DNA from: Rhizobiaceae bacterium
GTDB taxonomy: Bacteria; Pseudomonadota; Alphaproteobacteria; Rhizobiales; Rhizobiaceae
Assembly (NCBI GenBank): GCA_019635715.1
Contig: JAHBYY010000009.1
Span: 1 to 64,000, forward strand
Reading direction: 5' to 3'
Length of the DNA: 64,000 bases
The notes beneath the pieces are model-generated. The model did no database searches. It worked only from the letters and a program-made list of their open reading frames with translations, and had not been told where the DNA came from. The position numbers were made by a program, and so were the translations under genes. Shown here piece by piece: positions 1 to 64,000 of this stretch (position 1 is its first letter; each line of letters begins with the position of its first letter).

Positions 1-1
1 C

Positions 2-349
2 CTAAATCGCGAAGCTCGTGCCGCAGCCGCAGGACGCGACGGCGTTGGGGTTGCGGATCTGGAAGGACTGACCCATCAGGTCATCGACGAAATCGATGAC
101 CGATCCGCCCATATAGACCAGCGACAGGTCGTCGATCAGCACGGTGGCGCCGTTGCGCTCGATTGCGACATCGTCGTCGTTGCGGGCGTCGGTCAGATCG
201 AATTTGTACGAGAAGCCGGAGCAGCCGCCGCCTTCGACCGAGACGCGCAGGGCGGTCTTGCCCGGTTCGCGCTCGAGGATTTTTGCGATCCGCTTCGCGG
301 CGGCGTCGGTCATGTCGACCTTCATGGCAGTCTTGGCGTCGGCGCCCAT
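2..349 (-). CDS. erpA: Iron-sulfur cluster insertion protein, ErpA/IscA (HesB) family
   Basis: A 115-residue A-type carrier that would receive Fe-S clusters and pass them to apo-enzymes in the cytoplasm. The three family cysteines are present: one in the GGGCSGFSY motif near the middle and two in the C-terminal CGCGTSF motif. The start at 349 is supported by an AAGGTGAT ribosome-binding sequence five bases upstream on the minus strand; an internal Met at 325 begins the conserved part. It is divergent from the dGTPase gene, with about 70 bp between them. The ErpA versus IscA assignment rests on the single-gene context without an isc cluster, so the symbol is likely but not certain. Confidence 0.9.
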
Positions 350-421
350 GACATCACCTTGCGTTCCGATTCCAACGATAGGTATGAAGCGGGCAGGGGC
401 AAGTCAACCGGCGGCATTTCA

Positions 422-1642
422 ATGGCAGGAGAGGTCAGTCTCGGCGACATCGGCTTCGGCTATCGGCCGCGCGCGCCCTATGCGACCGACCCGGCGAAGA
501 GCCGTGGGCGCCTGTTCTCCGAGGTCGAAAGCCCGACCCGCACGCCGTTCCAGCGCGATCGCGACCGGATCATCCATTCCACCGCCTTCCGCCGCCTCAA
601 GCACAAGACGCAGGTGTTTCTCGCCGATGAGGGCGACCATTTCCGCACGCGGCTGACCCATACGATCGAGGTGGCGCAGATTGCCCGGGCTCTGGCGCGG
701 GCGCTGCGGGCCGACGAGGATCTGGCCGAGGCGCTGGCGCTGGTGCACGATTTCGGCCACACGCCGTTCGGCCATACCGGCGAGGACGCGCTGAACGCCA
801 AGATGGCCGGCTGGGGCGGGTTCGACCACAATGCGCAGTCGCTGCGCATCGTCACGCGCCTGGAGCGCCGCTATGCCGAATTCGACGGGCTGAACCTGAG
901 CTGGGAGACCCTCGAAGGCCTTGTCAAGCACAATGGTCCGCTGCTCGACGCCGAGGGCAGGGGACTTCATGGCCCGGTCCCGCAGTCGATCCTCGACTAC
1001 AACGAGCTTCACGACCTCGAACTGCATCGCCATGCGGGGATCGAGGCGCAGTGTGCGGCGGTGGCCGACGACATCGCCTACAACACGCACGACATCGACG
1101 ACGGCCTGCGTGCCGGACTGCTGAGCCTCGACATGCTGGACGAGCCTCGACTGCCGCGCATGCTGCTCGGCGAGGTGCGCAGCCGCTACCCGGCGCTCGA
1201 CCCGGTGCGGAGCGGACACGAGCTTCTGCGCCGCCAGATCACGCTGATGGTCGAGGACGTCATCGCCCATGCCGGCAGGACCTTGGCCGAGCTCAGGCCC
1301 TCGGACGTCGAAGCCGTTCGTGGCGCGGGCCGCACCATCGTCACCTTCTCGCCGGAGATGGCGGAGATGGAAAAGGAGCTCAAGAAATTCCTGTTCCGCA
1401 CGATCTATCGCCATGATGAGGTGATGCGGGTGCGCGCCGAGGCGGACGGCGTCGTGCGCGCGCTGTTCGACGCCTACTACGCCGATCCGCGCGCCATGCC
1501 CGAGGGGTGGCGCGAGGGGCTGGAGAGGGCGCAGCCGCGCGTGCGGGCGCGGCACGTGTCGGACTTCCTGGCGGGAATGACCGACAACTACGCCATCAAG
1601 GAATATGCTCGCTTGTTTGACCGGACACCGGTTTTGCGATAG
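422..1642 (+). CDS. dgt: Deoxyguanosinetriphosphate triphosphohydrolase-like protein (HD domain)
   Basis: A 406-residue HD-superfamily dNTP triphosphohydrolase, predicted to cleave dNTPs to deoxynucleosides and tripolyphosphate. The metal-binding HD signature is visible: His80 in THTIEVAQ, then His109-Asp110 in [10 protein letters not shown], with a later Asp in [17 protein letters not shown]. The start was placed at ATG 422 ([14 protein letters not shown]); the frame stays open upstream to a TTG at 359, but those 21 residues look like non-coding sequence. Many alphaproteobacterial members are annotated as dGTPase-like because nucleotide preference is untested. It lies between erpA and argS, as in other rhizobia. 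Confidence 0.9.
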
Positions 1643-1705
1643 GGCGACCGCCAACAGGTGCCGGTCGTTTCGACCGTGCCGCCAGCCTCTCCGGGACCAC
1701 GCAGC

Positions 1706-3463
1706 ATGAATGTTTTTGCCGACTTCAACGAGCGGATCAGGAAAGCCGTGGAAGCCCTTGATCTGACGGACAAGGACGGAAACAGGGTCGATCTGGCGCG
1801 CGTCACCGTCGAGCCGCCGCGCGACGCCAGCCACGGCGACCTCGCCACGAATGCCGCGATGGTGCTGGCGAAGGCGGCCGGCCAGAACCCGCGCGCGCTG
1901 GGCGAGACGATCGCCGCCGCGCTGCGCGCCGACACGGACGTGGCGGAGGCCTCGGTGGCGGGTCCGGGCTTCGTCAACCTGCGCCTCAAGCCGGAATACT
2001 GGCAGCGCTACCTGGCCGACGTCGTGCGTCTGGGCGGCGATTTCGGCCGCTCGACCATGGGGGCCGGCCAAAGCGTCAACGTCGAATATGTGTCGGCCAA
2101 TCCGACCGGACCGATGCATGTCGGCCATTGCCGCGGCGCGGTGGTGGGCGATGCGGTCGCCAATCTGTTGGCCTTCGCCGGCTACTCGGTGGTCAAGGAA
2201 TATGTGATCAACGACGCCGGCGCCCAGATCGATGTGCTCGGACGGTCCGCCATGCTGCGCTACCGCGAGGCGCTCGGCGAGAATATCGGCGAGATCCCGT
2301 CCGGCCTCTATCCGGGCGACTATCTCGTGCCGGTCGGCCAGGCGCTGGCCGCCGAATTCGGCCGCCGCCTGCTCGACATGGCGGAGGAGGAAGCGCTTGC
2401 CATCGTCAAGGACCGCACCGTCGATGCGATGATGGCGATGATCCGGGACGATCTTGCGCTGCTCAACGTGCATCACGACGTGTTCTTCTCCGAGCGGACG
2501 CTGCATGCCGATGGCGCGACGGCGATCCGTGCGGCGATCGCCGACCTGACCCTCAAGGGCCACATCTACAAGGGCAAGCTGCCGCCGCCCAAAGGCGAGA
2601 AGCCGGACGACTGGGAAGACCGGGAGCAGACACTGTTCCGCTCCACCGAAGTCGGCGACGACATGGACCGTCCGCTGGTCAAGTCGGACGGCTCGTTCAC
2701 CTATTTCGCGGCCGACGTGGCCTATCTGAAGGACAAGGTGGACCGCGGTTTCGACCAGCTCATCTATGTGCTCGGCGCGGACCATGGCGGTTACGTCAAG
2801 CGGCTCGAGGCGCTGGCCAGGGCGGTCACCGATGGACGCGTCAAGCTGACCGTGCTGCTGTGCCAGCTCGTCAAGTTGTTCCGCGACGGCGAACCGGTGC
2901 GCATGTCGAAGCGTTCCGGCGAGTTCATCACGCTGCGCGAAGTCGTCGAGGAGGTGGGGCGCGACCCGATCCGCTTCATGATGCTCTACCGCAAGAGCGA
3001 TGCGCCGCTCGACTTCGATTTCGCCAAGGTGACCGAGCAGTCCAAGGACAACCCTGTCTTCTACGTGCAATATGCCTCGGCGCGCTGCCACTCGGTGTTC
3101 CGGCAGGCGCGGGAACACTTGGAAGGCTTCCGCTTCGATCCTGCGGCGTTTGCCGAGAATGTCTCGCTGCTCGACGACGACAGCGAGATCGCGCTGGTGC
3201 GCAAGATCGCCGAGTATCCGCGTCTGGTGGAGTCGGCCGCGCAGGCCCTGGAGCCGCACAGGCTTGCCTTCTACCTCTACGATCTCGCCAGCGCGTTCCA
3301 TGCCCAGTGGAACCGAGGCACCGAGAATCCGGACTTACGCTTTGTTAAGGTAAACAATCGAGAATTGACCAATGCGAGGCTCGGTCTTGTTCAGGCCGTA
3401 TCGGAGGTTCTCACTTCCGGGCTGGGGATGGTCGGAGCCGAAGCGCCGGTGGAAATGAGGTAG
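1706..3463 (+). CDS. argS: Arginyl-tRNA synthetase
   Basis: A 585-residue class I aminoacyl-tRNA synthetase that charges tRNA-Arg. The ATP-binding HIGH-type motif is HVGH at residues 138-141, following SANPTGPM, and the second signature is RMSKRSG near residue 400. An N-terminal Add1-like tRNA-binding region and a C-terminal DALR anticodon-binding domain flank the catalytic fold. The start at 1706 ([14 protein letters not shown]) matches the family; the upstream GTG at 1658 would add 16 unlikely residues. It lies 85 bp before the SPOR-domain gene. Confidence 0.96.
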
Positions 3464-3548
3464 AAGCCACCTTTTGCCCACATTGGGTTGATAGGCGGCC
3501 TACCTCCGGTGCCGATGGCGCCGCAGTGGGTGTGTATCGGATAAAATT

Positions 3549-6149
3549 ATGGCGGATACAACGCAAAACAGGATGGCCAGCCAGGCGTCGACGGTCGATG
3601 ACGACCCGTTCGCCGAACTGACGCGGATCATGGGTTTCGACCCGCGCCAGCCGGTCAGCCGGCCGGCGGCGCAGCCGGCCGCGGCGCCTGTCCAGCAGCC
3701 GCCGGCGGAAACCGAATTCGACATCGATCTCGAGCGCGAACTGATGGGCGAATATTCCGACGCAGGCGCCTATGCCGGGTCGGACCAGTATGACGCCGCG
3801 CCCGAGGTCGACGTCTTTCAGGCCTCCCAGCCTGCCGGGCCGTCCGCGCTGCGCGCCGAGCCGGATTTCGATCTCGCGCAGGAGGCCTACGGTTCCGCGC
3901 CGAGCTCCGAGGTCTACGCGGCGGAGGAGCCGGACGTCGATCCCGCGCCTGTCCTCGCTGCGCGGCCCGCCGACCGATTTGAGGCCGATGTGGATTTGCC
4001 GCACCTGCCGCTCGCAGGCCGAGCCGACGCCACGGGCGTGGCGCCGCCGCCCTCCTTCGATGCGGCCCATGACGATGTGCTCGAGCAGACCCTGGAAAGC
4101 GAGCTGGACGTGCTGATCGGCAGCGAATTGCCGGCGCGGCAGGCGTCCGATGCCGCGCGCCACGCAGCCCCGGATGCCGACAACGGCTTTGCCGGCCGCT
4201 TCGATGCGATGGAGCCCGGCAGCGGCTTCGATGCGGCGGATGACCTCGACGCCGATGCCGTCGACCGGCGCGACGGATCGGATGAGGGCGCGGCTCCGCT
4301 CGCGGAGGTGGCGCGCCGCTGGAGCCTGCACACCGGTCCGCGTCCGGCCGTGCATCCCGGCGAACAGCCGCAATTCGTGGTATCGGCCGCGGCCCATGAG
4401 GGCTCCGGCGAGACTTTCGATCCGGCCTTCGACGATCACGCGTTTGACACCGCGATTTCGAACGGGCTGAATGGTGAGGATGCGCTCCGGCCTGACTGGG
4501 CCGCCGCAGCACCGGCAGATGTAACCGACGACAAGGTGGACGCTGTCATGCCGAGGGACGGTCACGATCCATACGCCGCGCTTGCCGCGCTTTCCGCCGA
4601 CCTGCAGGGGGCGGCGGCGTGGCAAGGTTCCGTGGTCCGGCCGGCGGATGCCGCTGCTGGCGGTTCGCGGCCCGCCGCCTATGGCGCGCCGGACATCGAG
4701 ACCATCGACGTTCCCGAACAGGCCGTCGCGCTTGCCGACGATCTCGACCTGCCTGAACTGGCGTTCGACGACGACCCTGCGCCGGCCTCGTCCTACGACG
4801 ACATCGACGCGGAATTCGCGAGCCTGCTCAACGAGATGAACTCGATCGACGCCGACGCGCCGGCGGTTTCCCGGCAGACGGAGCAGCCGGCCGCGCGCCC
4901 GGACTACGATCTCGACAGGGCTGCGATGGCGGCAGCGGGGATCGCTCTCGCAGCCGGTGCGCCGTCCAGCGACGGCAGGCGCTATGCGCCCGACGACTAC
5001 TACAGCGATGCCGCACCCGGTCAGCCTGCCGCCGGTGAGATGGCGGATATGGAATTCGCCTACGATCCAGACGCGGAAGAGGACATTCCTCCCGCCTATC
5101 AGGCCTCCGCGCCGAAGCCTTCGCGCGGCAAGGGGCTGATGGTGGCGGCGCTCGTTGCCGGCGTCGCGGCGCTCGGCGGTGTCGGCGCGCTGGCCCTGTC
5201 GTTCGGCAACGGAACCTCCGGCGAAGTGGCTCTTGTGCGGGCAGATCCGTCGCCCACCAAGGTCCGCCCGGAGAATCCGGGTGGTGCGACGATCCCCAAT
5301 CAGGACAACAAGGTTTATGACAGCGTGGCCGGCGCAGATGCGGCCGCGGAACCGACGCAGCGGACGCTGGTGCAAAGCGCCGAGACGCCGGTCGACCTGC
5401 CGAGCGGCGAAGACGATGTCGAGACGGCGGATGCGGGGATGCAGCCGGAGGACGGCCTGGCACCCGGTGTGACGATGGACGAGGCTGGCACGGCCAAGGG
5501 CGAGGACCGTGTCGAGCAGGCGGTCGCGGAGCCGGGGGTGGATTCGTCGGTGGAAGTCGCCGCCGTGCCGCCGCGCAAGGTGCGCACCATGATCGTCAAG
5601 GCCGATGGGACGCTGGTGGCCCGCGAGGAGCCTGCCACGACCGCGGCGACCGTCGACACGGCGAGCGAGAGCATGGTCGATCCGGCCGGGCCGACGCAGC
5701 TCGCCGCCGCCGATCCGGTCGACGTCACCGGCACAAATCCGTCGCCGGCGGTTGCGACGGCTCCCTCCAAGCAGCCGGCCCGCAAGACCAGCGTTACCCC
5801 CGTGGCGGCGCCGATCGCGCCCTCGCGGCCGTCCGATCAGCCCGTCGACATCGTCGGCGAGGTCCAGCCGCAGCAGGTGGCCGCCCTCGCACCGGCGGCA
5901 ACCGGCGGAAGCTGGGCCATGCAGATTGCCTCGCAGCCCAGCGAAGCCGCCGCGCAGGCGAGCTACAAGGATCTGTCGCGCCGCTATTCCGGCGTTCTCG
6001 GCGGCAAGCAGGCGAGCATCGTCAAGGCCGACATCGCCGGCAAGGGCACCTACTGGCGGGTGCGCGTGGCGGCGGCAAGCCGCGCCGATGCCGTCAAGAT
6101 GTGCGAAAGCTACAAGGCCGCCGGCGGAAGCTGCTTCGTTTCGAAGTAG
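3549..6149 (+). CDS. Large SPOR-domain envelope protein
   Basis: An 866-residue protein. Residues 1-525 are a long Ala/Asp/Glu/Pro-rich, probably disordered segment. A single membrane helix follows at about 529-551 (MVAALVAGVAALGGVGALAL), preceded by a basic SRGK stretch, so the N-terminal half should be cytoplasmic. A second low-complexity linker leads to a C-terminal SPOR domain at about 786-866 (SWAMQIASQPSE to GGSCFVSK). SPOR domains bind denuded peptidoglycan at division sites, so a role in septal or polar wall processing is likely. The cytoplasmic part is acidic with no recognisable catalytic domain. The gene ends at an intrinsic terminator. Confidence 0.85.
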   Translation: MADTTQNRMASQASTVDDDPFAELTRIMGFDPRQPVSRPAAQPAAAPVQQPPAETEFDIDLERELMGEYSDAGAYAGSDQYDAAPEVDVFQASQPAGPSALRAEPDFDLAQEAYGSAPSSEVYAAEEPDVDPAPVLAARPADRFEADVDLPHLPLAGRADATGVAPPPSFDAAHDDVLEQTLESELDVLIGSELPARQASDAARHAAPDADNGFAGRFDAMEPGSGFDAADDLDADAVDRRDGSDEGAAPLAEVARRWSLHTGPRPAVHPGEQPQFVVSAAAHEGSGETFDPAFDDHAFDTAISNGLNGEDALRPDWAAAAPADVTDDKVDAVMPRDGHDPYAALAALSADLQGAAAWQGSVVRPADAAAGGSRPAAYGAPDIETIDVPEQAVALADDLDLPELAFDDDPAPASSYDDIDAEFASLLNEMNSIDADAPAVSRQTEQPAARPDYDLDRAAMAAAGIALAAGAPSSDGRRYAPDDYYSDAAPGQPAAGEMADMEFAYDPDAEEDIPPAYQASAPKPSRGKGLMVAALVAGVAALGGVGALALSFGNGTSGEVALVRADPSPTKVRPENPGGATIPNQDNKVYDSVAGADAAAEPTQRTLVQSAETPVDLPSGEDDVETADAGMQPEDGLAPGVTMDEAGTAKGEDRVEQAVAEPGVDSSVEVAAVPPRKVRTMIVKADGTLVAREEPATTAATVDTASESMVDPAGPTQLAAADPVDVTGTNPSPAVATAPSKQPARKTSVTPVAAPIAPSRPSDQPVDIVGEVQPQQVAALAPAATGGSWAMQIASQPSEAAAQASYKDLSRRYSGVLGGKQASIVKADIAGKGTYWRVRVAAASRADAVKMCESYKAAGGSCFVSK

Positions 6150-6175
6150 CACCTTCGATATCGGCCGTCCTGTCG

Positions 6176-6204
6176 AACCGGCGCGGCCTGGCCGCGCCGG
6201 TTTT
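6176..6204 (+). terminator. Intrinsic terminator after the SPOR-domain gene
   Basis: A GC-rich perfect inverted repeat AACCGGCGCGG / CCGCGCCGGTT with a 5-base loop, followed by a short T run (TTTT), begins 27 bp after the SPOR stop codon. It would separate the argS/SPOR unit from scpAB. Confidence 0.7.
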
Positions 6205-6425
6205 GTCATGTCGGGCACACATCCGCCGGAGGGCTGCCCCCGGACCGCAAAATCGGCGGCTTTCTGGGGATTTCGTGGCGGATTGCGCGGTCGGCATTGT
6301 AGTTCGGGCCCATGTGGGGCTTGGTATCCTGGCGTGCATGCAGCAGGCGAGAGTTCGGATTTCGCCGTCCGCGCATCGAGAGTCTCGAGGATTTGGCCCG
6401 TACCGACCGGTTGACGCCCGTCCCC
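6205..6425 (+). other. Intergenic gap where nagZ is expected in relatives
   Basis: About 220 bp with no convincing coding sequence. In relatives such as Brucella and Mesorhizobium, from memory, nagZ (beta-N-acetylhexosaminidase) lies between the SPOR gene and scpA. No NagZ motif is visible in any frame here, so the gene appears cleanly absent from this location rather than degraded. Confidence 0.5.
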
Positions 6426-7223
6426 ATGGAAGCGCTCTGGGAGGAGCAGGGCGAAGCGCGCGCCATCGGCGAGCCCGAACTGGTGGTCGACGTCGCCGGC
6501 TTCGAAGGTCCGCTCGATCTGCTGCTGCATCTTGCCCGCAACCAGCGGGTCGACCTGTCGCGCATATCGGTCCTGGCGCTGGCCGAACAATATCTTGCCT
6601 TCATCGAGCGTGCGCGCGCGATCCGGCTGGAACTGGCGGCCGACTATCTGGTGATGGCGGCGTGGCTGGCGTTTCTGAAATCGCGCCTGCTGATTCCCCG
6701 GCAGGCGAGCGACGATGGCGAGAGCGGCGAGGAACTCGCGGCCGTCCTGCAGTTCCGGCTCAAGCGTCTGGAGGCGATGCGCGAGGCTGCGGCCCGCCTC
6801 GTCAACCGGAACCGGCTGGGACGCGACGTTTTCGCGCGCGGAGATCCGGAACTGGTCATCGTCGAGCAGCGCAACCGCTACTCCGCCAGCCTCTACGACC
6901 TGCTCACCGCCTATGCGATCCAGCGCCAGAAGAGGGCGGTCAGCAACGTCCAGATCGCGGCGCGCGGCGTCTGGTCGCTGAAGCAGGCGCGCGATATCCT
7001 GTTCCGGCTCATCGGTGCTGCCGGAGAGTGGACCGCGCTCGACACCTTCCTGATGGACTATCTCGTCGAGCCGTCGGAGCGGCGCACGGCGGTGGCGTCG
7101 ACCTTCGCGGCCTCCTTGGAGCTGGCGCGCGAGGGACGGGTGGAACTGCGTCAGGTTCGCGCCTTCGGCGGGCTGTACATGCGTAGCCGCCAGCCGGCGC
7201 CGCCGTCGCGCGAGGCAGAGTGA
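6426..7223 (+). CDS. scpA: Segregation and condensation protein A
   Basis: A 265-residue kleisin subunit that bridges SMC heads in the bacterial condensin complex. The N-terminal signature FEGPLDLLLHLARNQRVDL is clear and continues into the helical region with YLVMAAWLAFLKSRLLIP; the C-terminal winged-helix part ends the protein. The ATG at 6426 places the conserved motif about 20 residues in; the frame is open further upstream (to 6312) but that extension is not family-like. The stop overlaps the scpB start (TGATG), indicating translational coupling. The smc gene is not in this window. Confidence 0.93.
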   Translation: MEALWEEQGEARAIGEPELVVDVAGFEGPLDLLLHLARNQRVDLSRISVLALAEQYLAFIERARAIRLELAADYLVMAAWLAFLKSRLLIPRQASDDGESGEELAAVLQFRLKRLEAMREAAARLVNRNRLGRDVFARGDPELVIVEQRNRYSASLYDLLTAYAIQRQKRAVSNVQIAARGVWSLKQARDILFRLIGAAGEWTALDTFLMDYLVEPSERRTAVASTFAASLELAREGRVELRQVRAFGGLYMRSRQPAPPSREAE

Positions 7224-7945
7224 TGAACGAGGCGACAAAGGCGGGAGCAGCGGCGACCGACGATCCCCATGAGCTCAATCCCGCCGAACGCCTGCATCTG
7301 TCGCAGGCCCTGCGGGTGGCCGAGGCGATCGTTTTCGCCAGCGCCCAGCCCGTCAGCGAACAGCAGATCGCCGCGCGGATCGGCAGCGCGATTCCGGTCG
7401 CCACGGTGATGGCGGAGCTGCGCGCGGCCTATGCGCTTCGCGGCGTGAACCTCGTCAGGGTCGGAGATGGCTGGGCGTTCCGCACCGCTCCCGACCTTGC
7501 CTTCATGATGACGCGCGACACGGTCCAGCAGCGAAAGCTGTCGCGTGCGGCGCTCGAGGTTCTGGCGATCATCGCTTATCACCAGCCGGTGACCCGTGCC
7601 GAGATCGAGGACGTGCGCGGCGTCGAGACCTCGAAGGGGACGCTCGACCTTCTGCTCGAAACGGAATGGGTGCGCATGCGCGGCCGCCGCCGCACGCCGG
7701 GACGGCCGGTGACCTATGGGACGACCGACGCCTTTCTCGACCATTTCGGGCTCGAGGAGCTGCGCGATCTGCCCGGCATGGAGGAGCTCAAGGGAGCCGG
7801 CCTGCTGGCGGCGCGCATGCCGGCGAATTTCTCGGTGCCGCTGCCGCCGGCCGATCCGGATGCGCTGACCGAGGACGAGGATGCGCTGACCGACATCGAT
7901 CTCGAGGAACTCGGCCTTCTCACGCCCCGGGTCACGGAAGAGTGA
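7223..7945 (+). CDS. scpB: Segregation and condensation protein B
   Basis: A 240-residue ScpB homologue that forms the non-SMC part of condensin with ScpA. Tandem winged-helix domains include the family block LEVLAIIAYHQPVTRAEIE and the following RGVETSKGTLDLLLE. The ATG at 7223 shares a base with the scpA stop. A short acidic tail (DPDALTEDEDALTDIDLEE) ends the protein. A 226-bp gap follows before tatA. Confidence 0.93.
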   Translation: MNEATKAGAAATDDPHELNPAERLHLSQALRVAEAIVFASAQPVSEQQIAARIGSAIPVATVMAELRAAYALRGVNLVRVGDGWAFRTAPDLAFMMTRDTVQQRKLSRAALEVLAIIAYHQPVTRAEIEDVRGVETSKGTLDLLLETEWVRMRGRRRTPGRPVTYGTTDAFLDHFGLEELRDLPGMEELKGAGLLAARMPANFSVPLPPADPDALTEDEDALTDIDLEELGLLTPRVTEE

Positions 7946-8171
7946 CAGCCGCGCGCCACCGCCCCTGACGCGACGCGGCTCGGGATAACTGTCACAAAGC
8001 GTCGCCGTCGCGCGTGACAAGCGCCCGCTTCGTGCATACGGTGCGCGCGCGCCATCAACCACGGTGCGTCAAATCAGTCCCTTGCGGGCGTTTCCGCATA
8101 CGGTTCTGTTTGAATCGGACGGCGAAAGCGCATAGATCAGTCGCAGGATATGGATCGCGAGAGAGTTTGAC

Positions 8172-8405
8172 ATGGGTTCCTTTTCGATTTGGCACTGGCT
8201 GATCGTGCTGGTGGTGGTGCTGCTGCTGTTCGGCCGCGGCAAGATTCCCGAGCTGATGGGCGACATGGCCAAGGGCATCAAGAGCTTCAAGAAGGGCATG
8301 GGCGAAGAGGATGCGGACACGGCGAAGGCCGCCGAGCCGCGCACCGTCGAGCATCGTGCCGATGAGACCATCGGCGCGACGCCCGAAAAGACCAACAAGA
8401 GCTGA
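8172..8405 (+). CDS. tatA: Sec-independent translocase subunit TatA
   Basis: A 77-residue pore-forming component of the twin-arginine translocase. The N-terminal membrane helix ([15 protein letters not shown]) is followed by the [21 protein letters not shown] hinge and amphipathic helix, then a short charged tail. First gene of tatABC; tatB follows after 32 bp. The Tat pathway exports folded, cofactor-containing proteins. Confidence 0.96.
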
Positions 8406-8437
8406 CGGTCCGCTCCCTGAAGCCGGATTGACGGGTC

Positions 8438-9148
8438 ATGTTTGACGTCGGTTGGAGTGAGATGCTCGTGATCGCGGTCGTGATGATCGTGGTCGTGGGC
8501 CCCAAGGATCTGCCGAAAATGCTGCGAACCTTTGGCAAGATGACTGCCAAGGTGCGCGGCATGGCCGGAGATTTCCAGAAGCAGTTCAACGAGGCGCTCA
8601 AGGAAGCCGAGCTCGACGACGTCAAGAAGTCGGTCGATTCGCTTCGCAGCATGAACCCTGCGAGCGAGATCAAGAAGCAGCTCAATCCGTTCGAGAAGGC
8701 GGCCGCCGATGTGCGGGCCGGGCTGCAGAGCGCCATGGCGCCCAAACCGTCGACGAGCTCCGCCGCGGCATCCCCAGCCGCTCATCAGGCCGAACCGCTG
8801 AAGACCGGCGCGGCTCCGATGCCCGGTGCCGAGGAGACGAAAGTCAACGGCGCCGCCTCGCTCGGCGCGCCGCCGCCCGACCTTGCGCAGCCGGTGGCGC
8901 CGTCCCCGGCCGCTGCGTCCGCGACACCGGTGGCCGGTGCCGCGGCTGCTCCGGCCACGCCCACCGCGCCGATCGCCGCCGCTGAAGTTCCGGCGCCGCC
9001 GGCCGCGCCGGCGAAGCCTGCGCGGGCTCGCCGGGCGGCCGCCGGCGCGACCGAGACGACGAAGACCGCCAGGGCGCCGGCCAAACGGGCGGCCGCCGCG
9101 CCGAAATCCACCGGCAGCCGCAAAAAATCATCGGAAGAGACCAAGTGA
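8438..9148 (+). CDS. tatB: Sec-independent translocase subunit TatB
   Basis: A 236-residue TatB. It starts with MFDVGWSEMLVIAVVMIVVVGPKDLP, typical of TatB, in which the conserved Glu sits in the membrane helix and is followed by the GPKDLPK hinge. A long amphipathic helix (about 25-90) precedes an extended Ala/Pro-rich, Lys-ending tail that is longer than in E. coli but common in rhizobia. Its TGA overlaps the GTG of tatC. Confidence 0.95.
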   Translation: MFDVGWSEMLVIAVVMIVVVGPKDLPKMLRTFGKMTAKVRGMAGDFQKQFNEALKEAELDDVKKSVDSLRSMNPASEIKKQLNPFEKAAADVRAGLQSAMAPKPSTSSAAASPAAHQAEPLKTGAAPMPGAEETKVNGAASLGAPPPDLAQPVAPSPAAASATPVAGAAAAPATPTAPIAAAEVPAPPAAPAKPARARRAAAGATETTKTARAPAKRAAAAPKSTGSRKKSSEETK

Positions 9149-9978
9149 CATCGAAAGACAAGGACGACATCGAGGCGTCGTCCGCGCCGCTGATCGAGCA
9201 TCTGATCGAGCTGCGCAAACGGCTGATGTGGTCGCTCGGCGGTTTCTTCATCGCGTTCCTGGTCTGCTTCTTCTTCGCCAAGCAGTTGTTCAACCTGCTG
9301 GTCCAGCCGTTCAAATGGGCGGTGCACTGGGCGGGGCTTCAGAACCAGCAGGTGGAACTGATCTACACCGCGCCGCAGGAATTCTTCTTCACGCAGATCA
9401 AGCTCGCCATGTTCGGCGGCCTGGTGATCGCCTTCCCGCTGATCGCCGCGCAGCTCTACAAATTCGTCGCTCCCGGCCTCTACCGCAACGAGCGTGCCGC
9501 ATTCCTGCCGTTCCTGATCGCCTCGCCGATCCTGTTCGTCATGGGCGGGGCGCTGGTCTATTTCTTCTTCACGCCGATGGTGATGTGGTTCTTCCTGGCC
9601 ATGCAGCAGGTCGGACCCGACCAGGACGTGCAGATTTCGCTGCTGCCGAAGGTGTCCGAATACCTCAGCCTGATCATGACGCTGATCTTCTCCTTCGGCC
9701 TGGTGTTCCAGCTCCCGGTGGTGACGACGCTGCTGGCGCGCGTCGGCCTGCTGACCTCCCAGGGTCTGAAAGAGAAGCGCAAATGGGCGATCGTGCTGGC
9801 CTTCGTCGTGGCGGCGGTACTTACGCCGCCGGACCCGATGAGCCAGATCGGCCTCGCGCTGCCGACGATCATCCTTTACGAGATCTCGATCTGGGCTGCC
9901 CGGATGATCGAGAAGAAGCGCCAGGAACAGGCGGCCGAGGCCGCGGCCGCGGACGAGCCGGCGGCACCGGCAAGCTGA
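9145..9978 (+). CDS. tatC: Sec-independent translocase subunit TatC
   Basis: A 277-residue polytopic TatC, the signal-peptide receptor of the Tat translocase. The N-terminal family motif LIEHLIELRKRL is followed by six predicted membrane helices; the APQEFFFTQIKLA and FGLVFQLP segments are also typical. The start is GTG at 9145 within a GTGA overlap with the tatB stop, so the two are translationally coupled. The C-terminus is an acidic/Ala-rich cytoplasmic tail. Confidence 0.96.
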   Translation: MTSKDKDDIEASSAPLIEHLIELRKRLMWSLGGFFIAFLVCFFFAKQLFNLLVQPFKWAVHWAGLQNQQVELIYTAPQEFFFTQIKLAMFGGLVIAFPLIAAQLYKFVAPGLYRNERAAFLPFLIASPILFVMGGALVYFFFTPMVMWFFLAMQQVGPDQDVQISLLPKVSEYLSLIMTLIFSFGLVFQLPVVTTLLARVGLLTSQGLKEKRKWAIVLAFVVAAVLTPPDPMSQIGLALPTIILYEISIWAARMIEKKRQEQAAEAAAADEPAAPAS

Positions 9979-10110
9979 ACGCCGCCGGCCGGCCTGACCC
10001 GGCCGGACACATGGTCCAGATGGCTATGCGACTGCCGAACGTTTGACAGCGCGCCAGCCCTCCGGCATGAGCGGCGCATAAATCATCACGTCGAACGGTC
10101 GATCTCGCCC

Positions 10111-11415
10111 ATGCTGGACATCAAGTGGATTCGCGAAAAGCCGCAGGAACTCGTCGATGCGCTGGTGCGGCGGCAGTGGTCCGCCGCCGAAGCCGCGTCG
10201 ACGGTCGAGTCGCTGATCGCGGCCGACGAGGCGCGTCGCGCCCATCTCGGCGAGCTGCAGCAGAAGCAGGAACGCCGCAATGCCGCCTCCAAGGAGATCG
10301 GCAATGCGATGCGTGCCAAGGATATGGCGCTCGCCGAGACGCTGAAGGTCGAGGTCAACGAGATCAAGGCCTGGCTGTCGGGGGCAGAGGCGCAGGAGCG
10401 GGCGCTGGATGCGGCGCTCGAGGGCGCGCTGGCGGTGCTGCCCAACGTTCCGCTGCCGGACGTGCCGGACGGCAAGGACGAACACGATAACGTGGAAGTG
10501 CGCCGCGTGGGCGAGGTTGGGCCGCGCGCCAACTGGACGCGCGAACATTTCGAGATCGGCGAGGCGCTCGGCCTGATGGATTTCGAGCGCGCCGCAAAAC
10601 TCTCCGGCGCGCGCTTCACGGTGCTGAAGGGGCAGTTGGCCCGGCTGGAGCGGGCGCTCGGCCAGTTCATGCTCGACTTGCACACGACCGAACATGGCTA
10701 CACCGAAATCCAGTCGCCGCTCCTGGTGCGCGACGCCGCGCTGTTCGGGACAGGTCAGCTACCGAAATTCGAAGACGACCTGTTCTTCGTTCCGCACGCG
10801 GGTGCCCGGCTCGGCCTGATTCCGACCGCCGAGGTCAGCATGACGAACCTCGTGCGCGAGGAAATCCTCAAGCACGACCAGCTTCCGCTGCGCTTCACGG
10901 CGCTGACGCCGTGCTTCCGCTCGGAAGCCGGATCGGCGGGACGCGACACGCGCGGCATGCTGCGCCAGCACCAGTTCTACAAGGTCGAGCTGGTCTCGAT
11001 CACCGACCAGGACTCGTCGATCGCCGAGCACGAGCGCATGACGCAGTGTGCCGAGGAGGTGCTGAAGCGCCTCGGCCTGCCGTTCCGCACCATGACGCTG
11101 TCGACCGGCGACATGGGGTTCGGGTCGCGGAAAACCTACGACATCGAGGTCTGGCTGCCCGGTCAGAAGGCCTATCGCGAGATCTCCTCCTGCTCGGTCT
11201 GCGGCGATTTCCAGGCACGGCGCATGGATGCCCGCTACCGGCCGAAAGACGAGAAGACGACGCGTTTCGTCCACACGCTCAACGGGTCCGGCGTGGCCGT
11301 CGGCCGCGCGCTGATCGCCGTGATGGAGAATTACCAGAACGAGGACGGCTCCGTTAGCATTCCTGAAGTGTTGCAGCCCTATATGGGTGGGCTAGAGAAA
11401 ATCGAAACGAAATAG
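10111..11415 (+). CDS. serS: Seryl-tRNA synthetase
   Basis: A 434-residue class II aminoacyl-tRNA synthetase charging tRNA-Ser and tRNA-Sec. An N-terminal antiparallel coiled-coil arm (about 1-110) binds the long tRNA variable arm. The catalytic core shows motif 2 ([20 protein letters not shown]) and motif 3 ([19 protein letters not shown]), plus the serine-specific [13 protein letters not shown] segment. It starts at ATG 10111 and lies 132 bp after tatC. Confidence 0.97.
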
Positions 11416-11447
11416 CGCCCTTCCTTGAGCGAGACCGGCTTCAGTTC

Positions 11448-11603
11448 ACCCCCCTCTGGCCTGCCGGCCATCTCCCCCTCAAGGGGGGAGATGGATCGAT
11501 TTGCCCGTGCCGCCGGTCCTGCGACGCTGGCGATTGGCGAAAGGCAAGGCGAGGGCCGATCTCCCCCCTTGAGGGGGAGATGGCCGGCAGGCCAGAGGGG
11601 GGT
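11448..11603. repeat. RIME-like palindromic repeat with perfect 45-bp inverted arms
   Basis: The serS-surE gap holds two arms, 11448-11492 and 11559-11603, that are exact reverse complements over 45 bases, separated by 66 bp. Each arm contains its own nested hairpin (CTCCCCCTCAAGGGGGGAG). The pattern CCCCCCTCTGGCCTGCCGGCCAT is one I recognise as abundant between genes in mesorhizobia and related genera, in the class of rhizobium-specific intergenic mosaic elements. It is non-coding and may be transcribed as a large hairpin between serS and surE. Confidence 0.8.
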
Positions 11604-11642
11604 AGGTCGCAGTGCCTTGCCAAGATCAGCAGAGACCAGAAC

Positions 11643-12404
11643 ATGCGCATTCTCCTGACCAATGACGACGGCATCCATGCCGAGGGCCTCGATTGCCTGG
11701 AGCGGATCGCGCGGCAGCTCAGCGACGACGTGTGGATCGTCGCGCCGGAGACCGACCAGTCCGGTTTCGCCCATTCCCTGTCTCTGTCGGAGCCGCTGCG
11801 GCTGCGCCGCGTTTCCGAGAAGCGCTATGCGGTGCGCGGCACGCCGACCGACTGCGTGATCATGGGCGTCAAGAACGTCCTGCCCGGTCCGCCCGATCTG
11901 GTGCTTTCGGGTGTCAATTCCGGCTCGAACGTCGCCGACGACATCACCTATTCGGGCACCGTCGCCGGCGCGATGGAGGGCACGCTGCTCGGCATCCGCT
12001 CGGTGGCGCTCAGCCAGGGCTATCGCCTCAAGGAGGGCGTCGGCCGCGAAGTTCCGTGGGACACCACCAGCGCGCATGCGCCGGCGCTGCTCGACCGCCT
12101 GCTGAAGACCGAGCTGCCGCCGGGCGTGTTCCTCAACCTCAATTTCCCCAACTGCGCCGCCGACGAGGTCGAGGGCGTCACCGTCGCGGCACAGGGCAAG
12201 CTCGCCTACGGCATGTGGGTGGACGAACGTGCCGACGGCCGCGGGCTTCCCTACTACTGGCTGCGCTTCGGGCGCGAGACGATCGATCCGCGCGAGGGCA
12301 CCGACCTTCACGCGCTGGCAAATCGCAGGATCGCGGTGACGCCGCTGAAGCTCGACCTGACCGCGCACGAAGTACGGCGGGACCTGGAAAAGGCGCTGGC
12401 GTGA
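11643..12404 (+). CDS. surE: 5'/3'-nucleotidase SurE
   Basis: A 253-residue metal-dependent survival protein that dephosphorylates nucleoside monophosphates. The metal-binding pair Asp8-Asp9 is in [14 protein letters not shown]; the rest of the site is seen in [11 protein letters not shown] and [19 protein letters not shown]. The start was set at ATG 11643, just outside the palindromic repeat; the frame is open into the repeat but those residues are repeat-derived. It overlaps pcm by four bases (GTGA). The surE-pcm-LysM/M23 lipoprotein order resembles surE-pcm-nlpD of gammaproteobacteria. Confidence 0.95.
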
Positions 12405-13048
12405 CCTCGCGCGCCGAGCGGGAGGGATTCGCGGCGTTCATCCTGCGCTGCCGCGGCGCCGGGATCAGCCGCGAGGTGGTCGCGGCCTTCGAGGCGACGC
12501 CCCGCTCGGCCTTCCTGCCCGGCCATCTGCTGAACGAATCGTGGTCCGAGGGCATGCTGCCGATCGCCTGCGGCGAGGCGATCGAGGGCGTCGACACCCA
12601 GGCGCTCGCCATCTCGTCGCTCGCCTTCGAGCCGGGCCATCGCGTGCTGGAGATCGGCACCGGCACCGGCTACTCGGCCGCCGTGATCTCGCGCCTGGCG
12701 GGCAGGGTGGTGACGCTCGACCGCTACCGCACGCTCGTCGACCAGGCGAAGCTGCGCTTCGAGCAGTTCGGCATCACCAATGTGGTCGCGCGCCAGGCGG
12801 ACGGATCGAACGGGCTGGCGTCCGAAGGACCTTTCGACCGGATCGTCGTATGGACGGCCTTCGACAGCCATCCGCGCATGTTCCTCGACCAGCTCTCCTC
12901 CGGCGGGCTGATGACGGCGCCGATCGGCCCGGCCGAGGAGAAGCAGGTGCTCGCCCGGCTGACCAAGGTGGGAAGCCGCTTCGATCGCGAGGATATCGGC
13001 GCAGTCCGCCTGCAGCCCTTCATCAAGGGCGTCGCCGTCAAGCTCTGA
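12401..13048 (+). CDS. pcm: Protein-L-isoaspartate O-methyltransferase
   Basis: A 215-residue SAM-dependent methyltransferase that initiates repair of isoaspartyl residues in damaged proteins. The SAM-binding motif I is [15 protein letters not shown]; the preceding regions [10 protein letters not shown] and YSDD-equivalent [14 protein letters not shown] match the family. GTG at 12401 overlaps the surE stop and gives a normal-length protein; the frame is open far upstream only because it shadows surE. Confidence 0.93.
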
Positions 13049-13263
13049 AAGCCGGCAGGCCTCCCGCTGCCGATCGACGCGTCAGTCCGCCCGACCGTGC
13101 GGACCCGTCCGTGCCGGCCCGCGAAGCGGCGATGGCGCCGGCCTGTGAAAGCTCCGCGAGCCACTGCCGAAAAAACATGCATCCGCGGCGGCCGGCTTAA
13201 CCGACCAGTAAGATTAACGCGCTTTAATCAACGAGGTCAGGTGCCGAGTGTGCGGGTAGTGCG

Positions 13264-14880
13264 ATGCGTAAGGGAATTCTGAGGTCGAACAGGCGCAGTC
13301 TCGGGCGCGGGGCGGCTCTCCTGCTGGTCGCCGGCGTGGCGTCCGGCTGCAGCTCGCAGATGTCGCGGTTCAACGGTCCCGACGACATCTTTACCGGGTC
13401 GACCGCCAACCAGCGGGCCATCATCAATCACGAGCAGCAGCCCTATCCGGGCGACGTGCAGGCGGCCGCGCCCATCGATCCCGTGTCGACCGGTACGGTC
13501 GACCGCAACGTGCTTTCCCCGGTGACGGCGCAGCCGCTGCCGGCTCCTGTCGCAAGTGTTGCCGCGCCGGCCCCGGTGCGGGCCGCCGCCGCGGTCCCGT
13601 TCGAGCGCAAGGTTCACGATACGTCGGAGTTTGCCCGGCCCGCTCCTCAGCCGGAACGCCTCGCAGCGCAGCCGGCCGTCAGGCAGCCCGCTCCCGCCGT
13701 CGCCGAGATCAAGGATCCGCCCGGCTGGTCGAGCAGCGGCGGCGTCAAGGTGCCGGCGCGGGCAGGCGACACGATCAACGGCCTTTCCAAGCGCTATGGC
13801 GTTCCTGCCAAGGTGCTGGCGCAGGTCAACGGCATGCCCGTCGACCGCCAGTTGCAGGCCGGCCAGAAGATCATCGTGCCGTCCTACGTCCATGCCCAGA
13901 AGCAGGATGCCGCCGCCGCCAGGCAGGCGGTCGCCGACGCCGCTGTGACCGGCGCCGCCGCGCCCTCCAAGGTGCCGCTGCCGACGCGTGCGCCCGAGCC
14001 GGCGGTGGCGGTGCTGCCGCAGAAGCCGAAGCTCAAGGATCAGCAGCTCGCGGCGGCCGTCGACAGCGCGACCGGTACCGCCAAGCCGGCGGAGAAGGTC
14101 GCTGCCATCGTCCCGCCGAAGCCTGAGGCGCCGAAGGCCGCCGCGGCGAAGGCTGCCGCCGGGGCCTACACGGTGCAGCCCGGCGACACGCTTTCGCGCA
14201 TCTCCAGGAAGACGGGCGTCAGCGTTGCCGCGCTGAAGGCGGCCAATGGCATGCAGGACGGCGTTCTGCAGATCGGCCAGACCGTTAAGGTGCCCGCCGG
14301 TGGCGCGGTGCCCGCCGTCGCGGTCGCTGCGGCGACCGAGAAGGCTCCGAAGCTGGATACCGCCGCGACGGCGTCGATCCCGAAGGCGAAGAAGCTTGCC
14401 GAGGGCGAGGCGGTGACCGCGCTGGCGCCGTCGCCCGCCGTGGCGCCGGCCAGCAAGGTGCTGCAGCAGGCGGAGGCCGCTCCCGACGTCGCGCCGGCCG
14501 CGACCGGCATCGGCAAGATGCGCTGGCCGGTCAACGGCCGGGTCATTTCCGGCTACGGCAAGGGCGGCGGCAAGTCCAATGACGGCATCGACATCGCCGT
14601 GCCCGAAGGCACCGCCGTCAAGGCCGCCGAGAACGGCGTGGTGATCTATGCCGGCGACGGCCTCAAGGAATTCGGCAACACCGTGCTGGTCCGCCACGAC
14701 GACGGCCTGGTCACCGTCTACGGCAACGCCAGCGAACTGAAGGTGCAGCGCGGCCAGAAGGTCAAGCGCGGCGAGCAGATCGCCGTGTCCGGCATGAGCG
14801 GCAGCGCGACCGCGCCGAAGCTGCATTTCGAGGTGCGCAAGAACTCCGCCCCGGTCGATCCCGGCAAATATCTCGAATAG
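13264..14880 (+). CDS. LysM / M23 (LytM) lipoprotein, NlpD-like, with degenerate active site
   Basis: A 538-residue predicted lipoprotein. The signal peptide ends in the lipobox VASGC (about residue 29). Two LysM domains follow (about 160-200, VPARAGDTINGLSKRYG; and 300-345, YTVQPGDTLSRISRKTG), and a C-terminal LytM domain covers about 420-538. The usual zinc ligands are not conserved: the HxxxD position reads NDGIDIAV and the HxH position reads KLHFEVR. This resembles NlpD/EnvC-type factors that activate amidases instead of cutting peptidoglycan themselves. Position after surE-pcm supports the NlpD comparison. A gene symbol is withheld because orthology is not proven. Confidence 0.88.
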   Translation: MRKGILRSNRRSLGRGAALLLVAGVASGCSSQMSRFNGPDDIFTGSTANQRAIINHEQQPYPGDVQAAAPIDPVSTGTVDRNVLSPVTAQPLPAPVASVAAPAPVRAAAAVPFERKVHDTSEFARPAPQPERLAAQPAVRQPAPAVAEIKDPPGWSSSGGVKVPARAGDTINGLSKRYGVPAKVLAQVNGMPVDRQLQAGQKIIVPSYVHAQKQDAAAARQAVADAAVTGAAAPSKVPLPTRAPEPAVAVLPQKPKLKDQQLAAAVDSATGTAKPAEKVAAIVPPKPEAPKAAAAKAAAGAYTVQPGDTLSRISRKTGVSVAALKAANGMQDGVLQIGQTVKVPAGGAVPAVAVAAATEKAPKLDTAATASIPKAKKLAEGEAVTALAPSPAVAPASKVLQQAEAAPDVAPAATGIGKMRWPVNGRVISGYGKGGGKSNDGIDIAVPEGTAVKAAENGVVIYAGDGLKEFGNTVLVRHDDGLVTVYGNASELKVQRGQKVKRGEQIAVSGMSGSATAPKLHFEVRKNSAPVDPGKYLE

Positions 14881-14906
14881 CGGGCGGCCCGGCGCACGCG
14901 CCCGGC

Positions 14907-15782
14907 TCAGTCCTTCAGCGGCCTGCCGAGCCGGCCGGCGAGATCCTGGATGTACTGCCAGGCGACGCGGCCGGAGCGGCTGCCCCGGGTGGTGGCCCAC
15001 TCCAGCGCATCGCCGCGCAGCGTCTCCGCGTCGATCGGCAGGTCGTGATAGCGGACATAGCCGTCGACCATCTCCAGATATTCGTCCTGCGAGCATTTGT
15101 GGAAGCCCAGCCACAGGCCGAAGCGGTCCGACAGCGACACCTTCTCCTCGACCGCCTCCGACGGGTTGATCGCCGTCGAGCGCTCATTGTCGATCATGTC
15201 GCGCGGCAGCAGGTGGCGGCGATTCGACGTGGCGTAGAAGATGACGTTGTCCGGCCTGCCTTCGACGCCGCCTTCGAGCGCGGCCTTCAGCGATTTGTAC
15301 GACGTGTCGTCGTGATCGAAGGACAGGTCGTCGCAGAACAGCACGAAGCGGTAGCTTGAACGCTTCAGCACGGACATCAGGCGGGGCAGGCTGTCGATGT
15401 CCTCGCGATGGATCTCGACGAGCTTCAGCGGCAGCTCATGGGGCCGCTCGCGGTTGACTGTCGCCTGCGCCGCCTTGACCAGCGACGACTTGCCCATGCC
15501 GCGCGCCCCCCACAGCAGCACGTTGTTGGCGGGAAGGCGGTCGGCGAAGCGGCGGGTGTTGTCGACGAGAATGTCGCGGACGCGGTCGACGCCGCGGATC
15601 AGGCCGATATCGACGCGGTTGACCCGATGGACCGGCTCCAGCCGGGCGGTCTCGGCCGACCAGACGAAGCAGTCCGCGGCGTCGAGGTCGCTCGGTTCGG
15701 GTTCGACGGGGGCGATGCGGGCGACCGCCGCGATCAACTGGTCGAGTTTTTCGGTCAGGGTTTCGAGCGAGGATTTCGGCAT
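14907..15782 (-). CDS. DUF815 family AAA+ ATPase
   Basis: A 291-residue P-loop ATPase. Walker A is WGARGMGKSSL at about 91-101 and Walker B is FVLFCDDLSFD; the spacing and the surrounding text are those of the uncharacterised DUF815 family. The start was placed at 15782 (MPKSSLETLTEKLDQL); the frame stays open to 15947 without family-like residues. It converges on the NlpD-like gene (26 bp apart) and diverges from yajC. The cellular role of DUF815 proteins is not established. Confidence 0.85.
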   Translation of the reverse strand: MPKSSLETLTEKLDQLIAAVARIAPVEPEPSDLDAADCFVWSAETARLEPVHRVNRVDIGLIRGVDRVRDILVDNTRRFADRLPANNVLLWGARGMGKSSLVKAAQATVNRERPHELPLKLVEIHREDIDSLPRLMSVLKRSSYRFVLFCDDLSFDHDDTSYKSLKAALEGGVEGRPDNVIFYATSNRRHLLPRDMIDNERSTAINPSEAVEEKVSLSDRFGLWLGFHKCSQDEYLEMVDGYVRYHDLPIDAETLRGDALEWATTRGSRSGRVAWQYIQDLAGRLGRPLKD

Positions 15783-15941
15783 GGCGTGGTCCGTGTGCTG
15801 CTGCTGCGGACGCCGCTTTCGCTCTGCCGGGGACGAGGCGCCGCAATCCTCGGCCTGCCTCGCGGCTTCACGTCTGCGGGAATTCGACGTCCGGGCCGTG
15901 GAAATGCGGCCTTTGAGCGCGGTAGCGCACCTTCCGGATGG

Positions 15942-15969
15942 TTGCAATGCCAGTGCCAGCGACTATATT
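15942..15969 (+). promoter_or_regulatory. Candidate sigma-70-type promoter for yajC-secDF
   Basis: TTGCAA (15942-15947), a 16-bp spacer and TATATT (15964-15969) lie about 60 bp upstream of the yajC start. The -10 matches five of six consensus positions and the -35 four. A good ribosome-binding sequence, AGGAG at 16014-16018, follows at normal distance from the ATG. Confidence 0.5.
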
Positions 15970-16027
15970 CCGCGCACTTTTCGGCGGCCGCCCCCTGCGT
16001 GCCGCGCTTTCTCAGGAGCGCTAAGGA

Positions 16028-16363
16028 ATGTTTGTGACGCCGGCTTATGCACAGGGCGTGGGAGCCACGCCCGACATCGTTATGAGCATCCTGCCGTTCA
16101 TACTGATTTTCGTCATCATGTACTTCCTGATCATCCGGCCGCAGCGCGCTCAGGTCAAGAAGCGCGCCGAGATGATCGCCAACATCCGGCGCGGCGACAC
16201 GGTGATCACCGGCGGCGGGCTGGTCGGCAAGGTGACCAAGGTCATCGACGACCACGAACTCGAGGTCGATCTCGGCGGCACGAAGGTGACGGCGCTGCGC
16301 TCGACGATCTCGGACGTGCGCGTCAAGGGCGAGCCGATCGCCAACCAGAACACAAAGAAATGA
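16028..16363 (+). CDS. yajC: Preprotein translocase subunit YajC
   Basis: A 111-residue single-span membrane protein of the Sec holotranslocase, associated with SecDF. The membrane helix ILPFILIFVIMYFLIIRPQ is followed by the family signature RPQRAQVKKRAEMIANIRRGD and a small beta-rich cytoplasmic domain. The short N-terminus ending in AYAQG is typical of alphaproteobacterial YajC. secDF follows after 52 bp. Confidence 0.95.
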   Translation: MFVTPAYAQGVGATPDIVMSILPFILIFVIMYFLIIRPQRAQVKKRAEMIANIRRGDTVITGGGLVGKVTKVIDDHELEVDLGGTKVTALRSTISDVRVKGEPIANQNTKK

Positions 16364-16392
16364 CGTTTTCGGGGAGGAAACTCCCCGAAACG
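16364..16392 (+). other. Intercistronic hairpin between yajC and secDF
   Basis: Immediately after the yajC stop, CGTTTTCGGGGAG and CTCCCCGAAACG form a stem of about 12 bp with one bulged T, closed by a GAAA tetraloop. No T tract follows, so it is more likely an mRNA processing or stability element between co-transcribed genes than a terminator. Confidence 0.5.
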
Positions 16393-16415
16393 ATCGCCTG
16401 ACCGGCAGAGGCATC

Positions 16416-18983
16416 ATGCTCTATTTTTCGCGTTGGAAGACCGTCCTGATCTGGGGCGTGGTGCTGATCGGCGTCATCCTGTCGATTCCGAACATGGTGT
16501 CGCAGAACGTGCTCGACAGCCTGCCGAGCTGGGTTCCGAAACGCTCGATGACGCTCGGCCTCGACCTGCAGGGCGGTTCGCACATCCTGCTCGAGGTCGA
16601 CCGCAACGACCTGATCAACGAACGCCTGCAGACCGTCCGGGACGACATCCGCACCCTGCTGCGGGACGCCAAGATCGGCTACACCGGACTGTCGGGCACG
16701 GGCCAGTCGGTCCAGGTGCGCATCCGCGAGGCCAACGAGGTCGACAAGGCAAAGACCGCGCTGGAAACCCTCACCCAGCCGATCAGCAACAGCATGTTCG
16801 GCGCCGGCAACGTGCGCGAGATGTCGCTGGACGAGCCGGAGCAGGGGCTGCTGCGCTTCACGCTGACCGCCGAAGGCATCAACTACCGCCTGTCGTCGGC
16901 AGCCTCGCAATCGATCGAGGTCATCGGACGGCGCGTCAACGAACTCGGCACCACCGAGCCGGTCATCCAGCGGCAGGGTTCCGACCGGATTCTGGTGCAG
17001 GTGCCCGGCCTGCAGGACCCGCAGCGCCTCAAGGACATCCTCGGCCAGACCGCGAAGCTGACCTTCCAGATGGTCGATCAGTCGGTGCCGGTGCAGGAGG
17101 CCATCCAGGGCCGTCCGCCTGCTGGTTCGTCGGTGCGCTATTCCACGGACGATCCGCCGGTCCCCTATCTCATCGAGGACCGCGTCATCGTGTCCGGCGA
17201 GAACCTCGTCGACGCGCAGGCGACCTACGACCAGCGCACAAGCGAACCGGTGGTGTCGTTCCGCTTCGACGGAAAGGGCGCCGCGCGCTTCGGCCAGGCG
17301 ACCCAGCAGAATGTCGGCCGCCTCTTCGCGATCATCCTCGACAACCAGGTGATCTCGGCGCCGCAGATCCGCGAGCCGATCCTCGGCGGCACGGGCCAGA
17401 TTTCCGGCAACTTCACCGCGCAGTCCGCCAACGATCTCGCGGTGCTGCTGCGCGCCGGCGCGCTACCCGCCGATCTCAAGATCGTCGAGGAGCGGACCGT
17501 CGGCCCGAGCCTCGGCGCCGACTCGATCGCCGCCGGCAAGATGGCGTCGCTGGTCGGCGGCGTTCTCGTCGTCGTGTGCATGGTGCTCGTCTACGGGAAG
17601 CTCGGCGTCATCGCCAACATCGCGCTGGCCGCCAACGTCGCGCTGATCGTGGCGGTGCTGACCATGCTCGGAGCAACGCTGACGCTGCCCGGCATCGCCG
17701 GCATCGTGCTCACCATGGGCATGGCGGTCGATTCGAACGTCATCATCTTCGAGCGCGTCCGCGAGGAGCGCCGCGCCGGGCGATCGATGGTGCAGTCCTT
17801 CGACGGAGGCTTCCAGAGGGCGCTGGCGACGGTCGTCGACGCCAACCTGACGACCTTCATCATCGCGGTCATCCTGTTCTACATCGGAACCGGCCCGGTG
17901 AAGGGTTTTGCGGTGACGCTGGGCATCGGCATCGTGACGACCGTCTTCACGGCCTTCACGCTGACGCGCTGGATGGTGGCGCTGTGGGTGCGCCGCTGGC
18001 GTCCGGTGGAGTTTCCGGCCGGCCTCGTGCATTATTTGCCGCTCGACCCGCGCATTCCGTTCATGCGCTACCGCAATCTGGGCTTCCTGATCTCCGGCGC
18101 GGCGTCGCTGCTCGTGGTGGCGTCGCTGTTCGTGTTCAACTTCAACTACGGCATCGACTTCCAGGGCGGATCGCTGATCGAGGTGCAGGCCAAGGACGGC
18201 AGCGCGGATGCCGCCGAGGTCCGCGGCCGTCTCGGCGAGCTGAACATCGGCGATGTGCAGGTCCAGTCGTTCGGCAACGACGACTCGCTGATGATCAAGG
18301 TGCAAAGCCAGCAGGCCGGCGACAATGCCGAGCAATCGGTGGTCGACAAGGTCAAGCTCGAACTCGGGGATGAGTACGAGTTCCGCCGTGTCGAGGTGGT
18401 TGGACCGACGGTGTCGGGCGAACTGGCTTGGACGGGGACGCTGGGCATCTGCCTGTCGATGCTCGCCCTGCTGATCTACATCTGGTTCCGCTTCGAGTGG
18501 CAGTTCGGCATGGGAGCCGTCATCTCGACGATCCACGATGTCGTCATCATCGTCGGAATCTATGTGATCCTCGGGCTCGAGTTCAATCTGTCGAGTATCG
18601 CGGCGATCCTCACCGTCATCGGATATTCGATCAACGATACGGTGGTCATCTACGACCGAATCCGGGAAATGCTGCGGAAATACAAGAAGATGCCGATCGA
18701 GGAGGTGATCGACATCGCGCTCAACCAGACCCTGTCGCGCACGTTCCTGACGGGCCTGACAGTGCTGCTGGCGCTGTTTGCGCTGTATTTCTTCGGCGGC
18801 GAGGTGATCTCCTCCTTCGTCTTCGCCATTCTGGTGGGTGTGTTCGTCGGCACCTATTCGTCGCTGTTCATCGCCGGCCCGTGCCTCATCCTGTTCAAGC
18901 TGCGGCCCGACATGTTCGACAAGCCGGAGACGAAGGACGGAAAAGCGATCGCGCCGGCGACCGCGCAGCCGTCCGGTTCGTGA
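16416..18983 (+). CDS. secDF: SecD-SecF fusion protein translocase subunit
   Basis: An 855-residue fusion of SecD and SecF, which use the proton motive force to pull exported proteins across the inner membrane. The SecD half has an N-terminal helix, the DLQGGSHILLEVD motif, the P1 domain, and helices including GMAVDSNVIIFERVREE. The SecF half begins near residue 549 (MRYRNLGFLISG), with FNYGIDFQGGSLIEV and SINDTVVIYDRIRE. Many bacteria encode SecD and SecF separately; the fused form is known in alphaproteobacteria and Bacillus. The DUF498 gene follows 10 bp downstream. Confidence 0.95.
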   Translation: MLYFSRWKTVLIWGVVLIGVILSIPNMVSQNVLDSLPSWVPKRSMTLGLDLQGGSHILLEVDRNDLINERLQTVRDDIRTLLRDAKIGYTGLSGTGQSVQVRIREANEVDKAKTALETLTQPISNSMFGAGNVREMSLDEPEQGLLRFTLTAEGINYRLSSAASQSIEVIGRRVNELGTTEPVIQRQGSDRILVQVPGLQDPQRLKDILGQTAKLTFQMVDQSVPVQEAIQGRPPAGSSVRYSTDDPPVPYLIEDRVIVSGENLVDAQATYDQRTSEPVVSFRFDGKGAARFGQATQQNVGRLFAIILDNQVISAPQIREPILGGTGQISGNFTAQSANDLAVLLRAGALPADLKIVEERTVGPSLGADSIAAGKMASLVGGVLVVVCMVLVYGKLGVIANIALAANVALIVAVLTMLGATLTLPGIAGIVLTMGMAVDSNVIIFERVREERRAGRSMVQSFDGGFQRALATVVDANLTTFIIAVILFYIGTGPVKGFAVTLGIGIVTTVFTAFTLTRWMVALWVRRWRPVEFPAGLVHYLPLDPRIPFMRYRNLGFLISGAASLLVVASLFVFNFNYGIDFQGGSLIEVQAKDGSADAAEVRGRLGELNIGDVQVQSFGNDDSLMIKVQSQQAGDNAEQSVVDKVKLELGDEYEFRRVEVVGPTVSGELAWTGTLGICLSMLALLIYIWFRFEWQFGMGAVISTIHDVVIIVGIYVILGLEFNLSSIAAILTVIGYSINDTVVIYDRIREMLRKYKKMPIEEVIDIALNQTLSRTFLTGLTVLLALFALYFFGGEVISSFVFAILVGVFVGTYSSLFIAGPCLILFKLRPDMFDKPETKDGKAIAPATAQPSGS

Positions 18984-18993
18984 CGGAGGCGTC

Positions 18994-19383
18994 ATGACGG
19001 CCGGGATCGTGATGCGCGCGGCGCACTTTCCCGGCCGCGCGCCCATCGACGCCTACGGCAATGGCGGGTTCCGGTTCGCCGACATGTCGCATCGCGGCTC
19101 GCTGCTTTGCCTTCCCTCCGGAATCTACGGCTGGGAGCCCGGCAGTCCGGCGGCGTTGTCGGCGGACGATTTCGCCCGGGTGCTGGACGAGGCGGCGGCG
19201 ATCGAGATCCTGCTCGTCGGCATGGGCTCGGAACTCCGGCGGTTGCCGCAGCCGCTGCGCGATGCGCTGCGGGCCGAACGCATCTCCGCCGACTCGATGT
19301 CGACCGGCGCCGCCGTGCGCACCTACAACGTATTGCTTGCCGAAGACCGTGCCGTCGCGGCCGCGCTGATCGCCGTCGACTGA
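18994..19383 (+). CDS. Mth938/DUF498 domain protein, NDUFAF3 homologue
   Basis: A 129-residue protein of the Mth938-like fold, starting with MTAGIVMRAAHFPGRAPIDA and containing YGWEPGSPAALSADDF and LLVGMGSELRRLP, all typical of the family. The human homologue NDUFAF3 assists respiratory complex I assembly and the gene is characteristically next to yajC-secDF in alphaproteobacteria. A complex I role in this bacterium is an inference. It sits 10 bp after secDF and two bases before the next gene's GTG, so all are probably one operon. Confidence 0.85.
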   Translation: MTAGIVMRAAHFPGRAPIDAYGNGGFRFADMSHRGSLLCLPSGIYGWEPGSPAALSADDFARVLDEAAAIEILLVGMGSELRRLPQPLRDALRAERISADSMSTGAAVRTYNVLLAEDRAVAAALIAVD

Positions 19384-19385
19384 TC

Positions 19386-20219
19386 GTGGGCAGCAACGCC
19401 GATCTCGTTGCCGGGATGCTGCGCGCGGGCGACCGCGACCGCTATCTCGCCGCGCTCTACGCCCCCGCGGAGCGCCGCGCGGCCTTGAACGCCCTCTACG
19501 CTTTCGATGCCGAGATCGCCGGCCTGCGCGACCGCGTGCGCGAGGCGCTGCCCGGCGAGATCCGGCTGCAATGGTGGCGCGATGCGATCGCCACCGGCGA
19601 GGCTGCGACCGGCAATCCGCTGGCCGACGAGCTGATCGGTGCCATCACCCAACATCGCCTGCCGAAACCGGCATTCGACGCCTATCTGGAGGCGCGCATC
19701 TTCGATCTCTACGACGACCCGATGCCGTCGCGGACCGATCTCGAGGGTTTTTGCGGCGAAACGGCCTCTGCTGTCTTCCAGCTCGCAGCGCTGATCCTCG
19801 ATCCGGCGGCTGCGCCCGCGGTTTCGGAGCTTGCAGGCCATGCGGGTTGCGTGACGGCCCTGGTGCGGATCCTGCGCAGCCTGCCGATCCAGCGGCGCCG
19901 GGGCCAGTGCTATGTTCCGCGCGACATCCTCGTCGCCGTTGGAACGACGCCGGAGCGATTCAACACCGTGGACGATGCCAGCGCCCATTCGGCGGTCGGC
20001 GCGCTGATCGCCCTTGCCGCAGAACATCTCCGGCATTTCGAAGCCGGTGCGGCGCGGTTGCCGCCCGGGCTGCGCGCGGCGTTCCTGCCCGTCGCGATCG
20101 ACCGGGCAAGGCTTGCCGCCTACAGACGGCCCGAGACCCTGCTGGACGGCGTGCCCGACCTGCCGGGCTGGCGCCGGCAGTGGATCCTGTTTCGAACCGC
20201 CGCCATGGGCTGGCGATAG
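19386..20219 (+). CDS. Squalene/phytoene synthase-like protein, NDUFAF6 homologue
   Basis: A 277-residue member of the trans-isoprenyl-diphosphate synthase fold. The region aligning with the first Asp-rich motif reads YAFDAEIAGLRD and lacks DDxxD, so prenyl-diphosphate synthesis is unlikely. That pattern, and position directly after the NDUFAF3-like gene, matches the non-catalytic complex I assembly factor NDUFAF6. The GTG at 19386 gives a start two bases after the previous stop; an ATG at about 19416 would trim ten residues. No carotenoid or hopanoid genes are nearby. Confidence 0.8.
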   Translation: MGSNADLVAGMLRAGDRDRYLAALYAPAERRAALNALYAFDAEIAGLRDRVREALPGEIRLQWWRDAIATGEAATGNPLADELIGAITQHRLPKPAFDAYLEARIFDLYDDPMPSRTDLEGFCGETASAVFQLAALILDPAAAPAVSELAGHAGCVTALVRILRSLPIQRRRGQCYVPRDILVAVGTTPERFNTVDDASAHSAVGALIALAAEHLRHFEAGAARLPPGLRAAFLPVAIDRARLAAYRRPETLLDGVPDLPGWRRQWILFRTAAMGWR

Positions 20220-20233
20220 AAGGTTTTGGGGCG

Positions 20234-21640
20234 TCAGGCCGCCACCGGCTCCGCCGATAGCCCCGCCAGCCAGCGACGGCAGTCTTGCAGGGCGCGGGCA
20301 GCCACGGCGCGCTTCTTGGCGACGGTCTTCTCCTTGCCGCGCAGACGCTTGCCTTCCGGCTTGGGCGTCTCGATCGGCGGAAACAGCCCGAAATTGACGT
20401 TCATCGGCTGGAAGGACCGCTTGCCCGGCTCGTCGTCCGAGACGATGTGCCCGCCGGTGATATGGCCGAGCAGCGCGCCGAAGGCCGTGGTCGGCGGCGG
20501 CGGGGCGATCGGTCGGCCGAGCAGCTCGGCGGCGGCGAATCGTCCCGCCAGCAGGCCGATCGCCGCCGATTCGACATAGCCCTCGCAGCCGGTGATCTGG
20601 CCGGCGAAGCGCAGGCCGGGCCGGTCGCGCAACCGCAGGGTGGCGTCCAGCAGGGTGGGCGAGTTGATGTAGGTGTTGCGGTGGAGGCCGCCGAGCCGCG
20701 CGAACTCGGCGTTCTCCAGGCCCGGGATCGTCCGGAAGATGCGGGTCTGCTCGCCATGCTTCAGCTTCGTCTGGAAGCCGACCATGTTGTAGAGCGTGCC
20801 GAGCGCATTGTCCTGGCGTAGCTGTACCACGGCGTAGGCCTTGACGGTCGGGTTGTGCGCGTTGGTCAGCCCCATCGGCTTCATCGGTCCGTGCCGCAGC
20901 GTTTCTGCGCCGCGTTCGGCCATGATTTCGATCGGAAGGCAGCCGTCGAAATAGGGTGTGCCTTCCCACTGCTTGAACTCGGTCTTCTCACCTTCGAGAA
21001 GCGCGTTGACGAAGGCCTCGTACTGCGCCTTGTCCATCGGACAATTGATGTAGTCCTTGCCGGTGCCGCCCGGCCCGACCTTGTCGTAGCGCGACTGGAA
21101 CCAGCAGGTCTTCATGTCGATGCTGTCGAAATGGACGATCGGCGCAATGGCGTCGAAGAAGGCGAGGGCGTCGGCGCCGGTGCGCTGCGCGATCGCCGTG
21201 GCGAGCGACGGCGCCGTCAGCGGGCCGGTGGCGATGATCGCCTGGGCCCAGTCGTCCGGCGGCAGGCCGGTGACCTCCTCGCGGACGATGCTGACCAGCG
21301 GATGGCGCTCGAGCCGTTCGGTGACCGCCGCCGAGAAACCGTCGCGGTCGACCGCCAGCGCGCTGCCGGCCGGAACCTGATGGGCGTCGCCCGCCGACAT
21401 GATCAGCGATCCGGCCAGCCGCATCTCGGCGTGCAGCACGCCGACCGCATTGGTCTCGGCATCGTCCGAACGGAAGGAGTTGGAGCAGACGAGTTCCGCC
21501 AGCCCTTCCGTCTTGTGGGCGTCGGTGCCGCGCACGGGCCGCATTTCATGCAGGATGACCGGAACGCCGGCATTTGCCGCCTGCCAGGCGGCTTCCGAAC
21601 CGGCCAGCCCGCCGCCGATGATATGCAAGGGATGTGTCAT
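20234..21640 (-). CDS. trmFO: tRNA U54 methyltransferase, folate-dependent
   Basis: A 468-residue FAD- and methylenetetrahydrofolate-dependent enzyme that makes m5U54 (ribothymidine) in the T-loop of tRNAs. The dinucleotide-binding motif is [14 protein letters not shown] at the N-terminus; SDETN-type and [16 protein letters not shown] segments and [14 protein letters not shown] are family landmarks. The start was set at 21640 ([11 protein letters not shown]); upstream codons to 21781 run into the hairpin array and are not family-like. It lies downstream of that array on the same strand. Confidence 0.94.
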
Positions 21641-21720
21641 GGGGCGGCATCTAGCGCCGGCCTCCGCCGAAGGCAACAGAGCGCTCCATCGACGGCGTGC
21701 GGGGGAAGGTATTCGGAGGT

Positions 21721-21759
21721 CGAAAAAACGAAACCCGCCGGGGGAGGAGGTCCGGCGGG
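21721..21759 (-). terminator. Terminator of the DUF1127/small-RNA unit
   Basis: On the minus strand the last CCTCCTCCC hairpin (stem CCCGCCGG/CCGGCGGG, 21734-21759) is directly followed by TTTCGTTTTTTCG. A strong GC stem with a U-rich tail fits Rho-independent termination, with the CCUCCUCCC motif displayed in the terminator loop. Confidence 0.75.
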
Positions 21760-21843
21760 CTTCGCATTGGCCGGGCAGCACCCGGGAGGAGGAGAGGGCT
21801 GCCCGTAGTCGCCGAACCCTGGGAGGAGGATGGGCCGGCGATG
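21722..21843 (-). ncRNA. Cuckoo/CcsR-type small RNA, distal copy (three CCUCCUCCC hairpins)
   Basis: Read on the minus strand, three hairpins each expose CCUCCUCCC in the loop: motif positions 21821-21829, 21784-21792 and 21742-21750. Stems are 21810-21840, 21772-21805 and 21734-21759. This motif, in loops and downstream of a DUF1127 gene, defines the cuckoo RNA family (Rhodobacter CcsR1-4, stress-induced and processed from the DUF1127 transcript). The unit is the second of two tandem copies offset by about 154 bp and ends in the terminator. The exact RNA ends are inferred. Confidence 0.75.
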
Positions 21844-21879
21844 TTCTTTCCGCATATGGTGGGTGCGGAACCCGATTTC

Positions 21880-21995
21880 AACAGCACCCGCCGGGGGAGG
21901 AGGTCCGGCGGGTGCCGCTATGGTCCGACCGGCTGTCGGGAGGAGGAGAGAGCCGGCCGTATCGCGCGAACCCTGGGAGGAGGTAGGGTCCGCGG
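21880..21995 (-). ncRNA. Cuckoo/CcsR-type small RNA, proximal copy (three CCUCCUCCC hairpins)
   Basis: Minus-strand motif positions are 21975-21983, 21938-21946 and 21895-21903, inside stems 21970-21989 (ACCCT/AGGGT), 21929-21956 (CCGGCT/AGCCGG) and 21884-21915 (11 bp, GCACCCGCCGG/CCGGCGGGTGC). It begins about ten bases after the DUF1127 stop codon. Motif spacing (37 and 43 bp) nearly repeats that of the distal copy (37 and 42 bp), so the array looks like a tandem duplication of a three-hairpin unit. Regulation by heat-shock or stress sigma factors is known for Rhodobacter; no promoter was identified here. Confidence 0.75.
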
Positions 21996-22004
21996 GAATC
22001 TCGT

Positions 22005-22145
22005 TCAGATGGCCTTGCGGGCCGCTTCCTTGATCTCGGCGCGCTTGAAGCCGATATCGGAAAGTTCACGGTTGGACAGGCGGCCAAGCTCGGTCACGGT
22101 CTCGCGATAGCGGCGCCAGTTACGGTAGTTGCGGATCAGGTTCAT
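22005..22145 (-). CDS. DUF1127 small basic protein
   Basis: A 46-residue basic protein, MNLIRNYRNWRRYRETV at the start and GRLSNRELSDIGFKRAEI in the conserved DUF1127 core. The ATG at 22145 has AGGA (GAGCAGGACG) just upstream; the open frame above it is not family-like. In Rhodobacter sphaeroides a DUF1127 protein (CcaF1) binds RNA and helps mature the CcsR RNAs encoded immediately downstream, and the same arrangement is present here. The role in this organism is inferred from that. Confidence 0.9.
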   Translation of the reverse strand: MNLIRNYRNWRRYRETVTELGRLSNRELSDIGFKRAEIKEAARKAI

Positions 22146-22369
22146 CGTCCTGCTCGTTTCGTCTGAAGATCTCTTTTCTTCACGATCCGAAAATAGTCGC
22201 TCCTCCCCATCTGTGAAAGAGATGATCACGCATGGCAGCAATGCGCATGGTGCAATGCAGCAAAATCGATGCTGCGGCGCAGGTGGTGCGCCGGCAAATG
22301 TCGGCTGCACGACAACGCGATCGCCGCATGATACCAAAGGAGGAGGTCAGGGCCTTTGCGGAGGGATGC

Positions 22370-23473
22370 GTGGCTGGACATGCGAGCCGCGTCGGGCGTG
22401 ACATAGACCGCTGGCTCGCCGGCGGACTGATCGACGAGCGCCTCGCCGACCAGTTGCGGCGCGACATCGCCGCCCATGCGCGCGGCTCGATCAGCTTCGG
22501 GACGATCGTCATGATGATGGCGGCGCTGCTGGTCTGCGCCGCGATCCTGCTGCTGGTCGCGGCGAACTGGGAGGCCATCCCGCGACCTGGCCGTGTCGGC
22601 CTGCTGTTCGCCGTCATTCTGGCCGGCTATCTCGGCGGCGGCGTTGCCCGCACGCGCGGCCACATGGCGGCCGGCGACGCGCTCTGGCTCATTGCCGCGG
22701 CCGCGTTCGGCGGCGGCATCGCCCTGATCGGTCAGATGTATCATCTCTCCGGCGACGAGCGGACGGCGCTGCTGACCTGGTGCGGCGGCACGGCGCTGGC
22801 GGGTCTCGTCCTCGGCTCCGCGACGCTGACCGCCGCCGCTGCGGCAATCCTGCTGGCCTGGCTGGGGTTCGGGGGCGTCGACTTCTGGGGAAGGGGCGGG
22901 GATCTTCACCTCTACGCCCCTGCCGCGGCGGTCCTCTGGCTGATTTCATTGCGGACCGGCAGCCTCGCGGCACGCCATGCGCTGTCGCTGGGGCTTCTGT
23001 TCTATGGCTGTCTGCTGGCGGTGAGCGGCGATGCGGCGACGATCGGCGCTGCGATGGCGGGGCTCGGGGCGCTGCTGTTCGGCGCCGCGGCGTTCCTCCC
23101 GGCATTGGCTGAATCGGCATTGCGGCTGCGGGGCAGGCTCGATGTCCACGCGCTGGCCGGATTTCTGCTCGGCATGGGCTTTGTGCAGGCGGATCGTGCC
23201 GACGACATCGCGGTCGTCATCTTCTGTGCGGCGATCGTCTTCGGCGCGATCATCGCGGCGATCGTCCTGGCCGGACGGGACAGCCGGGCGATCCGATGGA
23301 CCGCCTATCTCGGTTTCCTCGCCGAACTGGCGTTCCTCTACATCAATACGCTCGGATCGATGCTCGGAAGCGTCGGTCTGTTCCTGGCGTCGGGCATCGT
23401 GCTTGCGATCGTGGCGCTCGCGGTGACGAAGGTGGAGCGTCGGCTCAAGGCAGGCGGGGAGATCGTGTCGTGA
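22370..23473 (+). CDS. DUF2157 multi-span membrane protein
   Basis: A 367-residue inner-membrane protein: a soluble N-terminal DUF2157 segment (RDIDRWLAGGLIDERLADQL) and then about ten hydrophobic helices. The GTG at 22370 was chosen because GGAGG lies five bases upstream and the conserved DUF2157 part begins immediately; ATG codons at 22328 and 22232 are in frame and possible. It overlaps the next gene by four bases. The DUF2157 plus GDYXXLXY pairing recurs in proteobacteria but its function is unknown. Confidence 0.75.
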   Translation: MAGHASRVGRDIDRWLAGGLIDERLADQLRRDIAAHARGSISFGTIVMMMAALLVCAAILLLVAANWEAIPRPGRVGLLFAVILAGYLGGGVARTRGHMAAGDALWLIAAAAFGGGIALIGQMYHLSGDERTALLTWCGGTALAGLVLGSATLTAAAAAILLAWLGFGGVDFWGRGGDLHLYAPAAAVLWLISLRTGSLAARHALSLGLLFYGCLLAVSGDAATIGAAMAGLGALLFGAAAFLPALAESALRLRGRLDVHALAGFLLGMGFVQADRADDIAVVIFCAAIVFGAIIAAIVLAGRDSRAIRWTAYLGFLAELAFLYINTLGSMLGSVGLFLASGIVLAIVALAVTKVERRLKAGGEIVS

Positions 23474-24051
23474 CGGGCCGCCGGCTGGTTGTGGCGGCGC
23501 TGGCGGTGGCGCTGGCGCAGATCGGCTTCCTGGCCTGGATCATCGCCGGCCGGGCGGCGATCCTGCGCGACGGACGGGAGGTGCTGCTGAAGGTCGAGCC
23601 GGTCGACCCGCGCGACCTGTTGCGCGGCGACTATGTGCGGCTCGGATACGAGGTTTCAAGCGTTCCGCTCGCACTGGTGTCGAACCTGCCGGCGGGTGCG
23701 GAAAACCTTGCCGAAAGCGCGATCGTCGTGCGGCTGCAACGGCAGGCCGACGGCTACTGGCGGGCCGTTTCGGCGCGGCTGGGCAGCGGCGGCGGCCAGC
23801 CGGCGGGTGCGGGCGACATCGACATTCGCGGCACCAGCGCGGCCACCTGGAGCCTGGCGCCGGACGACACGCTGCGCGTCAGCTACGGCATAGAGCGCTT
23901 CTACCTGCCGGAAGGCGAGGGACGGGCTATCGAGCAGGACATGCGCCTCAGGAGCTTCGGCATCGTCGCGGCGGTCGATGCCCATGGCACCGCGCAGATC
24001 AAGCGCCTGATGGACGGCGACCGGCTGCTGTTCGAGGAACCGCTCTACTGA
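23470..24051 (+). CDS. GDYXXLXY domain protein
   Basis: A 193-residue protein with one N-terminal membrane helix (LVVAALAVALAQIGFLAWIIA) and a periplasmic domain containing the signature RGDYVRLGYEV at about residues 54-64, followed by conserved FYLPEGEG. GTG 23470 overlaps the DUF2157 stop (GTGA), indicating translational coupling and probably a joint membrane complex. Function is unknown. Confidence 0.85.
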   Translation: MTGRRLVVAALAVALAQIGFLAWIIAGRAAILRDGREVLLKVEPVDPRDLLRGDYVRLGYEVSSVPLALVSNLPAGAENLAESAIVVRLQRQADGYWRAVSARLGSGGGQPAGAGDIDIRGTSAATWSLAPDDTLRVSYGIERFYLPEGEGRAIEQDMRLRSFGIVAAVDAHGTAQIKRLMDGDRLLFEEPLY

Positions 24052-24110
24052 GGAGGTTCCGGCCAAGACGAGCCGGACCGGAAAACCCCTGCCGGCGGGC
24101 CGGCGCGGCC

Positions 24111-24827
24111 TCAGCCTGCGGTGCGGCGCGTCGCAATGATCGACTTGTTGAGGCCGAACGCCTTTTCGTGGAACACGTGACCGTCGGGGAACAGGATTCG
24201 CATCTGGCGGGTGGACAGCAGCCGATGCGTGTCGATGATCTCGCGCGCTTCCTCCCAATCGTCAATCCTGCGGAAGAAGCCGAGTGGAAAGGTCATGATC
24301 AACCTGCGCCGCACGGCCTCGGGCAGATATTGGAAGCCGACGAATCGGAAATGCGGTTCGTAGGCGAACCAGTAATTGGGCGTCTGCACGTAGTAGTCGG
24401 GTGCGAGGCGCCGGACATTCGCGGCAAAGTCCTGCATGTCGGGCCAGCGGCCGACATGCTCGATGACGGAGTTCGAATGCACCATGTCGAAGCTGTTGTC
24501 GGCATACAGGCTCTGGTCCGATGCGCTCGCCTTGCGGAAGCTGAACACGCCGGTGTCGCGGACCGTCTCGTCGGACGTGTTGATCAGCGTGATCCTGATG
24601 CGGCCGCGATTGCGGGCCAGGAACTCCCGCCCGATCAGCCAGTAGTCCTCGGTGCCGCCGAGGTCGATGATCTCGGCCACCTCCTTTCGGTCGAGGATCG
24701 CCTGGATCTGGGCGCGCACGGTCTCGAACCGCTTCGAGCGGAACCGGAACTCGATGCTCTGCGAATCGACATAGGGATTCCTGCCCTTGGTTTCGCCGAT
24801 GAGCGCGGCCTGGTCTGCTGCTGACAT
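24111..24827 (-). CDS. Class I SAM-dependent methyltransferase-like protein
   Basis: A 238-residue protein with a methyltransferase-type core: EIIDLGGTEDYWLIG at the motif I position and SFDMVHSNSVIEHVGRW at the region typical of Methyltransf_11 proteins. The glycine-rich loop (DLGGT) is short compared with the usual E/DxGxGxG, so catalytic competence is likely but not assured. The start was set at 24827 (MSAADQAALIGETKG). Substrate is unknown. Its promoter region is shared with recA and carries a CtrA-type box. Confidence 0.75.
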   Translation of the reverse strand: MSAADQAALIGETKGRNPYVDSQSIEFRFRSKRFETVRAQIQAILDRKEVAEIIDLGGTEDYWLIGREFLARNRGRIRITLINTSDETVRDTGVFSFRKASASDQSLYADNSFDMVHSNSVIEHVGRWPDMQDFAANVRRLAPDYYVQTPNYWFAYEPHFRFVGFQYLPEAVRRRLIMTFPLGFFRRIDDWEEAREIIDTHRLLSTRQMRILFPDGHVFHEKAFGLNKSIIATRRTAG

Positions 24828-24895
24828 TCGTGTGCCTGTCGGTTGTCTTCGCTGACATAAGCATACAATGTGCGCCGTTTGCCGCGACAGAATAG

Positions 24896-24911
24896 TTAAC
24901 AAATGGTTAAC
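24896..24911. promoter_or_regulatory. Perfect CtrA-type box TTAA-N7-TTAAC
   Basis: TTAACAAATGGTTAAC matches the full CtrA recognition sequence (TTAA, seven bases, TTAAC) exactly and is near-symmetric, so it reads on both strands. It lies 69 bp upstream of the methyltransferase start and about 195 bp upstream of recA, with another TTAAC half-site at 24927. The distance favours control of the methyltransferase gene. Binding is inferred. Confidence 0.6.
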
Positions 24912-24976
24912 GCGGCGATTCGGCCGTTAACCACCGCCCGTTCCGGTGCGTGGCGCCCCTTCCGGCCATCATCCGT

Positions 24977-24991
24977 GAACGTAACTCGAAC
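24977..24991 (+). promoter_or_regulatory. LexA SOS box of recA
   Basis: GAACGTAACTCGAAC is an exact match to the alphaproteobacterial LexA operator GAAC-N7-GAAC. It lies 116 bp upstream of the recA ATG. A weak promoter-like pair (TTGCCA at 25031, TACATG at 25054, 17-bp spacer) lies downstream, but the true recA promoter cannot be fixed by eye. Confidence 0.8.
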
Positions 24992-25106
24992 AAATTTTAA
25001 AACATGAACAAAAGCAAATGGATAAGATCCTTGCCAAAACGGAACAAAGCAGGTACATGTTGACGATCATTTGGCGGCTCCATTGACCATCGGGGGAATA
25101 GAGATC

Positions 25107-26186
<1,080 letters not shown>

Positions 26187-26214
26187 TCCGCGGCAGCGAT
26201 CTGAAGCGGTTTGC

Positions 26215-26253
26215 GTGCCGCCGGCAGCGATGCCGGCGGCACTTCGCATTTTT
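26215..26253 (+). terminator. Intrinsic terminator of recA
   Basis: A perfect 12-bp stem, GTGCCGCCGGCA (26215-26226) and TGCCGGCGGCAC (26231-26242), is closed by a GCGA tetraloop and followed by TTCGCATTTTT. It starts 28 bp after the recA stop. Confidence 0.85.
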
Positions 26254-26365
26254 GGCGGTTTGGCGGCCGGCGCGAGCCAAGCGGTATTGTGGACAGGGTT
26301 TGCCGCGGTCGCTAAAAGGCCATGTCCATTTTCCGCCTGTGCGGCGGCTCAGCAAAGGCAGTGTC

Positions 26366-29026
<2,661 letters not shown>

Positions 29027-29090
29027 TCGCGTCGGCCGCGCTCGGCGCTCCCGCCGGCCCGGCGTCGATCCGTGGCCGGCGTGGACTGCG

Positions 29091-29729
29091 TCAGCCCGCC
29101 GACTGCGTCGTCACGAAGCTCGGCCTGGCGCTGATGCGCTGCCACCAATCTTCGAGGCCGGGATGGGCGGCAAACATCGGGGCCGCCAGCGGCGCCTTGA
29201 GGAAGTAGCCGATGATCGGCGCGGCGTGAAGGTCGGCAAGCGTCAGCCTGTCGCCCAGCAGCCAGGCGCCGGGCCGCTTCAGCCGCTCCAGTTCGGCCAG
29301 CACGGTTCGCGCCACCGGGATCGCTTGCTCGATCACCGCCGGATTCGGGTCGGTGCCCTCCTTCGGCCGGTCCACCGTTTCCACCGCGATGCCCCACACC
29401 ATGGCGCGATAGCCATAGGCATCGAGCAGCGCGATGATCTGGTTCATCACGCCGCGCGCCGCCGGCTCGGCCGGCTGAAGGGCAGGGCCGTCGAACGCCT
29501 CGTCGATGTAGCGGGTGATCGCGCCGGTCTCGTAGAGGCACAGGTCGCCGTGCAGCAGGGCGGGGATGCGACCGAAGGGATGCAGGTTCCGGTACCAGGA
29601 CGGCACCCCTTCGGAGGCGAAGACGTCGACGGGCACGCGCTCGCAGGCCACTTCCTTCTCGGCCAGCGCCATGCGCGCGATGCGCACATAGACGCTGTAG
29701 TCGGCCCCGTAGAGCACCGGCTTCGTCAC
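29091..29729 (-). CDS. Glutathione S-transferase family protein
   Basis: A 212-residue GST with an N-terminal thioredoxin-like domain (cis-Pro motif GRIPALL, then the glutathione-binding ETGAITRYID) and an all-helical C-terminal domain (ADLHAAPIIGYF). Substrate class cannot be inferred. It lies downstream of icd on the same strand, 31 bp away, and converges on alaS. Confidence 0.88.
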   Translation of the reverse strand: MTKPVLYGADYSVYVRIARMALAEKEVACERVPVDVFASEGVPSWYRNLHPFGRIPALLHGDLCLYETGAITRYIDEAFDGPALQPAEPAARGVMNQIIALLDAYGYRAMVWGIAVETVDRPKEGTDPNPAVIEQAIPVARTVLAELERLKRPGAWLLGDRLTLADLHAAPIIGYFLKAPLAAPMFAAHPGLEDWWQRISARPSFVTTQSAG

Positions 29730-29760
29730 GGCGCAGCCGCCCCGCGGCGTTTTGCTTCGG

Positions 29761-30972
29761 TCACCCCATCGCCTTCTGAAGGTTCTCGTCGATCTTGTCG
29801 AGGAAGCCGGTGGTCGACAGCCACGGCTGGTCGGGACCGATCAGCAGCGACAGATCCTTGGTCATGTATCCGGACTCGACCGTCTGGATGCAGACCTTTT
29901 CGAGCGTGTCCGCGAACTTCTTCAACTCGGCGTTGTCGTCGAGCTTGGCGCGGTGGGCGAGGCCGCGCGTCCAGGCGAAGATCGAGGCGATCGAGTTGGT
30001 CGAGGTCTCCTCGCCCTTCTGATGCTGGCGGTAATGGCGCGTCACGGTGCCGTGGGCGGCCTCGGCTTCCACCGTCTTGCCGTCGGGCGTCATCAGCACC
30101 GACGTCATCAGGCCGAGCGAGCCGAAGCCCTGGGCGACGATGTCGGACTGCACGTCGCCGTCGTAGTTCTTGCAGGCCCAGACGTAGCCGCCCGACCACT
30201 TCAGCGCCGAGGCCACCATGTCGTCGATCAGGCGGTGCTCGTACCAGATCTTGCGGGCCTTGAACTCTTCGGCGAATTCGGCGTCGAACACCTCCTGGAA
30301 GATGTCCTTGAAGCGGCCGTCATAGGCCTTCAGGATGGTGTTCTTGGTCGACAGATAGACCGGATAGTTGCGCAGCAGGCCATAGTTCAGCGAGGCGCGG
30401 GCGAACTCGCGGATCGACTCGTCGAGATTGTACATGGCCATCGCCACGCCGGCGCCCGGCGCGTCGTATACCTCATGCTCGATCGTCTTGCCGTCCTCGC
30501 CGACGAATTTGATCGACAGCTTGCCCTTGCCGGGGAACTTAAAATCGGTGGCACGGTACTGGTCGCCGAAGGCATGGCGGCCGACGACGATCGGCTTGGT
30601 CCAGCCGGGCACCAGGCGCGGCACGTTCTTCATGATGATCGGCTCGCGGAAGATCACGCCGCCGAGGATGTTGCGGATGGTGCCGTTGGGCGACTTCCAC
30701 ATCTTCTTGAGCTTGAATTCCTCGACGCGCGCCTCGTCCGGCGTGATCGTGGCGCATTTCACGCCGACGCCATGCTTCTTGATGGCGTTGGCCGCATCGA
30801 TGGTCACCTGGTCGCCCGTAGCGTCGCGATGTTCCACCCCGAGGTCGTAATAATCCAGCTTGAGGTCGAGATAGGGGTGGATCAGCTTGTCCTTGATGAA
30901 CTGCCAGATGATGCGGGTCATCTCGTCGCCGTCGAGCTCGACGACAGGATTGTCCACCTTGATCTTCGCCAT
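29761..30972 (-). CDS. icd: NADP-dependent isocitrate dehydrogenase (eukaryote-like type)
   Basis: A 403-residue homodimeric-type enzyme that oxidatively decarboxylates isocitrate to 2-oxoglutarate in the TCA cycle. The opening [20 protein letters not shown], substrate motif [13 protein letters not shown] and the [11 protein letters not shown]-type [21 protein letters not shown] segment identify the subfamily shared with mitochondrial IDH, unlike E. coli Icd. The start at 30972 was chosen over an open extension to 31125. Confidence 0.95.
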
Positions 30973-31175
30973 TTGGGAGTGCCTCGCTTGGGGATTTGAA
31001 GGGCCGGAAGCCGTTGAAGCTGACGGGATTTCGGCCCCTATAACATTGTCGGCCCGTGAGGCAAAGCAGGCCTGGGCCGATCCGTGAACGGCGGGCGCCG
31101 TCTCGCGGACAGGGCGATCCGCCATTTCGATCGCGCCGGAACTGTGCCAATGAGGCGTCCGAACGGGACAGGACC

Positions 31176-32009
31176 ATGGACGAACAGCTTACCGAGGCCG
31201 CCGCGGCGGGCCCCGCCGTCATCCTCGTCGAGCCGCAGATGGGCGAGAACATCGGCATGGTGGCGCGGGCGATGGCGAATTTCGGCCTTTCGGACCTGCG
31301 CATCGTCAGGCCGCGCGACGGCTGGCCGAACGAGAAGGCAATTGCCGCCGCCAGCCGGGCCACGCATGTCGTCGCGGCGGCGAGGGTCTTCAGCGATCTG
31401 CGCGCGGCGCTCGCCGATCTCTCCTATGTGCTGGCGACCACGGCGCGCGAGCGCGACGGCTTCAAGCCGGTGCGCGGGCCGGTGGAGGCGGCGGGCGAAC
31501 TGCGCCGCTGCGCAGGGCAGGGTCTGGCGACCGGCATCATGTTCGGGCGCGAGCGATTCGGCCTCGACAATGAGGAGATCAGCCTTGCCGACGAGATCGT
31601 CACCTTCCCGGTCGACAGCGCCTACGCCTCGCTGAACGTCGCACAGGCCGTGCTGCTCATGGCCTATGAATGGCGCAGCGCCAAGCAGGGGGGCGACGCG
31701 GCGCTGCCGTTCGGCGGACCGGACGTCACGCCGGCCCGCAAGGAGGAAGTGCACGGCCTGCTGGCGCAGGTCGAGGCGGCGCTCGATACGCGCGGCTATT
31801 TCCGTCCCCCGGCGAAGAAGGCCAAGATGGTCGACAAGCTGCGGGCCGTGCTGACGCGTCCTGCCTTCACCATCGGCGAGATCAAGGTGCTGCGCGGCGT
31901 CATCTCGTCGCTCGACCGCTTTTCGCCGGCGATGCCGCGCGGCGAGGGCTCGCCTGGCGACGATCCGCGCCGCATGTCGGGGCTGCTGCGCGGCAAGTCC
32001 GAGGACTGA
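31176..32009 (+). CDS. SPOUT RNA methyltransferase, TrmJ/TrmH-like
   Basis: A 277-residue SpoU/TrmH-superfamily 2'-O-ribose methyltransferase. Motif 1 is [20 protein letters not shown], motif 2 [16 protein letters not shown], and the trefoil-knot motif 3 [14 protein letters not shown]. The overall length and the C-terminal helical extension are those of TrmJ (tRNA Cm/Um32), though other targets are possible. It starts at ATG 31176 after GGACAGGACC and is divergent from icd. Confidence 0.88.
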
Positions 32010-32081
32010 GACACAACGGCTGATCGGCCGGGGCGGCGTCTCGGCTGGCGGGCGTAACGCAATCTTATCCTCGCATCGGTC

Positions 32082-32684
32082 ATGATCGCCGGCATAGCCG
32101 GGGTCTCCAACATGTTCACAACGCCGATCGGGCGCGGCCGCTTCCTCGCCTATTGTGCCCTCGTGCTGGTCGCCGAGGTGGCGGCGATCTTCCTCTGCAT
32201 CGCGGCGACCACCGGCCTGGGCGGACTGGCCGAGTCCGCCCCGGGTCCGTCGCGCCAGGGACTGGCACTGGCGATCCTCCTGATGTCCTTCGTCTTCGTC
32301 GCCGTCCGGGGCAATCTCGCCTGGCGCCGCAGCGCCGACGCCGGCGGTCTCAGATGGGTGCTCGGCAGCTACATCGTCTTCTCGGCGATCTTCGCCGTCC
32401 TGCAGGCCGCCACCTTCCTCGTCTACAAGTTCGGCGGCGACAACTCCAACCTCGGCCTGAATCTCCTCGGTCTGGCGATCACCGGCCTCTGGTTCCGCAT
32501 CCTGCTGGCGCCGCCCGTCGGCAATGGCTGGGACGCCGATGCGTTTTCGCAGGAGGTGGAGGCGAGCCTGCGGGCGAAGAAGGATGCGCCGTCATCGCCG
32601 CCGCGGCGCCCCGCCCCTGCGCCGCCGCGTCCCCAGACTTCCGCAGGCCGCCCGGCCGGCTTCGGCAAGCGGGGCCTCGTCTGA
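32082..32684 (+). CDS. Uncharacterised four-helix membrane protein
   Basis: A 200-residue protein with four predicted membrane helices in the first two-thirds (for example [17 protein letters not shown] and [19 protein letters not shown]), followed by a Pro/Ala/Arg-rich cytoplasmic tail. I recognise no domain with confidence; the size and four-helix plan are reminiscent of DUF805 proteins. ATG 32112 is an alternative start. It lies between the SPOUT methyltransferase and murI genes. Confidence 0.6.
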
Positions 32685-32772
32685 ATGTCGGCGGCGGCCG
32701 GATGTGCCGGCCGGCCACAATTTCGCTGGAACCGCCGGGCAGGGGATTTTCGCGATGGGGACGGGAACAGCC

Positions 32773-33573
32773 ATGACGTCATTGCGCCGGCGGCCGGTGC
32801 TCATGTTCGACTCCGGAATCGGCGGACTGACCGTGCTTCGCGAGGCGCGCGTCCTGATGCCCGACCGCCGTTTCGTCTATGTCGCGGACGACGCGGCGTT
32901 TCCCTATGGCGCCTGGGAGGAACCCGCGCTGCAGGATCATATTCTCGGCGTCTTCGGCAGGCTTCTGGCGCGCCACGATCCGGCGATCTCGGTGATCGCC
33001 TGCAATACCGCGTCAACCCTGGTCATCGATGCGTTGCGGAAAGCCTTTCCCGGCCACCCCTTCGTCGGAACCGTGCCGGCCATCAAGCCGGCGGCGGAGC
33101 GCACGCGCTCGGGGCTCGTCTCCGTGCTGGCGACGCCAGGCACCGTAAGGCGGCAATACACGCGCGACCTGATCACCAACTGGGCCTCGAAGTGCCACGT
33201 CCGGCTGGTCGGCAGCGACCGCCTGGCGAGCCTGGCGGAGATCTACATGCGCGACGGCTTCGTCGACGAGGAGGCGGTACGCGCCGAGATCGCGCCCTGC
33301 TTCGTCGAACGCGACGGACTGCGCACCGACATCGTCGTGCTCGCCTGCACGCACTATCCGTTTCTCGTCAACCGCATGCGCAAGACCGCGCCCTGGCCGG
33401 TCGACTGGCTCGACCCTGCGGAAGCCATCGCGCGACGTGCCCTGTCGCTGCTCGACCCGGGCGGTGGCGGCGCGGAAGCGACCGAGCGCGGCGACGTCGC
33501 GATCTTCACCTCCGGCAAGGCCGACAGTGCGGCCCGCCGGCTGATGCACGGGTTCGGCCTGACGGTGGCCTGA
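32773..33573 (+). CDS. murI: Glutamate racemase
   Basis: A 266-residue racemase that supplies D-glutamate for peptidoglycan. The N-terminal substrate-binding [11 protein letters not shown] and both catalytic cysteines, in IACNTASTL and LACTHYPFL, are present. The start was placed at ATG 32773; ATG 32755, with AGGGG upstream, would add six residues. Confidence 0.93.
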
Positions 33574-33627
33574 ACGGAACGAACGTCCAGCCTGGGTCGT
33601 TGAGCCTGTTTCACAGGAGACGGCAAG

Positions 33628-33816
33628 ATGCCTGCGACATCCAAGGCCCAGCAAAAGGCAGCCGGCGCGGCGCTTTCGGCGAAACGCGGCGAGACCAAGA
33701 AGAGCGAACTTTTGGGCGCTTCCCGGGAAATGTACGAGTCGATGAGCGAGCGCCAGCTCGACGAACTCGCCTCGACGCCGCGCAAGGGCCTGCCGGCGAA
33801 GAAGAAGGACGACTGA
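33628..33816 (+). CDS. DUF3008 small protein
   Basis: A 62-residue Lys/Ala-rich protein, MPATSKAQQKAAGAAL then LSAKRGE and MSERQLDELASTPRKGLP, matching the DUF3008 family of small basic proteins found widely in proteobacteria. A clear ribosome-binding sequence, AGGAGA, precedes the ATG. Function is unknown. It converges on the giant gene. Confidence 0.85.
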   Translation: MPATSKAQQKAAGAALSAKRGETKKSELLGASREMYESMSERQLDELASTPRKGLPAKKKDD

Positions 33817-33896
33817 AGGGCCGTCCTGCCGCTTCGTCGACGCAATGGCTTGAAACGACGGCGCCGCCGCCTTGAGGTCGGCGCCGTCGTTGGACG

Positions 33897-36800
33897 CTAT
33901 CTCAGCATGCCGGCGGCATGCGCCAGCATCGTGTAGACCTTGCCGGTCTCCGACGTCAGATAGCTGCGCGAGACGCTGCCGTCGCGATCCGCGCGTCCCA
34001 CCTCGGCGAGCAGCTTCTCGAAATCCTTGCAGTAGCGGTCGACGGCGCCGCGGAAATCGGCGTCGGACTGGTACTTGCGGCGGATGTCGTCGAAGGTCTG
34101 CTGCCCCTTCAGCGTGTAGAGGCGGCGGCTGAACACACCGCGCTCGCCGGCGCGGTAGCGCTCCCAGAAATCGACGAGCGCTTCCTGGTCGATCGCCCGC
34201 GGGATGTCGGTGGCGAGCGAGCTCAACGGCGACGCGGCGGGACGGGCCGCGGGCTGCTCCGGCGCGCGGGGCGCTTCACGCAGGCGCGGCAGCTCCGCCA
34301 CCAGGTCCTCGCGCTCGGCGCGCGCCGCGCCGGTGAGCAGATCCTGGACCCAGCCGCTCGAGCGCGGACGCTCGGCCGCGTCTTCGCGCGGACGGACGGC
34401 TTCCGGCGCGGGCTGGACAGGAGGCGCATCGCTGGCGCGACCCTGCGGCGGCACGAGGCGGCGCGCCGGCTCGGACTTTTCCGAGACGTCGATGGTGCGG
34501 CCGGACTTGGCGACGATGTCCGACAGTTCCTTGAGCGCCTTGATCTGCTCGCCGACCGCGCGGCGGATCGCCGTGGTCGATTCCTTCGCCTCCTCCGGCA
34601 TGCTCAACACGCCCTTCTTCAGCTCGGCGCGCGTGCTCTCGAGGTCGTTGCGGATCGAGCCCGCGGTGCGCCGCATCTCTTCCGTCGCATCGGAGAAGCG
34701 CTGCGTCGCCGCCTCGACGACATCGGTGATCGATTCGCGGATGCGGTCGGCGGATTCGCGGGTCCTGCCCTCCGCCTTGTCCAGGGCCCGTTCGACGAGC
34801 CCCTCGAACGATTTCATGATGCGCTCGAGATCCTCCGACTTGCGGACCAGGCCGACGGCCAGATCCTCCAGCCCGGTCTGACGCTCGAGCGTGTGCTCGA
34901 GATTGCTTTGCGCCGAGCTCAGCAGCTCCGACGCGCTGGTCAGCAGGCGGCTGTGCTCGTCGAAGCGCGTGGCGATCGAAGCCACCTCGCGCAGCGTCTT
35001 CGACGACAGTTCGGTGAGGCGGTCCGTGTTCGAATCGACCAGCCGCGCCGAACTCGAGAAGGTGAGGGCGGCACGTTCAGTCGAGGCCGCGAACCGCTCC
35101 GTCGTCGTCCCGAGCGTCGTCTCGACCTGATCGAGATTGGCCGAGGCCGACTCGATCAGCTCGCCGAGCTTGGCGCTCGATGCCGACATGCGCCCGATCA
35201 GCTCGTTGACGCCGCTGGCGAGGCTGTTGCGGGCACCCTCGACCCGCGCCAGCGTCTCGCTGGTGCGGTTCGACAGAGCCTCCGCCAGGCTGTCGTTCTG
35301 GGCCCGCAGCGTCTCCGCGGCCCGCTCGGTGGCGCCGCTGACGGTGCGCTCCAGATCGGAGCTGGCGACTGCCAGCCTGTCGGCGAGCGGACGCGCCGTC
35401 TCGTCGAGGATGCGGTTGATCTCGGCCGAGCGGTCCGCCATCAGCGTGTTGAGTTCGCGGGTGCTGCTGGCGATCGACCGCGCTGCCTCGTTGGTGCTCT
35501 GGCCGAGGTGGTTGCCGATGTTGGTGAACGTGTCGGCGATCACGCCGGCGCGGCTGACGAGGGTTTCCTCGGCCTCGGCAACGTGCGCGCGCACTTTCTG
35601 GCCGAGCGACGCGGCGCTCGCGGCGACGCGGCCCTCGACCGCTTCGACCGTCTCGTCGATTCGCTGGGCGGCGGCATCTGCGCCGCCGAACAGCCGGCTC
35701 GAGGCTTCCGCCAGCTTGGCGTCGAGACGGGCGGCGGCGGCGTCGGCGCTGGCGCCGAGGCGGCGGTCGGCGGCCGACAGGGCGTCCTCCACGGCCCGGG
35801 CGCGGTTCTCCAGTTCGATGGACGATTCGCTCGCCCGCTCGACGATCCGCCGCTCCGAGGTTTCGAAGGCGTCGGCGATCTCCGCGGCCTTGCTGCCGAG
35901 CAGCGAGGCGCCGTCGGTGATGCGGCGGGCCAGCCGGTCGTCGGCGTCGCGGAACACCTGGCCCATCTCGACCGCGCGCGCCGAAATGGCCTCCGAAGCT
36001 TCTCCCGTCTTCTCCGAAATGCGGTTGCTGGCCGTGTCGAACAACCGGCCGAGGTCGGCCAGGCGATCGGCCAGCGTTCCGGTAGCGGTCTCCATGCGGG
36101 CCGCCAGCCGATCATCGGTCGCCTCGAAGATCTTCTCGACCTGCGTGGCGCGGCTCTCCAGCATCTGGCTGCTGTCGCCGATGCGCTGCGCCATGCGGCT
36201 GTCGGCGTCCTTGAACACCTGCTCGGCCTCGGCGGTCCGGCCGGCGAGAATCTCGACGCTCTGCCCGATGCGGTCGGCCATCCGCTCATCGGCCGACTGG
36301 AACACCCGACCGATCTCGGCGGCCTTGCCCAGCAACTGCTCGGCGCTCTGGCCGGCGCGCAGAGTCAGGCGCTGGTCGGCGTCCTCGAACGTCTTCACCA
36401 GCTCCGTGGCACGGGCACCGAAGGCATTGGCGCCCTCGGCGATGCGGGCCGCGAACTGGCGGTCGGCGGCGCCGAGCGTGTCGCCGAGCTCGACGGTACG
36501 CTGGGCGAGGGCGTCCGCGCCCTTGGCGAAGCGGATCTCGATCTGTTCGTCGACGCGGCCGAAAAGCTGTCCCATCTCGGCGCTGCGCGCCGACAGCGCA
36601 TCCGCCGACTCGGCGATGCGCCGCGCCAACTGTCCGTCGGCGGCATCGAAGCCGCGGACGATCTCGGTGGCGCGCTTGGCCAGCGTCTCCGCCGTTTCGA
36701 TGGCGCGCGACACCAGCCGCTGGTCGGCATTCTCGAACGTCAGCCGGATCTCGTCGGCCCGGCCGGCCAGCGACTGGCCGGTTTCGGTCGCCCGCGCCAG

Positions 36801-39800
36801 GATCTGCTGGTCGGCCCGCTCGAATACGCCGGCGATGTCGTTGGCGCGGGCAAGCAGCGCCTCCGAAGTTGCCGCGGCCCGCTCGGCGATCCGCCGGTCG
36901 GCGTCGGTGAAGGCGCGTCCCGCCTCGGAATTGAGCGCCTCGGTCACCTCGATCACCTTGTCGCGGATCGCGGTTGCCGCCGCGACCGCGGTGCGTTCGA
37001 GCACCAGCCGGACATTGTCCACCCCGGTGGCAAGGGCGCGCTGCATCGTCGCGGTGCGTTCCTGGAGGACGCCGCCCTGGCGGTCGAACGCGCCTTCGAT
37101 GCGCTCGATGTCCGCGGCGAGCGCCTGCGAGATGACCTCGCGCTTGCCGGCGATCGTGTCGATATGGCCGGAAATCTCCTGGTCGATGGCACGGCGGGCA
37201 ACGACGAGCTTCTGCAGATCGTCCTGGAGCGCCTCGGCCAGCTTGGCGCGACCCTCTTCGAGCGCCCGCAGATGCGTCGCCGCGATCTCGTCGATGCCTG
37301 CGCGGGCATCCGAGACCTTGCGCAGATTGGCGTCCAGCGCCTCCGCCAGAACGACCTGGCCATTGGCCAGACGTTCGGCCTGGCTTTCGGCGGCGCGGTC
37401 GATTTCCCCGCGGCTCGCCGACAGCCGCTCCAGGTCGGATTCGAGCGCGCGGCGCAGGATGTCTCGACCCTGGGCGAGCTTCTCGACCTGCGCGGCGACC
37501 AGCATGTCGATGCTGGCGCGGGCCTCGCCGAGCTTCAGCAGATCGGCTTCCAGCGCCTGCGCCAGTTCGCGGCGGCCGCCGGCAAACTTGTCGGCGTGGC
37601 CGGAGACCAGGCCGTCGATGATCCCGAGATCGGCCTCCAGAGACTTGGCGAAGCCGTCGCGTGCCTGTGCGAGCTTCTGCACCTGGCCGTCGAGCAGCGT
37701 GTCGATGCCGGACAGGTCCTCGGCGAGGGCGCGCGACAGCACCTCGCGTCCGTCGGCAAGCTTCGACACCTGCTCGCGGATGGTGACCGCGAGGCTGCCC
37801 ATGTCGGTCTCCAGCGCGCTGGCGAGGATGTCGCGGCCCTCGGAGATCTTCTCCAGGTGGCGCGCCACCATCTGGTCGAGGGTCGAGCGGCTGTCCTCGA
37901 CCTTCTGCAAGTCGGCCTCCAGCGCCCGGGCAAGCAGAGTGCGCCCCTCCGCGAGCTTGGAGACATGGCCGGCGACGGCCGCGTCGATGCCGGCGCGGGC
38001 CTCCGACAGCCGCGCCAGGTCTTCCTCCAGCGCCCGCGAGAGGATGGACCGGCCTTCGGCGATCTTCTCGACCTGCGACTGGACGATGCCGTCGATTTCG
38101 GAACGGGTCTCGATGATCTGGTCGAGATCGGCGCGCAGCGACAGCTTGAGCGCGTCGCGGGCGTCGGCCAGCCGCTGGCCGTGCTCGGTGACCAGCGCGT
38201 CGAGTTCGCCGCGCGCCAGCGCAACAGCGGCGAGGTCGTTTTCGAGCGATTCCGTGAGCCGGGTGCGGGCCTCGGCCACCTTGTCGATCTGGCCGGCAAG
38301 CAGGGCATCGATCGCGCCTCGGCTGCCTTCGAGCCTTTCGAGATCGGCCTCCAGCGCGCGTTTGAGGACGTCACGGCCCTCGGCCAGCTTCTCGACATGC
38401 GCAAGCGCGATCCCGTCGAGCTGCCCGCGGCTCTCGGCAAGCTGCGCGAGATCGGCCTGCAGCGCCAGCCTCAGCGCCTCGCGTCCTTCGGCGAGCTTCG
38501 CCACATGCGACGCGGCGATCGAGTCGATCTCGGCGCGGCTCTCGTTGAGCCTGGCGAGATCTTCGTCGAGCGCGGCGCGCAGCACGGCGCGGCCGTCGGC
38601 CAGGTTGCGGGTCTGGACCTCGGCCAATCCGTAGATCTCGGCACGGCTCTCCATGAGCCGCGCCAGGTCTTCCTCCAGTGCGCGCTTCAGCAGATCGCGG
38701 CCCTCGCCGAGCTTCTGGATGTGCTGGCCGGCGATCGAGTCGATCTCGGTGCGGCTCACCGAGAGCTTCTGGAGGTCGGCCTCCAGGGCGCGGGTCAGGA
38801 TGTCGCGGCCTTCGGACAGCTTCCCGACCTGGGCGGCGACCAGCCCGTCGATGCTGGCGCGGCTGTCGGCCAGCGTCGCCAGATCGGCTTCGAGCGCGAC
38901 CTTCAGCGCGTCGCGGCCCTCGGCCAGCTTCGCCACGTGCGATGCCGCGATGGCGTCGATCTCGGCACGGCTCTGCGAAAGCTTGGCGAGATCTTCCTGC
39001 AGCGCCTGCTTGAGCAGGTCGCGGCCGGCGCCAAGGTTGCGCACATGCGCCTCGGCCAGCGTATCGATCTCGGCGCGGCTCTGGTTGAGCTTGGCGAGGT
39101 CGGCCTCCAGGGCCCGGGTGAGCAGGCTGCGGCCTTCCTGAAGCTTTTCCACCTGCGCGACGACCACCCGGTCGATGCCGGCGCGGCCTTCGACCAGCGA
39201 GGCCAGGTCTTCTTCCAGCGCGCGCTTCAGCACGGCACGGCCTTCGCCAAGCTGCCGGATATGGGTGTCGGCAAGTCCGTCGATCTCGCTGCGGCTCTGC
39301 GCGAGCTTCGCAAGGTCGTCCTGAAGCGCCTGCTTCAGCGCCTGCCTGCCGGCTTCCAGGCCGCGGATATGCGTTTCGGCGAGGCTGGTGATTTCGGCAC
39401 GGCTCTCGGTCAGGCGCGCGAGGTCTTCCTCCAGCGCGCGGCGCAGAACCTCGCGGCCTTCGCCGAGCTGGCGGACATGGCTGTCTGCCAGCCCGTCGAT
39501 GGCGCTGCGGCTCTCCGCCAGACGCGCCAGATCGTCGTCCAGCGCCTTCTTCAGGACCGCGCGGCCTTCGTCGAGATTGCGAATGTGGGCCTCGGCGAGG
39601 CCGTTGATCTCGATGCGGCGCTCGTCGAGCTTGGCGAGATCGGCTTCCAGGGCCCGCGACAGCAGCCCGCGTCCCTCGGCCAGCTTCTCGACCTGGCCGG
39701 CGACCAGCGTGTCGATGGTGCCGCGGCTCTCCGCCACCTTGGCCAGATCGTCCTCCAGGGCCTTCTGCAGCAGGATACGGCCTTCGCCGAGCGTCGCGAC

Positions 39801-42800
39801 GTGCCGCTCGGCGAGCCCGTCGATCTCGATCCGTACTTCCGAAAGCCTGGCCAGGTCGGCATCGAGAACCTGCCGGAGCGAATTGCGGCTCTCGGCGAGC
39901 TTGTCGTCGACTTTGCGGAGATCGCCCTCGAGCGCGCGGGTAAGGATGTCGCGACCCTCGGCGAGCTTGCCCACCTGCGCCGAAACCAGATTGTCGATGG
40001 CCGAGCGGCTGTCTTCCAGCGTTGCCAGATCCGCCTGCAGTGCCAGCTTAAGAGCCTCGCGGCCCTCACCGAGCTTGCGGATGTGCGCGTCCGCGATACC
40101 TTCGATTTCCGCCCGGCTTTCGGACAGACGCGCCAGATCCTCTTCGAGGGACTTCTGCAGCCTGCTCCGGCCTTCGCCGAGCTTGCCGATGTGGCTGTCG
40201 GCGATCGCGTCGATCTCGGTGCGGGCCTCCAGCAGCTTCGCCAGATCGGCGTCGAGCGCCTGACGAAGCGCCTGTCGGTTCTCGTCGAGCTTTTCGTCGA
40301 CCTTCTGCAGGTCGGCTTCCAGGGCGCGGGTCAGCAGGCCGCGGCCCTCGGCGAGCTTGCCGACCTGGGCGGAAATCATGCTGTCGACGGCCGTGCGGCT
40401 GTTCTCGATTGTCGCGAGGTCGGCCTGCAGCGCCAGCTTGAGCGCTTCGCGGCCCTCGCCGAGCTTGCGGATATGGGCGTCCGCTATCGAGTCGATCTCG
40501 GTGCGGCTTTCGGACAGGCGCGCCAGATCGTCCTCCAGGGCGCGCTTCATCGCCTCGCGCCCTTCGGCCAGCGTGCGCATCTGCGCATGCGCCAGCGCAT
40601 CGATCTCGCCGCGGCTTTCCGCGAGCTTGCCGAGATCGGCTTCGAGAGCCCGGGTCAGGATATCGCGACCCTGTGCGAGCTTCTCGACCTGCGCGGCCAC
40701 CAGCCCGTCGATGCCGGCGCGGCTGTCGGCCAGCGAGGCGAGATCGGCCTCCAAGGCGCGCTTGAGGAGTTCGCGTCCCTCGCCGAGCTTGGCGATGTGG
40801 CTGTCGGCGATCGAATCGATCTCCGCCCGGCTTTCCGACAGGCGGTTGAGGTCGGCGTCGAGCGCACGCTTCAGAATATCGCGCCCCTGCGCCAGTTTCT
40901 CGACCTGGGAGGCGACGAGACCGTCGATGCCGGCGCGGCTCTCGGCCAGTTTTGCCAGGTCTTCCTCAAGTCGCTTCGACAGCATCTCGCGGCCGTCCGC
41001 ATGCTGCCTGGCCTGCGCCTCGCCGGCGGCCCGCAACGCGGCGATGTCCTGGTCCAGCGCGGAGGTGAGCAGGGCGCGGCCCTCCACCAGCTTTGCGACA
41101 TGCGTGTCGACCATCTTGTCGATCGCCGCCATGTCCGATTCGAAGGCGCGCGAAAGCGTCTCGCGGCCGTCCTTGAGCTTCTCCGCCTGTCCGGAGAGCG
41201 ATGTCTCGATCTGCGTCAGCTCGGAATCGAGCGCGCGCGACAGAATCTTGCGGCCTTCGGAAAGCTTCTCCATGTGTCCGGCCACCATCGTGTCGATGCT
41301 GGCCATGTCCATCTCGAGCGCCTTGGCGAGCACGCCGCGCCCGAGCTCGATCTTCTCGGTCTGACCCGCGACCAGGCCGTCGATCCTGCCGATGTCGGCT
41401 TCGAGCGCTCCGGTGAGATCCGAGCGGGCATCGGCGATGCGGCCGATCTGCACGCCGACGCGGCCCTCCACGTCCTGCATCTCGGCCTGCATGGCGCGGG
41501 AGAACGCGTCGCTGGTCTCGGTGATCTTGCGCAACTGGCCGTCCACGACCGCCTGAAGTGCCGCCGCGTCGCTGTCGAGCGCCGAGGTGAGGGCGCCGCG
41601 GCTCTGCTCCATCTTCGCCACATGGTCGGCCACGAGATCTTCGATCCCGCGCAGGTCGCGCTGGAACTCCTCGGCAAGCCGATGCCGGCTGTCGTCGATG
41701 CGGCCGACATGGGCCGAGACCGCCTGATCGAGGCTGCTCACATCGGAGGCAAGGGCGTCGCGCAGCACGTTGCGGCTGTCGTGGAACTTCTCGATCTGCG
41801 CGGTGACGGAATTCTCGATCGCGCCGATGTCGCCGGCGATGGCGTCGCTCAGCGACTGGCGGCTCTCCGACAGCTTGTCGACCTGCGCGCTGATCGCCGC
41901 GTCTATGCTGCCCAGGTCGCCTTCCAGCGCCCGCGCGAGATCCTTCTTGGCATCGGCCATGCGGCCGGTCTGCGCCGTCACCAGCGCATCGAGGCGCTCG
42001 ACTTCCTGGTCGAAGCTCGCGGCGAGTGCCTGGCGCCCCTCGCTGAACTTCGCCGTCTGGTCGGCGACAAGCGCGCCGATCTTGGCGGAATCCGCCTCGA
42101 GCGCGCGGGTGAGGATGTTGCGTCCTTCCGCCAGCTTGGCGACCTGCGTGGCGACCAGCGCGTCGATCGCGGCGCGGCTTTCGGCCAGCTTGCCGAGGTC
42201 GGCCTCCAGCGTCTGCGACAGGAGCGAACGACCCTCGACCAGCTTGTCGACATGCGACTGGACCATAGCGTCGATCGCCTGCTTGGAAGCGGCGAGCTTC
42301 TCCTGGTCGCCGGCCATCATCGCCTCGAGCGCCTTGCGCTTCTCGGCGATCTGCCGGAACTGCTCGCCGAGCGACAGGTCGATCAGCGTGCGCGACTCGT
42401 CGAGCTTGCGGATATCCTCCTCGACCGAGGCCGTCAGCGCTTCGCGGCCGGCGGAGAATTTCTGCACCTGGGAGTCGACGCTCTGCTCAAGCTGGTCGCG
42501 GGTCGCGGCCAGCGACCCCAATTCGGTGCGCAGCCGTTCGGCAAGGCGTTCATGGCTATCGACGAACTGCTTCGACCGCTCCTCGACCGACCGTTCGATC
42601 TCGATGCGGGCCCCGGCGATCAGGTCGAGATCCGACTTGAAGGCTTCGGCCACGTCGCGGCGCGACGCCTGCAGGTTCTGCGCGAATTCCGAAGCGTGGC
42701 TGCCGAGCGCGATGGTCGTCGACGAGACCATGTCGGAAAGATCGCTGCCGAGCCGCGCGCGGCTTTCGTCGACGACGCCGGAAATCTGCTCGCGGCCTTC

Positions 42801-44237
42801 CCGGAAGGCCTCCGAGATCTCCTGAGCCCGCTCCACCAGGCTGTCGTTGATCTGGCGCGCCCGCGCCTCGAGAGCCGCGTTGAGTTTCTGAGCGCCGGTA
42901 TCGAGCGCCTCGGCCCGGGTCTGGAACTCGGAGATCAGGCTCTGCCCACGCTCTGCCAGCGTGCGCTCTATGCCCTGCAGACTGGTGTCGAGCTCATCGT
43001 TGAGCGAGCGGGCGGCGCCGCCGAGCAGCGAGACCATGCCTGCCGTGCGCTGGTCGAGCATTTCGGAAAGCGAGCGGGTCGTGTCGTCGGAGGTCTGCTT
43101 CAGCGAGGCGATGCGCGTGTCGAGCAGGCTGGCGAACGCCTCTCCCGACGTTGTGATGCGTTCGCTCAGCGTATCAAGCTTGCCGTCGATCGAATCGAAG
43201 ATCGATACGCCGCTGTCGTTGATGCGGTCGATCAGGGCGTCGCCCGAATTGGTGATCGTCATCGACAGCGTCGTCGAGGCACCGAGGATGCTGTCGCGGA
43301 TCGTGTCGCTGGCGAGGTTTAGCTGCTCCTTCAGCGTCTCGTTGGCGCCGACGATGGAGGCCCGCACCCGCTCGGCATGCTTGACCACCGCGTCGCGCTC
43401 GGTCCCGAGTCCATCGACCAGTTGGCGGATGCGCGTCTCGTTCTCCGAATAGGAGCGTTCGAGCTGGCTCACCTCGGACTGGACGAGCGCTTCCAGTTCC
43501 GCCGCCCGCGCGATGGTGCGTTCGAGCCCGTCGCCCATGGCGTCGACTTCACGGCGCACCGCCGCGCCAACCGAAGCGATGCGGGCCTGCGCCAGGTCCT
43601 CCGGCTCGGAAAGCCGGGCGGCGATCTCGGCCATGGAACGGGCCGCCAGCCGCATGTCCTGCGCCCGCCGGACCATCACGGCGAACGCCCAGAACAGGAG
43701 GATCGGCATCAGCGTCAGCACGGCCAGCACCAGGGCGGTCGGTTCCTCGACCAGCCGGGGCGCCGAGAACTCGGCGAAGAAGCTCCCGCCGAGCATCATC
43801 TGGGCAAGAGCGAGCCCGCCGGCCAGCCACAGGACCGAAAGCAGGCCGACGGCCCAGTAGATTCCGGTCGAGCCGCGCGCATTGAGGCTCTGGAACGGCA
43901 CCGGGGCGTCGCGCAGCCGGTCGTCGTTGGCCGGCGAGAAGGGCGACGTCGCAGGCGGATTGGCGCGCGCGACCGAAGTCGTGTTGGCCGCGGCGCGTGG
44001 AGCCTCCGCCGGCGGCTCCTCGGGCTTGCGGGTCGCGCCGGCCGTCGACGCGGCCGGCGTGCGGGACTCGCGCGACAGTTCTTCGGCGGCCTGCGAAATC
44101 TGCGCTTCCAGATCCTCCATCGAGGCGGCGATGTCGAGATCGTCGGTCCGGCTCTTCAAGCCGCGGTCGAGCGCCTGTTCGAGCGCCTTCGCCACGTCGT
44201 CGCTGCTGCCGGGGGACGTCTTCGGTGATTTGGCCAT
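33897..44237 (-). CDS. Giant coiled-coil repeat protein, Growth Pole Ring (GPR/RgsE)-like
   Basis: A 3446-residue protein. Residues 1-120 are soluble and low-complexity; two membrane helices follow (about 126-149 and 168-188); everything after is predicted cytoplasmic helix. Residues 592-2388 form 52 consecutive repeats with consensus like KLAEGRDILTRALEADLAKL, and residues 2472-2819 form 12 repeats of a second type starting F-x-x-A-D-x-R-L. A linker and a compact C-terminal domain (FWERYRAGERGVFSRRLYTL to the end) finish the protein. Architecture and C-terminus resemble rhizobial proteins annotated as kinesin-like or apolipoprotein-like, including GPR of Agrobacterium (about 2100 residues) and RgsE of Sinorhizobium, needed for polar growth. 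This one is far longer. The start at 44237 (MAKSPKTSPGSSDD) is six codons inside the longest frame. Orthology is inferred. Confidence 0.85.
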   Translation of the reverse strand: MAKSPKTSPGSSDDVAKALEQALDRGLKSRTDDLDIAASMEDLEAQISQAAEELSRESRTPAASTAGATRKPEEPPAEAPRAAANTTSVARANPPATSPFSPANDDRLRDAPVPFQSLNARGSTGIYWAVGLLSVLWLAGGLALAQMMLGGSFFAEFSAPRLVEEPTALVLAVLTLMPILLFWAFAVMVRRAQDMRLAARSMAEIAARLSEPEDLAQARIASVGAAVRREVDAMGDGLERTIARAAELEALVQSEVSQLERSYSENETRIRQLVDGLGTERDAVVKHAERVRASIVGANETLKEQLNLASDTIRDSILGASTTLSMTITNSGDALIDRINDSGVSIFDSIDGKLDTLSERITTSGEAFASLLDTRIASLKQTSDDTTRSLSEMLDQRTAGMVSLLGGAARSLNDELDTSLQGIERTLAERGQSLISEFQTRAEALDTGAQKLNAALEARARQINDSLVERAQEISEAFREGREQISGVVDESRARLGSDLSDMVSSTTIALGSHASEFAQNLQASRRDVAEAFKSDLDLIAGARIEIERSVEERSKQFVDSHERLAERLRTELGSLAATRDQLEQSVDSQVQKFSAGREALTASVEEDIRKLDESRTLIDLSLGEQFRQIAEKRKALEAMMAGDQEKLAASKQAIDAMVQSHVDKLVEGRSLLSQTLEADLGKLAESRAAIDALVATQVAKLAEGRNILTRALEADSAKIGALVADQTAKFSEGRQALAASFDQEVERLDALVTAQTGRMADAKKDLARALEGDLGSIDAAISAQVDKLSESRQSLSDAIAGDIGAIENSVTAQIEKFHDSRNVLRDALASDVSSLDQAVSAHVGRIDDSRHRLAEEFQRDLRGIEDLVADHVAKMEQSRGALTSALDSDAAALQAVVDGQLRKITETSDAFSRAMQAEMQDVEGRVGVQIGRIADARSDLTGALEADIGRIDGLVAGQTEKIELGRGVLAKALEMDMASIDTMVAGHMEKLSEGRKILSRALDSELTQIETSLSGQAEKLKDGRETLSRAFESDMAAIDKMVDTHVAKLVEGRALLTSALDQDIAALRAAGEAQARQHADGREMLSKRLEEDLAKLAESRAGIDGLVASQVEKLAQGRDILKRALDADLNRLSESRAEIDSIADSHIAKLGEGRELLKRALEADLASLADSRAGIDGLVAAQVEKLAQGRDILTRALEADLGKLAESRGEIDALAHAQMRTLAEGREAMKRALEDDLARLSESRTEIDSIADAHIRKLGEGREALKLALQADLATIENSRTAVDSMISAQVGKLAEGRGLLTRALEADLQKVDEKLDENRQALRQALDADLAKLLEARTEIDAIADSHIGKLGEGRSRLQKSLEEDLARLSESRAEIEGIADAHIRKLGEGREALKLALQADLATLEDSRSAIDNLVSAQVGKLAEGRDILTRALEGDLRKVDDKLAESRNSLRQVLDADLARLSEVRIEIDGLAERHVATLGEGRILLQKALEDDLAKVAESRGTIDTLVAGQVEKLAEGRGLLSRALEADLAKLDERRIEINGLAEAHIRNLDEGRAVLKKALDDDLARLAESRSAIDGLADSHVRQLGEGREVLRRALEEDLARLTESRAEITSLAETHIRGLEAGRQALKQALQDDLAKLAQSRSEIDGLADTHIRQLGEGRAVLKRALEEDLASLVEGRAGIDRVVVAQVEKLQEGRSLLTRALEADLAKLNQSRAEIDTLAEAHVRNLGAGRDLLKQALQEDLAKLSQSRAEIDAIAASHVAKLAEGRDALKVALEADLATLADSRASIDGLVAAQVGKLSEGRDILTRALEADLQKLSVSRTEIDSIAGQHIQKLGEGRDLLKRALEEDLARLMESRAEIYGLAEVQTRNLADGRAVLRAALDEDLARLNESRAEIDSIAASHVAKLAEGREALRLALQADLAQLAESRGQLDGIALAHVEKLAEGRDVLKRALEADLERLEGSRGAIDALLAGQIDKVAEARTRLTESLENDLAAVALARGELDALVTEHGQRLADARDALKLSLRADLDQIIETRSEIDGIVQSQVEKIAEGRSILSRALEEDLARLSEARAGIDAAVAGHVSKLAEGRTLLARALEADLQKVEDSRSTLDQMVARHLEKISEGRDILASALETDMGSLAVTIREQVSKLADGREVLSRALAEDLSGIDTLLDGQVQKLAQARDGFAKSLEADLGIIDGLVSGHADKFAGGRRELAQALEADLLKLGEARASIDMLVAAQVEKLAQGRDILRRALESDLERLSASRGEIDRAAESQAERLANGQVVLAEALDANLRKVSDARAGIDEIAATHLRALEEGRAKLAEALQDDLQKLVVARRAIDQEISGHIDTIAGKREVISQALAADIERIEGAFDRQGGVLQERTATMQRALATGVDNVRLVLERTAVAAATAIRDKVIEVTEALNSEAGRAFTDADRRIAERAAATSEALLARANDIAGVFERADQQILARATETGQSLAGRADEIRLTFENADQRLVSRAIETAETLAKRATEIVRGFDAADGQLARRIAESADALSARSAEMGQLFGRVDEQIEIRFAKGADALAQRTVELGDTLGAADRQFAARIAEGANAFGARATELVKTFEDADQRLTLRAGQSAEQLLGKAAEIGRVFQSADERMADRIGQSVEILAGRTAEAEQVFKDADSRMAQRIGDSSQMLESRATQVEKIFEATDDRLAARMETATGTLADRLADLGRLFDTASNRISEKTGEASEAISARAVEMGQVFRDADDRLARRITDGASLLGSKAAEIADAFETSERRIVERASESSIELENRARAVEDALSAADRRLGASADAAAARLDAKLAEASSRLFGGADAAAQRIDETVEAVEGRVAASAASLGQKVRAHVAEAEETLVSRAGVIADTFTNIGNHLGQSTNEAARSIASSTRELNTLMADRSAEINRILDETARPLADRLAVASSDLERTVSGATERAAETLRAQNDSLAEALSNRTSETLARVEGARNSLASGVNELIGRMSASSAKLGELIESASANLDQVETTLGTTTERFAASTERAALTFSSSARLVDSNTDRLTELSSKTLREVASIATRFDEHSRLLTSASELLSSAQSNLEHTLERQTGLEDLAVGLVRKSEDLERIMKSFEGLVERALDKAEGRTRESADRIRESITDVVEAATQRFSDATEEMRRTAGSIRNDLESTRAELKKGVLSMPEEAKESTTAIRRAVGEQIKALKELSDIVAKSGRTIDVSEKSEPARRLVPPQGRASDAPPVQPAPEAVRPREDAAERPRSSGWVQDLLTGAARAEREDLVAELPRLREAPRAPEQPAARPAASPLSSLATDIPRAIDQEALVDFWERYRAGERGVFSRRLYTLKGQQTFDDIRRKYQSDADFRGAVDRYCKDFEKLLAEVGRADRDGSVSRSYLTSETGKVYTMLAHAAGMLR
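35781..36824 (-). repeat. Twelve exact 29-codon repeats (second repeat type of the giant gene)
   Basis: Residues 2472-2819 of the giant protein divide into exactly 12 units of 29 residues (348 residues), each beginning F/L-x-x-A/V-D-x-R/Q-h and ending in an A-x-E-h-x-x-h pattern. No insertions or deletions occur across the block. Sequence identity between units is low to moderate, so the duplication is old and the length strongly constrained. Confidence 0.85.
37074..42464 (-). repeat. 52 tandem 29/36/58-codon repeats (main rod of the giant gene)
   Basis: Counting by hand, the block of 1797 codons is fully partitioned into 52 units: 17 of 29, 33 of 36 and two of 58 residues. The 36-residue unit equals the 29-residue unit plus one heptad (LAESRAE-like); 58 is twice 29. 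The 29-residue type clusters towards the N-terminal side (units 4-16), and the 36-residue type forms the centre. Units 22-24 and 25-27 look like a 130-residue (390-bp) higher-order duplication, because both carry the same unusual 58-residue unit. Confidence 0.85.
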
Positions 44238-44526
44238 GCCGCTTCCAACCCGCAAAAAGTGGCATGCATCGACACCCTCCCGTCACTGCGAAGGGCGCGC
44301 GGCATACCCAGCTTGAGGTCCCATCGTAGCCATCCGCGACCCCGAATGAAACTCGCAATCGGCTGGATGCTTAAAAGTCTAAATATAGGGTTAACGATGT
44401 TGGGACCCGTTGCCGAAGGGATTAGGGCGCAATTTCGCCGTTTTTGCGGTTAACCCGATTTCCACATCAATTCGCTACCGTGGTCTTTCATCGGCAGCCG
44501 GAACAGTTCAGGGCGTATCCAAGTCC

Positions 44527-44904
44527 ATGTACACACGCAGTGCAACCGCCGTCGCTTTTTCCATGCCCGGCGGCGAGGCCTCCACGACCACCGTCCGCGC
44601 CCGTCCCATCGACATGGCCCACCTTGCCCGCCAGACCATGGGCGACCGCGCGCTGGAGCAGGAGGTGCTCGGTCTCTTCGTCCAGCAGGCCGTCCAGGTC
44701 CTCGACGACATCCTGGCTTGCAACGGCCAGGATTGCCTGCGCCTGGCGCACGGGCTGAAAGGGTCGGCCCGCAGCGTCGGCGCGTTTGCGATCGCCGACT
44801 GTGCCGAGCAGATCGAGGACGACCCCGCCAACAAGTCCGCCAAGCGCAAGCTGGCGCGCCTCGTCGGCGAGGTCCGCGATTTCATCGCCGCGATCGGGCG
44901 CTGA
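44527..44904 (+). CDS. Hpt-domain phosphotransfer protein
   Basis: A 125-residue protein with a histidine phosphotransfer domain. The phosphorylatable histidine is His75 in LRLAHGLKGSARSVGAF, the canonical Hpt helix motif. The N-terminal 35 residues are low-complexity. It carries no receiver or kinase domain, so it must relay phosphate between partners elsewhere. It is divergent from the giant gene, with 289 bp between starts, which suggests but does not prove shared control. Confidence 0.88.
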   Translation: MYTRSATAVAFSMPGGEASTTTVRARPIDMAHLARQTMGDRALEQEVLGLFVQQAVQVLDDILACNGQDCLRLAHGLKGSARSVGAFAIADCAEQIEDDPANKSAKRKLARLVGEVRDFIAAIGR

Positions 44905-45088
44905 CGCGCCCGTCGCGATCGCCTGGCCGACCTGGTTGCTGTTGACAGGCCGCCGCGAGCGACTATGTCGGCTCGAGTTCAGTGGTCCGTGTCGCTTTGA
45001 GAGAAGCGCGCGGAATCCCTGTCATTGATAAGGACGAGGTCGGCTGGTCGCCAAGGCGATCGGCCGTAGCCATGGCGCGAGTGTTGCG

Positions 45089-45409
45089 ATGACCAAGCTG
45101 ACCTATATCGCCTTCGACGGGACGCAGTTCGATGTCGATGCTCCGGACGGCTCCACAGTGATGGAGAACGCCATTCGAAATGCCGTGCCCGGCATCGAGG
45201 CGGAATGCGGCGGGGCCTGTGCCTGCGCGACCTGCCACGTCTATGTCGACGAAGCGTGGAAGGCGCTCACCGGTGAACCGGAATCGATGGAAGAGGACAT
45301 GCTCGACTTCGCCTTCGACGTCAGGCCGAATTCCCGCCTGTCCTGCCAGATCAAGGTGCGGCCGGATCTCGACGGCCTGGTACTGCGGATCCCGGAGCGG
45401 CAGGGCTGA
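45089..45409 (+). CDS. Adrenodoxin-type [2Fe-2S] ferredoxin
   Basis: A 106-residue electron carrier. The cluster ligands are in CGGACACATC (C-x5-C-x2-C) and the fourth cysteine is in LSCQIKVR, the layout of adrenodoxin/putidaredoxin-type ferredoxins. It lies 46 bp before a ferredoxin reductase gene, so the two likely form an electron-transfer pair. No P450 or other obvious electron acceptor lies nearby. Confidence 0.93.
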
Positions 45410-45455
45410 TGCAGGCCGCCGCGCGCCGGCCGGAACGTGCGGGCTGCGACGCGTC

Positions 45456-46508
45456 ATGACCGGGCAGGCGGCCGATGCAGGCAAGTCGACCGCTTCCGCG
45501 GCCGAGGTCGTCATCATCGGAGCCGGACCCGTGGGGCTGTTCGCGGTGTTCCAGCTCGGCCTGTTCGACATGCGCTGCCATGTCGTCGACATCCTCGATC
45601 GGCCCGGCGGCCAATGCGCCGAGCTTTACCATGACAAGCCGATCTACGACATTCCCGGCCATCCGCGCATCGTGGCGGGCGATCTCGTCGCCAGATTGAC
45701 GCAGCAGATCGCGCCGTTCGCTCCGACCTACGCCTTCGGCCGCCAGGCGGTCGGACTCCGGCGCCGCGACGACGGTGGGTTCGGCATGACGCTGGACGAC
45801 GGTGCGGAACTGTCGGCGCGCGCGGTCGTCATCGCCGCGGGAGCCGGCGCCTTTGTGCCGAGGCAGCTATCGGTTCCCGGCGCGGAGCGATTTGCCGGAC
45901 GGTCCATCCACTATCACGCCGTCGCGCCGCAAAGCGTCCGCGACAGCGTGGTGGTCGTCACCGGCGGCGGCGACGCAGCGCTTGGGATGGCCCTGGATCT
46001 GATGCCGGTCGCGCGGAAGGTGACGCTCCTGCACAGGAGCGCGGGGTTCCGCGCCGCACCGGCACTTGTGGGGCAGGTGCTTGCCGCGCGCGACGCCGGC
46101 AGGCTTGCGGTGGTGCGTGGCGAGGTGACGGGTTTGCAAGGATATGGGGACCGGCTTTCGGCGCTGCGCGTCAGGGGGGAAGCCGGAGAGGCCGATCTCG
46201 CCTGCGCCCACCTCTTTCCATGCCTGGGCCGCGTGATCGAACCCGGCACCGTCGCAGGCTGGGGCGTCGGCGCCAAGGACGGCGCGATACCTGCCAGCCC
46301 CGAGAGTTTCGAGACCTGCCAATCCGGCGTCTACGCGATCGGCGATGCCGCCTCCTATCCCGGGAAGCTTCCCCTCATTCTTTCGGGATTTCACGAGGCC
46401 GCGCTGATGACGCAGGCCGTGCGGAAGCGGTTGCGGCCCGGTGCGCGCCCGGGCCAGAGCTACACGTCCTCCTCTACCGACGTTCAGCGCAGGCTGGGCG
46501 TCGGCTGA
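45456..46508 (+). CDS. Ferredoxin-NADP+ reductase, thioredoxin-reductase-like type
   Basis: A 350-residue two-dinucleotide-binding flavoprotein. The FAD motif is VVIIGAGPVGLFAVFQLG, followed by RPGGQCAELY; the NAD(P) motif is VVVVTGGGDAALGMALDL. The redox CxxC of thioredoxin reductase is absent, as in TrxR-like ferredoxin reductases (YumC type). The start was set at ATG 45456; the frame is open upstream only as a shadow of the ferredoxin gene. It converges on the DUF922 gene with four bases between. Confidence 0.88.
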   Translation: MTGQAADAGKSTASAAEVVIIGAGPVGLFAVFQLGLFDMRCHVVDILDRPGGQCAELYHDKPIYDIPGHPRIVAGDLVARLTQQIAPFAPTYAFGRQAVGLRRRDDGGFGMTLDDGAELSARAVVIAAGAGAFVPRQLSVPGAERFAGRSIHYHAVAPQSVRDSVVVVTGGGDAALGMALDLMPVARKVTLLHRSAGFRAAPALVGQVLAARDAGRLAVVRGEVTGLQGYGDRLSALRVRGEAGEADLACAHLFPCLGRVIEPGTVAGWGVGAKDGAIPASPESFETCQSGVYAIGDAASYPGKLPLILSGFHEAALMTQAVRKRLRPGARPGQSYTSSSTDVQRRLGVG

Positions 46509-46512
46509 AGCG

Positions 46513-47127
46513 TCAGTTCGGCTTGCCCGCCGCGGAGCGTTCGAGGCGGTAGCGGAGCAGCCGCAGCAGACGGCTCTCGAAGTTGGCGGCCTCGATGCGG
46601 TCGAAACGATCCTGAGCCCGCTCGTGACGGGCGAGGATGTCGGCCGACACGGTTTTGGCCTTCTGCGCGGCGGCTTCGCAGGTCCGCTGGCTGCGCACGG
46701 CCAGCAGCGCACGCTCCAGATCATGGGCGAAACCCTTGGCGATCGAGACGTGGCTCTCCTCGTGACGCTTGATGTCGGAGGCCAGCGTGTCCCAGATCAG
46801 CCGCACCTCCGGATCCGCCCGCTTGGTCCTGCGCCATTTCGGCAGGATGACCTTGGCTTTCACCGTCACGGTCGCCTGAGCGATGCGGCAGTTGCTGCCG
46901 CGATCCTCATAGCCGATCCGCGTGGTGAACTGCATGCGGGTCGCGCCGGGATGCCGGTTGCCGGAACTGCCCAGCAGCGGCCCGCGCCTCGACAGCTCGC
47001 TCTCGATCTCGTCGAGCGTGCTGCCGCCGATGGAGAAGTAGCTGTAGGTCCTGGCTATGTTCGCCGCCGACGCGGGGGCGGCGAGGGCGAAACTCATCAG
47101 CAGCACGGCGACGGGAAATTTCAGCAT
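46513..47127 (-). CDS. DUF922 secreted putative zinc protease
   Basis: A 204-residue protein with a cleavable signal peptide (VAVLLMSFALAAPASA) and the DUF922 core. The motif RHEESHVSIAKGF contains HExxH, the basis for describing the family as putative secreted zinc-dependent proteases. The C-terminal third is a basic helical region. Proteolytic activity is unproven. The start is ATG 47127; the much longer open frame on this strand runs antisense to folP and is not coding. Confidence 0.82.
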   Translation of the reverse strand: MLKFPVAVLLMSFALAAPASAANIARTYSYFSIGGSTLDEIESELSRRGPLLGSSGNRHPGATRMQFTTRIGYEDRGSNCRIAQATVTVKAKVILPKWRRTKRADPEVRLIWDTLASDIKRHEESHVSIAKGFAHDLERALLAVRSQRTCEAAAQKAKTVSADILARHERAQDRFDRIEAANFESRLLRLLRYRLERSAAGKPN

Positions 47128-47187
47128 GTTGCCTCTCGGCGCACCATGCGCTAGGCACCCCGCCCGGTGCAATTCATTTCGGCGAAC

Positions 47188-48039
47188 ATGATGAAGGCGA
47201 CGACCTGGCAGCTCGCACATGGCCGTCGGCTCGAACTCGGCCGGCGCGCCGTGATCATGGGCATCCTCAACGTCACCCCGGACTCCTTCTCCGACGGCGG
47301 CCGCTTCGCGTCGGTCGAGGCGGCGCTCGATCAGGCCGCGCGAATGATCGGCGAGGGTGCTGCCATCGTCGATGTCGGCGGCGAGTCGACGCGCCCCGGC
47401 GCGGCATCGGTCACCGCGGCGCAGGAACAGGCCCGCGTCCTGCCGGTGATCGAAGGGCTGGCGCGGCGCGGCGACACCCTCATTTCCGTCGACACCTATC
47501 GCGCCGAGACGGCGCGTCTCGCCGTCGAGGCCGGCGCGCACATCGTCAACGATGTCTGGGGCCTGCAACGCGACGCCGGGATCGCCGGGGTCGCCGCCGG
47601 ATCGGGTGCCGGCTTGGCGATCATGCATACGGGACGCGAGCGCGCGAAACTCCCGGATGTGATCGACGACCAGATCGCCTTCCTCGGAAAATCGCTGTCC
47701 ATCGCCGCCGCCGCGGGGGTCGGGCGGGATCGGATCGTCCTCGATCCGGGCTTCGGCTTCGCCAAGGACGCCGGAGAGAATCTCGAACTGATGCGACGGT
47801 TCGCCGAACTGCACCGGCTCGGCCATCCCTGGCTGGTCGGAACGTCGCGCAAGCGCTTCATCGGCCATGTCACCGGCCGCGACGAGGATGGCCGCGCCGC
47901 GGGTACAGCGGCGACCAGCGTCATTCTGCGCCTGGCGGGTGCAGCGGTTTTCCGGGTCCACGATGTCGCAATCAACAGGGACGCGCTGGCTGTCGCGGAT
48001 GCTATGCTGATGAGCGATGCCAATGGCGGGGCGCGATAG
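47188..48039 (+). CDS. folP: Dihydropteroate synthase
   Basis: A 283-residue enzyme joining p-aminobenzoate to dihydropterin pyrophosphate in folate synthesis; it is the sulfonamide target. Signatures MGILNVTPDSFSDGG, DVGGESTRPGA and LVGTSRKRF are intact. ATG 47188 (or 47191) fits the family better than GTG 47167. First of a folP-folB-folK run. Confidence 0.95.
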   Translation: MMKATTWQLAHGRRLELGRRAVIMGILNVTPDSFSDGGRFASVEAALDQAARMIGEGAAIVDVGGESTRPGAASVTAAQEQARVLPVIEGLARRGDTLISVDTYRAETARLAVEAGAHIVNDVWGLQRDAGIAGVAAGSGAGLAIMHTGRERAKLPDVIDDQIAFLGKSLSIAAAAGVGRDRIVLDPGFGFAKDAGENLELMRRFAELHRLGHPWLVGTSRKRFIGHVTGRDEDGRAAGTAATSVILRLAGAAVFRVHDVAINRDALAVADAMLMSDANGGAR

Positions 48040-48044
48040 GGCCG

Positions 48045-48404
48045 ATGTACACGATCCGGATCATGAACTGCGCGTTCTTCGCGCGGCATGGCGTGTTCGA
48101 CGCAGAGGAGGCGCTGGGGCAGCGCTTCTATGTAGATGCCGTCCTGGAGGTCGATCCGGGCGATGCGCTGGAATCGGACCGGATCGACGGAACGGTCGAC
48201 TACGGTCTCGCCTTCGAGGTCATCGAGAGGATCGTCACCGGCGAGCGACGCTTCCTCATCGAGGCGCTGGGGCTCGAGGTCGCCAAGGCGCTGACGGTTC
48301 GTTTCCCGCAGATCAAGCGGGCCGCGATCACCATCCGCAAACCCAACGCGCCGGTGCGCGGCATCCTGGATTATGTAGAGGTCACGCTTGTCTGGCCGCA
48401 GTGA
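48045..48404 (+). CDS. folB: Dihydroneopterin aldolase
   Basis: A 119-residue enzyme cleaving dihydroneopterin to hydroxymethyl-dihydropterin and glycolaldehyde. Landmarks are FFARHGVFDAEEALGQRF, VDYGLAFEVIE and the catalytic-lysine region IRKPNAPVRGILDYVEV. It starts five bases after the folP stop. Confidence 0.94.
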   Translation: MYTIRIMNCAFFARHGVFDAEEALGQRFYVDAVLEVDPGDALESDRIDGTVDYGLAFEVIERIVTGERRFLIEALGLEVAKALTVRFPQIKRAAITIRKPNAPVRGILDYVEVTLVWPQ

Positions 48405-48906
48405 AGAGCTCGTCTATCTGAGCCTGGGCGGCAATATCGGCGACCCGGCGGCGACCATGGCGGCGGCGCTGCGCCTGCTCGATGCCGACGCGCGGACGCG
48501 GCTGGTGGCGGTCTCGTCGCTCTACCGCACGCCGCCCTGGGGCAAGCTCGACCAGCCGGAGTTCCGCAACGCCGCCGCGGCGCTTCGCACCAGCCATCAG
48601 CCGCGCGGCCTGCTCGACCTGTGTCTCGACATCGAGCGCCGGCTGAAGCGCGAGCGCAAGGAGCGCTGGGGGCCGCGCCTCGTCGACCTCGACATCCTGC
48701 TGTTCGGCGACCGGCGGGTCGCCGAGCCCGGACTGGAAATCCCCCATCCGCGCATGCTGGATCGCGCCTTCGTGCTCGTTCCGCTCGCCGAGATCGCGCC
48801 TGATCTCGCCGTTGAAGGCAGGCCGATGACGGTATGGCGCGACCTGGTCGACGCATCGGGGATCTATCCGGTCTCCGACGATGGAGACTGGTGGAAGAGT
48901 GCCTGA
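48388..48906 (+). CDS. folK: Hydroxymethyl-dihydropterin pyrophosphokinase
   Basis: A 172-residue HPPK that transfers pyrophosphate from ATP to hydroxymethyl-dihydropterin. Motifs SLGGNIGD, RTPPWGKLDQPEFRNA and RWGPRLVDLDILLFG are diagnostic. The only in-frame start that keeps the conserved N-terminus is TTG 48388, which overlaps folB by 17 bases and suggests coupled translation. Confidence 0.92.
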   Translation: MSGRSEELVYLSLGGNIGDPAATMAAALRLLDADARTRLVAVSSLYRTPPWGKLDQPEFRNAAAALRTSHQPRGLLDLCLDIERRLKRERKERWGPRLVDLDILLFGDRRVAEPGLEIPHPRMLDRAFVLVPLAEIAPDLAVEGRPMTVWRDLVDASGIYPVSDDGDWWKSA

Positions 48907-48999
48907 AGCGCGTCGCGTCAAATCAGACTCGGGCGGCGCGCCTTGTTTTGATGCATGTCGTTGTCCCGAAACCGGTTCCCACTTTCAGGCGACATGCAT
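48907..48999. repeat. Rhizobial intergenic palindromic repeat
   Basis: ATGCATGTCG (48951-48960) and CGACATGCAT (48990-48999) are perfect 10-bp inverted arms flanking TTGTCCCGAAACCGGTTCCC-type sequence; the preceding GCGTCGCG...GGCGGCGCGCC part also belongs to this family, which I recognise from many rhizobial intergenic regions. The right arm reaches the stop codon of the DUF924 gene. It may act as a terminator or mRNA stabiliser between convergent genes. Confidence 0.7.
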
Positions 49000-49541
49000 C
49001 AGCCGGCGAAGCCGCCCTCGCTGAGGAAGTCTTTCTCCTCAGTCGTCGTGTCGCGTCCCAGCATCGGGTTGCGATGCGGGAAGCGGCCGAAGCGCTCGAC
49101 GATGTCGCGATGCTCATGCGCGGCCTTGACGGTCGCCTCGTTGAGCGAGCGGCATTTCAGCACCGAGGTCCCCTGGTCGGCGACGTCTTCCGAGTGCATG
49201 AAGGGCAGGTAGAAGAACACGCGCAGATCCTCCGCGACCGCATGGTCCAAGCCTGCATCCACAGCCCGGCGCGCGAAGCTGAGGGCCAGCGGGTCTGTGG
49301 CATACATATGACCGGTGCCGCGGAAGCAGTTGCGCGGGAACTGGTCGAGCAGGATCATCAGGGCGAGCGCGCCTTCGGCGGTATCTGCCCAATGGTCGAG
49401 CTCGCGACGTGCCGCCGCCAGATGGGTGTCGAGGAACAGGTCGCGAAATCGGTCGTCGAAAGCCGCGTCCTTGCCGAACCATCTTTCCTGGCCGGCCTGC
49501 GTCCAGAACGAGACGACATCGGCGATATCTGCGACTGGCAT
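48999..49541 (-). CDS. DUF924 family protein
   Basis: A 180-residue all-helical protein with the DUF924 landmarks VVSFWTQAGQERWFGKD, ALALMILLDQFPRNCFRGTG and RFFYLPFMHSE-type VFFYLPFMHSED. The family is widespread and related to tetratricopeptide-like folds, without an assigned activity. It lies nine bases downstream of the antiporter gene and is probably co-transcribed with it. Confidence 0.88.
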   Translation of the reverse strand: MPVADIADVVSFWTQAGQERWFGKDAAFDDRFRDLFLDTHLAAARRELDHWADTAEGALALMILLDQFPRNCFRGTGHMYATDPLALSFARRAVDAGLDHAVAEDLRVFFYLPFMHSEDVADQGTSVLKCRSLNEATVKAAHEHRDIVERFGRFPHRNPMLGRDTTTEEKDFLSEGGFAG

Positions 49542-49550
49542 GTCTGGCTC

Positions 49551-51389
49551 CTATCGTGCCTGGCCGGCCGCCTGCGACAGGATGTCGGCCGTTTCCGGGT
49601 TGATCGCCTGGCCGGGGCGCTTCGGCGTGGTCAGCGGCGCCGGCATCGGCGTCGGGATGTTGCCCTTCATCAGCGAGCCCCCGGACTGCAGTCCGCCGGT
49701 CATCTGCAGCTCCAGCCGCTCGGCATCGCGCCGGCGCACGTCCTCGACGATCTCGGCGACGTTCTCCTCGTCGATGCCCAGCGCGGTGAGCGCCTTGCCG
49801 CCGAACATCAGCGCGGATTCGAACGTCTCGCGGATCTGATAGTTGACGCCCGCCTTGACCAGCGAAAGCGCGCTGCCGCGATCGAAGGCCCGCGCCAGCA
49901 CCGAGACGAGCGGGAACTCCGCCTTCACCAGCTCGGCGATCCGCAGCGCCGTCTCGCCCCTGTCGACGCAGATCAGCACCGCGCGCGCCCGTCCCGCGCC
50001 GGCCGCATGCAGGATGTCGAGGCGGGTGCCGTCGCCGTAATAGACCTTGAAGCCGAAATCGGCGGCGGCCTGGATCATCTCCACATCATTGTCGATGATG
50101 GCGACGTCGATGCCGCGCAGCAGCAGCGGCTGGCTGACGATCTGGCCGAAGCGGCCGAAGCCGATGATGAGCACGCTGCCTTCCAGCTTTTCGACCACGT
50201 CGACTCCATCGAGCGATTGCGTCGGCCGCGGCGTCAGGCGCCGCAGCGCCAGGATCGCCAGCGGTGTCAGCACCATCGAGACGATCACCACCGCGGTGAG
50301 GATGGCGTTCTCCCGGCCATCGATGATGCCTTCGGCCATCGCCGCCGAATAGAGCACGAAGGCGAACTCGCCGCCCTGTGCCATCACGACCGCCCGTTCC
50401 AGGCTGTCGCGATGGCCACCGCCCAGCACGCGGGCCACCAGATAGATGCCCGCCGCCTTAACCAGCATGTAGGCGATGACGTAGAAGGCGATGATCGCCC
50501 AGTTCGCCGCCACCACGGAAAGATCGAGCGACATGCCGACGGCCATGAAGAACAGGCCGAGCAGAATGCCGCGGAACGGCTCGATGTCGGCTTCGAGCTG
50601 GTGCTTGAAGGTCGACTCGGACAGCATGACGCCCGCCAGGAACGCGCCCATCGCCATCGACAGGCCGCCGAGCTGGAGCGCCAGCGCCGATCCGAGCACG
50701 ACGAGCAGCGCGGCAGCCGTCATCACCTCGCGGGCCCGCGATTCGGCAAGGAGGCGGAACAGCGGGTTGAGCAGGTAGCGCCCGGCGACGACGAGCCCGA
50801 CGATCGAAGCCGTGCCGATCGCGATGTGTTGCAGGCGCTCGCCCCAGCCGGTGTCGGTCGCGCCCGGCGCGAGAAATGCGACCGCGGCCAGCAGCGGCAC
50901 GATCGCCAGGTCTTCCAGAAGGAGGATCGAGATCATGCGCTGCCCCTTGGGCGTGCCGATGTCGCCGTCCTCCTCCAGAAGCTGCATGACGATGGCCGTC
51001 GACGTCAGCACGAATCCGGCCCCTGCCACGAAGGACGCGGCGACGGGAAAGCCGGTGAGCACGCCGACCACGGTGAGCAGGATCGAGCAGGCCGCGACTT
51101 GCGCCACGCCGAGCCCGAAGATCTGCTTGCGCAGGTTCCAAAGCCGGCTCGGCTCCATTTCGAGGCCGATGATGAACAGGAACATCACCACGCCTAGTTC
51201 GGCGATGTGAAGGATGGCCTCGGCCTCGTAGAAGATGCCCAGCCCGAACGGACCGATGATCGCGCCGGCGGTCAGGTAGCCGAGGATGGAGCCGAGGCCG
51301 AGGCGCTTGAAGATGGGAACCGCCACCACGCCGGCCGCCAGCAGCGCCACCACGTTGACGAGTTCACTGCCCGATGCTTCCGCCGCCAT
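49551..51389 (-). CDS. CPA2 cation:proton antiporter (KefB/KefC-like)
   Basis: A 612-residue membrane protein with about 12 helices of the Na+/H+ exchanger fold (residues 1-385) and a C-terminal RCK/TrkA-N domain whose nucleotide-binding motif is IIGFGRFGQIVSQPLL. The layout matches glutathione-gated K+ efflux proteins KefB/KefC. The specific ion and gating ligand are not certain, and no separate KefF/KefG-type partner gene is adjacent. Cytoplasmic tail residues 560-612 are low-complexity. Confidence 0.88.
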   Translation of the reverse strand: MAAEASGSELVNVVALLAAGVVAVPIFKRLGLGSILGYLTAGAIIGPFGLGIFYEAEAILHIAELGVVMFLFIIGLEMEPSRLWNLRKQIFGLGVAQVAACSILLTVVGVLTGFPVAASFVAGAGFVLTSTAIVMQLLEEDGDIGTPKGQRMISILLLEDLAIVPLLAAVAFLAPGATDTGWGERLQHIAIGTASIVGLVVAGRYLLNPLFRLLAESRAREVMTAAALLVVLGSALALQLGGLSMAMGAFLAGVMLSESTFKHQLEADIEPFRGILLGLFFMAVGMSLDLSVVAANWAIIAFYVIAYMLVKAAGIYLVARVLGGGHRDSLERAVVMAQGGEFAFVLYSAAMAEGIIDGRENAILTAVVIVSMVLTPLAILALRRLTPRPTQSLDGVDVVEKLEGSVLIIGFGRFGQIVSQPLLLRGIDVAIIDNDVEMIQAAADFGFKVYYGDGTRLDILHAAGAGRARAVLICVDRGETALRIAELVKAEFPLVSVLARAFDRGSALSLVKAGVNYQIRETFESALMFGGKALTALGIDEENVAEIVEDVRRRDAERLELQMTGGLQSGGSLMKGNIPTPMPAPLTTPKRPGQAINPETADILSQAAGQAR

Positions 51390-51507
51390 GCCGTCCGCTC
51401 AACCTCTGCGCGTATCGGCACGTGCCGACGATGCGAGGGAATACGAAACGGCAGCCGTCGTCCAGAGGCGGACCGAGACGGCCTGTGCAGAGTCTGCGCC
51501 GCCGGCC

Positions 51508-52050
51508 TCAGTCGATCGAGCCGACGGCCGTTCCGTCGACCCGCTTCAGGCTCATGCCGATGACCGGCACGAGCTGCTTCTCGACGCGCACCGAAACGGT
51601 GACGTTCATCGTGTTGTCGTCGGCCAGGCGTGCCTGCATGATGCCGCGCAACTGCTTGCGGTTGATCGCCAGCACCACCTTGCGGTCGTCGACCACGCTG
51701 CCCGAGATGATGTCGAGGCCCTTGCCGTCGGCGCCGTCCATGAACTTGCCGCTGTAGCGGCCGGCCTTGTGCTCGATCGAGGCCGTCATCTTCTGCAGGA
51801 AGACGCCGACGCGGCAGCCGCCGTCCATGGTGATTCCGACCGCCTTCTTCTCAGTGATTCCCTCGAAGCTGCAGTTGAACTTGGTACCCTTGTACTTGCC
51901 GGCGATGATCTCGCCGGGGCCGGTCCAGTTGCCCTTTGCCTGTTCGAAGAACTGCCGGTCGCGCTCGGCCGCGTGGGCTGAAGAAATCAGCGGAAACAAG
52001 GGGAGTGCGGCAATTGCAGCGGCCGCTGCGGAACGGAACACGGACTTCAT
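51508..52050 (-). CDS. Conserved secreted protein of unknown function
   Basis: A 180-residue protein with a typical signal peptide (AAAAAIAALPLFPLISSAHA) and a beta-rich mature part starting with RDRQFFEQAKGNWTGPGEII. Two cysteines (NCSFEG and GGCRVG) could form a periplasmic disulfide. I recognise it only as a rhizobial hypothetical protein. It is preceded on its strand by the ycjX-ycjF unit, about 100 bp away. Confidence 0.7.
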   Translation of the reverse strand: MKSVFRSAAAAAIAALPLFPLISSAHAAERDRQFFEQAKGNWTGPGEIIAGKYKGTKFNCSFEGITEKKAVGITMDGGCRVGVFLQKMTASIEHKAGRYSGKFMDGADGKGLDIISGSVVDDRKVVLAINRKQLRGIMQARLADDNTMNVTVSVRVEKQLVPVIGMSLKRVDGTAVGSID

Positions 52051-52154
52051 GGGACAAACTCACCGACAGGCATGGCTGCTTTGCTCGCCTCCGACCATGA
52101 CCAAGAATGGTTAATGCTTCCCTGACGGGAGCTTGTCGTTGCCGCATGCGGGGT

Positions 52155-53231
52155 CTAGCTGCGCGGCGTCTTGGCCGCGTTGAAGGCCGAAAGATCGCGC
52201 AGGAAATCGGTCAGGCGCGGTCGCTTCAGTGCGTCGAAGGGCAGGGGCCTCACCGTATCGATGGCCGCGATGCCGATCCGCGCCGTCATGGTGCCGTTGA
52301 CGACGCCTTCGCCGAGCTTCGCCGAAAGGCGTGCGGCCAGCCCCTGGCCGACCACCTGGTGGACCAGATCGTCGCCGGCGGCGATCGCGCCGGTGACGGC
52401 CAGATGCGCCACCACCTTGCGGGCCAGGCTGAAGAAGCCGAGCTTGCCGGGCCTCGCACCGTAAAGCTCGGCGAGGCGGCGGATCAGGCGGCTGCTTTCG
52501 AAGATCACATAGGCGATGTCGACGAAGGCGCGCGGGCTGACCGCGGTGACGATCGAAACGCGCTTGGCGGCGTCCAGAACGAGGGTGCGGGCCTGCGCGT
52601 CGAGCGGGCCGAGCAATTCGCGTTCGGCCACGCGCATGAAATTGCCGCCGTCGATGATGTCGTCCCTCAGCGCCGCCAATGCGCGGCGCCCGGCGGCGGT
52701 CGCGGGGTTGGCGGCGACCAGCGTCGAGACTTCCGAGATCACGGCTCGCGCCGCGGTCGGATCATGCGCCAGCGTCGCGGCGAGCGCGCGCTCGCGCAGG
52801 CGGTCGATCGAGGACAGCCGCCGCAGCGCCGCGAGTTCGCGCATCGCGATCGCCAGCAGGGCGATGAGGGCGACGCCGGCCAGTCCGGCGGCCACCCAAC
52901 CCAGCCATTCGGCGCGTTCGAACAGCGTCCTCACCAGATCGTCGACCCACAGGCCGACGGCCAGCGTGACGAGCAGGCCGAAGGCGGCCGCGAAGGTGCG
53001 GCCGAGCCAGGACTTGCGCGCTTTCGTCTCCGGCGGTGGAGGAATGTCGAGTGCCGGATCGGCCTCCGCGAAATAGTCGGCCTCGTCGGGAACCACGGTC
53101 GAGTGGGCCGGATCGACGGCGCGCGGTGCCCGCGGCTGGACCGGCGCCACGGGCGCCTGTAGGGGAGCCGCCGGCGCTGGCTCCGGCTGGTCGAGGCGGA
53201 AGGCGGCGGGCCTGCGGGGCGGGGTCGTCAT
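52155..53231 (-). CDS. YcjF-like membrane protein (TIGR01620/DUF697)
   Basis: A 358-residue protein: a Pro-rich N-terminal 70 residues, two membrane helices (about 78-97 and 110-132), then a soluble helical DUF697-type domain ending near ARIGIAAIDTVRPLPF. It overlaps the upstream ycjX homologue by four bases, the normal ycjX-ycjF pairing. The function is unknown; in some bacteria the pair belongs to envelope stress regulons. Confidence 0.85.
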   Translation of the reverse strand: MTTPPRRPAAFRLDQPEPAPAAPLQAPVAPVQPRAPRAVDPAHSTVVPDEADYFAEADPALDIPPPPETKARKSWLGRTFAAAFGLLVTLAVGLWVDDLVRTLFERAEWLGWVAAGLAGVALIALLAIAMRELAALRRLSSIDRLRERALAATLAHDPTAARAVISEVSTLVAANPATAAGRRALAALRDDIIDGGNFMRVAERELLGPLDAQARTLVLDAAKRVSIVTAVSPRAFVDIAYVIFESSRLIRRLAELYGARPGKLGFFSLARKVVAHLAVTGAIAAGDDLVHQVVGQGLAARLSAKLGEGVVNGTMTARIGIAAIDTVRPLPFDALKRPRLTDFLRDLSAFNAAKTPRS

Positions 53232-54673
53232 GCGAGCAGGTCTCCGAGCAGGAATTGCAGCGCGCGGTCGAGCCGGATGTGCGGCAGCGACAGCGTCACG
53301 CCTTCGGCGGTGCGCTCGAGCTTCGGCGGCCGGAAGCGCACGAAGCGGATGCCTTCGGTCTGCTCGAAGGCGCGGGCGGGGTCTTCCGGCAGGTCGCCGG
53401 GAAAGATTGCGGTCTCCGAGTTGCCGTCGAAGGTCTCGTCGCCGATCGTCTCGCCGGCGATCGGGGTTCCGATGATGACCGGCAGCGTCTCGCGACCCTG
53501 CTTTACCGTGCCTTCGCGGGTTGCCCGCACCGCCGCCATGGCGAGCACGTCGACCTCGGCGCCGCTGAAGCGGGCGCGCTCGACCGCCCGGTCGGTGATG
53601 CGGCGCACGATCGCCTGGAGGCGGTCATGGCTTTCGTGGTGCAGATGGTCGGCCTTCGTCGCCGCGATGAGGATGCGGCCGATCCGGCTGGTCAGCAGGT
53701 CGGCCAGGAACCCGCCGCGCCCGATGCGGAAGCATGCGAGGATTTCGGCCAGCGCGCGTTCCAGGTCGACCATCGCCTCCGGCCCGGCGTTCAGCGCCTG
53801 CAACGCGTCGATCAGAACGATCTGCCGATCGAGCCGCGCGATGTGATCGCGGAAGAAGGGGCGCACGACATGCGTCTTGTAGGCCTCGAACCGCCGCTCC
53901 ATCATCGCCGCCAGCGAACCCGACCGGATCGCGGCGTCGGAATCGAGCGGCAAGGGCGAGAAGGTGAGTGCCGGCGAGCCTTCCAGGTCGCCGGGCATCA
54001 GCAGCCGGCCCGGCGGAAGCGTGGACAGCGCCCGGTCGTCGTGCTTGCAGGCTTTCAGATAGCCGGCGAAGGCCTCGGCCAGGCGCCGCGCGGCCATCTC
54101 GTCCGCCGGGTCGCCCGGGTCGCAATTGCCGGCGAGTTCCAGCCAGGCCGCCGAAAGATCGATGCGCGACGGCAGGCGTGCCAGCTCGACGGCCTCGGCG
54201 GAGAATTCGCGAAAGCTCTTGCCGAGCAGCGGCAGATCGAGCAGCCACTCTCCCGGATAGTCGACGATGTCGACGGCGAGCCGTCCGCTGGAGAACAGGC
54301 GGTTCCAGCCCGATGCCGATTCATACTCGATGGTCAGCCGGAATTCGGAGATCGCCCGGGTCGAGTCCGGCCAGGTCCGCGCATTCACCAGGGCGGCGAC
54401 ATGATCCTCGTACTGGAACCGCGGCACGGCGTCGTCGGGCTGCTGCTCCAGGAAGGCCCGGCCGATCCGGCCCGAGCGCGCTGCCTCGAAGACCGGCAGC
54501 CGACCGCCATGGATCAGATTGTGCGCCAGCGCCGAGATGAACACGGTCTTGCCGGCCCGCGAAAGACCGGTGACGCCGATCCGCACGGTGGGCGAGAAGA
54601 GATTGGCGGCCCGCCCGGTCAGGCTGTCGAGTGCGATCCGCGCTTCGTCGCTGAAGCTGGTGAATGATGCCAA
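53228..54673 (-). CDS. YcjX-like P-loop NTPase
   Basis: A 481-residue GTPase-like protein. Walker A is GLSRAGKTVF and Walker B DIVDYPGEWLLDL; NKAD-type recognition reads ATKADHL. These are YcjX (DUF463) landmarks. The start is most likely TTG 54673, with GGGGA six bases upstream, giving MASFTSFSDEARIA; no ATG or GTG suits the conserved N-terminus. It lies 79 bp after the SixA-like gene on the same strand. Confidence 0.85.
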   Translation of the reverse strand: MASFTSFSDEARIALDSLTGRAANLFSPTVRIGVTGLSRAGKTVFISALAHNLIHGGRLPVFEAARSGRIGRAFLEQQPDDAVPRFQYEDHVAALVNARTWPDSTRAISEFRLTIEYESASGWNRLFSSGRLAVDIVDYPGEWLLDLPLLGKSFREFSAEAVELARLPSRIDLSAAWLELAGNCDPGDPADEMAARRLAEAFAGYLKACKHDDRALSTLPPGRLLMPGDLEGSPALTFSPLPLDSDAAIRSGSLAAMMERRFEAYKTHVVRPFFRDHIARLDRQIVLIDALQALNAGPEAMVDLERALAEILACFRIGRGGFLADLLTSRIGRILIAATKADHLHHESHDRLQAIVRRITDRAVERARFSGAEVDVLAMAAVRATREGTVKQGRETLPVIIGTPIAGETIGDETFDGNSETAIFPGDLPEDPARAFEQTEGIRFVRFRPPKLERTAEGVTLSLPHIRLDRALQFLLGDLLA

Positions 54674-54752
54674 TGAGGGTCCCCAGACGCTGCCCCTGCG
54701 ATATAGGCATCGCGCCGACGAATTGAAACGGCCCGAGAGCGGCGGAGGCGCG

Positions 54753-55256
54753 TCAGAGCTCGGCGGGCAGCAGGAAGGAGTCGAGATAGGCCCCACCCGG
54801 TGCAGCCTTGCCCAGTCCCGCGTCGACCCGCAGCACCGCCAGGCCGCAGGTCGGGAAGCCGAGGCCGAGCGTCGCGAAAGCCGCCGGCTCGCCGTTGCCG
54901 GCAAGCGCCTGCGCCAGATCCTCCATCATCGGATTGTGTCCGACGACCAGCGCCGAGCGGTGCTGGCCATGATCGCGGATCAGCGCGAGATAGGTCGCGG
55001 CATCCTCCGAATAGAGCCGATCGAGAAAGGCGATCCGGCCGGTGTCGGCGTAGGCCGCCACCTGTTCCAGAGTCTCGCGGCAGCGGCGCGCGCCGGAACA
55101 TAACGTGATCTCCGGAACCAGTCCGCCCGTCGCCATGGCGATCCCGAGAGCCGCCGCATCCCGGATGCCGATCGTGTCGAGCGGCCGATCGTAATCGCGC
55201 ATGCCGGGCGCGGCCCAGCCGGCCTTGGCATGCCTGAGCAGGAAGAGTTTGCCCAA
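54753..55256 (-). CDS. SixA-like histidine phosphatase
   Basis: A 167-residue member of the phosphoglycerate-mutase-like superfamily. The catalytic RHAKAGW motif is at the N-terminus, and the second histidine is in VVGHNPMMEDLAQ. SixA-type enzymes dephosphorylate phosphohistidine on Hpt domains; a free-standing Hpt protein is encoded at 44.5 kb, but a link is speculative. First gene of the sixA-ycjX-ycjF run. Confidence 0.85.
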   Translation of the reverse strand: MGKLFLLRHAKAGWAAPGMRDYDRPLDTIGIRDAAALGIAMATGGLVPEITLCSGARRCRETLEQVAAYADTGRIAFLDRLYSEDAATYLALIRDHGQHRSALVVGHNPMMEDLAQALAGNGEPAAFATLGLGFPTCGLAVLRVDAGLGKAAPGGAYLDSFLLPAEL

Positions 55257-55508
55257 ATGTCAGGTCCCCCGTGCCGCTCGACAGGCGACGTGCGGATTTA
55301 CCGCTACCGTGTCCGGCAGGCAACTGCTGCAACCGTTCCGCGTGTCCGATCGCGTGCCGGAATGTTCGTTCGCTGGCACAACTCCTCAGAAACTATGGAG
55401 AAAACGAGAGCGTGGACGGCGGTGACATTCGCGTGAGGCAGGCTCGGAATGTTCTTGTGCGGGTATGGGGCGGCGAATATATAGGCGCGAAAATGCAGGG
55501 GTAATGGG

Positions 55509-55934
55509 ATGAGTCGTATGAGTGTTCTCGTGGATTCCGACTATGTGCCTTCCGAAGACGAACCGTTCATGAACGAACGTCAGAAGGCTTACTTCCGCAG
55601 CAAGTTGGTCAACTGGAAAAACGATATCCTCAGGGAAGCCCGCGAAACACTCGAAATTCTCCAGCAGGAAAACGCAAACCACCCCGACCTCGCCGACCGG
55701 GCCTCTTCCGAAACGGATCGCGCCATCGAGCTCAGGGCCCGCGATCGCCAGCGCAAGCTGATTTCCAAGATCGACTCGGCACTCCAGCGCATCGACGAAG
55801 GCACCTACGGCTTCTGCGAGGAGACCGGGGAGCCGATCTCGCTCAAGCGTCTCGACGCGCGCCCGATCGCCACGCTGTCGATCGAAGCGCAGGAGCGGCA
55901 TGAGCGCCGCGAGAAGGTCTATCGCGACGATTGA
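55509..55934 (+). CDS. dksA: DksA transcription factor with a one-cysteine zinc-finger remnant
   Basis: A 141-residue RNA-polymerase secondary-channel regulator. The coiled-coil tip DLADRASSE keeps the Asp/Asp/Ala residues used by E. coli DksA. The globular domain reads YGFCEETGEPISLKRLDARPIAT: one cysteine remains and the other three zinc ligands are replaced, as in the zinc-independent one-cysteine DksA of Rhodobacter. The start may be ATG 55509 or 55518. A hairpin terminator follows 54 bp after the stop. Confidence 0.93.
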   Translation: MSRMSVLVDSDYVPSEDEPFMNERQKAYFRSKLVNWKNDILREARETLEILQQENANHPDLADRASSETDRAIELRARDRQRKLISKIDSALQRIDEGTYGFCEETGEPISLKRLDARPIATLSIEAQERHERREKVYRDD

Positions 55935-55987
55935 AGCTTCTGGTCGATGCGCGGCGGCCCCGCGATCGACTGACCTTGAACGATTTC

Positions 55988-56025
55988 AAGACGCCGGGCG
56001 CCTAGCGTCCGGCGTCTTGCGTTTC
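55988..56025 (+). terminator. Terminator-like hairpin after dksA
   Basis: AAGACGCCGG (55988-55997) and CCGGCGTCTT (56009-56018) form a perfect 10-bp stem with an 11-base loop, followed by GCGTTTCT. The T tract is short, so efficiency is uncertain. Confidence 0.6.
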
Positions 56026-56090
56026 TGCAAGCCGGGTCCCGAACGGCGGCAATCCCGCCGGCAACCGTCCGCCGTCCGCCGAGCGCAGGA

Positions 56091-56861
56091 TCAGCGGCGC
56101 GGGTTGGCGAGTTCGCCGAGCAGCCTCGACATCTCGTCGTCGAGCGACGGCTTGGCCGGCCTCTCGTCGTCGAGCGAAACTTCCAATTCCTTGAGCAGCG
56201 CGCTGTCCAGATCGTCAGGCGAAGGCGCGACGGCGACCGGCGGCGCCGGTCGTGGCACGGGAGCCTGAACGGCTGGCGCGGCCTGGACGGGCGGTGTCAT
56301 CCGCGGCTCGGCACGCGGCTCGGCGGCGCGCGGTGCTTCGACGCGCGGGGCAGGGCGCTGCGGCAGGGTCTCGACATGGCGTGGCGGGGGCGGCGCGGGC
56401 AGGCGCTCCGGCGCGGCACGCGGCGGCTGGGCGGCCGGTCGCGGAGGTTCCGCCGGCCGCGGGCGCGGCGGGGGAGGGGCCGTGACGTGATGGGCCGGCG
56501 CCGGGGCGACCGGCGGGGGTGGATCGCGGTGCGGTTCGGCCGGCGCGGCGACCCGGCGCGGTTGGCCGATGCGGATGTCGTGCTCGATCACCAGATCGGT
56601 CGCCCCGCCGATCAGCAGCAGATGCTCGACCTCGTCGCGCCGCACCAGCACCAGCCGTCGATGGCTGTCGATGGCGGCGGCGTCGGTGACGGCAAGCCGG
56701 GCTTTCCGGTTGCGCCCGCCGGCGACGAAGGTGCCGTGCGTCATGGAGCGCACCAGCTTGATGATGACCAGCAGAACCACCAGAAGCAGCAGCGCCAGCA
56801 GCGTCCACAGCACTGCCTGCGCATAGCCCGGCCCCGCCACCTCGTCCAACCATTCAAGCAC
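56091..56861 (-). CDS. FliO-like membrane protein with Pro-rich tail
   Basis: A 256-residue protein with one N-terminal membrane helix (AVLWTLLALLLLVVLLVIIKL) followed by a short beta domain containing RKARLAVTDAAAIDSHRRLV and LLIGGATDLVIE, the pattern of FliO-family proteins. The remaining 140 residues are Pro/Ala/Arg-rich with an acidic end. No flagellar genes are adjacent, so a flagellar role is uncertain. It is divergent from cckA. Confidence 0.7.
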   Translation of the reverse strand: MLEWLDEVAGPGYAQAVLWTLLALLLLVVLLVIIKLVRSMTHGTFVAGGRNRKARLAVTDAAAIDSHRRLVLVRRDEVEHLLLIGGATDLVIEHDIRIGQPRRVAAPAEPHRDPPPPVAPAPAHHVTAPPPPRPRPAEPPRPAAQPPRAAPERLPAPPPPRHVETLPQRPAPRVEAPRAAEPRAEPRMTPPVQAAPAVQAPVPRPAPPVAVAPSPDDLDSALLKELEVSLDDERPAKPSLDDEMSRLLGELANPRR

Positions 56862-57128
56862 GGGGAAATCGCTCCGGTTTCAAGGCCGCGACACTAGCCC
56901 GTAGGGCGCGCCGACCGCAAGTTGCGCGACCGGCCCTGGGGGCCTTTTCGAGAAGTTCCGGCCGATCGCCCCGACCAGGCCCGGCGGTCCGCGCCCCGCG
57001 TCGGAACTGACGGCGAAAGCCGCCTCGCGCTTTCGATATGGCGGGAATTCGGGCAATACAGAAGATGATTTAACCGATTCGGCTGAGGCGCCGCCGGAGC
57101 GGCAGGACAAGGCGGGGATCGCGCTCTG

Positions 57129-59747
57129 ATGGCCAAGGACATGCGCGGCGATTTCTATCCCGTTCCGATCGTGGATCAGGGAACGCGACCGGGCGCGATC
57201 GCCCGGCTGATCGTGTTCATCGTGGTGCTGACCGGTGCCGCGGTCGTCTTCGGCATTTTCCGCGACAGGCTGGGCGATCCCTTCCTGCTCGGCATGCTGG
57301 GCGTCCTGGCGATGACCGGCGTCGGCTTCCTGTTCGCCACCGCCATCGGCTTCGTCCAGATCGCGGGGAGGTCGACCACCGACGACCTCTCCAAATCGTT
57401 CATCGATTCGCTCGCCCAGGGCCTCGTCGTCACCGATGGCAGGGGGCGGGTGATCTACGCCAACCGTGCCTATGCCGACATGACCGGCGCGACCAGCGCC
57501 GCCGACCTGAAGACGGTCGAGTCGCTGCTTTCTGATGTGCCGGAGGCCTCCGACACCGTCTACAGGCTCGCATCCGGCCTCAAGGATGGGGTGGCGGGCT
57601 CCGGCGAGTTCCGCATGTCGCGTTCGCTGAAGCCCGGCCAGGACGTCGCGCCGCGCTGGTACCGCGTGCAGGCCCGCACCTTCAAGGTGCCCGGCGAGCG
57701 GCAGCCCTATTTCAGTTGGCAGCTCGCCGACATTTCGCGCGAGCGCGCCGAACAGGAGCGGTTCTTCCTCGATCTGCAGCAGGCGATCGATCACCTCGAC
57801 CATGCGCCCGCCGGCTTTTTCGCCGCCGATCCGGAAAGCCGCATCACCTACATAAACGCAACCCTTGCCGAATGGCTCGGCCTCGACCTGGCGAGTTTTA
57901 CCGCCGGCGCCATGCGCCTCGACGAAATCGTCGCGCGCGACGGCATGGCGCTGGTCCGTTCCGTCAAGGCGGATCCGGGCACGGTGCGCAACACCGTCGT
58001 CGACCTCGATCTGACGACGGCTGCCGGCCAGGCGCTGCCCGTGCGCTTCCTGCATCGGGTGACCGCCAATCGCGACGGCACCACCGGCGCGACACGGACC
58101 ATCGTGCTCAATCGCACCCAGGGTGAAGATTCGTCCGCCGATCTGCGGGCGGCGGAGATCCGGTTCACGCGCTTCTTCAACTCGACGCCGATGGCGATCG
58201 CCGGCATCGACCATCAGGGACGGATCGTGCGCACCAATGCGCCGTTCTTCTCGCTGTTCTCGTCGATCGTCGACCGCGATGCGATCGACCGCCACGTGCG
58301 GTTCGACCTGGTGATCCACGAGCGCGACCGGGCGCAATTCGCGGCGGCGCTGGAAAAGGCGCGGCAGCGGCGGGCCGAGATCGAGCCGATCGATACGGTG
58401 CTTCCCGGCAATGAGGACCGGCATATCCGCTTCTACGTCAACGCGGTGGCCGACGTGCCGGAAACCGGAGATGCCGACGAGGCCGCGATCGTCTACGCCG
58501 TGGAGACGACCGAGCAGAAGGCGCTCGAAGGCCAGATGGCGCAGAGTCAGAAGATGCAGGCCGTCGGACAGCTCGCCGGCGGCATCGCGCACGACTTCAA
58601 CAACGTGCTCACCGCCATCATCATGGCGTCGGACCTGCTGCTGACCAGCCACCGGCCGTCGGATCCGTCGTTCCCCGACATCATGAACATCAAGCAGAAC
58701 GCCAACCGTGCCGCCTCGCTGGTCCGGCAGTTGCTGGCGTTCTCGCGCAAGCAGACGCTGCGCCCCGAAGTGCTGAACCTCACCGATGTGCTGGCGGACC
58801 TGCGCATGCTGCTGGCGCGGCTTGTCGGCAACGAGGTTAAGCTCAAGATCGATCACGGCCGCGATCTCTGGCCGGTGCGCGTTGACATCGGGCAGTTCGA
58901 ACAGGTGATCGTCAACCTCGCGGTCAATGCCCGTGACGCGATGCCGGGCGGCGGCACGCTCACCGTCCGGACCCGCAACCTGCCGGCGGACGAGGCGGCG
59001 ACCTTTGCCTACCACCGCGAGCTGGACAGTGCCGATTTCGTGCTGGTCGAGATCGAGGATACCGGAACGGGCATTCCGCCGGACGTCCTCAAGCAGATAT
59101 TCGAGCCGTTCTTCACCACCAAGGAGGTGGGGAAGGGCACCGGCCTCGGCCTGTCGATGGTCTACGGCATCATCAAGCAGACCGGCGGCTTCATCTTCTG
59201 CGAGTCCGAGGTCGGCAAGGGCACGGTGTTCCGCATCTTCCTGCCCCGGCATGTCGCGCAGGCGCAGGCCGCCGCGCAGCAGCCGGCGGCCGACGCGCCG
59301 CTGCAACTGGCGGGCGACGCCGCCGTCGTCAAGCCGGCGCCGGCCAAGGAGGCGACCGAGGCGCGCGACCTGTCCGGCTCGGCCACCGTCCTGCTGGTGG
59401 AAGACGAGGACGCCGTGCGCATGGGCGGACTGAGGGCGCTGACCTCGCGCGGCTACACGGTCCACGAGGCGTCGTCCGGCGTCGAGGCGCTGGAGGTCTA
59501 CACGGAGCTCGACGGCAAGATCGACATCGTCGTCTCCGACGTGGTGATGCCCGAGATGGACGGTCCGACGCTGCTCGGCGAGTTGCGCAAGCGCGATCCC
59601 GACATCAAGTTCATCTTCGTCTCGGGCTACGCCGAGGATGCCTTCGCCCGCAATCTGCCGGCCGACGCGAAGTTCGGGTTCCTGCCGAAGCCCTTCTCGC
59701 TCAAGCAATTGGCCACCGTCGTCAAGGAAGTCCTGGAGGGGAAGTAG
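57129..59747 (+). CDS. cckA: Hybrid sensor histidine kinase CckA
   Basis: An 872-residue cell-cycle kinase that phosphorylates ChpT, and through it CtrA and CpdR. Two membrane helices (about 20-42 and 48-74) precede PAS domains (about 90-200 and later), a HisKA domain with His488 in [16 protein letters not shown], an ATPase domain ([30 protein letters not shown]), and a C-terminal receiver with Asp804 in [13 protein letters not shown]. All catalytic residues are intact. A perfect CtrA-type box lies elsewhere in this window (24.9 kb). Confidence 0.95.
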
Positions 59748-59785
59748 GACGGACGTGGCGCCGGCAGGCCGATGATGGGAAGCAG

Positions 59786-60490
59786 ATGACGCCGCACAAC
59801 GAGGCCGCCCCGGGAGATTTCGCCGGCACGGTTCTGTTGCCCGGCGACCCGTTGCGGGCGGAGTGGATCGCCGGGACGTTCCTTGATGCGCCGCGCTGCG
59901 TCAACCGTGTGCGCGGCGCCTACGGCTTCACCGGATCGTTTCGCGGGCGGCCCGTCAGCCTGCAGGCGACCGGCATCGGCCGGCCGTCGTTCACGATCTA
60001 TTTTCACGAACTCGCTGCCGGCTATGGCGTGCGTACCTTCATCCGCATCGGCTCCTGCGGGGCGCTGTTGCCGGATCAGCCGCTGCGCAAGGTCTTCATT
60101 GCCGACAGCGCGGTGATGGACGTCGACATGGCCAACGGCGTCTCGCCGGGACGGCCGGACCCTGTGCTCCATGCCGCGGCACTGCAGGCCGCGCACGACA
60201 TCGGCATCGACTGCTTGAGCGGCCCGCTCGTTTCCAGCGACGTCTTCTACCATCCGACGCCGGAGACCCGCTTCGACGTGCCGCGCGCCGCGGGAATTGT
60301 CGCCGTCGACATGGAGACCGCCAACCTGTTCACGCTGGCGGAGCAATACCAGGCCCGCGCACTGTCGATCTGCACCCTGGTCGACAACCTTTGGACCGGC
60401 GAAGAGACGCCGCTGTCGGAACGGCACGAGATATTCCGCAACATGGCGTTGCTGGCGCTCGAGGTCGCGGCGCGGATGCCGGCAGACTGA
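59786..60490 (+). CDS. deoD: Purine-nucleoside phosphorylase, DeoD type
   Basis: A 234-residue nucleoside phosphorylase of the PNP/UDP family. LLPGDPLRAEWIA, IRIGSCGALL, and VAVDMETANLFTLAE are diagnostic of the hexameric bacterial DeoD type. It starts 38 bp after cckA on the same strand, although the functions are unrelated, and ends at a long hairpin opposite rne. Confidence 0.93.
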   Translation: MTPHNEAAPGDFAGTVLLPGDPLRAEWIAGTFLDAPRCVNRVRGAYGFTGSFRGRPVSLQATGIGRPSFTIYFHELAAGYGVRTFIRIGSCGALLPDQPLRKVFIADSAVMDVDMANGVSPGRPDPVLHAAALQAAHDIGIDCLSGPLVSSDVFYHPTPETRFDVPRAAGIVAVDMETANLFTLAEQYQARALSICTLVDNLWTGEETPLSERHEIFRNMALLALEVAARMPAD

Positions 60491-60515
60491 GCACCCGCCG
60501 TCCGTCCTTCCCCGG

Positions 60516-60550
60516 GAATGAAACGGCCGGCGTTTCCGGCCGCTTCATTC
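60516..60550. terminator. Hairpin between convergent deoD and rne
   Basis: GAATGAAACGGCCGG (60516-60530) and CCGGCCGCTTCATTC (60536-60550) pair over 15 bp with one mismatch around a CGTTT loop. No T tract follows on either strand, so it may act as a bidirectional 3'-end hairpin more than a classical terminator. Confidence 0.5.
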
Positions 60551-60581
60551 GGATGATCGGCTCTGGACGATCAGGTGCGGC

Positions 60582-63491
60582 TCAGAAAAAACCCTTGCGC
60601 TGCCACCATCCCTGCCGCTTCGGGCGATCGGGCTCCGGCGGCGGGGTGGAGTCGGGCTGGGCTGCCTGTTCCGGCACCTCGGGCTGCGGAGCAGCGGTCG
60701 GCTCGGCGGTCTCGGGCGACGGCTGTTCCGGCGGCAGATCGACGGCCTCGACACTGATCGTGGCCGTCTCGGCAACCTCGATCGCCGTCTCGGTCTGTTC
60801 GACCGGCTCCGCGGCTGCGGCCTTCGTCGTGCGCTTGCGGGGCGCGCGCTTGGGGGCCGGCGCCTCGCTCGGCGCGGCGGCAACGCCTTCGTCCGCCGCC
60901 GCGGCCTTCTTGCGCGGCGACGCGCGGCGGGGCTTCTTCACCACCTCGGCAGGGGCTTCCGCCTCCGCGGTCTCGGCATCGCCGGCAGGGACGGCTTCCG
61001 GCGCGGTGCCGGGGGCTTCGTCAGCCTCGGATGCCGGTTCCGCCACGACGGCATCGACCGGTTCGCCGTCCGACATGGCGTCGAGCGCTTCCCTGAAGCC
61101 CGTCTCGGCGCCGACGTCGTCGACGGCGCCGTCCTCGGATCCTTCGGCGCGGTTGCGCCGGCCGCCACGGCGTCCGCGGCGGCGCTTCTTGCGTTCGTCC
61201 TGGCCCCGGTCAGCCGCGGCCTCCGCAGCGTCGGCGCCGTCGGCCGACACGTCGTCGTCGTCCGGACCCTCGTCCTCATCCTCGGCGGTCGCCGTGCTCG
61301 CCGCCGCGCCGGTTTCGGCCTGGTCGCGATCCCGACCGCCACGGCGGCGGCGGCGGCGGCGGCGCTTGCGATCGCCGCGCTCGTCGGTCTGTTCCGCCGG
61401 CGCGCGGGGTGCAACGTCCGCGGCGACGGTCTCCTCGACCTCCTCCTCGACGATGTCGTCGTCCTCGATCTCCGGCTCGGGCGGCACGATGACCGGCTGC
61501 GCGGTGACCGCCGGCTTCTCGGCGACCGCGCCGCGCGCGATGGCATAGTGCTGCGAACCCAGCGTCTCATCCATCTCGATCGTGATGGTGACGCCGAAAC
61601 GGCTTTCCAGTTCGGCGAGCGTCGCGCGCTTGTGGTTCAGCACATACATCGCCGTGGTCATCGGCGTGCGCACGGTGATGTGGGTGCGCGAGTCCTTCAG
61701 CAGGAACTCCTCGATGGCCCGCACGACCAGCAGCGCAACGGAGGAATCGGAGCGCACATGACCGGTGCCGCCGCAATGCGGGCAGGGCTTTGTGGTCGAC
61801 TCGAGCACGCTGGCGCGGATGCGCTGCCGGCTCATCTCCATCAGGCCGAAATGCGAGATGCGGCCGAGCTGGATGCGCGCGCGGTCGTTCTTCAGATGGT
61901 CCTTCAGCCGCTTCTCGACCGTGCGGTTGTTGCGGTTCTCCTCCATGTCGATGAAGTCGATGACGATCAGGCCCGCGAGGTCGCGCAGGCGCAACTGCCG
62001 CGCCACCTCCTCGGCGGCTTCGAGATTGGTGTGGAGCGCCGTCTCCTCGATCGAATGCTCTCGCGTCGAGCGGCCGGAGTTGACGTCGATGGCGACCAGC
62101 GCCTCGGTCTGGTTGATGATGATGTAGCCGCCGGACTTCAGGTTGACCTGCGGCTGCAGCATCTTGTCGAGCTGCGCCTCGACGCCCTGGCGCACGAAGA
62201 TCGGGACCGTGTCTCGGTAGGGCTGCACCACCTTCGCATGGCTGGGCATCAGCATGCGCATGAAGTCCTTGGCCTCGCGATAGCTTTCCTCGCCGGACAC
62301 CAGGATCTCGTCGATGTCCTTGTTGTAGAGGTCGCGCACCGACCGCTTGATCAGGCTGCCTTCCTCGTAGACGAGCGCCGGCGCGGTGGACTGCAGGGTC
62401 AACGTGCGGACGTTCTCCCAAAGCCGCATCAGATATTCGTAGTCGCGCTTGATTTCCGCCTTGGTGCGGCTCTCGCCGGCGGTGCGCAGGATCACACCCA
62501 TGCCTTGCGGCACTTCGAGATCCTGCACCACTTCCTTCAGGCGCTTGCGGTCCTGCGCATTGGTGATCTTTCGCGAGATGCCGCCGCCGCGCGCCGTGTT
62601 CGGCATCAGCACGGAGTAGCGGCCGGCCAGCGACAGGTAGGTGGTGAGCGCTGCGCCCTTGTTGCCGCGTTCCTCCTTGACCACCTGGACCAGGAGGATC
62701 TGCCGGCGCTTGATCACTTCCTGGATCTTGTACTGCCGCCGCACCGGACGGCGGCGGGCCTGCACTTCCTCCAGCGCGTCCTCCGCGCCGACGGATTCGA
62801 TTTCGGACTCGTCGGAGCCGCCGTCCTGAACGTCCTCGACGCCCCCGCCGCCCGGCGTGGCCGAAGCATCCTGATCGTCGGACCGCACCTCCTCGGAGAT
62901 CACGTCGGCGTCGACGCTGGCCGCCATGCTGGGGCCACTGGGGTCGCGCTCCTCGTCCTCGCCGGCCGGGGCCTCGGAAGGCTGAGGAGCGTCCTCCGCC
63001 GCGGTCGGAGTGTCGGAAGCCGACGCTTCGGCGGCCGGAGCGTCTTCGGCGGAAACCGCCTCGTCGACGGACGCTGCCTCGTCGCTCTCCGAGGCCGCGG
63101 CCGTCGAGCCCGGCTCCTCGCCGCGGTTGCGGTTCTTTCCGCCGCGGCGGCGCCGCCGGTTGCGGTTGCCGCGCTCGTCCTCGTCCTCGTCCTCGTCCTC
63201 GTGGGACTCGGCCTCGGCGCGCAGCAGGGCCTGCCGGTCGGCGACGGGGATCTGGTAGTAGTCGGGGTGGATCTCGCTGAAGGCGAGGAAGCCGTGGCGG
63301 TTGCCGCCATACTCGACGAACGCCGCCTGGAGCGACGGCTCCACCCGCGTCACACGGGCGAGATAGATATTGCCTTTTAGTTGTTTCTTGTCCTGGGATT
63401 CGAAATCGAATTCTTCAATGCGGTTGCCGTGAACCACGACCACCCGGGTTTCTTCCGGGTGGGAAGCGTCGATGAGCATCTTGTTGGGCAT
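60582..63491 (-). CDS. rne: Ribonuclease E
   Basis: A 969-residue endoribonuclease, core of the RNA degradosome. The N-terminal S1 domain (YLARVTRVEPSLQAAFVEYG) is interrupted by a low-complexity acidic and Arg-rich insertion at about residues 95-230, a known alphaproteobacterial trait. The catalytic region contains VAIDVNSG and LIVIDFIDM, and the zinc-link motif is KPCPHCGGTGH. The C-terminal 330 residues are alternating acidic and Arg-rich scaffold, ending in a conserved-looking QGWWQRKGFF. A promoter-like sequence lies about 440 bp upstream, implying a long leader. Confidence 0.95.
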   Translation of the reverse strand: MPNKMLIDASHPEETRVVVVHGNRIEEFDFESQDKKQLKGNIYLARVTRVEPSLQAAFVEYGGNRHGFLAFSEIHPDYYQIPVADRQALLRAEAESHEDEDEDEDERGNRNRRRRRGGKNRNRGEEPGSTAAASESDEAASVDEAVSAEDAPAAEASASDTPTAAEDAPQPSEAPAGEDEERDPSGPSMAASVDADVISEEVRSDDQDASATPGGGGVEDVQDGGSDESEIESVGAEDALEEVQARRRPVRRQYKIQEVIKRRQILLVQVVKEERGNKGAALTTYLSLAGRYSVLMPNTARGGGISRKITNAQDRKRLKEVVQDLEVPQGMGVILRTAGESRTKAEIKRDYEYLMRLWENVRTLTLQSTAPALVYEEGSLIKRSVRDLYNKDIDEILVSGEESYREAKDFMRMLMPSHAKVVQPYRDTVPIFVRQGVEAQLDKMLQPQVNLKSGGYIIINQTEALVAIDVNSGRSTREHSIEETALHTNLEAAEEVARQLRLRDLAGLIVIDFIDMEENRNNRTVEKRLKDHLKNDRARIQLGRISHFGLMEMSRQRIRASVLESTTKPCPHCGGTGHVRSDSSVALLVVRAIEEFLLKDSRTHITVRTPMTTAMYVLNHKRATLAELESRFGVTITIEMDETLGSQHYAIARGAVAEKPAVTAQPVIVPPEPEIEDDDIVEEEVEETVAADVAPRAPAEQTDERGDRKRRRRRRRRGGRDRDQAETGAAASTATAEDEDEGPDDDDVSADGADAAEAAADRGQDERKKRRRGRRGGRRNRAEGSEDGAVDDVGAETGFREALDAMSDGEPVDAVVAEPASEADEAPGTAPEAVPAGDAETAEAEAPAEVVKKPRRASPRKKAAAADEGVAAAPSEAPAPKRAPRKRTTKAAAAEPVEQTETAIEVAETATISVEAVDLPPEQPSPETAEPTAAPQPEVPEQAAQPDSTPPPEPDRPKRQGWWQRKGFF

Positions 63492-63852
63492 TGCAATTCT
63501 TTCTGCCGAACGCAGGCAGGCGGCTCGGGAACGGCAGGAACTGCCGTGCCTCGCCGCCGGATGCCGTCGTGTCGGTCATAATGATGTCCGCCTGTCGCTG
63601 CCGCCGCACATCGGTCAGGTCGCCCGCAGCCACAATGGCGCGGTATCCTGCGACTCCTTCCGTGTGTGCGCTTCCGGTCATCGCGTCTTTCGCGGATCCT
63701 TTTGAACCAAGGCCCGGAAATCCCGGACCAGCTGCTTTTGCTCGTGTTGAGCCGGTCCGGGCACGAAGCCCTGCACCGTTTCCCGCCGCCCAGGAAACCA
63801 CGCATGCGTGGCGCCCCGAACGAAATTCTTTGGCTGCCGCCTGCCCGCCATG

Positions 63853-63874
63853 CATGGGACACAAATGTCCCATG
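63853..63874 (-). promoter_or_regulatory. Perfect hairpin in the rne leader
   Basis: CATGGGACA (63853-63861) and TGTCCCATG (63866-63874) form a perfect 9-bp stem with a four-base loop, about 360 bases upstream of the rne start. RNase E autoregulates through its leader in enterics; a similar role here is only suggested by the leader's length and structure. No other gene is evident between 63492 and 64000. Confidence 0.5.
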
Positions 63875-63934
63875 TCATGCCCCATCTGATCCTGGATCGA
63901 TTCGGGCTGCGAGCATTGCAGAGCGCCGACTCTG

Positions 63935-63963
63935 CTTTTATGATTTGACTGTCTTTTAGGCAA
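63935..63963 (-). promoter_or_regulatory. Candidate rne promoter
   Basis: On the minus strand TTGCCT (63958-63963), a 17-bp spacer and TAAAAG (63935-63940) match four of six consensus bases at each hexamer. Transcription from here would give a leader of about 435 nt before rne. The match is modest and depends on spacing. Confidence 0.4.
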
Positions 63964-64000
63964 CCCCGGATCGTTGCTGCCTGGAAGATCGCGGCCCGCT

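Follow-up and report, generated by a model that had tools for sequence, protein, structure and literature searches.

A GPR/RgsE orthologue of unusual length, with a probably hendecad-type rod that may change length in register-keeping steps

The window analysed here, a stretch of 64,000 nucleotides from a host that belongs to the rhizobial family in GTDB's sense, carries on its minus strand an orthologue of gpr/rgsE (33897-44237) that encodes 3,446 residues from an ATG at 44237. The open frame itself covers 33897-44255 on that strand and starts at TTG; counted as 3,461 residues, it is the longest among 98 matched genomes and is also longer than all 155 complete relatives (the longest of these has 3,006 residues). 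The parts of the protein and two neighbouring genes are listed below.

43866..44237, minus strand: residues 1-124, proline-containing N-terminus with gaps of free length among relatives, probably disordered and cytoplasmic
43791..43865, minus strand: residues 125-149, membrane helix 1 (hydropathy and AlphaFold2 helix)
43671..43733, minus strand: residues 169-189, membrane helix 2, followed by RR (hydropathy and AlphaFold2 helix)
42693..43670, minus strand: residues 190-515, conserved initial part of the rod (alignment with relatives)
37074..42464, minus strand: residues 592-2388, 87 modules (trained two-module model; lag identity)
35781..36824, minus strand: residues 2472-2819, twelve 29-residue units that follow another consensus (unit comparison)
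34668..35780, minus strand: residues 2820-3190, remaining rod (hydrophobic period 3.63-3.66, lower in windows starting at 2970 or later)
34236..34667, minus strand: residues 3191-3334, proline-rich linker (prolines; gaps of free length)
33900..34235, minus strand: residues 3335-3446, all-helical domain at the C-terminus (42 sequences share 43 invariant positions)
44410..44904, plus strand, divergent to gpr: Hpt-domain gene, domain at frame residues 85-158 (PF01627, E 3.7e-10)
46513..47961, minus strand, upstream of gpr and on the same strand: DUF922 gene (PF06037, E 1.2e-43)

The two hydrophobic stretches at 125-149 and 169-189 are compatible with a membrane hairpin by both hydropathy and AlphaFold2, and when residues 110-900 are aligned with 10 relatives, the invariant columns lie mostly in this hairpin and in residues 190-515. 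Proline is absent from 2,737 residues of the protein (213-2949), and AlphaFold2 predicts long continuous helices, with weak confidence (pLDDT 60, pTM 0.22). Collapse or false expansion of the repeats during assembly is unlikely, because the longest exact DNA repeat inside the gene is 23 bases and matching 300-nt copies are only 60-74% identical to their reference. Antisense to most of gpr runs an open frame of 3,134 codons (33918-43322, plus strand), which is probably a by-product of codon composition.

The first-pass annotation had proposed that this gene belongs to the GPR/RgsE system, with two N-terminal membrane helices and a length reached by repeat expansion, and these proposals are borne out by the hydrophobic stretches, by the rank of the frame among the 98 genomes and by comparison with known members. 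The N-terminal 358 residues are 39% identical to RgsE of Sinorhizobium meliloti (364 columns, E 6e-71 in a single comparison), and the C-terminal domain is 67% identical over 86% of a 117-residue query; this domain occurs in 98 genomes out of 101, counting that of the window. The S. meliloti record used is annotated 'kinesin', and its 2,089 residues equal the length published for RgsE (PMC7327166); the same report describes an rgsE deletion strain of S. meliloti Rm2011. Both S. meliloti and the window have DUF922 and Hpt genes upstream, a shared GPR/RgsE neighbourhood. More widely, an Hpt-like frame lies upstream of gpr in 115 of 154 relatives, divergently in 114 of these, and many of the 39 without it are Brucella-group loci; a DUF922 gene lies upstream on the same strand in 79 of the 125 relatives that have 4 kb upstream. 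A 774-residue Sphingomonas relative likewise has a divergent gene annotated Hpt, which scores 16.6 bits, under the Pfam cut-off of 24.6. The Hpt gene may link a phosphorelay to the GPR scaffold. With the expected architecture of two N-terminal membrane helices followed by a very long helical region (hydropathy, and AlphaFold2 at the weak confidence given above), the window protein can be firmly assigned, on N- and C-terminal sequence and gene order, as an unusually long GPR/RgsE orthologue. Several records among the relatives call for comment. Two Brucella-group assemblies (L132, L133) have much shorter gpr frames of 965 and 613 residues that have no membrane helix and are possibly the result of sequencing frameshifts, and one S. 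meliloti record of 3.7 Mb (L191, CP090106.1) is titled plasmid pSymB but, with rgsE, dksA and cytochrome c1 genes on it, seems to be the chromosome under a wrong label.

GPR of Agrobacterium tumefaciens (Atu1348) has 2,115 amino acids and RgsE of S. meliloti (SMc00190) 2,089, so that the window protein exceeds them by about 1,350 residues. According to the relevant sections of the GPR report, GPR localises to the growth pole, forms a ring of six foci and is required for polar growth (PMC8262873). All three proteins have a membrane hairpin, a long helical rod, a region rich in proline and a conserved domain at the C-terminus (the GPR features as described in those sections of PMC8262873). The rods themselves differ: the strongest lags of RgsE are 22, 44, 29, 55, 33 and 11, multiples of 11 and 29, with a median period of 3.65, whereas the window rod consists mostly of 18- and 29-residue modules with a period of about 3.61. 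Scy and FilP of Streptomyces are likewise scaffolds of the pole or division site with long, repeat-expanded coiled-coil rods that contain hendecads, but they are described with a DivIVA-like N-terminus in place of a membrane hairpin, and Scy with a rod of more than 1,000 residues (PMC9858780). The tail of ZorA from Zorya type II gave a weak profile match confined to the rod (residues 2801-3002; 18.9 bits against a cut-off of 700). This single match lies well short of the family threshold and does not indicate membership in that system.

Identity at fixed lags exposes the repeats of the rod. Within residues 592-2388 it is 0.351 at lag 36, 0.179 at lag 18 and 0.161 at lag 29, whereas 100 shuffles never exceed 0.125 at any lag from 5 to 120; within residues 2472-2819 it is 0.332 at lag 29, with a shuffle maximum of 0.163. 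It had been noticed at first reading that the former region partitions into units of 29, 36 or 58 residues and the latter into 12 units of 29, and this arithmetic holds, in the lag identities as in a tiling of residues 592-2388 by a trained two-module model. That tiling has 87 modules, 69 of 18, 16 of 29 and 2 of 40 residues, and leaves over one end 7-mer and four single residues, at the ends. Each module is a 7-mer followed by one 11-mer (69 modules), two (16) or three (2). The further proposal that 36 is 29 plus a heptad, and 29 four heptads plus a skip residue, is not supported, given a hydrophobic period of 3.59-3.68 and a lower held-out score (both described below): 36 is instead 18+18 and 29 is 18+11, while each 58 is by arithmetic 18+40, and the sum 17x29 + 33x36 + 2x58 is the 7+11 tiling read in pairs. 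Two 7-mers are never adjacent in residues 592-2388 (0 cases). Across the family 1,619 adjacent pairs were seen versus 1,798 expected, with fewer than expected in 65 of 155 proteins; a rule against adjacent 7-mers holds in this region and fails family-wide.

The modules place hydrophobic residues with great regularity. Columns 1, 8, 12 and 16 of the 18-residue frame are 95-100% A, V, I, L, M or F, and the hendecad core (columns 8, 11, 12 and 16) is 87-100% of the same residues. Arginine occupies column 5 in 83 of 87 modules, partly by construction since the model was seeded with peptides containing it, and 83 of 87 modules carry D, H or Q in column 15 (position h). Plotted on a helical wheel at 100 degrees per residue, the column-5 arginine falls inside the 80-degree arc spanned by columns 1, 8, 12 and 16; an arginine adjoins the hydrophobic face once per module. 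Residues 2472-2819 follow a consensus of their own, with identities of 0.17-0.52 between successive 29-residue units, F at position 1 in 11 of 12 units, and R at position 11 in 11 of 12 and at position 22 in 10 of 12. The preceding unit, at 2443, fits this block too (0.38 identity), and 13 units rather than 12 are equally defensible. When models were compared on held-out halves of residues 592-2388, the 7+11 model gained 625-682 nats and a heptad-plus-insert model, which has fewer parameters, 216-332; neither fits the 12 x 29 block well after training on residues 592-2388, with transfer scores of +18 to -46 for the heptad-plus-insert model versus -55 to -105 for the 7+11 model.

The helical period of the rod was read from the spacing of V, I, L, M and F. 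Fourier peaks lie at 3.646 (residues 210-591), 3.606 (592-2388), 3.698 (2389-2471, weak), 3.622 (2472-2819) and 3.644 (2820-3190). All 96 rod windows of 120 residues show a clear peak, with a median of 3.61; the period is 3.59-3.68 for windows starting before residue 2970 and 3.52-3.58 only in four windows starting at 2970-3060. The median among relatives is 3.656 (n=153), or 3.647 in a second windowing (n=154). An undistorted helix has a period of 3.63, from which a hendecad departs by 0.03 (PMC9858780). Since a period of 3.59-3.68 is close to that value, most of the rod should be nearly untwisted and of hendecad type; windows starting before residue 2970 combine a hydrophobic period near 11/3 with hydrophobic core positions. 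At 0.15 nm per residue the rod of the window protein would measure about 448 nm. The GPR report gives, in its conclusions, 600 nm for an extended helix of 1,700 residues (PMC8262873), a figure that fits a stretched chain and not an alpha-helix (1,700 residues x 0.15 nm is about 255 nm).

The same numbers recur in the way the rods of the family vary. The gene was found in 160 relatives, 155 of them complete and 153 with a rod long enough for lag analysis. When the six strongest lags up to 60 were taken from each protein, 896 of 918 belonged to the set of lengths 11a+18b (null share 0.217), and 890 of 912 did so without one duplicated genome. Rod gaps of 5-70 residues fell in the set in 291 of 300 cases for pairs at least 80% identical (null 0.258), in 850 of 949 at 65% identity or more and in 5,397 of 7,236 at 50% or more, the share dropping as alignments worsen; 58 pairs that use each protein once gave 138 of 179, and 43 pairs at 60% identity or more gave 56 of 65. 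Because the alignment of repeats can itself force gaps of 11a+18b residues, close orthologues with exactly one rod gap were examined, in which gap length is hardly affected by gap placement. Here 185 of 186 gaps were in the set (20 of 21 for non-overlapping pairs, and 169 of 170 once a duplicated genome and its pairs were removed). Elsewhere in the same pairs the counts were 0 of 98 for the disordered N-terminus, 2 of 120 for the C-terminal linker and 22 of 207 for the remaining parts, although gaps in the disordered parts and the linker are mostly short and their miss rate is not a like-for-like null.

Many of these indels are shared by descent among pairs, and they were therefore collapsed by hand by clade and length. 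Twelve collapsed events of at most 70 residues resulted, 11 of them in the set (binomial 3e-6). In all 21 indels the extra segment is closer in DNA to its better neighbour (identity 0.33-0.94) than the rod mean at that lag (0.32-0.49), with one marginal case and with some inflation from choosing the better side. This likeness to a neighbour suggests that the underlying mutations are tandem duplications or deletions. Gaps of 1-4 residues make up 710 of 830 gaps in the linker versus 1 of 317 in the rods of the same genes, and their near-absence from the rods suggests purifying selection against off-register change. We infer that the register of the rod is under selection. Single 7-residue gaps count against a register rule; among pairs that share at least 65% identity, they account for 66 of the 949 gaps 5-70 residues long.

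Period and length also vary with lineage. In a class-wide sample of 76 genomes the C-terminal profile matched 30, including the window's own and one other member of the order, and 27 proteins, 26 from outside the order, were recovered from this sample and Sphingomonas. Outside the order the median period is near 3.57 and rods are shorter; one outside protein reaches at least 3.61 (L200, 3.615), and its frame is also long (2,000 residues). Inside the order only 5 of 172 rows lie below 3.61 (L124, L133, L221, L224 and L226), of which L226 is truncated at the edge of its contig and L133 is the 613-residue frame described above. Measured from stop to stop, 154 order members have a median length of 1,943.5 versus 1,054 for the 27 proteins of the outgroup sample, one of which belongs to the order. 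Thirteen further order members have short frames (627-1,202 residues), and 10 of them have periods of 3.61-3.65, which argues that a change of rod geometry may have preceded lengthening. A tentative reading, which we would not yet favour over its negation, is that a coil with a period of about 3.57 became an untwisted hendecad rod (3.61-3.67) near the base of the Hyphomicrobiales, that this geometry allowed the rod to grow in quanta made of 11 and 18 residues, and that selection acts on the register of the seam and not on its length or sequence; the contrast in period that sets the order apart is a correlation seen across a single split.

The explanation that we consider probable is that GPR/RgsE is a membrane-anchored growth-pole scaffold with a nearly untwisted hendecad rod that changes length in register-keeping steps. 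The membrane hairpin would anchor about 3,000 residues of cytoplasmic helix, followed by the proline-rich linker and the conserved C-terminal helical domain, and in residues 592-2388 the 11-mers punctuated by 7-mers set leucine, isoleucine and valine on one narrow face. Copies may associate with each other side by side along this seam to give a straight rod or bundle, which could hold partners in cell-wall synthesis at the pole. Indels would persist mainly when the seam stays aligned, giving length steps of 11a+18b residues that probably arise by tandem duplication and deletion of modules; the specific work would be done by the conserved ends, and the exact length of the rod would be tolerated. 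Published deletions bear on this model. The GPR report describes a 20-residue deletion that interfered more severely than any other tested, removal of the whole surrounding domain included, which surprised its authors (PMC8262873). At periods of 3.60-3.656, the loss of twenty residues would rotate the seam by 169-200 degrees, and such a half-turn could explain the harm done in trans if seam register is selected. A second 20-residue rod deletion complemented well, which argues against a strict register rule, and end points appear in that report both as 413-433 and as 413-434 (PMC8262873), so that the explanation is only suggestive.

Other readings of the rod have to be set against this one. The first-pass annotation saw a heptad coiled coil of the canonical left-handed kind, interrupted by skip residues, drawing on the differences 36 minus 29 = 7 and 29 = 4x7+1, and the four windows starting at 2970-3060 and the less bad fit of the heptad-plus-insert model to the 12 x 29 block are in its favour. 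Power at a period of 3.5 is near zero in all five rod segments tested, however (0.2 versus 100.5 at the 3.606 peak in residues 592-2388), and in that region lag 7 is enriched only 1.14-fold versus 1.88-fold for lag 18 and 3.68-fold for lag 36, with the poorer held-out fit already given. A heptad coil is thus disfavoured as the structure of the rod, and we hold it to be very improbable; the regularly spaced stutters of that description stand formally, an 11-mer being a heptad plus a stutter of four, while its heptad period does not. A giant amphipathic helix lying on the inner membrane, which might mark or sort polar lipid in the manner of apolipoproteins or of perilipin 4 on lipid surfaces, would also explain 11-mer periodicity, which is typical of such helices. 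To our knowledge, perilipin 4 has no N-terminal membrane hairpin. It too is a giant helix of tandem 11-mer-based repeats (29 of 33 residues), although the passages describing it make it net positive, weakly hydrophobic and bound to lipid droplets (PMC5889406). A lipid role is favoured by the GPR authors (PMC8262873), and RgsE of S. meliloti, at 257.8 bits, scores above the Pfam apolipoprotein cut-off of 90. The window protein falls below that cut-off for apolipoprotein A1/A4/E (PF01442; 44.7 versus 90 bits), and its rod, unlike the perilipin 4 repeat, is net negative (-0.048 per residue; family median -0.062) with a narrow, leucine-rich hydrophobic face, L, I and F being enriched 3.3-4.7-fold within 30 degrees of the hydrophobic moment. 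Such charge and such a face suit helix-helix packing better than the coating of an anionic membrane, and we regard a membrane-lying helix as distinctly unlikely.

Two further alternatives concern length rather than structure. Quantised length could be a mere by-product of in-frame recombination between repeats, with no selection on register. The likeness of extra segments to a neighbour indicates that module-sized duplications and deletions happen, and recombination between repeats alone would favour module-sized changes, which counts against the register-selection reading; the distribution of 1-4-residue gaps between linker and rods of the same genes speaks the other way, and this alternative seems to us unlikely. 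The rod might also be a ruler tuned to ring size or to distance from the pole tip, as the first reading had suggested for its length. The strong difference in median length between lineages would fit, but differences of 15-94 residues occur within pairs of more than 90% identity (43 of 89 pairs at 90% identity or more have no rod gap), and long spacer coiled coils usually conserve their length (PMC5082667). A tuned rod length is accordingly unsupported and, in our estimate, quite improbable.

New here are the module grammar, the quantised indels and the difference in period. The authors of the GPR report remark that the predicted helical structure gives no easy clues to structure or function (PMC8262873). 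GPR/RgsE is central to unipolar growth, and the grammar, the seam and the change of period together amount to a structural model that can be tested by a deletion series. The preferred reading, of a scaffold whose rod keeps its seam in register, describes long helical rods whose length evolves in quanta, in contrast to spacer coiled coils, which usually conserve theirs (PMC5082667). Steps made of 11 and 18 residues would leave the hydrophobic stripe along the helix in line, and this rule can be tested directly at the bench.
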